A stretch of DNA of 48,080 nucleotides from Acidimicrobiales bacterium (GTDB lineage Bacteria; Actinomycetota; Acidimicrobiia; Acidimicrobiales; UBA8592). Position 1 is the stretch's first letter. Each line of letters starts with the position of its first letter. Under the pieces are notes generated by a model, which saw only the letters and a list, made by a program, of their open reading frames with translations, was not told the origin of the DNA and did not search any database. The position numbers and the translations under genes are program-made. Below are positions 1 through 48,080 of the stretch, piece after piece. Where the stretch lies: the NCBI GenBank assembly GCA_030740795.1, contig JASLWO010000033.1, forward strand, positions 1 to 48,080. The letters run 5' to 3'.

Positions 1-202
1 CACCAAGGTATGTCATCCGGAGTGATTTATGGATCAAAGAGAGATTCACAAGCTAGATCAGCAGTTTTTTCTAGAGTATTTAAAGGTAAAGCTTTTTTTG
101 TAAAGCTTGCATTCCTTCTCAAGAATTTCACCAAATTTAGAAAGTATTCGTCAATCCACACTTTCCTCAGAACCGTTAGAAAAGAGTGAAGCTGAGAAAC
201 TG

Positions 203-276
<74 letters not shown>

Positions 277-287
277 CTGAGCATTCA

Positions 288-316
288 ATTATGCCGAAGG
301 AAATCCATAGCCACAA
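288..316 (-). promoter_or_regulatory. putative sigma70-type promoter of the tRNA gene
   Basis: On the minus strand a TTGTGG box (311-316) is followed after exactly 17 bases by CATAAT (288-293, five of six matches to TATAAT). This would start transcription near 281, five bases before the mature tRNA 5' end. The arrangement is seen in the sequence; its activity is inferred. Confidence 0.45.
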
Positions 317-342
317 CTTTCTAAAGATTTACTAGCGTGAAA

Positions 343-2112
343 TTATTTTTCAGGATCGCTCAAAAGCGTTACTACCCCTGAAGAACCATTCACACGGATT
401 CGTGACCCATCTTCAATTATCTGAGTAGCATCAGTAACTGCTACTACACAGGGCATTCCTAACTCTCGGGAAACAATAACTGCGTGGCTCATTTGCCCGC
501 CGACATTAACAACTACAGCTTCCGCAGGGACAAACAAAGGAGTCCACGAAGGGTCAGTTAACGGAGCGATTAGAATGTCGCCAGGTCCTAATGCACCAGG
601 TTCTGAAGGATCGTTTACTACCCTTGCAATCCCTTCGGCTATACCGGGACATCCTCCGAGACCTTCTAACGCATCCCCGATAGAAAGATTCGGGTATTCC
701 TTCAATTCCTGTTCTTCTCTGAGTGGCCATGTAGAAGGGTCAGGTAGGTTTCCTTGAAAAATGAAAGGGGGGATTCGTTTAGAAAGTTCATTACGAACGT
801 TCTTTCTGTCACTAATCCGTTTCTCAAATGCGTCGGGGTTATTGATGTATTCATCTAATTCAGTTTCAAGCACAAACCATAGATCGATAAGTTCACCCTT
901 TTCTGATTGTGCTGCTGTTCTTTTGGCGAGTTCACGTGAAATTAGTCGAGCGACATGAATAAGGTTGATAATTGTTGTTTTTGACCTTTCCCTTGCCTGT
1001 GAGAAAAGCACGGAACCATGGAGCGCTTTATTAAAGATCCATAGCCCGAAGCCTTTTAATTGAGATCTAGAATCAGAAAGTGCTTGCTCGCGATTTTTTA
1101 AAAGTTGTCCTGCTCGATGGGTCGGGGATTTCTCTGCATCGGCTAAGCGCATCCGATCTATGAGAACAAGCACGTTGGAAGGTTCTGTCCCCCATGTTTC
1201 ACATGCAGTTTCCCATTCGTTAGGTCCTCGACTGCCAAATTCCTTCAAAAAAGAATCAAAGTTGTCAATAAATAACTGGCAGTCCTGAGATTCTCGAAGT
1301 CGTTCTTCCAATTCGGTAATTCCCTCATCAAAGAACGATGTAAGAGTTGGGTCATTGGCGACCATCCGACCAAGTTCCCACAAAGCAAACGAAGGGGCAG
1401 CACTATCCACATCTCCGAGACTTCCTAATAATGTTAAAGCAAGTGATCTATCGTTTAGTCGCTCTTCGCATACAGTTGAAAGCAATTGAACTGCCCCACC
1501 TGCTTGACCGGTGACATCTAGATGGTTAGTGAATAAGTGCATAACTGGTTGCATGATCTCTCTAAGAGTAGATACAAGTTCTTGGTCAGTTGACTTAAGA
1601 ATTTTTGGAAGTCTTTCCTCCCAATGGTGCACTAGTTGTCGGTCAGGTTCGAGAAAAGAAATCTCGGTCGTATGCAGCATTCTCCATCCGTATCGGATCA
1701 GTTTCATGCTTGCTAGAAAGTTTTTGTCATTTTTATGCGGAACATATTTGGGTGCTTGTTGTTCTGATCCGTAATATGTTGCGTCACTTTTTTCAATAGT
1801 TGTTCCTGGTGTCCTTACTGCAATCATCCTTCCGAAGGAAAGATTCAAATACATGTAGCCAGCAAATACTCCTCCAAAACATGAAGGCCCCTCAACGATG
1901 TCTTTTCGGGAGATAACTCCGGCATTTATTGCGGCTTGCGCTGAAGCTTCTTCTCCTACTGTGCGGGTTAGTGTAATGGTTAGCGGGTATGCGACTTCTG
2001 GCCAAACTTCCCCAGCATTCCCTCTGGTGTAAATTGGATAACGTTTTGAGGGGTACTGGGTGAGATACTCTCCCAATCCAAAATCAACCATTTCTGCTGA
2101 TCCAAGTTTCAT
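343..2112 (-). CDS. PEP-utilising-enzyme swivel (phosphohistidine) domain protein without an ATP-grasp domain
   Basis: A 589-residue protein. The C-terminal ~90 residues form the mobile phosphohistidine domain of PEP synthase, pyruvate phosphate dikinase and rifampicin phosphotransferase: a GDILIAP strand and the GGQMSHAVIVSRE motif with the phospho-acceptor His near residue 543. The N-terminus has YTRGNAGEVWPEVAYPLT, resembling the start of the helical substrate-binding region that follows the ATP-grasp domain in rifampicin phosphotransferase-like proteins. The middle is helical and unassigned. No ATP-grasp or PEP-binding barrel is present, so the protein cannot phosphorylate itself in the usual way. 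The ATG at 2112 is preferred; an in-frame TTG at 2148 has no ribosome site either. It is divergent from the SnoaL-like gene. Substrate unknown. Confidence 0.8.
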   Translation of the reverse strand: MKLGSAEMVDFGLGEYLTQYPSKRYPIYTRGNAGEVWPEVAYPLTITLTRTVGEEASAQAAINAGVISRKDIVEGPSCFGGVFAGYMYLNLSFGRMIAVRTPGTTIEKSDATYYGSEQQAPKYVPHKNDKNFLASMKLIRYGWRMLHTTEISFLEPDRQLVHHWEERLPKILKSTDQELVSTLREIMQPVMHLFTNHLDVTGQAGGAVQLLSTVCEERLNDRSLALTLLGSLGDVDSAAPSFALWELGRMVANDPTLTSFFDEGITELEERLRESQDCQLFIDNFDSFLKEFGSRGPNEWETACETWGTEPSNVLVLIDRMRLADAEKSPTHRAGQLLKNREQALSDSRSQLKGFGLWIFNKALHGSVLFSQARERSKTTIINLIHVARLISRELAKRTAAQSEKGELIDLWFVLETELDEYINNPDAFEKRISDRKNVRNELSKRIPPFIFQGNLPDPSTWPLREEQELKEYPNLSIGDALEGLGGCPGIAEGIARVVNDPSEPGALGPGDILIAPLTDPSWTPLFVPAEAVVVNVGGQMSHAVIVSRELGMPCVVAVTDATQIIEDGSRIRVNGSSGVVTLLSDPEK

Positions 2113-2154
2113 GGTTGCACCATATGCTATTGGACTTATTTGCGTCAATTGTTG

Positions 2155-2164
2155 GAGCGCGCTC
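2155..2164. repeat. 10-bp perfect palindrome in a divergent promoter region (candidate operator)
   Basis: GAGCGCGCTC is a perfect inverted repeat between the divergent swivel-domain gene and the SnoaL-like gene. GC-rich palindromes of this shape are typical of TetR-family operators, but no regulator gene lies nearby, so the role is inferred. Confidence 0.35.
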
Positions 2165-2195
2165 TAATGCTGTAAGACCGTTGGAGGTTCTTTAG

Positions 2196-2621
2196 ATGAA
2201 TAATAAGGAAATTGTTGAGCAGTACTGGAATGTGCATTTTGACCGGAAATGGAATGAAATGGCTGCTTTCTTTTCTAACGATGCCCATTACACAGACGTT
2301 GGATTAGACGCTGTTGGAGCGACGGGTCCTGAAGAAATCATTTTGCGTCTGCGTTTAGGTATTGAACCTCTTTCGGGTTATATCCACTATCCGAAAAACA
2401 TGATTTGTGAAGGAAACATGGTTGTGACTGAACATGTTGAGCAGTGGCAGTTCCACACTGGTGAGATTATTGATCACCCCTTTACTTCAGTAATGGAATT
2501 TAGCGATGGTTTAATCTGCCGATGGCATGATTACTCCCACCTTGGGAACCTACTTGATCAGGCTCCTGATTGGTGGTTGGAGCATATTGTAAATGGATGG
2601 AGAAAAAACCCTGATTTGTGA
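2196..2621 (+). CDS. SnoaL-like / NTF2-fold protein
   Basis: A 141-residue protein with the SnoaL/limonene-epoxide-hydrolase-like pattern. It opens with an N-terminal helix of the type EIVEQYWNVHFDRKWNEMAAFFSNDAHYTD, continues with alternating strands, and has a late VMEFSDGLICRWHDYSHLG segment with the aromatic and acidic residues that line the cone-shaped pocket. Family members are small ligand-binding or hydrolytic proteins (polyketide cyclases, epoxide hydrolases, ketosteroid isomerase relatives), so the substrate cannot be predicted. The ATG is preceded by GGAGG nine bases upstream. It converges on the Bax-inhibitor gene with a 6-base gap. The fold is fairly sure; the function is unknown. 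Confidence 0.75.
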   Translation: MNNKEIVEQYWNVHFDRKWNEMAAFFSNDAHYTDVGLDAVGATGPEEIILRLRLGIEPLSGYIHYPKNMICEGNMVVTEHVEQWQFHTGEIIDHPFTSVMEFSDGLICRWHDYSHLGNLLDQAPDWWLEHIVNGWRKNPDL

Positions 2622-2627
2622 TTGGTT

Positions 2628-3329
2628 TTAACGATCCATGACGATTCGAAGTATGTACCAAAACATGGTCATGAGTGATGCAAATAGCGTCACTGCAGCA
2701 CCCACATATGCTTGTTCAGGGTACGAGTGAAGAATTTTTTGAGTGTTGTAAAGAATAGAAATCCCCATTAAAGCAACCATTGCTACGGAAAACCATGTTC
2801 CGATATTAAGTCCGAAAATCAGGGCTGAAACAATAAGAACCATTGCCGCTACACCCCCCCAAACTAGGATTGGTCGCAAAAACGAAAGATCTTTTCTTGT
2901 TGTCCATGCAGTAAATGACAATCCAGCAAAACCCATGCCAGTTATCACAGCTGCGATCCAAACATCTCCTGCTGCTTGCTGTACGTTGAAAACATAATAG
3001 AGAAATGGGGCGAAAATAAGAGCTTCTACTGCTGCAATACCGAACAAGCCACCATATTGTCGACCAACGTTGTCAAAGTCATAACTAGCTTGAGTTCCCA
3101 TCCATGACCCAAGCATGAAGAGACCGAGAAAAAGTAACCAAGCTCCACCATTCCCTGCAAGCATGTCGTAGAGTCCCTCTGCGATGCCACTAGCAAAAAA
3201 CAGGTACTCAATAGCTATAAAAGCGCCTATACAGAGACCGATATGTTGATAAACCTTAACCATGAAGGCAACCCGGTCAGACTCTTGAAGTGAAGCAACT
3301 GGTGTGTAGGTAGATGGTGAATAGCTCAT
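2628..3329 (-). CDS. Bax inhibitor-1/YccA family membrane protein
   Basis: A 233-residue protein with a soluble ~20-residue N-terminus followed by about seven hydrophobic helices, the normal size and topology of the Bax-inhibitor-1 (BI-1, UPF0005) family in bacteria. Recognisable parts are the first helix after SDRVAFMVKVYQHIG, the FGIAAVEALIFAPFLYY helix and the FAGLSFTAW segment, and the Asp-containing C-terminus LRIVMDR. The family comprises inner-membrane proteins such as YccA/YbhL; some relatives are pH-sensitive calcium leak channels, and YccA interacts with FtsH. The ATG has a good AGGAAAGGG site upstream. Transcribed alone. Confidence 0.88.
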   Translation of the reverse strand: MSYSPSTYTPVASLQESDRVAFMVKVYQHIGLCIGAFIAIEYLFFASGIAEGLYDMLAGNGGAWLLFLGLFMLGSWMGTQASYDFDNVGRQYGGLFGIAAVEALIFAPFLYYVFNVQQAAGDVWIAAVITGMGFAGLSFTAWTTRKDLSFLRPILVWGGVAAMVLIVSALIFGLNIGTWFSVAMVALMGISILYNTQKILHSYPEQAYVGAAVTLFASLMTMFWYILRIVMDR

Positions 3330-3373
3330 AGTGCCCTTTCCTCTATATTTCTATTGTATCTTTTCTTTCGAAT

Positions 3374-4513
3374 TTAATCTTGTAGTTGTGATGCAATTGT
3401 CTCGGTTGCTTCAATGAATTCTTCCATCATTTCGTACACTACTTGCGCCGTTGGTTTTGTTTTATTCATTGTTCCTACTATCTGTCCCACAAAATAATTT
3501 GCGAGCTTCTCTGCACCTGACCCTGACCGGTGAGCAGCTCTGTCGATTCGGGCGATAGCTTCGTTGATAAGTACAGGTTGTAGTGGCATCCCTAGCGGCA
3601 TTGGGGTTTCAGGATTTTCCCATTCTTCGGTCCAAGCCGATTTGAGTTGACGTGCATGCTTGCCTGTGCGTGATCTTGACCGAATAGTGTCAGATGAAGT
3701 TGCTTCTAACATTTTTTCTTTCACGACTGGGTGAGTTTCGGCTTCTTCTGTTGTGAGCCAAACAGAACCGCACCAGACTCCTTGCGCTCCTAAAGCCATG
3801 GCCGCTGCCATTTGCCTCCCGCGACCTATTCCTCCAGCCCCTAATACTGGCACATCTCCGACTGCATCAACGATCTCCGGAATTAATACCATTGAACCAA
3901 TTTCGCCTGTGTGTCCACCTGCTTCATAGCCTTGAGCAATTACGAGGTCAACTCCCGCATTTACATGACGTTGCGCATGTTGAGCCTTGCCTGCTAGAGC
4001 TCCTACTTTACGCCCAGCTTCTTTCACCTTTTCGATCATAAATTGTGGGGGAGGTCCTAATGCATTGACAACGAGTGTCGGTTTGTGTGCAAGTGCGATT
4101 TCTAACTGAGGGCCAGCTGTTCCCGCGGACATCGGAGCGGCTCCTTCACTTTTCATACTGAACTGTCCATTTTTAGATTGTTCAAGTTGTGGGACATCGT
4201 ACTTTTCTAGTATCTCATTGACATACTCAAGGTGTTCTTGCGGGATCATCTCTACAATTTTGCTTACGGTGAGCCCGCCTTCATCTGATCCGGCGTACTT
4301 TGCAGGAACAATTAGGTCTACACCGTATGGGTGATCTCCTATCTCGTCTTCAATCCATTTAAGGTCTGTCTCTAAACCATTTGGGGTATGACCCACAGCT
4401 CCTAAAACCCCGAATCCCCCTGCTTTTGACACGGCGGCGACTACATCTCGACAATGGCTGAATGCAAATATTGGAACATCAATTTTGAAAGTATCTGTTA
4501 CCGAGTTTTTCAT
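3374..4513 (-). CDS. nitronate monooxygenase family flavoprotein
   Basis: A 379-residue TIM-barrel FMN protein of the nitronate monooxygenase/2-nitropropane dioxygenase family. It has an N-terminal substrate-side segment (VAAVSKAGGFGVLGA), the catalytic-histidine region AQGYEAGGHTGEIGSMVL, and the phosphate-binding loop VPVLGAGGIGRGRQMAAAMALGAQGVWCGSVWL. The start is the ATG at 4513, which has AGGAG upstream and overlaps the AtuA stop codon by 4 bases (ATGA); a longer frame from 4576 would intrude into the upstream gene. It is the last gene of the carboxylase operon. Nitronate oxidation is only one activity in this family; the context suggests that this member may act on a terpenoid or acyl-CoA intermediate. 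That role is inferred. Confidence 0.85.
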   Translation of the reverse strand: MKNSVTDTFKIDVPIFAFSHCRDVVAAVSKAGGFGVLGAVGHTPNGLETDLKWIEDEIGDHPYGVDLIVPAKYAGSDEGGLTVSKIVEMIPQEHLEYVNEILEKYDVPQLEQSKNGQFSMKSEGAAPMSAGTAGPQLEIALAHKPTLVVNALGPPPQFMIEKVKEAGRKVGALAGKAQHAQRHVNAGVDLVIAQGYEAGGHTGEIGSMVLIPEIVDAVGDVPVLGAGGIGRGRQMAAAMALGAQGVWCGSVWLTTEEAETHPVVKEKMLEATSSDTIRSRSRTGKHARQLKSAWTEEWENPETPMPLGMPLQPVLINEAIARIDRAAHRSGSGAEKLANYFVGQIVGTMNKTKPTAQVVYEMMEEFIEATETIASQLQD

Positions 4514-6303
4514 TTTTTCTCCTGTGTTGATTGTCGGATGGATATTGGTATGGGCATAACTCTTGCTCGGAGCCATTCCCCAAGTGCTTTCGCTTGAGCG
4601 TCTTGTCTAGTTGAAGCAGCTACTCCTTCTTCAAGTAATTCGTGAATTAAGAAATTAATGGCTCGAATTTTTGGAAATCGGTAACGATCAATATTTAAAT
4701 TTTTTGTTTCGGGTAAGAGTTCTCGTAATTGTTCTATTGTCATTACATTATCTAGCCACGCCCAGCTAGTTTCGTTTCTTGCATAAATGCCGAGGTTGGC
4801 GTCTCCGCCCTTATCGCCTGAACGGGTACCAACTATTTCACCTATTGGTGTATTAGCTGTGGGACCTTTCGGAATTTCCAGTGTGGGAGTTAATTCAATC
4901 TTTAGAGGTTGACCTTCAAAATTTTCTGGTTCAACAATGGTGGTCTCACCATTAATGATATGTACGTATTGCGGTACGAGATCAGATGGTATAAGTGCTG
5001 GTTGGTAAATTCCAAAAGGTGAAGCTGGTGATGGTCCACCTCCAATCCCATACATTCCTGGGATGCTAGCAAGTACGGTGTGGACCATGGCGTCTGAGAA
5101 GGCCCTTCCTACTTTTCTTTCATCTTTATCTTTAACGGTTAATTTCCAAATTGCAGTCGCTTCTTCCTGTGAATCGGGGTCAGGTTTTTCAGTGCGGATT
5201 ATTTTGCTAACTACTGACTCAAAATCAGAAGGGGTTGAGGGGCAGGCATCCCAAAATGTTGCTTGCGCGAATTTAGCTTTTTCTTCTATGTCTATCCCTG
5301 TCAGGGCGACACTGAAAGAATTCCTGTATCCACCGTGCTTATTCATGGCTACTTTGATTGTTTTGGGAGGGATTTGACCCTTGGTTCCTGAAATTTGAAC
5401 TCTATCTTTGTTGATTTCTTTAACGCTGATAGTGTCAAATCGAGCGGTTACGTCCGGACCTAAATATTCTGGTCCATTGATTTCATAAAGTAGTTGGCTG
5501 ATGACTGTTTCTTCGTTAACTACGCCTCCAGTTCCATCATGTTTGCCGATGATACATGATCCGTCAGGCGCTATATCCGCCCATGGGAATCCAAAACGGG
5601 CTGTTGATCCAATATCGTTTCTGCCTTCTATTTCGTGGAAGAACGAGTAGTTGCCTCCTGTTGCTTGGGTCCCGCATTCTATAACGTGACCTGCAACGAC
5701 TGCGCCCGCTAGTTGATCCAAGTCTGTTTTTGCCCATCCATGGTGCCAAGCTGCAGGTCCGCAAACAACAGCCGCGTCTGTTACTCTTCCCGTGATAACA
5801 ATATCGGCGCCTGCTTGGAGAGCTTCAACTATCCCCCAGCACCCTAGGTAAGCATTGGCAGTTACATAATTATCAGCACTACCTAAATCTTGACCTGCTG
5901 TAAAGGGTAGGAGGATCCCTGAATTGATCAGTTCCGGTAATTGCTCCATGAGGTTATCCCCGTCAATGTAAGCAATTGAAGGGGATATGTCGCGAGACTC
6001 TGCTATTTCTTGTATTGCTTCAGCACATGCTTTTGGATTTAATCCCCCCGCGTTTGATATAACTTTGATTCCTTTTTCAAAGCAGGTTTCAATTACATCG
6101 TTCATCTGAGTAACAAAAGTCCTTGCATATCCAGACTGCGGATTCTTATTTTTTATCCGATTAAGGATCAGCATGGTGAGTTCTGCTAACCAATCTCCTG
6201 TCAAAACATCTATCGGTCCATCGTTAACCATTTCTAGGGCTGCTGAGGGTCGGTCTCCAAAAAACCCTGAACAGTTAGCTATACGAATTGAATCTTTTGA
6301 CAC
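4510..6303 (-). CDS. AtuA-like acyclic terpene utilisation protein (DUF1446)
   Basis: A 597-residue protein. The N-terminal ~450 residues are the AtuA/DUF1446 domain, seen in IRIANCSGFFGDRPSAALEMV, GGLNPKACA, and VITGRVTDAAVVCGPAAWHHGW. The C-terminal ~110 residues, starting at IGEIVGTRSGDKGGDANLGIYAR, form the small ferredoxin-like domain usually fused behind it. In Pseudomonas, atuA is part of the citronellol/geraniol catabolic cluster with geranyl-CoA carboxylase, but the reaction of AtuA is not established. Here it starts with GTG five bases after the biotin-carboxylase stop and shares its stop with the next start, so co-translation is likely. The complete two-domain architecture is present. 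Confidence 0.88.
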   Translation of the reverse strand: MSKDSIRIANCSGFFGDRPSAALEMVNDGPIDVLTGDWLAELTMLILNRIKNKNPQSGYARTFVTQMNDVIETCFEKGIKVISNAGGLNPKACAEAIQEIAESRDISPSIAYIDGDNLMEQLPELINSGILLPFTAGQDLGSADNYVTANAYLGCWGIVEALQAGADIVITGRVTDAAVVCGPAAWHHGWAKTDLDQLAGAVVAGHVIECGTQATGGNYSFFHEIEGRNDIGSTARFGFPWADIAPDGSCIIGKHDGTGGVVNEETVISQLLYEINGPEYLGPDVTARFDTISVKEINKDRVQISGTKGQIPPKTIKVAMNKHGGYRNSFSVALTGIDIEEKAKFAQATFWDACPSTPSDFESVVSKIIRTEKPDPDSQEEATAIWKLTVKDKDERKVGRAFSDAMVHTVLASIPGMYGIGGGPSPASPFGIYQPALIPSDLVPQYVHIINGETTIVEPENFEGQPLKIELTPTLEIPKGPTANTPIGEIVGTRSGDKGGDANLGIYARNETSWAWLDNVMTIEQLRELLPETKNLNIDRYRFPKIRAINFLIHELLEEGVAASTRQDAQAKALGEWLRARVMPIPISIRQSTQEKK

Positions 6304-6308
6304 CTTTG

Positions 6309-8300
6309 CTAATCCTGTTCCAATGAGACAAGTAGTTCTCCACTATCAACTCTGTCTCCTTCTTGAAAGTGAACGGTTGATACTTCAGCGCTTCCTAGGG
6401 CAAGTATTTTATGTTCCATTTTCATGGCTTCAACGATCATGAGTAAATCGCCTTCTTGGACTTTGTCTCCTTCTTTAACGTGCACGGCAATGACGGTTCC
6501 TGGAAGAGGGCTTACTGGTCCATCCCCCATTTGTTCAGCATCGCGATACGTAAATACGGGTTGTCTTTCCCATGTAGCTGTTCCTGTTCTGCTTCGGGCG
6601 TGTACAGATTCATCTTGAATATCTGTGTCTATACTTTGCCTTCTTCCATCCACTTCTATGATTTGTTGATTGTGTGTTCGGCTTATGAGCCGGACAGAAT
6701 GCGTATTTCGTTGATCGGTTGTAAGCGTTCCGTCTTCTTTTGGTTCCGGCCATTGTCCAACGTGAACAATAGCTGTATCGCCGTTTCTCACATATTCAAC
6801 ATGGTGTAAGTCCTCTTTGGACTTCCAGATTTGGCGTTGGCCTTGTGTCCGGAGGTTTCTCCAACCTGGAGGCAATCCCTTTTCTTGAGTTATTTGAGAA
6901 TCAGAATATTCAAGTGCGAAAACTGAGGCCAACATAAGGGTGAGTTCTTCTTCGTGGTCTTGCAGAAACCCATCCAAAAGTTCAGGGTGTTCTGACAGAA
7001 AGGATGTTTGAGTTAACCCATTTTGATAATTTTTGTTATTAAGAGTCGCTATGAGCATCGAAAGGTTTGTTTTCACTCCGTTGATAAGTGTCCGACGTAG
7101 AGCCCGTTCTAAATGTCTTATTGATTCTTCGCGGGTCGGTCGATGAGTAATCATCTTTGCGATGAGTGAATCATAATCTGGGGTGATTTCACTTCCTGCT
7201 TGGATTCCTGTGTCTATACGTGTCAGCTCATCTACATGAAAAGCGTTGATAGTCCCGGTAGATGGAAGCCAGTTGGCTGAAGGGTCTTCCGCAACAACCC
7301 TTACCTCTATTGCATGTCCGGTGAAATTAATATCTTTTTGACTGAAGGGGAGAGGTTTTCCTTCAGCGACATGTATTTGTAGTTCCACTAGATCTAATCC
7401 AGTTACGGCTTCGGTAACAGGATGTTCGACCTGCAGACGCGTATTTACTTCTAGGAATATCACTTCATTTTCTTCTGAAATTAGAAATTCAACAGTTCCT
7501 GCATTTAGGTATTTCATATGTTGCCCTAGGGAAACCGCTGAGTCCCAAATTTTTTCCCTCATTTCTTGTGTGATACCAGGCGAAGGTGTTTCCTCAATTA
7601 TTTTTTGGTTGCGGCGTTGTATTGAACATTCCCTTTCGCCGAGATGGATTACATTCCCTAATGCATCCCCAAAGATTTGCACTTCGACATGTCTGCCATT
7701 TCCAAAGAACGGTTCTATAAATACTCTTCCGTCATTAAAGCTTGATAAGGCTTCACGAGAAGCATCCTTTATTGCTTGCTTAAGGTCAGCTTTTTTTTCA
7801 ATAATTCGCATTCCTCGCCCTCCACCTCCTGCCGCTGCTTTTACAATCACCGGCATGGCAATATCGGGAAGGTCTCCATCAGGTTGCACTTCATGGGATT
7901 CAGTCGTTTGTACCCCGGCAGCAATTGCTGTTTGTTTCGCAATGATTTTGTCCCCAAGGTCATGTATGTGTTCGGGAGTTGGGCCGACCCAGATCAATCC
8001 TGCATCTTGAACGGCTTGAGCAAATTCTGTATTTTCAGCAAGAAAACCGTAGCCAGGATGCACCGCATTTGACTTGGTTCGGAGCGCTTCTTGGATAATT
8101 ATCTCACCATTAAGGTATGTCTCTTGGAGAGAATTCCCTAGTAGATGAACTGCTATGTCTACCGTTTGGGTGTGTAGTGCATTTATATCGTTTTCTGCGT
8201 AGATCCCTACAGTCTCAATTCCTAAACGATTGGCTGTTTTCGCTATGCGAACTGCTATTTCTCCACGGTTTGCGATGAGTAATCTTTTAATGGAAGTCAT
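6309..8300 (-). CDS. acyl-CoA carboxylase alpha subunit (biotin carboxylase and biotin carrier)
   Basis: A 663-residue protein with the standard order: biotin carboxylase N-domain (RLLIANRGEIAVRIAKTA), ATP-grasp with the glycine-rich loop (VKAAAGGGGRGMRI), the catalytic region FLEVNTRLQVEHPVTEAVTG, the C-terminal carboxylase domain, a divergent linker, and a biotinyl domain with EAMKMEHK; biotin would be attached to Lys627. The length fits the methylcrotonyl/geranyl-CoA carboxylase alpha type. The ATG at 8300 is preferred over a TTG at 8315 because it lies 2 bases after the beta-subunit stop and behind GGAG. Together with the beta subunit it carboxylates a branched enoyl-CoA or acyl-CoA; AtuA next door favours a terpenoid or leucine-type substrate. 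Confidence 0.93.
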   Translation of the reverse strand: MTSIKRLLIANRGEIAVRIAKTANRLGIETVGIYAENDINALHTQTVDIAVHLLGNSLQETYLNGEIIIQEALRTKSNAVHPGYGFLAENTEFAQAVQDAGLIWVGPTPEHIHDLGDKIIAKQTAIAAGVQTTESHEVQPDGDLPDIAMPVIVKAAAGGGGRGMRIIEKKADLKQAIKDASREALSSFNDGRVFIEPFFGNGRHVEVQIFGDALGNVIHLGERECSIQRRNQKIIEETPSPGITQEMREKIWDSAVSLGQHMKYLNAGTVEFLISEENEVIFLEVNTRLQVEHPVTEAVTGLDLVELQIHVAEGKPLPFSQKDINFTGHAIEVRVVAEDPSANWLPSTGTINAFHVDELTRIDTGIQAGSEITPDYDSLIAKMITHRPTREESIRHLERALRRTLINGVKTNLSMLIATLNNKNYQNGLTQTSFLSEHPELLDGFLQDHEEELTLMLASVFALEYSDSQITQEKGLPPGWRNLRTQGQRQIWKSKEDLHHVEYVRNGDTAIVHVGQWPEPKEDGTLTTDQRNTHSVRLISRTHNQQIIEVDGRRQSIDTDIQDESVHARSRTGTATWERQPVFTYRDAEQMGDGPVSPLPGTVIAVHVKEGDKVQEGDLLMIVEAMKMEHKILALGSAEVSTVHFQEGDRVDSGELLVSLEQD

Positions 8301-8302
8301 AA

Positions 8303-9907
8303 TTAATGTCTCCAAACGCCGTATTCAATAGCGCCGGAAATGTCGTTGCTATGGCAAGCTGATAAGGCTATCCCTAGTACTGTCCGCGTATCTGCTGGGT
8401 GTATGATTCCGTCATCCCATAGACGCCCAGTTGAATAAAGTGCCGTTGATTCGCTTTCAATCTGTGCTTCTAAAGCGTTTCTTCTTTCGGTCAGCTTTTC
8501 CTCATCGACTTTTTCTCCTCTTCCTTCAGCCGCATTTCTGGCGATGATATCCATGACGCCTGCTAGTGCCTCGGGACCCATAACGGCGACGCGATGATTT
8601 GGCCAAGTAAATATAAAGCGGGGATTATAAGATTTCCCTGCCATTCCGTAATTTCCTGCGCCATAACTAGCGCCTACCATGAGATTGAGATGAGGTACGG
8701 TGGAGTTAGACACCGCATTGATCAACTTTGCCCCGTTACGAATGATTCCGCCTCGTTCTGCTTCAGATCCGACCATAAATCCAGTTATGTTGTGCATGAA
8801 AAGAAGAGGGATGTTTCTTTTGTTGCAAAGTTGTATGAATTGTGCTCCCTTGCTTGCTTCTTCTGAGAACAAAATCCCGTTATTTGCAAGTATCCCAATA
8901 GGGAATCCACAAATATTGCCCCAACCGCAGACAAGTTTCTCTCCGTAAAGAGGTTTAAATTCTTCGAATCGGCTCCCATCTAGGATGCGGGCATGGATTT
9001 CTTTGATGTCGAATGGGATACGGACATTTGCCATGGCGCATCCTAAAAGTTCTGAGGGGTCGTAGAGGGGTTCGTCCACAGGTTGTGTTGGTCCTGGTCC
9101 AAGCTTTTCCCAGTTGAGATGTTTAACTATTTGACGTGCTATTCGTAATCCATCCATTTCATCTAAAGCTAAGTAATCTGCTAATCCGCTAGTACGGGCG
9201 TGCATTTCTGCCCCTCCGAGCGTTTCTTCATCAACGATTTCATTTATAGCCATTTTGACCAGTGGAGGTCCACCAAGGTAAGCGGTCCCTCGTTCTTTCA
9301 CAAAAACGGTGTAGTCGCTCATTCCGGGAATGTATGCGCCACCAGCAGTATTGGGTCCAAAAGCTACACAAATTGTAGGGATCCCTAATTTTGATAGTTG
9401 GGTAAGGTCTCTGAAATTCCCTCCACCATGGATAAATAGGTCAGCTTGTCTGGGAAGGTCGGCACCTGCCGACTCATTGAGAAGAATCAACGGGAGACGA
9501 TTCTCTCGAACGATTTCAAAAAATCTTTTTTGCTTATCCCATGTGGTTGGGTTACCGGCTCCTCCTCGGTATGTCATGTCAGAGCCTGTGATTGCGCATT
9601 CAACTCCTTCAACGATGCCGATACCGGTGAATACCCCCACACCGACTGGATCTTCTGTTCCCCACCCTGCTAGTGGACTAAGTTCAAGTAGTGGAGAATT
9701 TCGGTCTATTAGGGATTCTACCCGTTCACGAACGAGCATTTTTCCCCTCCGGCGATGACGGTCAACGTATCTTTGACCTCCAACAGTTGAGACTTTGTCC
9801 AATTCTTCAGAAACCAGGTCCCATAGTGATTGCATGTCTTTGAGGTTCTCTAAGTATTCTTTTGAACGTGTATCTAATCGGCTTCGTAAGATATTCGCTT
9901 CAGCCAT
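8303..9907 (-). CDS. acyl-CoA carboxylase carboxyltransferase (beta) subunit
   Basis: A 534-residue carboxyltransferase with both crotonase-like halves. The N-half has RERVESLIDRNSPLLELSPL and the oxyanion-hole segments GGGNFRD and GPNTAGGAYIPGM. The C-half has GFMVGSEAERGGIIRNGAK and GASYGAGNYGMAGKSYNPRF. The latter sequence is typical of methylcrotonyl-CoA and geranyl-CoA carboxylase beta subunits rather than propionyl-CoA carboxylase. The ATG at 9907 has an AAGGAG site at ideal spacing and is the first gene of the four-gene operon; its promoter must lie in 9908-10060. Candidate names are AtuC or LiuB; the sequence alone does not separate these substrates. Confidence 0.93.
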   Translation of the reverse strand: MAEANILRSRLDTRSKEYLENLKDMQSLWDLVSEELDKVSTVGGQRYVDRHRRRGKMLVRERVESLIDRNSPLLELSPLAGWGTEDPVGVGVFTGIGIVEGVECAITGSDMTYRGGAGNPTTWDKQKRFFEIVRENRLPLILLNESAGADLPRQADLFIHGGGNFRDLTQLSKLGIPTICVAFGPNTAGGAYIPGMSDYTVFVKERGTAYLGGPPLVKMAINEIVDEETLGGAEMHARTSGLADYLALDEMDGLRIARQIVKHLNWEKLGPGPTQPVDEPLYDPSELLGCAMANVRIPFDIKEIHARILDGSRFEEFKPLYGEKLVCGWGNICGFPIGILANNGILFSEEASKGAQFIQLCNKRNIPLLFMHNITGFMVGSEAERGGIIRNGAKLINAVSNSTVPHLNLMVGASYGAGNYGMAGKSYNPRFIFTWPNHRVAVMGPEALAGVMDIIARNAAEGRGEKVDEEKLTERRNALEAQIESESTALYSTGRLWDDGIIHPADTRTVLGIALSACHSNDISGAIEYGVWRH

Positions 9908-10060
9908 TAGATCTCCTTAGCGTAAATTAGTCGTGATCAGACACTCCTATATAAACTATCAGCGAGTTACCATATCTACGAGTACAGGAATGCAGCCATT
10001 AAAAATTATTAAGGTCATGTCAGATGATTTTCATATTTCGGTAATGGTATTGTTTCTTGA

Positions 10061-10849
10061 ATGAACGTAGACAACGTAAGATCTGACCTTCTTGAGGAGC
10101 AGGAAGCTTTGGATAAGCTACTTTCAGTTCTAGGACCAGAAGATTGGCGTCAATCAACCCCTAGCCCGCGGTGGTCTGTCGCTGATCAGGTCGCTCACTT
10201 AACGTATTTTGATAATACTGCTGTTATCGCTATTACGAATCCTGACACTTTTAGAAATCTTGTGAAAGAGTTGATGTCCATGATTACCGACGCTCAGCAA
10301 GCTGAGGATTTCACGCTAGCCGATTACCGCAAGATGAATCACCTTGATCTTTTGCAGGCGTGGAGAGAAGGTCGGGGAAAACTCGCTGAAGCGGCTTATT
10401 CTCTAGGGGATGAGGATCGTGTGATCTGGTATGGCCCGCCGATGGGGTCAAAATCTTTCCTGACTGCCCGTCTGATGGAAGTCTGGGCACATGGTCAAGA
10501 CATTGTTGATGCGTTACGAATTGAAAGAGAGTCAACAGATAGGTTGCGGCATATAGCCCAGCTTGGTTTCATTACCCGGTCATGGTCGTATATGAATCGA
10601 GGTTTAGAACCATCACAGGTTCCAGTTAAGGTGATTCTTGAAAGTCCTTCAGGGGAAATTTGGAATTTCGGTGCTGATGATGCTGGCGAGTCTGTTACAG
10701 GCACAGCGAAAGATTTTTGCCTTGTCACAACCCAGAGAAGAAACTTGATTGATACCGAACTAGTCGCAAATGGTGATTCAGCTATGGAATGGTTGACAAT
10801 AGCTCAGGCTTTCGCCGGTCCGGCAACAAATGGACCCGTCTCTCTATAA
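10061..10849 (+). CDS. TIGR03084-type DinB-like metal-binding protein
   Basis: A 262-residue protein of the maleylpyruvate-isomerase-N/DinB superfamily. It has an N-terminal four-helix bundle with WSVADQVAHLTYFDNTAV (a first metal-ligand His) and MEVWAHGQDIVDAL (a later His), the two positions conserved in mycothiol-dependent and DinB-like enzymes. It is followed by a C-terminal ~90-residue strand-rich domain. The TIGR03084 branch is frequent in actinobacteria and has no known substrate; mycothiol-dependent transferase or isomerase activity is a family-based guess. It is divergent from the carboxylase operon and converges on the amine oxidase with an 18-base gap. Confidence 0.8.
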   Translation: MNVDNVRSDLLEEQEALDKLLSVLGPEDWRQSTPSPRWSVADQVAHLTYFDNTAVIAITNPDTFRNLVKELMSMITDAQQAEDFTLADYRKMNHLDLLQAWREGRGKLAEAAYSLGDEDRVIWYGPPMGSKSFLTARLMEVWAHGQDIVDALRIERESTDRLRHIAQLGFITRSWSYMNRGLEPSQVPVKVILESPSGEIWNFGADDAGESVTGTAKDFCLVTTQRRNLIDTELVANGDSAMEWLTIAQAFAGPATNGPVSL

Positions 10850-10867
10850 TCAGTGTCCCCAAGGTAA

Positions 10868-12247
10868 TCAGAATTTCATTTTTGATAGTACATCTAGACC
10901 TGCCTGTAAAGTAGAAATGTCATCCCAAGTTTCAACCTCTTTTGCAGTTTCGGCGGCATTAAATCCAACTAGGATCGGCTGTCCTGTCCACGGGACAGCG
11001 TTATACCATTCAACAAAATGACCCCTGTCGTCAGGTATGTACCCAATCAAATCTTTAGTTACGTCCCAGAATGGTTCTTTGAATTTAACCACTAGTTTGT
11101 TTAGCAATCCCATTCCTAAACCTTTGACTGCTGCCTGATTTCTCGTTGAAAGTTCTGGGGTAAAACGCACAGTTCCGGATTGCAACACTCCAAGGGGTAA
11201 GGTGACAACGACCGAATCAGCGCGGAAAATCTCATTACTTGTTGTTATTGTCACACCAGAATCGTCGTGGCTGATACTTTCCGCACGAGTTGATAATTTT
11301 ATTGTGAGTTCATTGGATAAATCATCCATGAATTGGCCATATCCGTTTTCGGGGATGGCATCTCCTCCAATGGGTCTTGCCCCTTCGGTTGCTGCGAGCA
11401 TCGCTAAGTTATCGACATGAGCACCGTATTCGTGCTCAATTTCTGATACGACGATGTAATCAAGCATCTGTTTTTCTTCTGCGGATAGGGTTCGCCGGAA
11501 CTCTATTAGAGCGACCCCCATTGACTCTTTAGAAGCCTTTGAGAGCACAGAGTCATAAACGAAGGTATAAAGTTTTTCTAGTTTGGACCAGTTGTGTTGG
11601 GTTCCTCTGCTGTTAAACAGCACTGCATTCTCGTAGTTTGTAGGGATTAATCGCACATCAAGTTCTTTCGCACGTGGCGTGAGGGTATGGGTGTTGACAC
11701 CGTGGAACCAGGATCCGCCGAGGTCTACTTGTGATCCGTCTACGTCGTCAGTCCAAGCTCGTCCACCGATGCGATCTCTTCCTTCTAATACAGTCACTGT
11801 ACATCCGGCGCGTAACAGTTGAGAGCCGGCACTAAGGCCAGCGGCGCCAGCGCCAACCACAATACATGAACTTATTCCTCTAGCTTGAAGTACCTCTGTA
11901 GCAGCTCTTTTACCTGTTCTAATTGCACCATTAACAGTGGCGGGAAAGTTCTCTTCCGTAGCTTCCCCAGCCATAAACCGGCGCCCGTCTGTTGGTCGAG
12001 CGAGATCTAAACGCAGCAGTGAAGATGACCCTGCCGGTATGTACGAATATGATCCACGAGACCATTGGTCAGATTCCCATCTGGTTACTTTCCAATCTAT
12101 AACAGATGGCAATGACCCGTTTTCCACTATTGATGTAGGAATGGAAGGTTTGCGTCCGCATCCGGTAGCTATGGCTAATCCCGCTGCTGCGGTTCCAACT
12201 AAAAACCTTCGCCGGCTCAGAAACGGGGAAGATATACCATCGGTCAT
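10868..12247 (-). CDS. Tat-exported flavin amine oxidase with circularly permuted domain order
   Basis: A 459-residue FAD amine oxidase (polyamine/monoamine oxidase superfamily). Residues 1-30 are a twin-arginine signal (SRRRFLVG, then a hydrophobic stretch) ending in ATGC, a possible lipobox with Cys30. The FAD Rossmann motif VVGAGAAGLSAG and the GRDRIGGRAW motif follow at about 130-165, and the substrate domain and second FAD segment (RADSVVVTLPLGVLQSG) come later. The oddity is that the motifs that normally end these enzymes (VTRWESDQWSRGSYSYIP and RFMAGEATEENFPATVNGA, residues 53-108) lie before the Rossmann motif, and the protein stops at LDVLSKMKF, just where that segment would usually begin. 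The frame is open throughout. The substrate is unknown; amine or polyamine oxidation outside the membrane is inferred. Confidence 0.85.
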   Translation of the reverse strand: MTDGISSPFLSRRRFLVGTAAAGLAIATGCGRKPSIPTSIVENGSLPSVIDWKVTRWESDQWSRGSYSYIPAGSSSLLRLDLARPTDGRRFMAGEATEENFPATVNGAIRTGKRAATEVLQARGISSCIVVGAGAAGLSAGSQLLRAGCTVTVLEGRDRIGGRAWTDDVDGSQVDLGGSWFHGVNTHTLTPRAKELDVRLIPTNYENAVLFNSRGTQHNWSKLEKLYTFVYDSVLSKASKESMGVALIEFRRTLSAEEKQMLDYIVVSEIEHEYGAHVDNLAMLAATEGARPIGGDAIPENGYGQFMDDLSNELTIKLSTRAESISHDDSGVTITTSNEIFRADSVVVTLPLGVLQSGTVRFTPELSTRNQAAVKGLGMGLLNKLVVKFKEPFWDVTKDLIGYIPDDRGHFVEWYNAVPWTGQPILVGFNAAETAKEVETWDDISTLQAGLDVLSKMKF

Positions 12248-12273
12248 TTGCCGAAACTACTTACTGGAATCCG

Positions 12274-15200
12274 TCAATTACTTTCAAGTATCTCAGCGGC
12301 TTGTTGAACAAGGCTTTGTCCTTGTTCAATGAGATCTTGATATCTTCCTAAGTCACCGTCCTCAAGAGCTTCATTCGCTGATTCAAAAGCTTGCCGTGCT
12401 TGTTCTATAAGATTTTGTAATTCATTGCCAGATGAGTTATCAGGTGCGGATTCAGATTGATTATCTTCTCCGCTTTCAGATTCAACGGATCCATCGGAAG
12501 GCTGGGTGGATTCTTCGTTTTCTGGTGGAGCAACTGGTAACAGAGTGCCTCCAAGGTCAACAGGGTTCACATTTTCGCAATCATCACCAACCTCACTATC
12601 TGGAACTAATAAAGCGCCAAGTACGAGTTCAACTGATGAACAAATTCGGACACGTTCACCGTATGCTGCTATGACTTGTTGGACAGCAGGTTGGCTTCCA
12701 CTCGCTTCAACATACATTGGTCTCAGATACAAGAGCACATCTTCTTCCGCTCCTTCTAAGGGTATTAGAAGCATATTTCCTAGTTTCACGCCCGAACCGC
12801 GCTGACCTAGCAACGTTGTAGTCTCTGCTACAACTGGATCAGCAAGCATGCTTCTATTTGCTATAACTGGACCATCTACTTTAAGACCTGGGACAGTGTA
12901 TGAAATCAAATTTCCTTGGCCATTCTGGTCAATTTGGCCAACCATAAAAGCTTCAAGTTGCTGTCTACTATCATCACTTGATCGAGGAACAAACGGGCGT
13001 ATAAGAATGAAGTCTTGTTGTTGTTCTTGAGGTACTTGCATCTGCACGTAGTAGGGATCCATTCTCTTCCCTGAAGCAAATGTGACGAATCCGGTTGTAG
13101 TAACTATGGCGGTTGGGGCATTCTCTAGATCATCTCCTGGATCTAGAGAAACTACCCAAGCTCCAGCAGCTTCATAGAAATCATTTGGGTCATTAAGGTG
13201 GTATCGGCCCCACATGTTTGTCTGCACTTTGAATAAGTCTTCTGGGTAGCGAAGATGGTCGGCTACTTCACTAGGCATACCTTCAGATGACCCATCATCG
13301 GGGAACGCTATCGTGAAGAGATTCGGGAATGCCTTCATATACGCTTGGATAATCGGATCTTGGTCATCTATGACATAGAAAGTCACATCACCGTCATACG
13401 CATCTATGACGACTTTGACGGAATTCCTGACGTAATTGAAACTATCGGCTAGCCCGCTACTACTTGGAACCGAATTACGGTCAGCGGTTTGAGAATACGG
13501 GTAATAATTCGTAGCCGTATATGCATCAATTATGAATTTGATTCTGCCATCTATTATCACCGGATACGAGTCGGCATCGTATTTGAGGAAAGGTGCTAGT
13601 TCTTTCGCCCGATCGGTTACATCACGGTTGAAGAGAAATTTTGAATCACTATTGATTAGACCGGAGAAAATAGGGTTTAAATCCCCGAACCTAAGGGCAA
13701 ACGCAATACGCCTGAAGAAACTTCCTGCTTTCACTCCATCGTTTCCGTCGTACCTGAAGAGAAGATTTTCTCCAGAGCCGTCGCTTCCTTGACAACCCCC
13801 TTCTTCAAGCGAATCTCTTTGTTCAAGGTTTTCGGACCCCGTCAATGCGAAATCGATTTCGCAACGTTCGGTTTCAACAATTACGTAACCTTCTAATTCC
13901 TCTCCTACGTAAATTCTTGGCTGGTCAATATCTATATTTATTCTTTCACTATTCACTGACGTTGGAAGCCCACCGATCACAAAATCTGGTTCGCCTTGCG
14001 CAGTTACAGTATTCGCTGGCGCTAATGCGAGACCGTAGCCGTGGGTAAAAGCAACATGTTGATTTTCCCACCCTGAGTTAACTCCATCTAAATTTAGTTC
14101 TCGAGCTGCTATAACAACGGTTCTTGTATCCCCATCTACTTCATATCGGTCTACGTCAAGATCTGAAGCGAACCGGAATTGTTCTCTCTCTACCTCTAAT
14201 GCCTGAAAGGTTGGTGAGACGATTCCTGGATCTAACAATCGAAGGTTGTTGAGCGTCCCTGCGTTTCGCTGGAGAATTTCAATGGTTAGAGCGTCTTCTA
14301 CATTTGGTGTGAAAGTTCGTTCAATAATATTTGCATCTGCTTCAGTTTCTGTTTCGACTCTTAGACCATATGCGGTTCTCGTTGCTTCAATGTTGCGTTC
14401 TATGTATTGAGCTTCTCTGGAAGATTCAGATGGTTCCACTACAAACCTTTGGTAAATAGCGGGGTAAATACTACCTATAGCTATAGTTACAAACGCCCAA
14501 AGGCCAACTGCGACAACTGGGAGAACCCATCCTCTCCTCCAGATATTTATGATGAGGAGAATTACTGCCGCTATTGAGATGAGGATAAGGAGTTTAATTG
14601 CGGGTAATTGTGCGTTTACGTCTGTGTAACTGGCTCCGTCAACTACGCCTCTCCCTGAAAAGTTAAGTGAATAGCGCTGATACCAATAGTCGGCTGCTTT
14701 GATAAGAGCAAGTATTGCTAAGAGTACGGATAGGTGTCCTTTTACAGGTGCAGTAACCCGATTTCCAGGTGTATTGACGCGTATCCCTCCGTTGAGGTAA
14801 TGAGCGGCAGCTGTGATTATTAGAACAACGATAAAAGCGGTGAACATCCAGTTGATTAGGAACTGAATAAATGGGAGTTCAAATACGTAGAACCCGATAT
14901 CCATATTGAATTGAGGGTCTTTTACGCCAAAATCTTGTGAGTTTCTGAAAAGGATCCAGTCTTGCCATCTACTGGAAGTTCCAACGCCGAGAAATAAGGA
15001 GAATAAACCAGCGACGGCTATTCTGAAAAGGCCGGCGCGTGGACCGATCGTATCATGGTAGCGGCTAACGAAATCCTCTTCTGGTCCTTGAGGTCGGGTT
15101 CTTGGTGCTATCCGGTCCGCTACGAAGAGATTGATCCAAAACAGTAGGAAGGTAAAGGCGATGAAAAAAAGGGCAAGCCCAATTTTTGCAAATAGCACCC

Positions 15201-15384
15201 CTCGCCAAACCGCCGTGAAGCCGAGTGAGTCAAACCATAGGTAATTCGTGTAGAAGCTTGCTAACCCTCTTAAAGAAACAAGAAGGACGATAATGGCCGC
15301 AACTGATAACGCTAAAATAAAGCGTAATCTTCGCGAACTTCGTCGAAGTCGTCGCGGCGTAGGAACTCCACTTATATCAGCCAT
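12274..15384 (-). CDS. UPF0182 family large membrane protein
   Basis: A 1036-residue member of UPF0182 (COG1615), common in actinobacteria and cyanobacteria and of unknown function. The N-terminal ~310 residues contain about seven hydrophobic helices, the first after an arginine-rich cytoplasmic start (PRRLRRSSRRLRF). A large extracytoplasmic region follows with family landmarks such as ERNIEATRTAYGL, SGWENQHVAFTHGYGLALAP and YYPYSQTADRNS. The C-terminus has an acidic, Ser/Glu/Asn-rich low-complexity linker and a short helix pair (NLIEQARQAFESANEALEDG), as in actinobacterial relatives. Its stop lies 26 bases before the amine-oxidase start and it follows the PDZ protease gene, so the three may be co-transcribed. 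Confidence 0.92.
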   Translation of the reverse strand: MADISGVPTPRRLRRSSRRLRFILALSVAAIIVLLVSLRGLASFYTNYLWFDSLGFTAVWRGVLFAKIGLALFFIAFTFLLFWINLFVADRIAPRTRPQGPEEDFVSRYHDTIGPRAGLFRIAVAGLFSLFLGVGTSSRWQDWILFRNSQDFGVKDPQFNMDIGFYVFELPFIQFLINWMFTAFIVVLIITAAAHYLNGGIRVNTPGNRVTAPVKGHLSVLLAILALIKAADYWYQRYSLNFSGRGVVDGASYTDVNAQLPAIKLLILISIAAVILLIINIWRRGWVLPVVAVGLWAFVTIAIGSIYPAIYQRFVVEPSESSREAQYIERNIEATRTAYGLRVETETEADANIIERTFTPNVEDALTIEILQRNAGTLNNLRLLDPGIVSPTFQALEVEREQFRFASDLDVDRYEVDGDTRTVVIAARELNLDGVNSGWENQHVAFTHGYGLALAPANTVTAQGEPDFVIGGLPTSVNSERINIDIDQPRIYVGEELEGYVIVETERCEIDFALTGSENLEQRDSLEEGGCQGSDGSGENLLFRYDGNDGVKAGSFFRRIAFALRFGDLNPIFSGLINSDSKFLFNRDVTDRAKELAPFLKYDADSYPVIIDGRIKFIIDAYTATNYYPYSQTADRNSVPSSSGLADSFNYVRNSVKVVIDAYDGDVTFYVIDDQDPIIQAYMKAFPNLFTIAFPDDGSSEGMPSEVADHLRYPEDLFKVQTNMWGRYHLNDPNDFYEAAGAWVVSLDPGDDLENAPTAIVTTTGFVTFASGKRMDPYYVQMQVPQEQQQDFILIRPFVPRSSDDSRQQLEAFMVGQIDQNGQGNLISYTVPGLKVDGPVIANRSMLADPVVAETTTLLGQRGSGVKLGNMLLIPLEGAEEDVLLYLRPMYVEASGSQPAVQQVIAAYGERVRICSSVELVLGALLVPDSEVGDDCENVNPVDLGGTLLPVAPPENEESTQPSDGSVESESGEDNQSESAPDNSSGNELQNLIEQARQAFESANEALEDGDLGRYQDLIEQGQSLVQQAAEILESN

Positions 15385-15448
15385 GATTAGCTGCTAATTC
15401 TGTGGATTTATTCATGTCTTAATCCTACCGTGACCGTTGTTGCTTACT

Positions 15449-16672
15449 TCAATTGTTAACGGTTTCCATCATTGCTTCTGCGCAGGAGAAATAGCCGTCA
15501 TTTTCGTCAATGGTTGCTGGAGAAAGAACCGGTTCAGGAACATTCAATTGTGTCGCTACCTGTATCCCATTTCCGCCGAACTTTTCTAGTTGAATAATTG
15601 CGTCATCGAATGTGCTTACACACCGTACTTCAAACCGGTTCGCTGCGACTCGCAGTACTGTTTGATATCCCCCCGGGGGTACAAGAAAAAGTTCCACTCC
15701 TGATCGGGCGGCTGCTTCTGCTTTCTGTGGGTAAGCTCCAACCGAACCGACATTACCGTACTGGTCTATAGTTCCGGTCGTAGCTACGTTGAGACCTCCT
15801 GTTAACTCTCCTTCTGTAAGGTAATCAACAATTGATAAAGCAAATGCTAAACCAGCTGAAGGACCGCCAACTCTTCCAACATCAATGGTGATTTCAAAAG
15901 GGATATCGGCTTTTAGTGGGGTCTGGATTACAACACCCAGATAACCAGTGTCTTCTTTAAGCGGGTTGGTTGCGAGTGTAATTTCTTCTATCAATATTTC
16001 TTGGTCAGATGTTGGTGTCGTAAATGCGCTATCAGATCTTTTGAAACCTATAGCTACCGTATCTTTGGGTTTTTTGGACTGTATTGCTTCACCAAGGTCC
16101 TTGGGGCTCTCAATATTTAAGCCATCTACTTGAACTATTAAATCGCCTAGTTGAAGGAATTCAGATGCGGGACTTTCCGACATGATCTCGATGACGTACG
16201 CTCCATCAATTTTAGGAACAATTTCATATCCGAGATAATTAGCCGCTACCAAAGATGCTGTGTCTTGGGATTGCTGCATCATGAAATTATTGATCTTCTT
16301 CGTTTCAGTTTTTGTTTTATCTCCATAAAAATCTTCTCTGTTGCGCAATTCTTTTATTTCATCGTTTTTCGCCTGGAAATATTCCCAGATAGTTAGGGAG
16401 TCTGATTCAATGGCCACTGTTGTAAATTTGATTGTTCCTTCTGGAAGGTATGTGTCTGTTCCTTGAACATTGATTTTTTCTATAGTTGTGGGTGCACTGC
16501 CTGGGGAAAGCGCTACGACATTAACGCCGAAAAATGATATAGGAACAAACCTGATAAATAGAGCGATTGAAACAACGAGAATAATAATGGTCGTGAGTAT
16601 CTTTTCGTTTCTTCCCATGGGTGAACGCTTCTGAACCAGTGTTTCTTTGTTGGATTCCGGGGTTTCTGTCAT
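15449..16672 (-). CDS. YlbL-like PDZ and Lon-protease domain membrane protein
   Basis: A 407-residue protein. One membrane helix (about 25-48) is followed by a PDZ domain (about 155-230, with GDLIVQVDGLNI) and a Lon-type peptidase domain. The catalytic Ser-Lys pair is present: Ser272 in GGPSAGLAF and Lys317 in GAYPQKAEAA. This is the architecture of the YlbL/PDZ-Lon family, whose members are membrane-anchored serine proteases facing outward. It lies 64 bases upstream of UPF0182 on the same strand, an association that could mean UPF0182 or other envelope proteins are its clients (inference). The C-terminus extends ~60 residues beyond the peptidase domain and has two Cys near its ends. Confidence 0.9.
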   Translation of the reverse strand: MTETPESNKETLVQKRSPMGRNEKILTTIIILVVSIALFIRFVPISFFGVNVVALSPGSAPTTIEKINVQGTDTYLPEGTIKFTTVAIESDSLTIWEYFQAKNDEIKELRNREDFYGDKTKTETKKINNFMMQQSQDTASLVAANYLGYEIVPKIDGAYVIEIMSESPASEFLQLGDLIVQVDGLNIESPKDLGEAIQSKKPKDTVAIGFKRSDSAFTTPTSDQEILIEEITLATNPLKEDTGYLGVVIQTPLKADIPFEITIDVGRVGGPSAGLAFALSIVDYLTEGELTGGLNVATTGTIDQYGNVGSVGAYPQKAEAAARSGVELFLVPPGGYQTVLRVAANRFEVRCVSTFDDAIIQLEKFGGNGIQVATQLNVPEPVLSPATIDENDGYFSCAEAMMETVNN

Positions 16673-16752
16673 GATGCCTTATTCGTTGTTTGTGAGTAAG
16701 TGTCTATTGTAGGTTTCATTAATCTATTATTCAGTGTAGGAAGGAGCCGTAA

Positions 16753-16980
16753 TTGCGAGAACCACTTCAACAACCGTTCTCTAATCCTTTCGGGAGAACT
16801 GATCGCCTTTCACGACATAAAGCAGTAACTGGCTTAAAGGCGCGGGTTCGTTGGTGGCAACGAATCTTTAGTTTGCTTTGCCTTCTAATCGTTGTAGCGA
16901 TTGTAGGGACGTTACTTGCTTTCAGTGTTGGTTTATTGGTGCTTATCGCCAGGCTTCTTCTTGATGTGATTGTGGGTTAA
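16753..16980 (+). CDS. small basic single- or double-pass membrane protein
   Basis: A 75-residue protein with a basic N-terminal half (GRTDRLSRHKAVTGLKARVRWWQR) and a hydrophobic C-terminal half of about 35 residues, enough for one long helix or a hairpin. It starts with TTG, but this is supported by an AAGGAG site seven bases upstream. No family recognised. The next gene, a HEAT-repeat protein, begins 1 base after its stop, so the two are probably translated together. It is divergent from the PDZ/Lon protease. Confidence 0.65.
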   Translation: MREPLQQPFSNPFGRTDRLSRHKAVTGLKARVRWWQRIFSLLCLLIVVAIVGTLLAFSVGLLVLIARLLLDVIVG

Positions 16981-16981
16981 C

Positions 16982-17602
16982 GTGCAGCTAAGTGATTCTG
17001 AGAATGAACCATTGACTTCTGAGGGACTGAAATTACGAAAAGAAATTATTGAGTCAGCTTTGAACGGAGAGTATTCGCTTGCTCATAATGGTTTAAATAA
17101 TCGTGACCCAAGGGTTCGTTCTACGTCAGTTTCTGTTCTTGCTGAAAACGGAATATTAGATGAGTATTTGGATGAGATCGTGGTCAGGGATCCGCATCCT
17201 CTAGTTCGATATTCGGTCGCTGAGTCCGCTGCGAAGATTTATTCCATACCTATTTTAGATTTGTTAAATGACGGTGATTCCACAGTTGTTGAGGTTGCGT
17301 GCTGGGCTGCTGGTGAGCGGGGAGATCTAAATGACGGTGTTGTTTCTGTTCTGTCTGGTATCGCTGAACTTCATGAAGATCCCCTTTGTCGGGAGGCAGC
17401 GGTAGCAGCATTGGGAGCTCTTGGAAACGACGAAGGGTTACATAGTATTCTTAAAGCAACGACAGATATCGCAACTGTTCGTAGGAGGGCGATCCTGTCA
17501 CTTGCCCCATTTGAAAGTCCAATGATTACAGAGACGCTGGAAAAAGCTCTTGAAGATAGGGACTGGCAGGTTAGGCAAGCTGCAGAAGATTTATTAATGT
17601 AA
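16982..17602 (+). CDS. HEAT-repeat protein
   Basis: A 206-residue all-helical protein made of about five HEAT repeats of ~30 residues. Examples are NRDPRVRSTSVSVLAENGI, DPHPLVRYSVAESAAKI, DPLCREAAVAALGALGND and DRDWQVRQAAEDLLM, each with the conserved Asp-x-x-x-V-R and Ala-Ala pattern. Such repeats act as protein-binding scaffolds; no enzyme domain is present. GTG at 16982 is taken as the start because it lies directly after the stop of the upstream membrane protein; a TTG at 16970 is possible. It converges on mreB with an 8-base gap. The partner is unknown; the coupled membrane protein is the obvious candidate. Confidence 0.78.
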   Translation: MQLSDSENEPLTSEGLKLRKEIIESALNGEYSLAHNGLNNRDPRVRSTSVSVLAENGILDEYLDEIVVRDPHPLVRYSVAESAAKIYSIPILDLLNDGDSTVVEVACWAAGERGDLNDGVVSVLSGIAELHEDPLCREAAVAALGALGNDEGLHSILKATTDIATVRRRAILSLAPFESPMITETLEKALEDRDWQVRQAAEDLLM

Positions 17603-17610
17603 GCCGATGG

Positions 17611-18630
17611 TTATCGCCTCTGCCGTATGGATGGATCATCCATAAACATTGCTCGGACAGATTCAAATGATTCAATGCATCTTCCAGCACCAAGAACAAC
17701 TGCTTCTAAAGCATTCGTGACGATGTTCACTGGAACATCTGTTTCCTCGCTTAAGCGTTTATCAAAACCTTTTAATAAGGAACCCCCTCCGACGAGATTT
17801 ATTCCTTGAACAATTATGTCTTGCGCTAATTCTGGTGGGGCTTGTGACAGGCATGAAGTTGCAGAGTCAATCATTGCTGATACTGGTTCATCTATGGCTA
17901 ACCTTATTTCGGTAGGTGAAACAACTACGACTTCGGGTAAACCACTAGCTATATGTCGACCTCGTACTTCCACACGTAGTTCTCCTTCGTATGGTGATGC
18001 TGAACCGATCGTTAATTTAACTTCTTCGGATGTTCTTTCACCTATAGCGACCCCGTATTCGGTTTTAATAAAATTTTGGATAGCTGCGTCAATGTCGAAA
18101 GAGCCAACTCTGACTGCTTCTAACGCGACTACTCCACCCATTGAGATAAGGGCGGTTTCTGTAGTTCCACCTCCTACATCAACAATAAGGTTACCCATTG
18201 GTTCATTTATGGGTAGTCCTGAACCTATTGCTGCAGCTAGAGGTTGTTCAATTAACCGAGCATCTGCGGCTCCCGCTCTTCGTGCTGCTTCAGTTACTGC
18301 TCTTCGCTCAACGGCGGTGATTGCAGAAGGCACACATATCACCACTCTTGGTCGATTGAATCTTGACACTCCGACTCTCTCTAACAAGAGTCGTATCATT
18401 CTTTGCGTGACATCAAAGTCGGTAATCGCTCCATGCCGTAGTGGCCGAACCGCGACTATATGACCTGGTGTTCTTCCAATCATTTGCCAAGCTTCCTCAC
18501 CCATGGCGAGAACTTCATTCGTTTTTTCATTTAATGCTATGACTGAAGGTTCGTTCAGGACGATACCGCGCCCTCGTGAGTAAACGAGAGTATTGGCAGT
18601 ACCAAGGTCTATAGCTAGGTCACGTGCCAT
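17611..18630 (-). CDS. mreB: rod-shape actin homologue MreB
   Basis: A 339-residue actin-fold ATPase of normal MreB length. Present are the phosphate-1 loop DLGTANTLVY, the conserved MIGRTPGHIVAVRPLRHGAI region, the CVPSAITAVERRAV segment, the phosphate-2 loop DVGGGTTETALIS and the adenosine motif GGGSLLKGFDKRLSEET. MreB polymerises on the inner membrane and guides elongasome cell-wall synthesis. No mreC, mreD, rodA or pbp gene is adjacent; instead mreB is the last gene behind moaE and a small membrane protein, starting 2 bases after the latter with AAAGG upstream. MreB is absent from many actinobacteria, so its presence hints at a rod shape or spore-related use (inference). Confidence 0.93.
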   Translation of the reverse strand: MARDLAIDLGTANTLVYSRGRGIVLNEPSVIALNEKTNEVLAMGEEAWQMIGRTPGHIVAVRPLRHGAITDFDVTQRMIRLLLERVGVSRFNRPRVVICVPSAITAVERRAVTEAARRAGAADARLIEQPLAAAIGSGLPINEPMGNLIVDVGGGTTETALISMGGVVALEAVRVGSFDIDAAIQNFIKTEYGVAIGERTSEEVKLTIGSASPYEGELRVEVRGRHIASGLPEVVVVSPTEIRLAIDEPVSAMIDSATSCLSQAPPELAQDIIVQGINLVGGGSLLKGFDKRLSEETDVPVNIVTNALEAVVLGAGRCIESFESVRAMFMDDPSIRQRR

Positions 18631-18632
18631 AG

Positions 18633-18800
18633 TTAACGCCTTTTTCTTTTCGGGTCGGGGGCTATCGCATCAAGCCCCGCCTGGAACTGTTCAATTGAGG
18701 AATTGAAACTTTTCTTTCGTTCTCTCTGAAAAGCCCAGATTATGATCGTCCCGAGGAGAAAAATAATAGCTGCTGCTGCTAAAAAAATTAGTGGGTTCAA
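18633..18800 (-). CDS. 55-residue single-pass membrane protein between moaE and mreB
   Basis: A small gene. The TTG start at 18798-18800 overlaps the moaE stop as TTGA, and the stop TAA lies 2 bases before mreB. The product begins MNPLIFLAAAAIIFLLGTI, a membrane helix of ~22 residues starting at the very N-terminus, followed by a basic cytoplasmic tail (QRERKKSFN ... PDPKRKRR). A GGGAG site lies ~10 bases upstream of the TTG. The tight coupling on both sides is the main argument that it is real. The function is unknown; the position suggests a membrane partner for MreB, which is inference only. Confidence 0.65.
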   Translation of the reverse strand: MNPLIFLAAAAIIFLLGTIIIWAFQRERKKSFNSSIEQFQAGLDAIAPDPKRKRR

Positions 18801-19303
18801 TGGAGAACTTCTCCCTTGTCTTGACTTTCATTCAAAAAGATTTCATCTATCTCTTCAATATGTTGCGGTTCTAAACCCCAACTTTCTCCACTCTCCCAAA
18901 TTTCTCTTTTCCATATGGGAACAGTTGACTTTAAAGTATCAATGCAGAACCGTGAAGCTAAGTAAGCGTGGTCACGATGTGGTGAACTGATAGCTATCAC
19001 AACAGCAGAATCACCTATTTCTACCTTTCCTATTCGATGGAGTATGGCTATTTTTTTTATATCAGGCCATTGATTTCGTGCTTTCTTTGCAATTGCCTTG
19101 AATCTTGGAATCACCTGCTCTTCATACGCTTCGTATTCTAAAAGGGTTACATTCTCTCTACCTGATGAATGATCTCGTGCAACTCCATTAAATGTGACTG
19201 AAGCACCGCATGTTGGGTCAATAACCCATTGGCTCGCTAGTTCAACTGGAAGGAGTTCATGGCTTAACCCAACCCAGGTATTCGTATTTTGCGGAGCTTG
19301 CAT
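18797..19303 (-). CDS. moaE: molybdopterin synthase catalytic subunit MoaE
   Basis: A 168-residue MoaE. Landmarks are CGASVTFNGVARDHSSG (the start of the MoaE fold), LEYEAYEEQVIPRFKAIA, ILHRIGKVEIGDSAVVIAISSPHRDHAY and the active-site lysine region STVPIWKREIW. MoaE transfers sulfur from the MoaD thiocarboxylate to precursor Z to form molybdopterin. No moaD or other cofactor genes are in the window, so the pathway is scattered. It is the first gene of an apparent operon with the 55-residue membrane protein and mreB. Confidence 0.92.
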   Translation of the reverse strand: MQAPQNTNTWVGLSHELLPVELASQWVIDPTCGASVTFNGVARDHSSGRENVTLLEYEAYEEQVIPRFKAIAKKARNQWPDIKKIAILHRIGKVEIGDSAVVIAISSPHRDHAYLASRFCIDTLKSTVPIWKREIWESGESWGLEPQHIEEIDEIFLNESQDKGEVLH

Positions 19304-19416
19304 AAACCCATGCTAGAGGCGATGTTTGGTCTCTGCTCCTTAGTTCATTTGCTTTCTTAACAAGTTATCTAAGAGGTCGCGGTTTATTTCTTTATGCCGT
19401 GCTCTAAAGTAGGTTC

Positions 19417-19620
19417 GTGGGCGCTGATGAGGAAGAGGAAAATATCGGTTTTTCAATGCCTCCCTTAATGGAAGACCGGCTTTGGAGGCACCCTGCAGAA
19501 GTTGGGCAGTTGAAGAGGGTCAACCAATCTGTGAGACGTTTACGTACCTTCGGTAAGTTGGCTGTTTGCCTTGGTGTTTTTTTACTCTGGGGCGATGAAA
19601 TATTTTCTTTATTATCTTAA
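19417..19620 (+). CDS. small membrane protein with an LWRHP motif
   Basis: A 67-residue protein with a GTG start. The acidic N-terminus carries PPLMEDRLWRHPAEVG and is followed by basic residues and one C-terminal hydrophobic helix (KLAVCLGVFLLW). From family memory, a PPL..DRLWRHPSE motif just before a membrane helix occurs at the N-terminus of larger actinobacterial HtrA-like proteases; here the protein ends right after the helix. It may be a stand-alone small protein or a relic of such a gene. It converges on the epimerase gene with a 3-base gap. The reading frame is short, so moderate confidence. Confidence 0.5.
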   Translation: MGADEEEENIGFSMPPLMEDRLWRHPAEVGQLKRVNQSVRRLRTFGKLAVCLGVFLLWGDEIFSLLS

Positions 19621-19623
19621 ATT

Positions 19624-20664
19624 TTATTCTCTTACTCTCCGCAAGAGACGCGATATTAGATAGGTCACAATTGATCCAAGTATGATGGCTCCAATTAGTG
19701 AAGCTCGTTGACGTTGTTTTGCGTTCATGTTTGACCATGGCTTTGCAGGTGTTCCATCAATGTATGCTTCAGCGTTTGTGTATTCTGGTTCCCAACCAGC
19801 ATCGCGAAGTCGTTCATTGGAGATGATCCATGGGTGAACCGTGTACGGGGTTAGACCGGGTGGGGTTGGGGCTATTTTGTAACGCCAGCTGAACCGGCCA
19901 AGGCGGTCTGCCATTTCTTCTTTTAATCTTAGCCTCGGGAACCTTCCACTTAGTTCTCGGCAGACTTCGGCTTCAATATATCCATCGGGGGCAACGTTAT
20001 ACACTCCATTCATTCCGCCTTTACTCGCTAGAGAAACAGCTGCTGCTAAATCATCAAGGTGCAGGAATTGAACTGGAGGGTCGTTGTCACCAGCGTCAAT
20101 AATCGCTGATGCTTTTAACGAGCGAGCGACCCAACTTATTTGTCCTTTTGCTAGAGCAGTTGTGGGTCGGAGAATCACAATTTCAGCAGTTGGGTTATTG
20201 ATGTTCCATTCTTTAGCTAAGTTTTCTATTTCTGTTTTTACCGAAGCGAACGAGAAGTCAGGATTTGGTTCTATCTGTGCTTCTTCTGTGATTGGGATCG
20301 GGTTATGATCCCAAGCCCCGTAAACCATCGCTGATGAGAGTATGACGATTCTTTGAATGCCTACATCAGAAGCGGCCTCTAGAACTCTTCGTGTTGCATC
20401 TATTTCGGCTCCGCCAGCGTCTACACCGTCGCTACTAGGTCCGAATGAGGTGGCTAGATGAATGAGACAGTGAGCGCCTTCAAAGACTGGTTTAAGGTCA
20501 TCCGTTTGGAGATCAATTTGATGATGGTAGACACGTCGATGGTTTGGCATCTCTGGTCGCGTATCTATGGCTATAACCGCGGAGACTCCATCTGTTTCTG
20601 CGAGAGTTTTACATACCCTTGTCCCGGTCGATCCTGCAGCGCCTGTGACGATAAGCGTTTCCAT
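19624..20664 (-). CDS. NAD-dependent epimerase/dehydratase (extended SDR)
   Basis: A 346-residue extended short-chain dehydrogenase. The N-terminal nucleotide motif is VTGAAGSTGTRVCKTLAE, close to TGxxGxxG. Asp34 in VIAIDTRPE suggests NAD. The catalytic region is ILSSAMVYGAWD, with Ser and Tyr; the usual YxxxK lysine is not obvious because the expected segment reads SFASVKTEIE. The C-terminus has a basic linker and one membrane helix (LIGAIILGSIVTYLISRLLRRVRE), anchoring the enzyme to the membrane. GGGAGG precedes the ATG. The substrate is probably a nucleotide sugar or a steroid-like ketone; it cannot be decided. Confidence 0.85.
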   Translation of the reverse strand: METLIVTGAAGSTGTRVCKTLAETDGVSAVIAIDTRPEMPNHRRVYHHQIDLQTDDLKPVFEGAHCLIHLATSFGPSSDGVDAGGAEIDATRRVLEAASDVGIQRIVILSSAMVYGAWDHNPIPITEEAQIEPNPDFSFASVKTEIENLAKEWNINNPTAEIVILRPTTALAKGQISWVARSLKASAIIDAGDNDPPVQFLHLDDLAAAVSLASKGGMNGVYNVAPDGYIEAEVCRELSGRFPRLRLKEEMADRLGRFSWRYKIAPTPPGLTPYTVHPWIISNERLRDAGWEPEYTNAEAYIDGTPAKPWSNMNAKQRQRASLIGAIILGSIVTYLISRLLRRVRE

Positions 20665-20691
20665 AGCCTCCCTCGAGTTCTATTGAATGGT

Positions 20692-20910
20692 TTATTTCTC
20701 TTGTAGGTCGAAAATCTTAGGTCGAGAAGAAACCATAGCGGAAACACGTCGTTTCAACGACTTTTGTTTTAATTTTGCTAGTTCACTACGGTAAGTAGGG
20801 GTCCAATTTATTTTTAAGGCTCTCTTTTGAAGAAATTTAAGCTGTTCCTCGCTGGGAGTCTTATTTTCTCCTTGGGAAGTTTGTAGAATAAAAAGAATTC
20901 GATCTTTCAC
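20692..20910 (-). CDS. hypothetical small basic protein
   Basis: A 72-residue open frame starting with GTG, 27 bases upstream of the epimerase on the same strand. It is highly charged and lysine-rich (KFLQKRALKINW, ELAKLKQKSLKRRV) with no membrane segment or known motif. No clear ribosome site precedes the GTG, and the frame partly overlaps the promoter region of the divergent DUF2342 gene. It may be a short regulator or nucleic-acid binding protein, or a chance frame. No homologue recognised. Confidence 0.35.
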   Translation of the reverse strand: MKDRILFILQTSQGENKTPSEEQLKFLQKRALKINWTPTYRSELAKLKQKSLKRRVSAMVSSRPKIFDLQEK

Positions 20911-20926
20911 AGTAAAGGTAAGAATT

Positions 20927-22081
20927 ATGGAAAATAATAATCCTTTTGGGGAAATGCCTTTTTTTGGTGATTTTGAGAAATTGTTCAGTGCCGGAGGTCA
21001 AGACCCTTGGGAAACTGCGAAACAAATAGCTATCCAAATGGCCGGTGCTGGGAGTTCTACCGCAAATGTAGACCCATCTCATAGGATCGCTTTAGATGAA
21101 CTTTGTCGTATCGCCCAGCTCCACGTTGCTAACGCTACCACTTTAGGCACAGGAGATATTTCAGTGCATTCTGTTACAAGAACAGAATGGGCTAATGCGA
21201 CTATAGAAGCGTACAAACCTTTATTTGAAAGTTTGACTGAGGCCCTCACCCAGGAAAAAATGGATGATTCAATTGGTGGCGACCCTATGAACGCAATGTT
21301 TGAGCAAATGATGCAATTTCTTGGACCGATAATGTTGTCCATGACTGCTGGTTCAATGGTAGGGCATTTAGCGCAACGTTCATTTGGTCAATTTGATTTG
21401 CCGATTCCGCGGCAAGAGGAAAAAGGAATTCAAATCATTACAAATAACGTTGCCGATTTTGGGAAAGAGTGGAGCCTTCCAATACAAGAATTGCTTCTTT
21501 GGGTTTGTTTACACGAGTTCTGTTTCCACGCTGTCCTTCGTATAGATCATGTTCATGCAAGAGTAACCAACCTATTGTTTGATTATGTAAGTGGATTTGA
21601 AAGTAACCCTTCTGGACTGGAAGAAAAGCTCCAACAGATTGATATGAGTTCCCCCTCAGCTCTTGAAGAGTTACAACGGTCTCTAGGTAGCCCTGAAGTC
21701 ATTTTGGGGGCTATACAGAGTGAAGCACAACTTAGGATGCTTCCGGAATTGAACGCTGTCATTGCTGTAATTGTTGGTTATGTTGACTACATCATGGATA
21801 GTATCGGCAATGGATTAATTGGTTCGTATAACCAAATCACTGAAGCGATGAGACGTCAACGCGTTGAAGCTGGCCCTTCAGATCGTTTCATTGAGAGAAT
21901 GTTAGGTCTTGAGTTAACTCAAGACCAATATGATCGTGGCGGTGCGTTTGTTCAAGGAGTAGTTGAAAGATCTGCAACTAGTGAGCTAACACGTCTTTGG
22001 TCCGATCCTAAAAATTTCCCAACCCCTAACGAAGTTGATGCTCCTGGACTTTGGCTTGCCCGAATAGATCTACCTGAATGA
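20927..22081 (+). CDS. DUF2342 (zinc-metallopeptidase-like) actinobacterial protein
   Basis: A 384-residue member of the DUF2342/COG5282 family, found almost only in actinobacteria and annotated as a putative hydrolase or zinc-dependent metalloprotease. It has a glycine/acid-rich N-terminus (NPFGEMPFFGDFEKLF), the segment AGSMVGHLAQRSFGQFDLPIPR, and the motif region LLLWVCLHEFCFHAVLRIDHVHARV. The motif position reads H196-E-F-C-F200-H201; relatives have H/R-E-x-x-H here, so the second His is replaced by Phe and a His sits one residue later. The C-terminus RRQRVEAGPSDRFIERMLGLELTQDQYDRGGAFV is typical of the family. AAAGG lies 9 bases before the ATG. The molecular function of the family is not established. 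Confidence 0.85.
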   Translation: MENNNPFGEMPFFGDFEKLFSAGGQDPWETAKQIAIQMAGAGSSTANVDPSHRIALDELCRIAQLHVANATTLGTGDISVHSVTRTEWANATIEAYKPLFESLTEALTQEKMDDSIGGDPMNAMFEQMMQFLGPIMLSMTAGSMVGHLAQRSFGQFDLPIPRQEEKGIQIITNNVADFGKEWSLPIQELLLWVCLHEFCFHAVLRIDHVHARVTNLLFDYVSGFESNPSGLEEKLQQIDMSSPSALEELQRSLGSPEVILGAIQSEAQLRMLPELNAVIAVIVGYVDYIMDSIGNGLIGSYNQITEAMRRQRVEAGPSDRFIERMLGLELTQDQYDRGGAFVQGVVERSATSELTRLWSDPKNFPTPNEVDAPGLWLARIDLPE

Positions 22082-22093
22082 GTCTTTCATAGT

Positions 22094-23587
22094 TTAGAAA
22101 AGTTTGAAGTTGTCATCGTCTGGGTCTTGTGGATACGGGATGAAGAGTTCTCTTTCGGTTTCTAGTTTTTCTGAAGGAATTTCAACCTGTGGTTCCACAG
22201 ATTTTTCATTTCCTTTATCGTTTCTTAGAAGATTTCTCAAGAGTCCAAAAGTGTTTTGAGATGTGGATGATTCGTCATTATTTGCTCCGAAAATGTATGA
22301 AATTGATGCGAATCCCGCAGCGATAGCTAGTACAAGGAAGCCGAGTCGTGCCGGGAGAGTAAAGATGACAGGGATTAGTGCTCCAAATACCCACATAAGT
22401 TGGAATCGTGTTTCAAATCGAGCAAAAGATCGACCGTAGTTCGCGTCAGGTGCATCACGTTGGACAATTGAATCAAATGCTAGTTTCCCTGAGCTAACCG
22501 AAAGGCCCACTGCAAAACCTACGAGAAGCGCTCCGCTTATCCCCCCACTCCATAATCCGAGTACGGCAGCTACTGTGGTTGTGAGAAGCGCTCCGAGAAG
22601 CATCCGTTCTTCACTAATTCTGGCTCGTAACTTAGGAGCTATTATTGAACCTATTAACCCGCCGGTGACACTGAATGCAACGACTGCTCCAAGCGCTATT
22701 GCTGAAGTCCCGCTGGCTCCTAAGTCTGTGCCTAGGAGTTCTTCATGTAATTTTGTCCCTACCGAAGTACCAACTCCTGATAGATCTAAATCATCGGTTC
22801 CTCCTCTGTAGGCGAAAGCAACGAGGAAAGTAAAGAAACCAATAACCCCTCTTAAGACACCCATTCCGTTGGAAGCCCTGATAATTCCTACCGACCTGAG
22901 TTCTTCGCGTTCCTGTTCCTGCTCAGGAGTTGTGGCGATTTTTGATTTAGGGAGTTTTAATGAGGCTATGACCGCGAATGAGAATGTGATTGCTGCCAGA
23001 ATTACTGACCAACTAGGTCCTCCGATTAACTGGGCTAATGCTGAAGGCGCAGCTCCTGCGAAACCCGCTAAGCCAGATAGAAAGGCGAGGCGGGCATTTT
23101 TTTCAACAAGTTCTTCATGTGTTGAAACAGTGGTTGGGACAACGGCTGCTTTAGCTATCGCATAGCTTTTCTGAAGAACAAGAATTGTGAAAGCGAGTGG
23201 GAATAGGAAGAGGGAGTCTAAATTCGCGACCATGAGAATGGCGGTAATGACACGTCCTAGATTGATCGCTATAATCATTAGTCGCCTACCTCCCGCGTAA
23301 CGGTCTATGACTGGACCTATGAGAGGGCTCACTACAGCAAATGGGGCGATAGTAAGAGCGAGATATAAGCCCACTCGCCATCGGGCGGCGCTTGGATCGA
23401 TTGAGAAAAATAAAGATCCGGCTAACGCAACTGTGATCATTGCGTCACCGGCGGCGCATAGTGCGTGGACGCGACTTAAGCGAACAAAGGGGGAGAGAAG
23501 GAATTTCCCCTTCCTCGTCTTCGTTATTGGTGAAGAGTTGGATTCGTTCTCAAGGAATTTAGTATTTTGATCTGTTTGATCTTCCAC
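22094..23587 (-). CDS. MFS transporter
   Basis: A 497-residue protein with about 12 hydrophobic helices. The MFS loop 2-3 signature is present as GPVIDRYAGGRR, after helix 2. Cytoplasmic tails are long: ~35 residues at the N-terminus and ~85 acidic residues at the C-terminus (ETERELFIPYPQDPDDDNFKLF). The central loop between helices 6 and 7 is also extended. No drug- or sugar-specific signature is visible, so it is an exporter or importer of unknown substrate. It starts with GTG without a clear ribosome site and converges on the DUF2342 gene with a 12-base gap. Confidence 0.85.
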   Translation of the reverse strand: MEDQTDQNTKFLENESNSSPITKTRKGKFLLSPFVRLSRVHALCAAGDAMITVALAGSLFFSIDPSAARWRVGLYLALTIAPFAVVSPLIGPVIDRYAGGRRLMIIAINLGRVITAILMVANLDSLFLFPLAFTILVLQKSYAIAKAAVVPTTVSTHEELVEKNARLAFLSGLAGFAGAAPSALAQLIGGPSWSVILAAITFSFAVIASLKLPKSKIATTPEQEQEREELRSVGIIRASNGMGVLRGVIGFFTFLVAFAYRGGTDDLDLSGVGTSVGTKLHEELLGTDLGASGTSAIALGAVVAFSVTGGLIGSIIAPKLRARISEERMLLGALLTTTVAAVLGLWSGGISGALLVGFAVGLSVSSGKLAFDSIVQRDAPDANYGRSFARFETRFQLMWVFGALIPVIFTLPARLGFLVLAIAAGFASISYIFGANNDESSTSQNTFGLLRNLLRNDKGNEKSVEPQVEIPSEKLETERELFIPYPQDPDDDNFKLF

Positions 23588-23698
23588 ATTCTAATTCTAC
23601 GAGGTTCCTTGATGAACCCTCAAACTTGTCGGATAGTACCGGCATTAGTTGACGAAAGACGCTCACCGTTTACGTGCGGGGTTAACAGAAAAACTAAG

Positions 23699-24370
23699 TT
23701 AATCGTCTAGGTCTATCTCACCATCACCGATGTAGCCTTGTTTCTGTAATGGCTCGGTGACACCTGAGACGACGCCTGCAAGATTTGCAACAATTCGTTT
23801 CCAGTATCGATACAGGACAGCTCTAGGAACCGCGTAGGAACCGGGTTGGTCAGAATGCATGTAATCTCGGATCTTGCTTTCAATGCTGTACCGAAGTTTA
23901 GTTGCTCGTTCATAAAAGTCTTGGGCTTGCTCACTTGTTGCTTCCGCCATTAAGTCAGCGGCTTCAGCAAACATGGCCGATATGACTCTTCGAAGCTCAA
24001 TAAGTTCGGCTACGTCATCTTCTCCGACTAGGGAAACCCCTTCTTCTGCTAAGTCAAGAATATTTTTTGCCTGATCTCCTATTCGTTCTATTTTTTTAAT
24101 TAGGAGCGTGTAGCTAAGCACAGACCCGATGTCAGTACTTCCATGTACTGCAACATGAGTAACAAGTTCTCCGCGAAGGCTTTGTTCTGCATTATTGATA
24201 TGTTCATCGGTGGTACGAATGTCTTCTGCTACTGATGCGGTATCTGCTCCGCTTAAAACAGCGGCTGATGCTAGGTCAAATGAATGGCGGGCGTCAGCGA
24301 GCATTGAGATAGTGCGGTGAGCTATTAAATCTAAACCGCTTTCATTTTTTTTGAAGAATGATAAAACCAT
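23699..24370 (-). CDS. PhoU-like regulator of the Na/Pi cotransporter
   Basis: A 223-residue all-helical protein with two PhoU-type three-helix bundles. Typical segments are LAVEDI-like TASVAEDIRTTDEHINNAEQSLR and LLIKKIERIGDQAKNILDLAEEG; the latter holds the E-x-x-x-D metal-binding pattern of PhoU. Unlike Pst-associated PhoU it sits 9 bases behind an NptA-type Na/Pi cotransporter, the arrangement in which the PhoU domain is thought to regulate the carrier. An AAAGGA site precedes the ATG. The C-terminus is acidic (DGEIDLDD). Confidence 0.85.
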   Translation of the reverse strand: MVLSFFKKNESGLDLIAHRTISMLADARHSFDLASAAVLSGADTASVAEDIRTTDEHINNAEQSLRGELVTHVAVHGSTDIGSVLSYTLLIKKIERIGDQAKNILDLAEEGVSLVGEDDVAELIELRRVISAMFAEAADLMAEATSEQAQDFYERATKLRYSIESKIRDYMHSDQPGSYAVPRAVLYRYWKRIVANLAGVVSGVTEPLQKQGYIGDGEIDLDD

Positions 24371-24379
24371 TTTTTCCTT

Positions 24380-25507
24380 TCATCGAAGGATTGCCACACC
24401 TAGCAGTGGAATAATAATAAAAGCCACTACTACATATGCAACAGCCAGAACACGTCGCTGTACTGCAATCTTAGCGAGATTTTCTGCCAGTCGTACCGGT
24501 ATGTCGCGTATGCCTGGCAATGGGTAAAGTAAGAGGATGCCACCTAAGTTAAAAAGCGTATGCACTAATGCGACGGTTAATGCTTCCGGTCTGCTTGCTG
24601 CAAGTGCTGCGAGCAGCGCTGTTATCGTCGTACCGACATTTGCACCTAGTGTTACTGGGTAAATATTTCTCAGTGTTACGACACCTGCTGCCGCTAGAGG
24701 GATCATAATTGATGTGGTAATGCTGGATGATTGGACAGAGATCGTAATAACCAATCCCAAAAGCATTGCGACTGTTCCGGCACCTGTGCCAAGGACTTTA
24801 TTTAAAGAAGCTTCAATACGGTCAGCGACAAGTTTTCTCATATTCTTTGTAATAAATGCCAGTGCTATCAAAATTATTATTAGTCCGATGGTTACTAGGA
24901 ATGTGCCTAACACATTGCCATCGGCTCCTAAAGAGTCACCAAGATCTTTTAACCAACCAACCGGTTCTTTCACCCATTTCTTGATCGGACTCTTCCACTC
25001 ACTACCAGCTGAACCTACAAGTTGATCGCTAATTCTTTCAGCGGATTTCGACAAGATCTTTGTTGTGAGTTCCAATGGGAGCAGAATACTGACGGCTATA
25101 ACGTTGAAGAAGTCGTGCACTGTCGCTGCGGAGAATGCACGCTTGAACTCATCTGATTGCCTCATATGCGCTAAAGCGACGAGAGTGTTCGTAACGGTTG
25201 TACCAATATTGGCTCCCATAACCATGGGAACAGCGTCTCCTACGCCCAAAGCCCCTGTCCCAACGAGTCCAACAATGACAGAGGTAGAAGCAGATGATGA
25301 CTGGACAAGAACCGTTCCTAATATTCCGATGAATAGACCTGCAATCGGGTTGCTGACACTGGAGAATAGACTTTCCTGCGTATCTGCTCCCATGACTTTG
25401 ATTCCAGATTCAAGTGATGAAACTCCTACAAGGAATGTGTATATGAGTCCGATTACCAGAGATGCTCGTAGAGCCGTTGGCATCTGTATCTTTGGGCGGT
25501 CAGGCAT
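24380..25507 (-). CDS. Na/phosphate cotransporter (NptA/PF02690 family)
   Basis: A 375-residue membrane protein with two inverted repeats of the Na/Pi-cotransporter domain, each holding the QSSS motif: VLVQSSSASTSVIVGLVGTG in repeat one and VQSSSITTSIMIPLAAAG in repeat two. Each is followed by a MGANIGTT or LGANVGTT segment that completes the sodium/phosphate site. It imports inorganic phosphate with sodium, consistent with a marine habitat. It is co-transcribed with the PhoU-like gene downstream. Its upstream region (25508-25612) shows no certain PhoP-box direct repeat by eye. Confidence 0.9.
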   Translation of the reverse strand: MPDRPKIQMPTALRASLVIGLIYTFLVGVSSLESGIKVMGADTQESLFSSVSNPIAGLFIGILGTVLVQSSSASTSVIVGLVGTGALGVGDAVPMVMGANIGTTVTNTLVALAHMRQSDEFKRAFSAATVHDFFNVIAVSILLPLELTTKILSKSAERISDQLVGSAGSEWKSPIKKWVKEPVGWLKDLGDSLGADGNVLGTFLVTIGLIIILIALAFITKNMRKLVADRIEASLNKVLGTGAGTVAMLLGLVITISVQSSSITTSIMIPLAAAGVVTLRNIYPVTLGANVGTTITALLAALAASRPEALTVALVHTLFNLGGILLLYPLPGIRDIPVRLAENLAKIAVQRRVLAVAYVVVAFIIIPLLGVAILR

Positions 25508-25612
25508 TAAAAATCTCTTTGGAAACGTTGAAATACTTTTGTTTCCTAAAGATAACGGAATGTAGTAAAAGCATTATTTAAAAGCGTAACAAAATAGAGT
25601 AATTGGTACTAG

Positions 25613-25999
25613 TCAAACAACTGAATTCAGCAGAAATTTTTGGTCGTGTGCGTACGATAAAAGATTCATCGCTTCATCAATTGTTGACCAATGAATTTTA
25701 TCGACCTCGTCATTGTCTTTAAATACACCTTCAAGAATATGCATTCGCCAATAGTGCACTTCTTTCTTTCGGCCTTTCCGGTCTTGATATGTAACTAATC
25801 CAAGCTCTTCACCTAAAGAACATCTAAATCCTGTTTCTTCATGCACTTCACGAATAGCGCATTCTTCTAATTTTTCTCCAAAATCTAATTTCCCTTTAGG
25901 AAATGACCAGTCATCATATTTTGGACGGTGAATTATAAGAAGTTCACCCAAATCATTACTGATAATTCCACCAGCAGCTAAGACAATCTGATCATTCAC
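25613..25999 (-). CDS. Nudix hydrolase (MutT-like)
   Basis: A 128-residue single-domain Nudix enzyme. The Nudix box runs from Gly36: GKLDFGEKLEECAIREVHEETGF, matching G-x5-E-x7-REUxEExGU, so the metal-binding glutamates are intact. The N-terminal strand LLIIHRPKYDDWSFPKG and the RKKEVHYWRMHI strand resemble diadenosine-polyphosphate or NTP hydrolases of the MutT type. Starts with GTG at 25999. It lies upstream of the Na/Pi cotransporter on the same strand with a 105-base gap, so it probably has its own promoter or reads into it. Confidence 0.88.
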   Translation of the reverse strand: MNDQIVLAAGGIISNDLGELLIIHRPKYDDWSFPKGKLDFGEKLEECAIREVHEETGFRCSLGEELGLVTYQDRKGRKKEVHYWRMHILEGVFKDNDEVDKIHWSTIDEAMNLLSYAHDQKFLLNSVV

Positions 26000-26056
26000 C
26001 GATAAGACGTTAACAGAAAATCAGTTTTTTAAACTAGCCAAAGAGACCAGAAACTA

Positions 26057-26326
26057 CTACTGCTCTTGTTGCTCTTCTTCGTAGCCGAGGTCCCATTCAA
26101 TCACGATATTTTCTCGTTCGGCATCACGGTTTACACGCTCTCTGTTTCGTCGAAACTGCGGGTCGTGGGGTGGGAGAAGAACTAGTCGTGCTTGGATCCT
26201 GGTTCGGAAACCATCAATCATTTCCTTGTCGCCAAAATCGGATCTCATATCCCAATGTGGCGCTACTGGACCCATGTAAACCATCTTTACGTGTCCTCTA
26301 GGGGGTTCATTCTCAATGTCAGTCAT
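26057..26326 (-). CDS. conserved hypothetical actinobacterial protein
   Basis: An 89-residue soluble protein with the sequence RGHVKMVYMGPVAPHWDMRS near its N-terminus, then LLPPHDPQFRRNRERVNRDAE and an acidic end (EWDLGYEEEQQEQ). No known domain recognised; the dense pattern of invariant-looking residues (His, Trp, Pro-Pro-His-Asp) suggests a conserved family. The start is placed at the ATG at 26326, which has AGGA eight bases upstream, rather than the TTG at 26341. It lies 57 bases upstream of the Nudix gene and is divergent from the first whiB. Confidence 0.65.
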   Translation of the reverse strand: MTDIENEPPRGHVKMVYMGPVAPHWDMRSDFGDKEMIDGFRTRIQARLVLLPPHDPQFRRNRERVNRDAERENIVIEWDLGYEEEQQEQ

Positions 26327-26435
26327 GTGAAGATTCCTCAATTCTTATGCTCAGTGATTGTATCCAAGGAAAAAATCTTTTGTTCACGGGAACTTTTTCA
26401 TCTTTTGTTTCGTCTATTAAGTATCGGAGGTATTT

Positions 26436-26696
26436 ATGGAAACTGTATGGATGGCACAAGGGAATTGCAGCAATAAACCACCAGAACTATTTTTCCCTAG
26501 TGACGGGACTGGAGTTGAGAAAGCGAAGAGTGTTTGTGCCACTTGTCCCGTGAAAGAAACCTGTTTAGAGCATGCTCTATCACACCGGATTGATCATGGA
26601 GTGTGGGGCGGGTGTTCAGAGCGGCAGCGCCGCAGGATCAGGAAAGAGCGTAGACAAAGCGGCATTAGTCAAGAATTGTTGATCTCCGCTAAATAG
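26436..26696 (+). CDS. WhiB-family transcriptional regulator (first)
   Basis: An 86-residue WhiB-like protein. The four cluster cysteines are Cys11, Cys34, Cys37 and Cys43 (C-x22-C-x2-C-x5-C), followed by the G-V-W-G-G turn (55-59) and the basic tail RQRRRIRKERRQ that contacts DNA. WhiB proteins bind a 4Fe-4S cluster and the primary sigma factor and are restricted to actinobacteria and their phages. GGAGG lies six bases before the ATG. Its 3' end faces a second WhiB gene at a 30-base distance. Confidence 0.93.
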   Translation: METVWMAQGNCSNKPPELFFPSDGTGVEKAKSVCATCPVKETCLEHALSHRIDHGVWGGCSERQRRRIRKERRQSGISQELLISAK

Positions 26697-26726
26697 AATT
26701 CAGGTGAGTTTCACGGTACGTGTTGA

Positions 26727-27017
26727 TTAACTTATAGCTTTTGTTTCTGCTACAACCTGAATGACGGCTTGACGATCAAGAGCGCGTTGTCTTCGTATGC
26801 GTCGTCTCTCACGTTCACTCATGCCACCCCAGATCCCAAATTTTTCACTATTCTGCAAAGCGTATTCAAGGCAATCTCCACGTACGACACAGCCGCGACA
26901 GACTTCTTTAGCTTCTCGCGTGGATGCTCCTCGCTCTGGGAAAAATAAATCCGGGTCAACACCAAGACAGTTAGCTAAATCCTGCCATCCCTCAGCAATC
27001 GAATCTTCTTCGATCAC
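26727..27017 (-). CDS. WhiB-family transcriptional regulator (second)
   Basis: A 96-residue WhiB-like protein with cluster cysteines 17, 40, 43 and 49 (same spacing as its neighbour), the GIWGGMSERERRRIRRQRA block and an extended C-terminal tail of ~18 residues. An acidic N-terminus (MIEEDS) and the GIWGGMSERERRR block resemble the WhiB1/WhiB2 group. It starts with GTG, supported by a GGAGGG site six bases upstream. It is convergent with the other WhiB gene. The 186-base region upstream (27018-27203) holds its promoter and a weak hairpin. Confidence 0.92.
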   Translation of the reverse strand: MIEEDSIAEGWQDLANCLGVDPDLFFPERGASTREAKEVCRGCVVRGDCLEYALQNSEKFGIWGGMSERERRRIRRQRALDRQAVIQVVAETKAIS

Positions 27018-27203
27018 GTTTCAACCCTCCGATATTGTTCACAGCGCGAACTGCCACTCGCCTATTTGGCGCGCGTTTCAAGCCAAAAATCAGGCTTGTA
27101 ATTACATTAATGTCATTTAAGCAGGTCAGCCACCAAATATGCAAATTTTTACGAAAAACATCTATAAATATTGCGGTTTTGCTTATTTAAAGGATTTTGA
27201 CCA

Positions 27204-29195
27204 TCACCTTGAAGAAATATGTCTTCGTCGGTGTTCAACAAAATCAACCAAAAGGTAGTCGCCGAGGTTATCACGATTCGTGAAAAAGGCTCTCCCTCCG
27301 TTCATTTCAGTTATCCGTTCAATGAACTGGCTTAGCGCAGGTTCTGGGTCAAGCATGAATGTATTGATACGTATTCCTTCCCGGGTACATGCCATGACTT
27401 CAGAAAGTGTCTGGTCAATGGTGTATTGCGACGGAGGGTAATCAAAGTATGGATTCCCAGACCGGTCGATGTGAGCAGTTGGTTCCCCATCTGTGACCAT
27501 GATGATCTGCTTGGTCCCCGACTGCTTTGCAAGCATCTGGCGGCTCAGCATGAGAGCGTGGTGCATATTGGTTCCTTGCATATACCCGGTGGTGACTTCT
27601 GGTAACTCGTGTAGTTCTATTTCTCTGGCATAAAGGTGAAATCCAACTATTCCTAGATAGTCACGAGGGTACTGCATGCTAATCAGAGATTGGAGTGCCA
27701 TCGCTACCTTCTTGGCGGGAAGTAATCGTCCGGTCCAAGCCATTGAGTTAGATAAATCCAACATCAGGACTGTGCTGGAGCGAACAAGGCTTTCTGTTCG
27801 TTCTATTTCAAAATCCTCTGGGGTGAGTTCAACTGGGGTTCCCCCTCCAGTACGTTTGATCGCGTTCCGTACTGTTTTTTGAATATCTAAGTTGAATGGG
27901 TCGCCGAACTCGTAAGGCTTTGTGGAGAAATCTCTTTCATGCCCTATCCCTTCATGTTGTAGATCATGACTTCCTAATCGGTCCTTATCTAGCTTGCGGA
28001 AGAGGTCCGAGAGGGCTTGTTGGCCTATCTTGCGCATCGCTCTCGGCGTGAGTTCGTATCGGCCTTCTTGACTTTCAATGTAACCTGCTTCTTCTAATTG
28101 TTTCGCTACCTCAGATAGTTGGTCCAAGCTGTTAGCCGCGTCATCCCCAAGAAGTTCTCTTACTCGTTCTATATCTATTTCCGCTAATGAAGCTGGGTTA
28201 TTCATTGATGAGAGCATTCTTTCTAAAGCATCAAGATCGCCGAGTTCCTCAAAGACATTCTGGGCATTTCCCATCGCCATTGGTTCATCACCAGAAAATT
28301 CGTATGATTGTTGCCATCCAAGGTCAGGGAAAGCCTCCTGTAGGTTCTGAGCTAGTTGACTCATCTGCCATTGCAGGTCCATGTCCTCTAGTAGTTGATC
28401 TGACAGGTCTTGAAGTTGTTGCTGTTGTTCGGGGGACATTGAGTTCATCATTGCTTGTGCTGCAGCCATTCTTTGCGCCATTACTTCTAGAAGTTCGTCA
28501 AGCGTTGAGGGGTTCTCAGGAAAGAAATCTCCAAACTCTTCCATAAATGAATTGAAGTCAGGTTCTTCACCATTCGCTCTTTGTTCGAGCATCTTATTGA
28601 GTGCTGACATCATGTCTTTCAAACGCTCAAAGTCTTCAGTTCCCATATCTTGCATTTCGTCAGATAGCTGATCAAGGTAGCGTTGCATGAGTTGCTCTCG
28701 GAGTTTTTCCATAAGGTCTTCAAATTGCTCTCGCGCCTCGGTTGAGGTGAATTCGTATTTCTGAAGTTCGCGAACTTTCCCAGCTAGGTCCTGAGGAATC
28801 ATGTCTAGTTGGAGGTTTCTCTCCGTAATAGTCTCTTCGGTGATCTTCTGCCTTCTCTCATCTCCTGATTCAGCAGCTTGTTCCATTAATTGATCTAATG
28901 ACTTTTTTTCTTTATCGACTACGGATTGGAGTTCTTCGTTAACCTCATTGTAAATTCCATCTAGGTCATAATTCTCTAAGCGTTCCTCTCGTTCTTGGCG
29001 GAGGCGGTCAAGCATCTCCCGGAACCCTTGAACTCTTTCGCCATCCATGTCAAACCCTGACTGCATGAGGCGGCGCAGCGCTGAATTAATATCCCCGTTG
29101 TACATGAGGTCATCGCTCATTTCTGACATGATGTCGTCAGCAGTGACTTCAAATCCGGTTTGTGTGCCGTCCCATGCGGAGTACGCGTAGTACAT
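27204..29195 (-). CDS. VWA (MIDAS) domain protein with helical N-terminus, MoxR-partner type
   Basis: A 663-residue protein. The N-terminal two thirds are charged, helical and rich in Glu/Gln/Met (coiled-coil-like). The C-terminal ~190 residues are a von Willebrand A domain with a complete MIDAS: DLSNS (about 480-484), the Thr in MQGTNMHHAL and the Asp in MVTDGEPTA. This is the COG4867-type VWA protein of actinobacteria that normally works with a MoxR-like AAA ATPase as a chaperone or insertase. The start is placed at MYYAYSAWDGTQ because relatives begin with a similar aromatic-rich segment; longer frames exist from 29234 and 29270 without ribosome sites. Its expected partner ATPase lies at 35666-37087. 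Confidence 0.88.
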   Translation of the reverse strand: MYYAYSAWDGTQTGFEVTADDIMSEMSDDLMYNGDINSALRRLMQSGFDMDGERVQGFREMLDRLRQEREERLENYDLDGIYNEVNEELQSVVDKEKKSLDQLMEQAAESGDERRQKITEETITERNLQLDMIPQDLAGKVRELQKYEFTSTEAREQFEDLMEKLREQLMQRYLDQLSDEMQDMGTEDFERLKDMMSALNKMLEQRANGEEPDFNSFMEEFGDFFPENPSTLDELLEVMAQRMAAAQAMMNSMSPEQQQQLQDLSDQLLEDMDLQWQMSQLAQNLQEAFPDLGWQQSYEFSGDEPMAMGNAQNVFEELGDLDALERMLSSMNNPASLAEIDIERVRELLGDDAANSLDQLSEVAKQLEEAGYIESQEGRYELTPRAMRKIGQQALSDLFRKLDKDRLGSHDLQHEGIGHERDFSTKPYEFGDPFNLDIQKTVRNAIKRTGGGTPVELTPEDFEIERTESLVRSSTVLMLDLSNSMAWTGRLLPAKKVAMALQSLISMQYPRDYLGIVGFHLYAREIELHELPEVTTGYMQGTNMHHALMLSRQMLAKQSGTKQIIMVTDGEPTAHIDRSGNPYFDYPPSQYTIDQTLSEVMACTREGIRINTFMLDPEPALSQFIERITEMNGGRAFFTNRDNLGDYLLVDFVEHRRRHISSR

Positions 29196-29344
29196 GTTTT
29201 TGCGTTTTTTCTTTCTCCACTTACCAAGGACCATGTTGAGACAGTACCAGTCCCATCGGATTCTGCCCATATATAAAAGCGAATGAGAGTTTCTAAATCC
29301 GTTCTGTTGGAAGATTTTAGTGAAGCTGAAGTAGAGTCGTTCCC

Positions 29345-30106
29345 ATGATTGTTGAATATGAAAAACGTGGGAAAGTAGCAGTTATCACTTTGAACCGGCC
29401 CGAGGCAAGAAACGCTGTTTCTGGCGAACTTGCCCAAGCCCTTGAAGAAGCTGTTGACCAGCTAGAAAACGATGACGAAATTTGGGTTGGTGTCCTAGCC
29501 GGGAATGGTCCTGTCTTCTGCGCTGGAGCTGATCTGAAAGCTGTCGCTTCTGGCAACGCAAATCTTGGCACTAAACGGGGAGGGTTCGGTGGTTTCGTTA
29601 CTCTTGAACGAACGAAACCTATAATCGCCGCTGTTGAAGGGCCAGCGGTTGCTGGTGGTTGCGAACTAGTGCTAGCTTGCGACATGGTTGTTGCATCTTC
29701 TGCAGCTTCTTTTGGACTCCCAGAAGTGAAAAGGTGTTTAGTAGCGATGGCTGGTGGAACAACTCGTCTACCTAAACGAGTCCCGCCAAACATCGCCATG
29801 GAAATGGCTCTCACCGGTGACACCATAAGTGCCGAACGCGCCTACCATCACGGACTGGTAAATATCCTTTGTGAATCTGGTAAAGCTATAGATGAAGCTC
29901 TTGGCCTTGCCAAAAGAGTCAACGCTAACGCGCCCCTAGCTGTGCGTGCGACAAGAAAAGCTGTTCTTGGAGGCGCCCTCGTTGATGACCATGAAGGAAT
30001 ACGGTTAGCCGTGGACTTGTTCAGACCTGTTGCTTCCAGCGAGGATGCAAAGGAAGGTCCAAGAGCTTTTGTGGAGAAACGACCACCTGAATGGAAAGCC
30101 CGCTGA
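29345..30106 (+). CDS. enoyl-CoA hydratase (crotonase family)
   Basis: A 253-residue crotonase. Both oxyanion-hole segments (CAGADLKA and VEGPAVAGGCELVLACD) and both catalytic glutamates (Glu107 in GGCEL and Glu127 in FGLPEV) are in place, so it should be a true hydratase of trans-2-enoyl-CoA. The sequence is like EchA paralogues of actinobacteria. The next gene, a Nudix hydrolase, starts inside its 3' end (16-base overlap in another frame), so translation is coupled. Chain-length preference cannot be read from the sequence. Confidence 0.92.
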   Translation: MIVEYEKRGKVAVITLNRPEARNAVSGELAQALEEAVDQLENDDEIWVGVLAGNGPVFCAGADLKAVASGNANLGTKRGGFGGFVTLERTKPIIAAVEGPAVAGGCELVLACDMVVASSAASFGLPEVKRCLVAMAGGTTRLPKRVPPNIAMEMALTGDTISAERAYHHGLVNILCESGKAIDEALGLAKRVNANAPLAVRATRKAVLGGALVDDHEGIRLAVDLFRPVASSEDAKEGPRAFVEKRPPEWKAR

Positions 30107-30747
30107 GTAATTTAAACGCTATCCCTGACCTGTCCTTTGATACGAATCTTCGGGAACAGGTCCGACATAATCTTGATTCTCATCCACGAATTGATGCGGA
30201 AGATCAATCTCTTCGGAAGGCGTCAGTAGCCATCACCATTGTCCAATCCCAAGAAGGGAAAGCGGGTTTTATTTTGACTCGTCGGAGTCGAGGGTTACGG
30301 AATCATAGCCACCAGTACGCTCTGCCTGGTGGAAGAATTGATCCAGGTGAAACCCGTGAAGAAACTGTCCTCAGAGAAGTAGAAGAAGAAATAGGTATCT
30401 CTGTAACCCAGGATGAAATCCTTGGGTGCCTTGATGGATACGAAACACGCTCCGGGTTTTCTATCACACCTATTATTCTCTGGGTTGAAGATCTGTCAAC
30501 CATGGCTCCTGAACCCAGCGAAGTTGACGAGATATTAATCATTGATTTAGATGAACTTTTCCGCAGTGACAGCCCAAGATGGGTAGATATTGATGAAAGC
30601 AACAAACAAGTTCTCCAATTGCCGATAAAGAATCGTTTAATTCATGCCCCCACGGCAGCTCTGCTATATCAGTTCCGAAAAGTAGGTCTTAGTGGAGAAT
30701 TGATGCGCACAGATCATATAGAAGAGCCTACCTGGGCATGGAAATAG
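30091..30747 (+). CDS. Nudix hydrolase, CoA-pyrophosphatase-like
   Basis: A 218-residue Nudix protein. The Nudix box starts at Gly81: GRIDPGETREETVLREVEEEIGI, intact. It is preceded by ILTRRSRGLRNHSHQYALPG, a variant of the LLTRRSxxLRxHxGQxxxPGG signature of CoA diphosphatases (NudL/PCD1). The His-Ser-His-Gln variant differs from the usual His-x-Gly-Gln. CoA diphosphatases cleave CoA or acyl-CoA into phosphopantetheine and 3',5'-ADP. Overlap with the crotonase gene supports a link to acyl-CoA metabolism. Substrate assignment is moderate. Confidence 0.85.
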   Translation: MESPLSNLNAIPDLSFDTNLREQVRHNLDSHPRIDAEDQSLRKASVAITIVQSQEGKAGFILTRRSRGLRNHSHQYALPGGRIDPGETREETVLREVEEEIGISVTQDEILGCLDGYETRSGFSITPIILWVEDLSTMAPEPSEVDEILIIDLDELFRSDSPRWVDIDESNKQVLQLPIKNRLIHAPTAALLYQFRKVGLSGELMRTDHIEEPTWAWK

Positions 30748-30788
30748 CTTAAAAACCCCGATAACAAGTGAAATTTATCTTTAAATAA

Positions 30789-30809
30789 GTGATTATCATG
30801 GCAAATCAC
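30789..30809. repeat. 21-bp imperfect dyad (GTGATT-N9-AATCAC)
   Basis: Perfect 6-base inverted arms separated by 9 bases in the upstream region of the LPXTG surface protein, 44 bases before the CRP-like dyad. It could be a second operator; this is inferred from symmetry alone. Confidence 0.35.
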
Positions 30810-30832
30810 AAGTGGAGACGCTATCTTTACCT

Positions 30833-30875
30833 TGTGTGTCGTTTGGCACACAGAATGACTTTCATGCGCTAATAA
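30833..30875 (+). promoter_or_regulatory. CRP-like dyad over the promoter of the LPXTG gene
   Basis: TGTGTG (30833-30838) and CACACA (30847-30852) are inverted; the core TGTG-N8-CACA (30835-30850) has the spacing of CRP/FNR-family sites, though the flanking A/T of the consensus are not kept. A TAATAA box (30870-30875) lies downstream without a good -35 element. A start near 30882 would place the dyad centre at about -40, the class II activator position. Spacing is seen; regulator and activity are inferred. Confidence 0.4.
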
Positions 30876-30908
30876 CGTGTTAGTGCACAATTTGAGAGGG
30901 AATTTTTC

Positions 30909-31421
30909 ATGAAAAGAATTAAACTAATACTTGGAGCACTTGCAGTGGCACTCGTTGCTATGTTTGCATTAGCTCCAGTAGCTCAAGCTCAGGAAGCACA
31001 TGTCGTTGCAGCTGATCCTCCATTCGTGGCTGCCGCTGGTAGCCATGACGTCACCATTTCGGGTGCCGGATGGCCAGCAGATGCCACAGTTGTCATATTG
31101 CCCTGTAGCTACAATAGCTACGAAGCTGCTGCAACAGCAGGAGCAGATGCTTGTGACACAGGAGCATTGACATTCGGTGCTGCTGATGGAGATGGCAATA
31201 TTTCCATTACAGGAACCTTTGATATACCTGCAGATGGAATGTGTATAGGTGTAGGAACTCTAGATTCAGCCCACGTAGGTGCTTACTGCATGGGTGTCGG
31301 AGCTCCGATACTACCTAACACAGGATCGGAATCTACCAAGGTTGCGATCATCGGTGCAGCAGTTCTAGCCGGTGGTGCGATGATTGTGCTCAGCACACGT
31401 CGTCGTTCATTCGTCAGCTAA
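30909..31421 (+). CDS. LPXTG-type secreted surface protein with neocarzinostatin-like domain
   Basis: A 170-residue precursor: Sec signal (MKRIK, hydrophobic core, cleavage after AQA at ~27), a ~105-residue domain, LPNTG at 135-139, a hydrophobic helix and a basic end (STRRRSFVS), the classic sortase sorting signal. The domain (DPPFVAAAGSHDVTISGAGW, then VVILPCS and ITGTFDIPADGMCIGVG) resembles the neocarzinostatin-like Ig fold of actinobacterial surface proteins, and its four Cys (66, 82, 112, 127) could form two disulfides. No sortase gene is in the window. GAGAGGG precedes the ATG. A strong terminator follows, so it is transcribed alone and probably highly. Confidence 0.85.
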   Translation: MKRIKLILGALAVALVAMFALAPVAQAQEAHVVAADPPFVAAAGSHDVTISGAGWPADATVVILPCSYNSYEAAATAGADACDTGALTFGAADGDGNISITGTFDIPADGMCIGVGTLDSAHVGAYCMGVGAPILPNTGSESTKVAIIGAAVLAGGAMIVLSTRRRSFVS

Positions 31422-31458
31422 AACTGAGTCCAGTTTCGACTGGAAATAAAGAACTCAT

Positions 31459-31493
31459 AGAGTCGGACCTTCGGGTCCGGCTCTTTGGTTTTT
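31459..31493 (+). terminator. intrinsic terminator after the LPXTG gene
   Basis: An 11-bp stem (31459-31469 with 31474-31484, one T-G pair) closed by a TTCG tetraloop, followed by TTTGGTTTTT. It ends directly at the stop of the convergent isochorismatase-fold gene and may also insulate that gene. Confidence 0.88.
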
Positions 31494-32123
31494 CTAACCC
31501 TTCGTCCAAGTTGAAACAATATCCTCTGTTGAAGCAAGCGTAGCTAAAAGCGAGATAGTTCCATCCATAATTGCCTGACCGTATTCAAGAGGGACTCCTG
31601 CTACAGCATCAGTGGGGACTACAACCTGGTATCCAAGATCAACAGCTGAAATAACCAAGCCCAGAATCCCGATATTTACTGAAACTCCTATCGGAATAAC
31701 TGTTTTCGCCCCGAGATTGCGAATAACTTGATCAAGTGAAGTTGAAGTAAATGGGGTCAAGCCATGAAGTCGAGGGATGACTATATCTTTTGAGTCACAG
31801 CCAAATGCGTCAATGATTTCAGCTCCTTTAGAATTCTCAAAGATTCCCGAACCGTTTTCATTCACTTTCTTGGATGCGGCTAGCATCCTGCAGTTCACAG
31901 CCGACCCCGCATAATCAGTTCTATTAACTGCGGTTGCGTGAATTACTCTAATCCCTGATTCTCTGGCGGCGGTACAAAGGCGCGGACCATTGGTTAAAAC
32001 CCCTGCTTCAATTGCAGCATTCCGCAATTCCGGGAATCCTGAGGACGCTCCGACGATTCCCTCCTGTACTTCCATCGTCACTAATACAGTCGTGGTGGGA
32101 TCTATAAGACTTTTAAGGCCCAT
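31494..32123 (-). CDS. isochorismatase-fold protein lacking the catalytic cysteine
   Basis: A 209-residue protein with the isochorismatase/cysteine-hydrolase fold. The first strand TTVLVTMEVQEGIVG carries Glu18 in place of the usual Asp; the RLHGLTPFTST region aligns with the catalytic Lys segment but has Arg118; and GVSVNIGILGLVISAVDLGYQV aligns with the nucleophile motif GVxTxxCV, with Gly152 where Cys would be. The YQVVVPTDAVAGVP strand is typical. Similar cysteine-less members are known in actinobacteria, so it is probably a distinct subfamily with another chemistry or a binding role. AGGAGGT precedes the ATG. Confidence 0.82.
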   Translation of the reverse strand: MGLKSLIDPTTTVLVTMEVQEGIVGASSGFPELRNAAIEAGVLTNGPRLCTAARESGIRVIHATAVNRTDYAGSAVNCRMLAASKKVNENGSGIFENSKGAEIIDAFGCDSKDIVIPRLHGLTPFTSTSLDQVIRNLGAKTVIPIGVSVNIGILGLVISAVDLGYQVVVPTDAVAGVPLEYGQAIMDGTISLLATLASTEDIVSTWTKG

Positions 32124-32228
32124 TTCTACCTCCTAGCAACTTGAAATTTTCTGTTCTTTGAGCATCCCACATATCCACTATGTTCGCTATGACTAACTAC
32201 TTGAGATTCGCAAAAAATGTGAGCATCC

Positions 32229-32330
32229 ACCACTCTGGTTGTTTTAAGGGCAACAGTGGTCTCGTTCGCACCTGGAAAACTGCCACCGCTTTGGGGGGTG
32301 GGTTCGTAAGAGCCCACCCCCACCGATCTT
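32229..32330. other. structured intergenic region with two strong hairpins
   Basis: The ~207-base gap between the thiolase-like and isochorismatase-like genes contains a 10-bp stem with a 3-base bulge (ACCACT/GTTG at 32229-32241 with CAACAGTGGT at 32251-32260) and a 9-11 bp very GC-rich stem (32294-32302 with 32313-32321) followed by TCTTTT on the plus strand. The second stem directly follows the thiolase stop codon on the minus strand, where no U-tract follows. It may be a terminator for thiolase, a plus-strand small RNA end, or a leader for the isochorismatase gene. No known riboswitch class recognised. Confidence 0.5.
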
Positions 32331-33791
32331 TTAAAAAGCCTCCATTTCAAAGGTGCCATTTTTGCTTACTTGTATTTTTTCGCCTATTTGACTTTCCTTC
32401 GTAAAGATTTCTATGACTTCTGGTTTCTTTGAAGTGACAATCCTTCGGTATCGTTCTTTAAATTCGACAATGGCAAAAACTTTTGTATCTCCACCCATAT
32501 GTGCAACTGTTGAAGAGATCACCGGCATTTGGCCAAATATTTCCGAATTTGAAGGTAAAGTCTTTGTCTTTTGTTTAACGAGTTGAGAGACGTCTTCAAC
32601 AATGAGATTGTTGGATTCTTGTTTAGCAGTGATGGTCAAAAGCCCTTGCTTCGTAAGCATTCCTGAAACCGAGGTGATAAGCCCCTCCGTTCCGTGCTCT
32701 CGGACTTTTTTAGCTAATCCGGAAATCCCTTGGATTGTGAAATTATTGAACGGGCCTCCAGCGAAAGTCATCCCTCCCGTAATGCTTAGATTCCGATTGG
32801 AAAGCCCTAGGTTTTCTGCTTGCAGGCGGACAGCGACTGGGAAGCAACTATACAGTTCAACATTTGCTCTGGAAGAAGCTGGTTTCCCGGTTGAAGCAAT
32901 GAGTTCCTCATTGATCGCGGACATACCTTGACATGTTGCTAGGTCTTTCCTTTCAACTACTGGAGTCACATGGTTTGATTCAATGATGGCTTCAGGGTAA
33001 ACCCACTGATCCGAAGTTGAACCATGAGCTTTCGCTGTTTCTTCTGAAGTGATTATGATTGCGGCTGCTTGGTTGACATTCCATTGTGTGATGTGGTTGG
33101 CACGGTAAGGTGCAGCTATTGGACGTCCCCATCCGTTCTCTTTAAGGTATTTAGTCGCGTTTTCTCTCCAGGGAGATATTGCAGAGTCAGCTATGGTCGC
33201 CATTTTCTCCCATTCGGTATTTATGAGGTTTATTTGTTGATGTCGAGTTAAACCGTTCTTATGCGCTGACGCATTTTCTATAAGTGCGTACTGGTCTACG
33301 GCTCGGATGAGCCCAGTGTTGATCTCATGTTTGGAAATTATTAAATCTTCGGGTCTAATCCATTCAATACTGCTGGTTGAAGAGACCAAATTTTGGTTAA
33401 TGTCCGCAGGAAATAAATTCCCAAGCCTTTTTTCCTGTTCTTTGGTTTCGGCCCCGACGATGATCGTACATTTCGAACGTGATTCGGCTACATCTTGGAT
33501 AGCTCGTTTCACTAAAGAACTTTGGAGAATACCGATATCAAAGAGGACACTTTTCGCCTGTATCCCAAAATGCGTACTGATGAAGTGACCGGGGTCTTCA
33601 GTCACCCAAGTTCCTTTTGGTATGAAGATTTGATCTGCTATATCAATAAGTTCTTTGCTTCCAGCATCATTGGCTGCTGCTTCTATTGATTTGCACATGA
33701 GATCAACGGTGCTGAGCGGATCCTGGGAAGGCCTCCAGGTAAGATTTGATGTTCCTGCAATGATTATTTTGGGGACAGTTTTCGCTGTCAC
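32331..33791 (-). CDS. thiolase-superfamily (acetyl-CoA acetyltransferase-like) protein
   Basis: A 486-residue thiolase-fold protein. Start region KIIIAGTSNLTWRPSQDPLS; the segment after SVLFDIGILQSSLVKRAIQDV corresponds to the nucleophile helix but holds no Cys at the expected place. The C-terminal half has SITGGMTFAGGPFNNFTIQGISGLAKKVREHG, the motif of the large degenerate branch annotated as acetyl-CoA acetyltransferase in mycobacteria, and SGMLTKQGLL in place of the second active Cys. It binds acyl-CoA-like ligands in all likelihood; thiolysis is doubtful. It starts with GTG behind AAAGGA, which lies partly inside a hairpin. Confidence 0.82.
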   Translation of the reverse strand: MTAKTVPKIIIAGTSNLTWRPSQDPLSTVDLMCKSIEAAANDAGSKELIDIADQIFIPKGTWVTEDPGHFISTHFGIQAKSVLFDIGILQSSLVKRAIQDVAESRSKCTIIVGAETKEQEKRLGNLFPADINQNLVSSTSSIEWIRPEDLIISKHEINTGLIRAVDQYALIENASAHKNGLTRHQQINLINTEWEKMATIADSAISPWRENATKYLKENGWGRPIAAPYRANHITQWNVNQAAAIIITSEETAKAHGSTSDQWVYPEAIIESNHVTPVVERKDLATCQGMSAINEELIASTGKPASSRANVELYSCFPVAVRLQAENLGLSNRNLSITGGMTFAGGPFNNFTIQGISGLAKKVREHGTEGLITSVSGMLTKQGLLTITAKQESNNLIVEDVSQLVKQKTKTLPSNSEIFGQMPVISSTVAHMGGDTKVFAIVEFKERYRRIVTSKKPEVIEIFTKESQIGEKIQVSKNGTFEMEAF

Positions 33792-33801
33792 GGATTTGTT
33801 C

Positions 33802-33818
33802 CTTTCGTTAAGCGAAAG
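33802..33818 (-). promoter_or_regulatory. hairpin overlapping the ribosome site of the thiolase-like gene
   Basis: On the minus strand CTTTCG-CTTAA-CGAAAG forms a 6-bp stem with a 5-base loop, 10 bases before the GTG start. Its 3' arm contains the GAAAG part of the GAAAGGA ribosome site, so folding could limit translation. Inferred from sequence symmetry. Confidence 0.35.
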
Positions 33819-33860
33819 TTGAGATTACCTTATGAAGATTCTAGATTGACCTATTTGATA

Positions 33861-33872
33861 CTCTCTAGAGAG
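33861..33872. repeat. 12-bp perfect palindrome between promoter-like boxes (candidate operator)
   Basis: CTCTCTAGAGAG is a perfect palindrome in the divergent region of thiolase-like and PAC2 genes. On the plus strand a TTGACC box lies at 33846-33851 and an AT-rich AGAATAA after the palindrome, a spacing of about 19-20 bases. A dyad between widely spaced -35 and -10 boxes is the MerR-type arrangement; no regulator gene is present. Confidence 0.35.
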
Positions 33873-33924
33873 AATAACTTTTTTTAATTCCTTGTCGCGC
33901 ATGATTTTGTGTAAGGCTCATGCA

Positions 33925-34770
33925 ATGAGTGAACTGCATTGGGAAGAACAAAGGGAATTGAATCGACCTCTCCTTATTGTCGCGTTAAAGGGATTGTTTG
34001 ATGCTGCTGAAGCTGCGACGGCTGGCGTTGATCTTTTAATTGCCAAACATGATGCTTCCCCTGTCGCAGAAATAAATCCTGAAACCTTTTTTAATTTCCA
34101 AGAAGAACGGCCTTTGGTTCGCTTAGGTGATGGCGGTAGAGAAATCCAGTGGCCTTCCAATGTGGTTTATGGAGTTGAGTGTGAGAGTGGGAATCATGAC
34201 CTTCTTCTCCTTTCTGGCATAGAACCTCACCTTAAATGGAGAACGTTTTCCGATGCTTTACTTGAATTAGCTCAGAAAATGAATGTTGAAATGGTAATAA
34301 CTATTGGTGCGATGGCGGGAATGGCGCCACATACCCGCCCTTTGGGAGTTGTAGGAAGTGCTTCTAATCCAATAATCGCAGACCGGCTTGGTCTCGGTCG
34401 ACCAACTTATGAAGGTCCTACTGGTTTAGTGGGGGTTCTACACGATCATTTGGATAAAGAATGTATCCCCATTATTTCTCTTAGAGTTTCTGTTCCTCAT
34501 TACGTGCCCGGTCCTCCAAATCCTGAAGCTACCCGATCTTTGCTCTCTCGGCTTGAGCTTGTCACAGGTGTTGAAACATTCCATGCAGATTTAGATAAAG
34601 CGGCTAATGAATGGAGAAGTAGAATTCATACAGCCGTGACGAATGATTCAGACATGGCGAGTTATGTCCAACAGTTAGAACAACGCGTTGATGAAAGTGA
34701 AGTTCTTCCATCCGGTGATGACCTTGCCGCAGAGTTGGAAGCATTTCTTCGCGATAAGCGATCTGATTAA
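33925..34770 (+). CDS. PAC2 family protein
   Basis: A 281-residue protein of the PAC2 family (proteasome assembly chaperone 2-like; COG2047 relatives are common in actinobacteria). Landmarks are the start LIVALKGLFDAAEAATAGVD, LLLSGIEPHLKWRTFSDALLELAQ, VITIGAMAGMAPHTRP, LGRPTYEGPTGLVGVLHDH, and VSVPHYVPGPPNPEATRSLLSRLE. A ~40-residue acidic helical tail follows. In actinobacteria, which may have proteasomes, the role of PAC2 proteins is not shown. The ATG at 33925 has AAGG eight bases upstream; TTG/ATG codons at 33892 and 33901 are less likely. It converges on the ROK gene with a 4-base gap. Confidence 0.88.
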   Translation: MSELHWEEQRELNRPLLIVALKGLFDAAEAATAGVDLLIAKHDASPVAEINPETFFNFQEERPLVRLGDGGREIQWPSNVVYGVECESGNHDLLLLSGIEPHLKWRTFSDALLELAQKMNVEMVITIGAMAGMAPHTRPLGVVGSASNPIIADRLGLGRPTYEGPTGLVGVLHDHLDKECIPIISLRVSVPHYVPGPPNPEATRSLLSRLELVTGVETFHADLDKAANEWRSRIHTAVTNDSDMASYVQQLEQRVDESEVLPSGDDLAAELEAFLRDKRSD

Positions 34771-34774
34771 CCCT

Positions 34775-35659
34775 TTAGAATTTAGTTAGAATTTCCTTCC
34801 CTAAATTCCGAAATGCTACAGCTGCAGCTCCTATTAAAGGACCCTTGTCACCTAATCCCCCAGGGATTATCAATGTTCCTTGTGAATGTTCAATTTTTGT
34901 TAATTCGTTAATTGTTTGTTGTGCTGATTCGAAAAAAATATTTCCAAACCCTAATGCAACTGAACCAGAAACAACTGCCAGTTGAAGGTCTAGAAGGTTC
35001 GCTATTGATGCTACGGCTCTGCCGACATGGATGCCTGCTTGAATTCGTATCTCCTCAACTGCTTCCTTTGAGGTGGAACCATATTTTCTTTCAAGCCCTG
35101 ACCCTGAAGCAGATCCTTCAAGAAGGCCACTGACTCCGTTTGCGTCTAGTCCACCTCCTGGTTCAACGAAAATATGTCCGATGTGCCCTGCGTTCCCGTC
35201 AGCCCCTTCAAGGAGTTTGCCATTTAGAACAATCCCGCCACCAATCCCTGTTGAAACAACCATGGCGATGTAATTATCGCAACCTCGTGCCGCACCTATC
35301 CAACCTTCGGCTAGGGCTAGGGCTTTTGCATCATTGTCAATAAAGGTTGGTATCCGCAGGTCTTTTTCTATTTTTTCTCGTAAGGGGAAATCTCTCCAGT
35401 CTGGGATATTGAGCGGGGATACTTGTTCATAGGCTTGCTTCCCTGGCCCTCCACATCCAATACCTATTGCGACTGGGTCTACCAAAGAAGATGCTAAACA
35501 TTCTTTTACTAGGGTGAGGACGCTTTCATACAAAGAGCTAGTATTTCCTGCATCTTTTTGTGTTGGGGTTTGCATCCGGTTGCCAACGTGACCTTCATCG
35601 TTGACAATAGCGGCGGCGATTTTGGTTCCGCCGATGTCTAATGCGAGGACGCTTTGCAC
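34775..35659 (-). CDS. ROK family sugar kinase lacking the zinc-cysteine motif
   Basis: A 294-residue ROK kinase: ATP loop LDIGGTKIAAAIV, GIGCGGPG, the catalytic-Asp segment IPTFIDNDAKALALAEGW, STGIGGGIV and NAGHIGHIFVEPGG. The family's CxCGxxGC zinc motif, expected just after GHIGH, reads GGGLDANGVSGLLE here with no cysteine. The substrate is probably glucose or an N-acyl sugar; with the zinc site missing this is uncertain. The gene starts with GTG 6 bases after the stop of the MoxR-like ATPase gene, so they may be co-transcribed. Confidence 0.88.
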   Translation of the reverse strand: MQSVLALDIGGTKIAAAIVNDEGHVGNRMQTPTQKDAGNTSSLYESVLTLVKECLASSLVDPVAIGIGCGGPGKQAYEQVSPLNIPDWRDFPLREKIEKDLRIPTFIDNDAKALALAEGWIGAARGCDNYIAMVVSTGIGGGIVLNGKLLEGADGNAGHIGHIFVEPGGGLDANGVSGLLEGSASGSGLERKYGSTSKEAVEEIRIQAGIHVGRAVASIANLLDLQLAVVSGSVALGFGNIFFESAQQTINELTKIEHSQGTLIIPGGLGDKGPLIGAAAVAFRNLGKEILTKF

Positions 35660-35665
35660 GCTATA

Positions 35666-37087
35666 TCAGGCTCTAGCTCGATAAACCCCTGAATCCCCAA
35701 CTGCTTCTTTGTTAAGAAGTTTACTTAGGTGCAGTCCTTCAAGGATAAATTCAATTCCGCTAGCTACCAGAGATGGAGATTCTAGGTCTTTTTCGTCAAG
35801 TCCTAAGTTTTTAAGAATAGGTAGAAAGGAAGGAATCTCTTCAAGCCATTGCACATATGTTGTTGAAGCTATGTCATCTCCTGCGTTGATAACTGCTCCG
35901 TCTGCAAACGCTTGGAGTACACCACTGCACAATGCTTGGTCTGCGATTTCCTTAAACACTTCCAAAATTGACTGTTTGATTAAGTATTGAATTATTTCAA
36001 CTTCTCTTCCGTCATCAAGGGACTCAACCTCGATTTTGCCTGCCGTTGATGCTACGAGGGCGCTTAGGTCACTTACTCTAGGCACAACAATATCCTCTTC
36101 GTCCGCTTCGCTTAGCAGCGTTCGCCGAACAGCTCCTGCTATTAGTGATTCGTAATTGGTTACGGTGACACGAACAGATACTCCTGAACGTTGATTAATG
36201 TGGGCGCTTTCACGAGCAGCGTGCGTGATGGTAGCAACAATTTTTGACATGAAATCAGGAACGACCGCTGCAACGTCGTCTTTAGCGAAAATTGTTGCTT
36301 CCTGAACTGCAATATCTGCCTCAAGATCGACGTCAAAGGGGTAATGTGTTCGTAATTGACTACCGAACCGGTCTTTTAGCGGAGTGATTATCCTGCCTCT
36401 ATTTGTGTAATCTTCGGGATTAGCAGATGCCACTAAGAGAATGTCCAAAGGAAGTCGGATCTTGTAGCCCCTAACCTGTACATCTCTTTCTTCTAGAACA
36501 TTGAGTAGTCCTACCTGTATTCTTTCGGACAGGTCAGGGAGTTCATTAATAGCGAAAATCCCCCGATTGGTTCTTGGCACAAGTCCATAATGAAGCGTTA
36601 ATTCATCTGAAAGATAGCGCCCTTCCGCAACTTTTATTGGATCAACCTCTCCGATGAGGTCAGCTATTGCCGTGTCTGGCGTTGCTAGTTTTTCTCCAAA
36701 CCTCTCGCTTCTATGTATCCAATGAATAGGAGTTCCATCCCCTTTTTCTTCAATTAAATTTATTGCATATCTTGAAACAGGGTTGAAAGGGTCATCGTTA
36801 ATCTCTGACCCTGCGATGGCAGGCATCCACTCATCAAGTAAATCTACGAGACCACGTATCATCCTGGTTTTTGCCTGGCCTCTTTCCCCGAGAAATATAA
36901 AGTCGTGTCCAGCTAGCAGGGCATTTTCCAATTGGGGAATAACCGTTTCTTGGTAACCAATCACACTGGGAAAAAGTTCTTTCCCTTCGCTGATTTGCGA
37001 AATGGCATTCTCTCGAATTTCTTGCTTAACGGTTCTAGAAACCCAACCTGATTTTTTTAATTTTCCAAGCGTTAACGAGTGCTTCAT
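35666..37087 (-). CDS. MoxR/magnesium-chelatase-like AAA+ ATPase
   Basis: A 473-residue AAA+ protein of the magnesium-chelatase-I/MoxR type (COG1239). Walker A is FLGERGQAKT (about 66-74), Walker B is GIFAINELPDL, sensor 1 is LLVASANPEDYTNRGR, and arginine-finger-like residues follow in PLKDRFGSQLRTHYPFD. The C-terminal ~150 residues are helical and acidic. In actinobacteria this ATPase is usually encoded next to the VWA protein found at 27204-29195; here they are apart. Together they are thought to act as a chaperone that remodels or inserts metal into target proteins; no target is indicated. It is not a true chlorophyll-pathway enzyme. Confidence 0.88.
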   Translation of the reverse strand: MKHSLTLGKLKKSGWVSRTVKQEIRENAISQISEGKELFPSVIGYQETVIPQLENALLAGHDFIFLGERGQAKTRMIRGLVDLLDEWMPAIAGSEINDDPFNPVSRYAINLIEEKGDGTPIHWIHRSERFGEKLATPDTAIADLIGEVDPIKVAEGRYLSDELTLHYGLVPRTNRGIFAINELPDLSERIQVGLLNVLEERDVQVRGYKIRLPLDILLVASANPEDYTNRGRIITPLKDRFGSQLRTHYPFDVDLEADIAVQEATIFAKDDVAAVVPDFMSKIVATITHAARESAHINQRSGVSVRVTVTNYESLIAGAVRRTLLSEADEEDIVVPRVSDLSALVASTAGKIEVESLDDGREVEIIQYLIKQSILEVFKEIADQALCSGVLQAFADGAVINAGDDIASTTYVQWLEEIPSFLPILKNLGLDEKDLESPSLVASGIEFILEGLHLSKLLNKEAVGDSGVYRARA

Positions 37088-37141
37088 GGTTGCACCGTAG
37101 CGGACATATAGGGAGATGACCGCATCGAAGATACGAGGAAT

Positions 37142-37783
37142 TTAAAAACTATCTAATGAACCCAATTCTTTATTTATGTTATTGATCGCCTGTTGTTCAA
37201 ACAGTTCCTTGAACGATTCCGTGGCGTAAATACTTGACCTGGCTAGTAGACCTTTAAGGAATTTGCTTCTCCCTGAAAAAAAATCATTATTTGTTAAGTG
37301 CTTGAATTCTTTTCGGATATTCACCGCATATTCATGGTATTTATCTGTTGTTGAACCAAGTACATGAAGGTCTAAATCATGGAGGATGGCTTGCATGCGA
37401 TCAGATGGCGGATCAATACCATAATCTGCCGTCTGTTCAATGAGGTGAGCTACGCGTGAAGCATTGCTTATTCCTTGCTCAAGTAACCATTTCTCAGCTA
37501 CTTCAGCGCTTTGCATTTCGTTGGTATCTGAAATGGGGTCATAGATGATGTCATGGAACCACACTGCGTATTCGATGAAGTTAAGTTCATTTTGTTCCAG
37601 AAGAACCCCGTCTAGGAGGTTAAGGCAGGAATGGATGTGGGCAAGCGTGTGATAATAGCGGTGGGTTTCGCCATAGGAATCTATAAATTGTTGACACATT
37701 AACGTTGCAGCTCTCACATTTACCTTATTTCTATAGCAAAGGTCGAACCATCTATGCATTGGATCAAAGTCTTTTATCTCCAT
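37142..37783 (-). CDS. HD-superfamily metal-dependent hydrolase
   Basis: A 213-residue protein of the COG4339 family (predicted HD phosphohydrolase). Metal ligands are visible as the first His in RYYHTLAHIHSCLNLLD, the HD pair in VWFHDIIYDP, and a later Asp in ILHDLDLHVLGS. Relatives resemble the N-terminal half of phosphohydrolases of nucleotides or sugar phosphates; no substrate known. The N-terminal WFDLCYRNKVNVRAATLMCQQF helix is typical for the family. Transcribed 54 bases upstream of the MoxR-like gene on the same strand. Confidence 0.82.
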   Translation of the reverse strand: MEIKDFDPMHRWFDLCYRNKVNVRAATLMCQQFIDSYGETHRYYHTLAHIHSCLNLLDGVLLEQNELNFIEYAVWFHDIIYDPISDTNEMQSAEVAEKWLLEQGISNASRVAHLIEQTADYGIDPPSDRMQAILHDLDLHVLGSTTDKYHEYAVNIRKEFKHLTNNDFFSGRSKFLKGLLARSSIYATESFKELFEQQAINNINKELGSLDSF

Positions 37784-37950
37784 GGGAAAAGACTAGTTCC
37801 CGACATTAAGCCATGGGGAAAGTATCATTGAATTCTGACATGTTAAAAGGGCACACGGTTGGTCTGAAAATCATGTCGGGCACTACGGTCAATGTAGGTA
37901 AAGCAACTGAATTAAGTAATTTAAGTAAATGCCAGGAGGCACAGAACGCA

Positions 37951-38772
37951 ATGGCACAAACAATGACGCGGAAAGGTCCAGAACCCATCCGTAAAAGGCC
38001 AAGGCAACTTCCATTTCCTTTAAATCTCTACCAAAGCGCCATTGGAAGAAAATGGGTGATGGCTGTGAGCGGCGTTGTACTGCTCGGTTTCGTAGTTACT
38101 CACATGATCGGGAACCTTCATTTGTACGAAGGTCCGCTAGAAATCCATGAATACGCTGAAACTCTAAGGAATCTGGGAACAGACATTATTCCCAGAACCT
38201 GGCTTCTTTGGGGTGTGCGACTTCTGCTAATTGCGGCTTTCGCTATCCATATCCATTCTGCATATACGTTGAAAGAAATGGGTAGGAAAGCCAATACACG
38301 CTCTAACTACGCTGATGGAAACAAAAAATATGCTTCTTCCCAAGACTTTGTTGCAGCAAACTACGCCAGTCGAACCATGCGCTGGACTGGCCCCATTATT
38401 CTTCTGTACCTTTTCTTCCACTTAGCTGACTTAACGTGGGGTTGGTTCAGCAAAGATTGGCATCTTGGAGATCCATACAACAACGTTGTGGTCTCCATGG
38501 GGAACATAGGTGTTGCCCTCATTTACATTGTCGCTAACGTAGCACTGGCCATACATATCTTTCATGGAACATGGAGCCTGTTCCAAAGTTTGGGAATCAA
38601 TTCCCCAAAGATCAACAAAATACGTAGGCATACCGCTGCCGGCTTAGCTGGACTTATTCTTGTCGGGAATCTGAGCTTTCCAATCGCAGTACAGATTGGT
38701 TTGATAGATCAAGATAACTGTGAAGCACCTTGTGGTCTTAACGCTGTTGAACTTGAGGAGGGAAGAGAATGA
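37951..38772 (+). CDS. sdhC: succinate dehydrogenase cytochrome b subunit (SdhC, b558 type)
   Basis: A 273-residue membrane anchor with five hydrophobic helices and several histidines in helices suited to bind two hemes (e.g. [47 protein letters not shown]). This is the single-subunit b558-type anchor, so no separate sdhD is expected. It passes electrons from succinate to menaquinone. The start is set at ATG 37951, behind AGGAGG; an open frame continues to 37813 but has no ribosome site. The stop overlaps sdhA by 4 bases (ATGA). Confidence 0.9.
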
Positions 38773-40691
38773 TCGGAGAAATCAATTCGCGAAGCCCGGA
38801 AGGTCCGATAGAAGACAAGTGGTCTAGCCATAAGTTCAATATGAAATTGGTGAATCCTGCCAATAAACGAAAGTTTGAAGTCATAGTCGTTGGAACAGGT
38901 CTTGCCGGTGCCTCAGCTGCTGCGACACTTGGCGAGTTGGGTTATAAAGTCAAAGCTTTCACATACCATGACAGTCCGAGAAGAGCTCACAGTATTGCTG
39001 CCCAGGGAGGGATCAATGGTGCGAAGAACTATCAAAACGATGGGGATTCCGTTTATAGGCTCTTCTATGACACGGTTAAAGGCGGAGATTACCGAAGTCG
39101 TGAAGCAAACGTTCACCGACTTGCTGAGGTGTCGCTTAATATCATTGACCAATGCGTCGGGCAAGGCGTACCGTTTGCCCGAGAATACGGTGGGCTTCTT
39201 GACAATAGGTCCTTTGGTGGGGCTCAGGTAAGTAGAACTTTCTACGCTCGTGGGCAAACAGGGCAACAGTTGCTGCTCGGCGCTTATTCAGCCTTAATGC
39301 GTCAGGTCGGTTCCGGTTCAGTGGAATTGCACACTAGAACTGAAATGCTGGATTTGATAGTCCACGATGGAGCTGCGAGGGGGATTGTTGTCAGAGATTT
39401 AATTACTGGCGATGTTCGAAGCCATACAGCTCATGCTGTGGTTCTTGCTACTGGTGGATACGGAAATGTCTACTACCTATCAACCAACGCAATGATGTGT
39501 AACGTCACGGCTGGGTGGAGAGCTCATCGTAGAGGTGCCATGTTCGCTAACCCGTGCTACACACAAATCCATCCAACCTGCATACCTGCCAGTGATGAAT
39601 TCCAATCCAAATTAACGCTGATGTCTGAATCGTTAAGAAATGATGGACGTATTTGGGTCCCTAAGGATCATGACGAAGGTAGGTCAATTTCTGAGATCTC
39701 TGAAGATCAGAGATACTACTATCTTGAAGAAAAGTATCCTTCTTTCGGAAATTTGGTGCCCCGTGACGTAGCTTCAAGAAACGCCAAAACCGTGGTAGAT
39801 GCAGGGCTTGGAGTTGGGCCTCTTAAAAATGGTGTTTACCTTGATTTTGCTGACGCTATTCAACGAGATGGGGAAGATGTTATAAGAGAGCGATACGGAA
39901 ACCTTTTCCAAATGTATGAGCGAATCACTGGTGAAGATCCATATAAAACCCCGATGCGTATCTACCCTGCGACGCATTACACGATGGGAGGTCTGTGGGT
40001 TGATTATGAATTAATGAGTAACCTGCCTGGTTTATTTGTTGTCGGAGAGGCGAACTTCTCTGATCATGGAGCGAACCGCCTTGGAGCTTCCGCTCTCATG
40101 CAAGGTCTTGCAGATGGTTACTTTGTTCTTCCTTACACAATAGGTAATTACCTTGCTCCCCTCTTGGGTGAAAGCACACTTGATGAGAATGATCCCTCTT
40201 GCTCCAATGCAGTTAACGAAGTTGCAGAACGCACGCAAAAGTGGCTTTCCATTAATGGGACACGTTCAGTTGATTGGTTCCATAGAGAGCTTGGAAAATT
40301 AGTTTGGAACTTCATTGGAATGGAACGGGACAAAAACGGACTTGAGAAAGCGCTTACAGAAATACCTTCCCTAAGGGAAGAATTTGAAAAAGATGTCCGC
40401 GTTCTGGGGTCTGCTGATAATTTGAACACTTCTCTTGAGAAGGTCGGACGGGTAGCTGACTTCTTCGAACTCGCTGAATTAAAGGCGCGCGACGCATTAG
40501 AACGCGCTGAATCGTGTGGAGGGCATTTCCGTTCAGAGAGCCAAACCACTGATGGTGAAGCGTTACGAGATGACGAAAATTTCTCCCATGTAGCCGCATG
40601 GGAGTGGGGTGGAACTTCTAGTTCTGCGATACGCCATAAAGAAGAACTGGAATTTGAACATGTTCCACTTACACAACGGTCTTACAAGTAG
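38769..40691 (+). CDS. sdhA: succinate dehydrogenase flavoprotein subunit
   Basis: A 640-residue flavoprotein. The FAD dinucleotide motif is [12 protein letters not shown] (about 40-51); the covalent-flavin histidine is His74 in [15 protein letters not shown]; active-site segments are [22 protein letters not shown] and [25 protein letters not shown] is the late FAD contact. The length and the C-terminal helical domain are normal for the actinobacterial/Bacillus-type SdhA. It oxidises succinate to fumarate. Translation is coupled to sdhC. Confidence 0.95.
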
Positions 40692-40700
40692 GAGGGCATG

Positions 40701-41474
40701 ATGGAAGACACAATGACCCTTACGTTAAAAGTTTGGCGACAAAAAGGACCTATGGAAAATGGGCGGTTTGAAACTTATGAACTTGAACAAATAAGCCCCG
40801 ACATGTCATTCCTCGAAATGTTCGATGTCCTTAACGAAAATCTTATTAATAACGGGGAAGAACCTGTAGAGATAGCTAGTGACTGCCGAGAAGGTATCTG
40901 TGGAACTTGTGGATGCATGATCAACGGAAAAGCACATGGACCTGAGAAAGCAACCGCGACCTGCCAGCTACACATGCGTAAATTTAAAGATGGGGACACG
41001 ATTATCGTTGAGCCGTGGCAAGCGACGTCTTTCCCGGTCATCAAAGACTTGGTAGTTGACCGCTCCCCATTAGATCGGATCATTGAGTCAGGTGGTTTCA
41101 TTACTGTTCCGACTGGATCTGCTCCTGATGCAAACTTGATCCCTGTTCCTAAAGACGCTGCCGACGCTGCTTTTGATGCAGCGGCATGCATCGGTTGTGG
41201 CGCTTGTGTAGCTGCATGCCCTAACTCAGCGGCACAACTTTTCACATCAGCGAAAGTGCAGCATCTTAACCTACTCCCTCAAGGACAAGCCGAACGTTGG
41301 TCTCGAACGGAAGAAATGGTTGAGAAAATGGAAGAATACTTCGGATCCTGCACCAACCATGGTGAATGCCATGAAGCTTGCCCTAAAGAAATTCCTTTAG
41401 ATTTTATTGCATACACAAATAGGGATTACGTGAAATCGAAACGGAAGAACAGAAACCTGCTTGGTCAAGATTAA
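40701..41474 (+). CDS. sdhB: succinate dehydrogenase iron-sulfur subunit
   Basis: A ~257-residue protein with all cluster ligands. The 2Fe-2S set is in [14 protein letters not shown] and TATCQLH; the 4Fe-4S and 3Fe-4S sets are in [12 protein letters not shown] and [13 protein letters not shown]. It carries electrons from SdhA to the heme anchor. The start is chosen at the second of two adjacent ATGs because AGGAGG lies 5 bases before it (2 bases before the first, 40698); a third ATG at 40713 is also possible. It is the last gene of the operon and converges on the hydrolase gene with a 3-base gap. Confidence 0.94.
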
Positions 41475-41477
41475 TAA

Positions 41478-42167
41478 TTAGATCTCATTCAAGAGTGCGA
41501 TCGTTCTCTCCCATGCAAGATTGCTAGCTTCTATGTCATATGTGCCTAATGCATTTTCTTCATTGGCGAATGCATGACCTGTGCCGTCGTATATGTGAAA
41601 AATGACATCTTTATCTAAGGATTGAAGATGATTTTCTAGATTTGTAATAGCTTCGGGAGGGAAAAAATCATCCTGAGCTGCGAAGTGCCCCTCTACCTTT
41701 GCTGAGAGTCCCGACCAATCTGCGGCTCCTTCTTCCAAAGGGGCTCCATAGAATGGAGCTGCTACTCCAACTCTATCTCCTTCTAGGGAAGCGATCATTA
41801 ATGTGAGCATCCCACCCATGCAGAATCCGACAGCTCCTACTTGATTGCTGGAACAAGAATCAATGGAAAGCAAGTAGTCAATAGCTGCAGACATGTCACG
41901 CGCCGCTCGGTCAGGGGGGAGAGAAGTCATAAGTTCGCCGGCTTTATCCATTTCAGTATGTTCAGCAAAGTCGCCATGATAAAGATCGGGGGCTAATGCT
42001 GTAAAGCCTTTATCTGCCAGCCTGTCACAAACTCCTTTGATTTGTGGGACCAACCCCCACCATTCTTGTAGCACAAGCACTCCCGGGCCATTCCCTGAAT
42101 GCGATTCTGATAAGTATCCTGATGCATTGTTTCCATTGGCAGAAAATTCAACCATTCTTCCCGTCAT
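41478..42167 (-). CDS. dienelactone hydrolase family protein
   Basis: A 229-residue alpha/beta hydrolase. The nucleophile is Cys116 in VGFCMGGML; acid Asp166/167 in FAAQDDFFPP; base His198 in GTGHAFAN; and Glu35 in LQEWWGL, the residue that activates the cysteine in dienelactone hydrolases. All four are present. The family opens lactone rings such as dienelactone in chlorocatechol breakdown; many members have unknown natural substrates. Transcribed alone or with the methyltransferase upstream (92-base gap). Confidence 0.9.
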   Translation of the reverse strand: MTGRMVEFSANGNNASGYLSESHSGNGPGVLVLQEWWGLVPQIKGVCDRLADKGFTALAPDLYHGDFAEHTEMDKAGELMTSLPPDRAARDMSAAIDYLLSIDSCSSNQVGAVGFCMGGMLTLMIASLEGDRVGVAAPFYGAPLEEGAADWSGLSAKVEGHFAAQDDFFPPEAITNLENHLQSLDKDVIFHIYDGTGHAFANEENALGTYDIEASNLAWERTIALLNEI

Positions 42168-42259
42168 GTTAGTTCTCCTATTTTTGAAAATATTTCAGAC
42201 TAATCATATGTCTAGTCAAGCGAAGTGGTGGACACAAAGAAATAGCAAGAAAACAGGTT

Positions 42260-42835
42260 TTATTTTTGGCAAACCAGCCACGCTTCATGTCTTCCAGAAT
42301 CTCGCCATGCTTCATCTACATGAATCACTTCCATGGAATGCGCTAATTCGAAGCTTTCTCCTAATTTGAATATTTCTGCTGGTTCTAACAAAAAATTAGA
42401 TGATGGGTGTTCGTGACGTTCAAGATTTTGTTTAGTTGGATGTGCCAATAACAAAATACCTGAATCATTTAAGAAGTTCGGTACTTTTTGTAAAAGGTTC
42501 CTGTCAAGAAATAGCGTGATCAGTGCGATATCCCATTGGCGGTTTGGTGGCAACGAATTGTTTTCAAGGTCCCAATGAATGCATTCAATCTCAACTCCTA
42601 AATTATGTGATGCTTCTGTTGCCTGATTAAGAGCGATAGGGCTGATATCAATCAAGGAAGTTGAGTAACCTTTTTCTGCGTACCAAAGTGCGTTGCGGCC
42701 ATTGCCGCCTGCAATATCGACGCAACTTCCAGAGCTTGGAAGATATTTTTCTGTAGCTGGGAGAAAATCTGAAAACGGGTTTAGTTCCGGGTTCTTTTGG
42801 TATCTGTTATCCCAATGGGTTTGAGAGTCGGTCAT
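42260..42835 (-). CDS. class I SAM-dependent methyltransferase (TehB-like)
   Basis: A 191-residue methyltransferase. SAM motif I is CVDIAGGNGRNALWYAEKG, followed by acidic motif II in TSLIDIS and DLENNSLPPNRQWDIALITLFL as motif IV region. The N-terminus HWDNRYQKNPELNPFSDFLP is typical of TehB/thiopurine-type small-molecule methyltransferases. The start overlaps the P450 stop by 4 bases (ATGA), so the two are coupled and may modify the same compound. Acceptor unknown. Confidence 0.85.
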   Translation of the reverse strand: MTDSQTHWDNRYQKNPELNPFSDFLPATEKYLPSSGSCVDIAGGNGRNALWYAEKGYSTSLIDISPIALNQATEASHNLGVEIECIHWDLENNSLPPNRQWDIALITLFLDRNLLQKVPNFLNDSGILLLAHPTKQNLERHEHPSSNFLLEPAEIFKLGESFELAHSMEVIHVDEAWRDSGRHEAWLVCQK

Positions 42836-44100
42836 CGTGTAGTTACGTTTACCGGTATCGTTTCGTATCCGCGAAGCGTCATCCTGCCTCTTTGCTTTAA
42901 TTCACCTGCTTGTTCAATGTTTTTGAAACGCCTAATTAGCCCTGCGAACATTTCCTGCCCTTCTGTTCTCGCTAAATTCGCTCCTAGGCAATAGTGGATA
43001 CCCGACGCAAAGCTCATGGGTGGTCCTTCATTTCGTTCCACCCGGAATTCATCTGGTTCAGTGAACTTTAAGGGATCCCGATTAGCTGCACCGATTAACG
43101 TAACTACTAGGCTTCCTTTCGGAAGGTCAAATCCCGCAATTTCAGCGTCTTCAAGTGCTGTTCTCCCATCGATCTGAACAGGGCTATCCCATCGGAGCAT
43201 TTCCTCAACAGCTGACTCTACGAGAGTTCCATCGTTCCAAAGGCGCGTCATTTGATCCGGGTAGGCAAATAAAGCCCCTAGACCATTCCCGATAAGGTTT
43301 TGTGTGGTTTCCATTCCTGCTGCGAAAAGGAGAATAATCGTACTCACAACCTCTGCTTCGGAAATCCGATCTCCGCTCTCTTCTACCGCAATTAGCGCTG
43401 ATATCAAATCATCTTGAGGTACTGCTTTCCTTTCGTCGAACAATTGGGTGAAATACTCGCCCATTTCCATGAATGCAGCGGTTGATGCCTTAAGTTCTTC
43501 AAGTGACGGTGCTTGTTCGAGCGAAACGACCCCTGCTGTTACTAATGGTCTGAAGTATTCCCAATCCGAACGGGGAACACCTACTAGTTCTCCGATCACA
43601 TTCACGGGGAGGAGTCCCAGTATCTCCATAGCATCTCCGCCACCATTGTCGGCAAGGTTATCGAGGCAATCTTCTGTGAGTTCCTTTATGCTTTCACGCA
43701 TTGATTCAACTCGTTTCGGGGTGAAGGCCCTACTGACGAGACCTCTAAGTCTTGTATGGTCGGGAGGGTCAAGAAAAAGCATTGCTGGAGAAGAGTCACC
43801 ACTATTTGCGTTGATTTCTTCTCTGTAGGCTTTCACCTCTGGATCTTCTTCTCTAGGAAGAGCTGTACCGCCAGGGCCATCTCGGTCACCTTTACCTAAA
43901 CGGTTATCTCGGAAGATCGTTCGGCAGTCATCATAACGCGACAGGAAAATAGCTCCCGAGGAGCTTTTAAAGATAGGTGATTCATCTCGAAGCCGTTTAT
44001 ACCAGACGGCTGGGTTCGCTATTCCTTCTTCGGTGAGGAAAAGGTTGAGTAGATATTCATCGCCTTTGCTCTGATTTTCTGCCTTGATTTCGTTTGCCAT
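42832..44100 (-). CDS. cytochrome P450
   Basis: A 422-residue soluble P450. The heme ligand is Cys371 in FASGIHYCLGANLAR; the I-helix is LLFAAGMETTQNLIGNG, with the acid replaced by Glu before Thr; the ExxR pair is in EEMLRWDSPVQ; the B/C region has ALPREEDPE. The length and motifs fit the bacterial class (CYP105/107/125-like). A GGAGG site precedes the ATG. Requires a ferredoxin and reductase from elsewhere. Coupled to a methyltransferase downstream. The substrate cannot be read from sequence. Confidence 0.93.
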   Translation of the reverse strand: MANEIKAENQSKGDEYLLNLFLTEEGIANPAVWYKRLRDESPIFKSSSGAIFLSRYDDCRTIFRDNRLGKGDRDGPGGTALPREEDPEVKAYREEINANSGDSSPAMLFLDPPDHTRLRGLVSRAFTPKRVESMRESIKELTEDCLDNLADNGGGDAMEILGLLPVNVIGELVGVPRSDWEYFRPLVTAGVVSLEQAPSLEELKASTAAFMEMGEYFTQLFDERKAVPQDDLISALIAVEESGDRISEAEVVSTIILLFAAGMETTQNLIGNGLGALFAYPDQMTRLWNDGTLVESAVEEMLRWDSPVQIDGRTALEDAEIAGFDLPKGSLVVTLIGAANRDPLKFTEPDEFRVERNEGPPMSFASGIHYCLGANLARTEGQEMFAGLIRRFKNIEQAGELKQRGRMTLRGYETIPVNVTTR

Positions 44101-44240
44101 TTCGCCTCCATTTAAAACGATAGCTAAACCTGCTCATCATCGGTAACTTAATTTCAAACATTCTTTACATTCCGTCGGTTAGCAAAAGAGATACTGATGT
44201 TGTTATATGTTGGAGTGAATCACCTCTATGATTCTCATAA

Positions 44241-45170
44241 ATGAAAATCCGTAATAGACATAACAAAATTCCAGCTTCAATACAACACATTATGCGTGGG
44301 GTTTTCATGGGAGTTGCGGATGTGGTCCCTGGGGTTTCCGGTGGAACTATTGCTTTATTATTGGGTATTTATGAACGTTTGATCAGGAATGTTCATGACT
44401 GTAGCGATGCTTGTCTTTCGTTTTTAAGGAAAGATTTTAAAGAGTCTAAACGGGCTTTCTCTAAGATTGAATGGAGGTTTCTAGCTCCTTTGTTCATGGG
44501 TATCTTCGTTTCTTTCGGGATGCTTGCCCAAGTTATTGAAAGGCTTTTGGAAGACTATCCGCGATCAATGGCTGGTTTTTTCTTTGGACTCGTGCTCGCT
44601 TCTATCGTTGCCGCAATTTCAATGATAGAGATTTGGAAATTTAACTACTTTCTTTGGATACCAGTCACGACTGTAGTTGCGTTTTTGTTACTCGGTCTGC
44701 GCGCTGGCCCTATAGAAGAACCTAGTCTTCTAGTTTTCTTTATCTCTGGGGCGATTGCTATTTGTGCAATGGTTCTTCCTGGAGTTTCTGGGTCTTTCCT
44801 GCTGCTAATGATTGGAATGTATGGTTCCTTGATTGACACTATTAATAACCGTTACATGCTTGAGCTTATGGTCTTTGGAGCGGGTTCGATTTTGTCATTG
44901 GGTTTATCTGTTCGGGTGCTTAACTGGCTACTGGCAAGGTTCAGAGATCTTCTTCTTGCTTTCCTTATCGGTTTGATGATTGGGAGCCTTCGGGTTATTT
45001 GGCCATGGCCAAATGGTGTTGGCGTAGTCAGTGAAAATGAAAATGAAATAATTGAGGGGTCTATTCTGGCTTGGCCTGATTCGTTCGTTGATTTCCTCTG
45101 GCCAACTGTTTTTGGAATCACCGGATTTGTGATCGTAATCGGTATTTGGAATTTGGAACGGCGTAAATAA
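44241..45170 (+). CDS. DUF368 membrane protein (PopT-type polyprenyl-phosphate transporter)
   Basis: A 309-residue protein with about eight helices. The family signature MRGVFMGVADVVPGVSGGTIALLLGIYERLI is at its N-terminus and is repeated in inverted form later as MVLPGVSGSFLLLMIGMYGSL. DUF368 proteins have been shown to recycle undecaprenyl phosphate across the membrane (PopT). No clear ribosome site precedes the ATG. Its stop overlaps the next gene's start by 1 base, tying it to a lipid kinase and an SCP2-like protein. Confidence 0.88.
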   Translation: MKIRNRHNKIPASIQHIMRGVFMGVADVVPGVSGGTIALLLGIYERLIRNVHDCSDACLSFLRKDFKESKRAFSKIEWRFLAPLFMGIFVSFGMLAQVIERLLEDYPRSMAGFFFGLVLASIVAAISMIEIWKFNYFLWIPVTTVVAFLLLGLRAGPIEEPSLLVFFISGAIAICAMVLPGVSGSFLLLMIGMYGSLIDTINNRYMLELMVFGAGSILSLGLSVRVLNWLLARFRDLLLAFLIGLMIGSLRVIWPWPNGVGVVSENENEIIEGSILAWPDSFVDFLWPTVFGITGFVIVIGIWNLERRK

Positions 45171-46042
45171 TGGTTCACCTTTTGATCAATGCCTTTGCTA
45201 GGAAAGGCAAAGGGCATGAAAAAACTGAGATTATTCTCAAGAGGTTCAAGGATCTGGGGGTAGAAATTTCCTTAGTTGAAGGAGAAACACTTACGGAGAT
45301 TGGAAGAAACCTTAGAAACTTGATTGATGATGGTTTGGAACGATTAGTAGTCGCTGGTGGAGATGGAATAGTTCATTACGCTATTCAAGCTGTTGCCCGA
45401 TCTGAAACGATTCTGGGAATAATACCTATTGGGACCGGAAATGATTTTTGTAGAGCTTTGGGATACCCAACTGAAATAGAATCAGCAGTAGATGCTGCTC
45501 TTGGAGAGGGGCATTTGACTGATTTGCTTCGTGTAGATGGACGTTGGGTTGCATCGGTTGTAACTTTTGGTTTCTCTGGGGATGTCAATACAAAAGCAGA
45601 ATCCATGCGGTGGCCTAATGGGCCTAGCCGCTATACGTTAGCGACTCTTGCGGTTCTTCCTTCTTTGCGAAGCCGTAATATCATTTTTGAAATCGACGGT
45701 GTTCGTCATGAATTAGATTTATGCCTTTCTAATATCGCCAATACGAGCGACTTCGGAGGTGGGATGAAAATCTCTCCTTCCGCAAACCCATTTGATGGGA
45801 AAGCTAATATGACCTTTGTTTCTAGAATTAGTCGAATAGAGTTACTGCGTTTTTTCCGAAGGGTTTTTGATGGTTCTCACATGGATCATCCGAAAGTTAT
45901 AGGTATGGAAGGCAAACGCATTCAAATACTTTCTAATGATCTGGATTTGTGGGCAGATGGTGAATTTATAGGCTCAACTCCTGCAGTAGTTGAATTAATT
46001 CCAAAGGCTATTCGCCTTGCTGGCTCTAAAGGTAATCTTTAA
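45170..46042 (+). CDS. diacylglycerol-kinase-like lipid kinase
   Basis: A 290-residue lipid kinase of the DagK/YegS/BmrU family. ATP-binding motif GGDGIVHYAIQAV (63-75) and PIGTGNDFCRALGYP (86-100) are present. The C-terminal beta-sandwich has NTSDFGGGMKISPSANPFDGK and LDLWADGEFIGSTPAVVEL, typical of soluble DgkB-like enzymes. It phosphorylates diacylglycerol or another lipid alcohol. Its start overlaps the DUF368 stop (TAATG). Confidence 0.9.
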   Translation: MVHLLINAFARKGKGHEKTEIILKRFKDLGVEISLVEGETLTEIGRNLRNLIDDGLERLVVAGGDGIVHYAIQAVARSETILGIIPIGTGNDFCRALGYPTEIESAVDAALGEGHLTDLLRVDGRWVASVVTFGFSGDVNTKAESMRWPNGPSRYTLATLAVLPSLRSRNIIFEIDGVRHELDLCLSNIANTSDFGGGMKISPSANPFDGKANMTFVSRISRIELLRFFRRVFDGSHMDHPKVIGMEGKRIQILSNDLDLWADGEFIGSTPAVVELIPKAIRLAGSKGNL

Positions 46043-46044
46043 TC

Positions 46045-46377
46045 ATGGAAATCTCGGGTGATGATTGGGTTATTGAATTGCAAAAAAACATTGGATCTAA
46101 CCTCTCTCCAAAACCTGGAGTTAATTTCACGACTCAATACGTTATTTTTGATGAATCTGAGGGCAACCAAGAATTCTTTTTTCAATTAGGCGGAAAGGAA
46201 GTGCTCGTTTCGCAGGGAAGGTCAGATTCTCCTGATGCCACGTTTTCACTTGATCGTTCAGTTGCTGAATCTATTCGCTTGAAAGAGTTAACTACTGAGG
46301 AAGCTTTTCTAAAGGGTCTTCTTCTATTTGAGGGAGATACTAGAAAACTTATTGATATTTTTTCTGAAATTGTGTAA
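46045..46377 (+). CDS. SCP2-like sterol/lipid-binding domain protein
   Basis: A 110-residue protein with an SCP2-like pattern: VIFDESEGNQEFFFQLGGKEVLVSQGRSDSPDATFSLD, then an alpha segment with LTTEEAFLKGLLLFEGDTRKLID, where the GLLLFEGD part parallels the GKLKVEGD motif of SCP2 domains. It is likely to bind a lipid or acyl-CoA in a hydrophobic tunnel. It lies 2 bases behind the lipid kinase and ends 20 bases from malate dehydrogenase. The family assignment is by pattern. Confidence 0.72.
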   Translation: MEISGDDWVIELQKNIGSNLSPKPGVNFTTQYVIFDESEGNQEFFFQLGGKEVLVSQGRSDSPDATFSLDRSVAESIRLKELTTEEAFLKGLLLFEGDTRKLIDIFSEIV

Positions 46378-46397
46378 GTTCCGGTGATCTCTGTTGA

Positions 46398-47387
46398 TTA
46401 AATTAGACCCAATTCGGAGACTGTTTCTCTTTCCGTAACCAATTCCGCTGATGAAACGTCTATTCTCCCTCGGCTGAAATCGGCAAGTTCAAGGTTTTGA
46501 ACAATGGAGTAGTCACCATCAACGCAAGTTACTGGGAATGATGAAATGATTCCTTCAGGAATTCCATAGCTTCCATCTGAAGGAACAGCCATTGAAACCC
46601 AGTCACCTTCCAGGGTGCCGAGTTCCCAATCTCTGATGTGGTCTATAGCGGCATTGGCTGCAGAAGCAGCAGAAGAAGCTCCTCTTGCTTTGATTATCGC
46701 AGCTCCTCTTTGTTGGACGGTCGGAATGAAATCTTTTTCTAACCAAGTTTGGTCATTTATTGTTTCAGCTACTGAGATTCCATTTACTTCGCAATTGAAA
46801 AGATCTGGGTATTGAGTGGCGGAATGGTTGCCCCAGATAGTCATTTTCTTAACTGAAGAAACAGGAACTCCGAGTTTAGAAGCGACTTGGCTTTTGGCCC
46901 TGTTATGGTCAAGTCGAGTCATGGCTGTAAATTGTCGGGGATTCAGACCTTTAGCTGCTGATTGAGCGATTAACGCATTTGTATTGGCTGGATTTCCGAC
47001 TACGAGGACTTTAATATTGGGATTTGCGTTTTCTGCCATTGCTTGGCCTTGAGGGCCGAAAATGCCACCGTTTGCTTCAAGGAGATCCGCTCTTTCCATT
47101 CCATCTTTTCGAGGCATCGCTCCGACAAGAAGCGCGTAGTCGCTTTCGGTAAATGCGACGTTGGCATCATCTGTTTTAATGACGTTTTGAAGAAGAGGGA
47201 AAGCGCAGTCGTCAAGTTCCATATGTACGCCATCCAACGCGCCTAAGGCGGGTGTGATTTCTAATAACCTAAGGATGACCGGTTGGTCAGCTCCAAGCAT
47301 TTGTCCGCTTGCAATTCGAAATAGTAAGGCGTATCCAATCTGACCTGCAGCGCCTGTTACGGTCACATTAACCGGTTTTTTACTCAT
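46398..47387 (-). CDS. mdh: malate dehydrogenase
   Basis: A 329-residue NAD-dependent malate dehydrogenase. NAD loop [19 protein letters not shown] (about 10-28), substrate arginines in [15 protein letters not shown] and [18 protein letters not shown], catalytic His in [12 protein letters not shown]. This is the long, cytosolic-type MDH of actinobacteria. It oxidises malate to oxaloacetate, next to sdhCAB in the cycle but 5 kb away. AGGAGG precedes the ATG at good spacing. Confidence 0.95.
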
Positions 47388-47470
47388 AAATCCTCCTGAG
47401 TCCTCACGCTGAGATTAGCGAATAGATGGTACCTTTTGGCTAATCCTCCGCTTAGTTGGTCAAATTTCAT

Positions 47471-48080
47471 TCATACGGTTTGTGTGTTGCCTATCCAGCT
47501 TTCATGCAAACCTGCGTAAATACCATTTTGTTTTTTGAGCCATTCGTGGTTTCCCGTTTCCACAATATGCCCTTTGTCAAAGACAATTACCGAATCAGCT
47601 CTTTCAGCGGTACTTAAACGGTGTGCCACAGATATTGTCGTTCGGCCCTGTGAAAGTTGATCTAGGGCGGTAACAAGTGCGACTTCTGTTTCTGGATCTA
47701 CAGCGCTCGTAGCTTCATCTAGAATGAGGAGACCGGGGTTGGCTAACTGGGCGCGAGCTAAAGCCACTAACTGTCTTTCTCCTACTGATAGTCGTTCACC
47801 TCTGGGTCCTGTCCTCGTGTCAACACCATCGGGGAGTTTCTCTAACCACCAAGTTAGTCCCAGTGATTCAAATGCGTGCATGATCTCATCTTTACTAGAT
47901 CCGGGTTTGCCAAATAATACGTTGTCGCTGATTGTTTGATCGAAAAGGAACCCGTCCTGAGGAACCATTTGTATGGATTCGTGGCGTGATGTGGCATCAA
48001 TCTCTTTCAAAGGTATTGAATTTATTTTGATTACCCCCGAAGTGGGATCGGCTAGTCGTGCAAGGAGTTTAACAAATGTG
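47471..48080 (-). CDS. ABC exporter ATP-binding domain, partial
   Basis: The C-terminal ~203 residues of an ABC transporter, running off the window edge; the frame stays open to the edge and begins TFVKLLARLADPTSGVI, i.e. directly after the Walker A lysine. It has a Q-loop MVPQDGFLFDQTI, signature LSVGERQLVALARAQL (LSVGE in place of LSGGQ), Walker B LLILDEATSAVD, and an H-loop SVAHRLSTAERAD. The order fits ABCB-like multidrug or lipid exporters, where the membrane domain precedes. A start at 48010 (TTG) is an artefact, since the frame continues upstream. Confidence 0.9.
   Translation of the reverse strand, partial: TFVKLLARLADPTSGVIKINSIPLKEIDATSRHESIQMVPQDGFLFDQTISDNVLFGKPGSSKDEIMHAFESLGLTWWLEKLPDGVDTRTGPRGERLSVGERQLVALARAQLANPGLLILDEATSAVDPETEVALVTALDQLSQGRTTISVAHRLSTAERADSVIVFDKGHIVETGNHEWLKKQNGIYAGLHESWIGNTQTV

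Follow-up and report, generated by a model that had tools for sequence, protein, structure and literature searches.

We propose that three adjoining genes of an Acidimicrobiales bacterium, located on contig JASLWO010000033.1 within the window (the whole stretch of DNA analyzed, 48,080 nucleotides), most likely specify a co-expressed undecaprenyl phosphate (C55-P) flippase, a diacylglycerol (DAG) kinase and an SCP2 lipid-binding protein, that is, known parts in a lineage-specific arrangement. We favor, with reasonable though far from full confidence, the view that this is a family-specific row of three known parts, which can be explained without a single polyprenol pathway common to them. The arrangement is read directly from the DNA; co-expression and all three activities are inferred. 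The genes and the relevant parts of their surroundings are as follows.

37813–41474, + strand: succinate dehydrogenase genes, encoding a cytochrome b-type subunit (Sdh_cyt), SdhA (FAD_binding_2 with Succ_DH_flav_C) and SdhB (Fer2_3 with Fer4), all by Pfam; upstream part of the conserved block, given as context
44241–45170, + strand: predicted PopT/DUF368 polyprenyl-phosphate translocase, 309 aa (PF04018 and NCBIfam matches)
45170–46042, + strand: predicted soluble lipid kinase of the YegS/Rv2252/BmrU family, DAG-kinase-like (PRK11914), 290 aa (DAGK_cat, YegS_C)
46045–46377, + strand: putative small single-domain SCP2-like lipid-binding protein, 110 aa (PF02036, SCP2 fold of the model)
46398–47387, − strand: malate dehydrogenase (MDH) homologue, convergent end of the conserved block and outside the trio (Ldh_1_N, Ldh_1_C)

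The open reading frames and the junction sequence confirm the packing described in an earlier note on this DNA, namely a one-base overlap of PopT and the kinase gene and a two-base gap before the SCP2 gene, all on the same strand. Specifically, the PopT/kinase junction reads TAATG, in which the TAA of PopT and the ATG of the kinase gene have base 45170 in common, and the kinase TAA is separated by two bases from the ATG of the SCP2 gene. The identities given there (a DUF368 transporter, a lipid kinase and an SCP2-like protein) were likewise borne out by Pfam. Prediction gave 2 promoter sites where shuffled sequences give 3.9, and 4 terminator sites where they give 2.8, which speaks neither for nor against a transcript. 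Divergent from PopT, on the − strand at 42260–44100, are a cytochrome P450 gene and a small methyltransferase gene that overlap by 4 bases. The P450 gene adjoins PopT in 13/13 members of the genus and is also present on the contig of G144 that bears a piece of PopT; it was not found at the PopT locus of G148.

The PopT protein matches PF04018 over positions 1–243 of 246 (E=2e-75, 254 bits against a cut-off of 26), a full-length domain above the curated cut-off, and it is the only PF04018 match in the window genome. Its scores against the NCBIfam polyprenyl-phosphate transporter models NF052564 (1.5e-68, 231.4 bits) and NF052563 (4.5e-33, 115 bits) both lie below the 400-bit equivalog cut-off, and hence we treat it as a member of the DUF368 family and not as a certified equivalog. 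DUF368 proteins are candidate C55-P translocases according to excerpts of PMC9876793. The window protein is like the known PopT/DUF368 translocases in its full-length PF04018 match but differs in missing the NCBIfam PopT cut-offs and in having a lipid-kinase gene overlap its own.

The kinase has two Pfam matches, both over the cut-off, to DAGK_cat (1.7e-22, 79.8 bits) and YegS_C (2e-35, 122.3 bits); these, PF00781 and PF19279, are its only ones, and the PF01219 domain is lacking. Although it falls short of the curated cut-off of every NCBIfam model, the best of the 12 models listed is PRK11914, a diacylglycerol kinase (4.9e-58, 196.7 bits, cut-off 302), which presumably takes in Rv2252, and the score against TIGR00147 (YegS/Rv2252/BmrU) is narrowly too low (117.3 bits, cut-off 118.65). 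The closest solved structure is that of DgkB (2qv7, 8.8e-25). Six kinases of the genus all have D65, D92, D209 and E265, which align with D, D, D and E in DgkB 2qv7, as do the equally invariant motifs GGDG, GTGND, DG and DGE, and we take these to be the nucleotide-binding and catalytic residues; the first motif continues as GGDGI or GGDGM in the genus versus GGDGT in DgkB 2qv7. The predicted structure of the kinase (mean pLDDT 59) was left out of the fold comparison. With the soluble DAG kinases Rv2252, DgkB and YegS the window kinase shares both domains, whereas it differs from them in adjoining PopT and in scoring under the equivalog cut-offs. Kinases of other families that are unlinked to PopT also match PRK11914 (3.6e-62 in G006, 1.1e-62 in G121), and on the simplest reading of the sequences the trio kinase would be the order's DAG-kinase-like gene at a new location. 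Rv2252 is cited in an excerpt of PMC3229680 as a DAG kinase that feeds phosphatidylinositol synthesis, while an excerpt of PMC12280919 describes the lipid substrate of a Bacteroides PF00781 member, a relative of DgkB, as still undetermined. Substrates within PF00781 are thus not safely predicted and that of the window kinase is not certain.

The SCP2 protein has the weakest Pfam match of the trio (PF02036, 3.1e-6, 27.9 bits, over the cut-off of 21.3). Its AlphaFold model, with a mean pLDDT of 74, finds its matches among solved SCP2 structures, the best being 2nbm (E=2.6e-7), and SCP2 structures stand at the top of its 45 PDB matches at E<=0.001. It is the most divergent product of the trio, with 41–58% identity among the named genus loci versus 59–77% for PopT and the kinase. 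Excerpts of PMC6747719 and PMC9499169 report that the SCP2 domain of UbiJ binds ubiquinone intermediates, and an excerpt of PMC6747719 reports that PA3911, an SCP2-domain protein of Pseudomonas, binds phosphatidic acid; by analogy, either precedent could apply to the ligand here. The protein resembles the PF02036 lipid binders UbiJ and UbiT in family match and fold but differs in being small and single-domain and in lying beside PopT, Fpg and MDH and not with quinone-synthesis genes.

The earlier note called for conservation of the trio, and this held inside one family only. PopT is present in 15 of the 20 genomes of the window's family, and all 15 carry the order PopT, kinase, SCP2, so the row is no coincidence of one genome; the five without PopT are 62–74% complete, and in G144 PopT is split in two pieces at contig ends. 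In 13/13 members of the genus, a potential start codon of the kinase gene shares 1 or 4 bases with the PopT stop, whereas the sister genera have gaps of ~46 bases (G148) and 0.7–1 kb (G144), which indicates that the tight coupling arose within the genus, where overlap and gene order are kept down to 52–53% PopT identity. A DAGK_cat search of 13 genus genomes detected the trio kinase in the nine with PopT and not in the four without it (G156, G158, G160 and G162), which is what absence of the entire locus from these four would produce. Searching the genome contigs for the kinase gave 33 loci, of which 8 (L157–L164) have the trio; PopT was not found by tblastn at the other 25, several of which are short contigs.

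Outside the family the same comparison had a different outcome. PopT occurs in 57 of 148 genomes of the order, 52 of them outside the window family, and the neighbors of 45 of these 52 loci were mapped with profiles built here, some of the loci being cut by contig ends. None of the 45 has the kinase near PopT on either strand, and no profile match to a kinase or a relic of one was found between PopT and SCP2. In contrast to the kinase, SCP2 lies downstream of PopT on the same strand at 26 loci (within 1.5 kb at 15), with none at the other 19; Fpg is found downstream on the same strand at 14, MDH at 20 and SdhA at 20. Pfam confirmed the Fpg and SDH identities on examples, and 7 of the 8 SCP2 proteins scanned from other families exceed the PF02036 cut-off (L130 is under it, at 15.7 bits), as do the SCP2 proteins from G148 and from L158, a member of the genus. 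The order in G148 and G144, PopT-kinase-SCP2-Fpg-MDH, is this older row plus the kinase. Ten ORFs sampled between PopT and SCP2 in other families comprised one NUDIX, two that exceed the cut-off of DUF7064 or DUF7065, three with DUF7065 matches below the cut-off and four without a match; in some other families antisense DUF7064/DUF7065 genes occupy this position (L143 9683–10618; L113 8384–9784).

The link between SCP2 and these surroundings extends to genomes that have no PopT. SCP2-like proteins are near-universal in the order (a profile of the block SCP2 proteins matches in 147/148 genomes), and in 20/20 PopT-less genomes, sampled out of 91 from the better SCP2 matches and not at random, the sequence retrieved around the SCP2 gene also contains Fpg or an MDH homologue, less tightly in L262 (Fpg ~5.7 kb away) and with a weak MDH match (1e-14) in L268. 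SCP2 is therefore old local synteny, tied to the block rather than to PopT. Judged from these gene orders, the most likely history is that the kinase gene came in between PopT and SCP2 within the window family, and an insertion in the family's ancestor would be the parsimonious reading of the distribution. The SdhA-SdhB-PopT-SCP2-Fpg-MDH block can be followed in several families (window 37813–47387; L113, L122, L127, L131, L134 and L147), so that the genes for a predicted C55-P flippase and SCP2 stay near those for succinate and malate dehydrogenase. In G006 the kinase and PopT are on the same contig, 0.35 Mb from each other. The 63 neighbor ORFs of 19 unlinked other-family kinases (chosen by a crude longest-ORF rule, so that some are probably not genes) gave no recurring lipid function among the 25 families listed, the commonest domains being CCG and Fe-S (4/63 ORFs).

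Across the order, PopT and the kinase (called present at E<1e-40 against the window kinase) tend to occur in the same genomes. PopT is found in 23/27 kinase genomes versus 34/121 others (Fisher p=5e-8) and, by family, in 11/13 with the kinase versus 12/48 others (p=1.5e-4). Shared ancestry can explain this association. In an independent-pairs test on an MDH tree of 93/148 genomes, from which the PopT genomes G011, G079, G122 and G130 are missing for want of a usable MDH, 10 supported pairs differing in the kinase showed PopT differing the same way in 1.1, the opposite way in 0.3 and not at all in 8.5 (averages), and 6 pairs differing in PopT gave corresponding averages for the kinase of 1.5, 0.2 and 4.3.

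A second PopT-kinase pair exists beyond the order. Of 246 genomes from the phylum, 41 have PopT, and 33 of these lie outside Acidimicrobiales. Among 54 loci (these 33 and 21 from the family of G255, many covered with only 1.5 kb of flank per side), a kinase was seen next to PopT in two genomes of one genus, G255 and G415. In both, the gene that comes after PopT on its strand encodes a different PF00781 lipid kinase (L207 1474–3332 and L281 1474–3278). The G255 kinase has PF00781 and YegS_C and fits PRK13057 best (9.5e-40; PRK11914 9e-19), so the pairing looks independent. One such event among these loci is suggestive of a functional link but not proof of it.

Based on these data we put forward the following scheme. 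PopT would return C55-P to the inner leaflet, as expected of its family; the kinase would use ATP to phosphorylate DAG to phosphatidic acid, bringing DAG back into phospholipid synthesis, as its subfamily suggests; and the SCP2 protein would bind some lipid, in keeping with its fold. PopT and SCP2 would already have been near neighbors in the older block before the kinase gene became inserted between them; within the genus the kinase gene would then have come to overlap PopT. Given this overlap the genes are probably co-transcribed, with PopT and the kinase translationally coupled. Against this scheme, the kept overlap and the independent pair in another genus suggest that co-expression of PopT with a lipid kinase may be favored; the order-wide co-occurrence, for which shared ancestry can account, and the missed NCBIfam cut-offs count on the same side. 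Overlap and second pair also weigh against neighborhood drift, in which the trio would have no functional unity and the overlap would reflect genome streamlining only: order and overlap persist in 13/13 genus genomes over considerable PopT divergence. Drift would agree with the restriction of the trio to one family, with the small genus genomes (1.2–2.1 Mb, partly through incompleteness) and with a block among whose other members Fpg (DNA repair), SDH and MDH have no obvious function in common with PopT, yet on balance we regard it as unlikely. Less likely again is a variant centered on phosphatidic acid, in which the kinase converts DAG to phosphatidic acid, one of these two lipids is bound or presented by the SCP2 protein, and PopT is only a co-expressed envelope gene. 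The PA3911 precedent and the position of the kinase and SCP2 genes, which abut in the window and are consecutive in 15/15 trio genomes, fit this idea, but the block SCP2 occurs without the kinase (26/45 other-family PopT loci versus 0) and is the gene of the trio that has diverged most.

The pathway suggested in the earlier note, in which PopT returns C55-P, the kinase makes C55-P from undecaprenol and the SCP2 protein shuttles a polyprenyl lipid, found no support here, and we consider it very improbable. DgkA/UdpK (PF01219) is a small membrane protein of a family unrelated to that of the window kinase, with only the reaction proposed in that note in common. PF01219 was found in 1/21 genomes searched and in 0/13 of the genus, the window genome included, so that another undecaprenol kinase is conceivable; the need for one is not implied, and the absence could also mean that undecaprenol is unused. 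The tight PopT-kinase coupling, the polyprenyl-handling SCP2 domain of UbiJ and the presence in the window genome of UppP (along with one DedA-domain protein), which makes a C55-P cycle plausible, are in its favor. However, the kinase is unlinked to PopT in 45/45 other-family loci and belongs to a DAG-kinase-like subfamily, SCP2 is tied to the block even without PopT, and the cargo of PopT is already phosphorylated, so that its reaction requires no kinase; nothing computed points to undecaprenol as the substrate. Two points weaken the polyprenyl-carrier reading: at this position the kinase is specific to one lineage, and SCP2 owes its place to inherited synteny. The statement of the earlier note that no such pathway has been described stands, in that no open-licence paper joining DUF368 and diacylglycerol kinase was found; the excerpts of PMC12826051 and PMC7864038 name no undecaprenol kinase. 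By analogy with UbiJ, proposed to hold the isoprenoid tail of ubiquinone intermediates outside the membrane, one could also imagine that, without DgkA, a soluble PF00781 kinase translationally coupled to PopT has taken on the phosphorylation of a polyprenol, or of a different lipid alcohol from the carrier cycle, while the SCP2 protein holds the isoprenoid tail outside the membrane, a long shot in our estimation.

If the kinase did act on a polyprenol, this would reveal how the undecaprenyl phosphate pool is replenished in actinobacteria that lack DgkA/UdpK. On the present evidence, for the family-specific row that we favor, the essence is that a compact and suggestive operon can arise by one gene entering an older syntenic block, and thus close spacing of genes is not by itself a reason to infer a pathway.

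Further DAGK_cat-like proteins came to light. Two with weak matches and GGDGTN motifs (L194 3758–4780 and L195 3565–4650) have no NCBIfam match at E<=0.001 and are possibly NAD-kinase-like. The second strong DAGK_cat protein of the window genome (L193 1486–2487, contig C39 of G000) belongs to another subfamily, with PRK13057 as its best model, and has close copies in G076 and G026.
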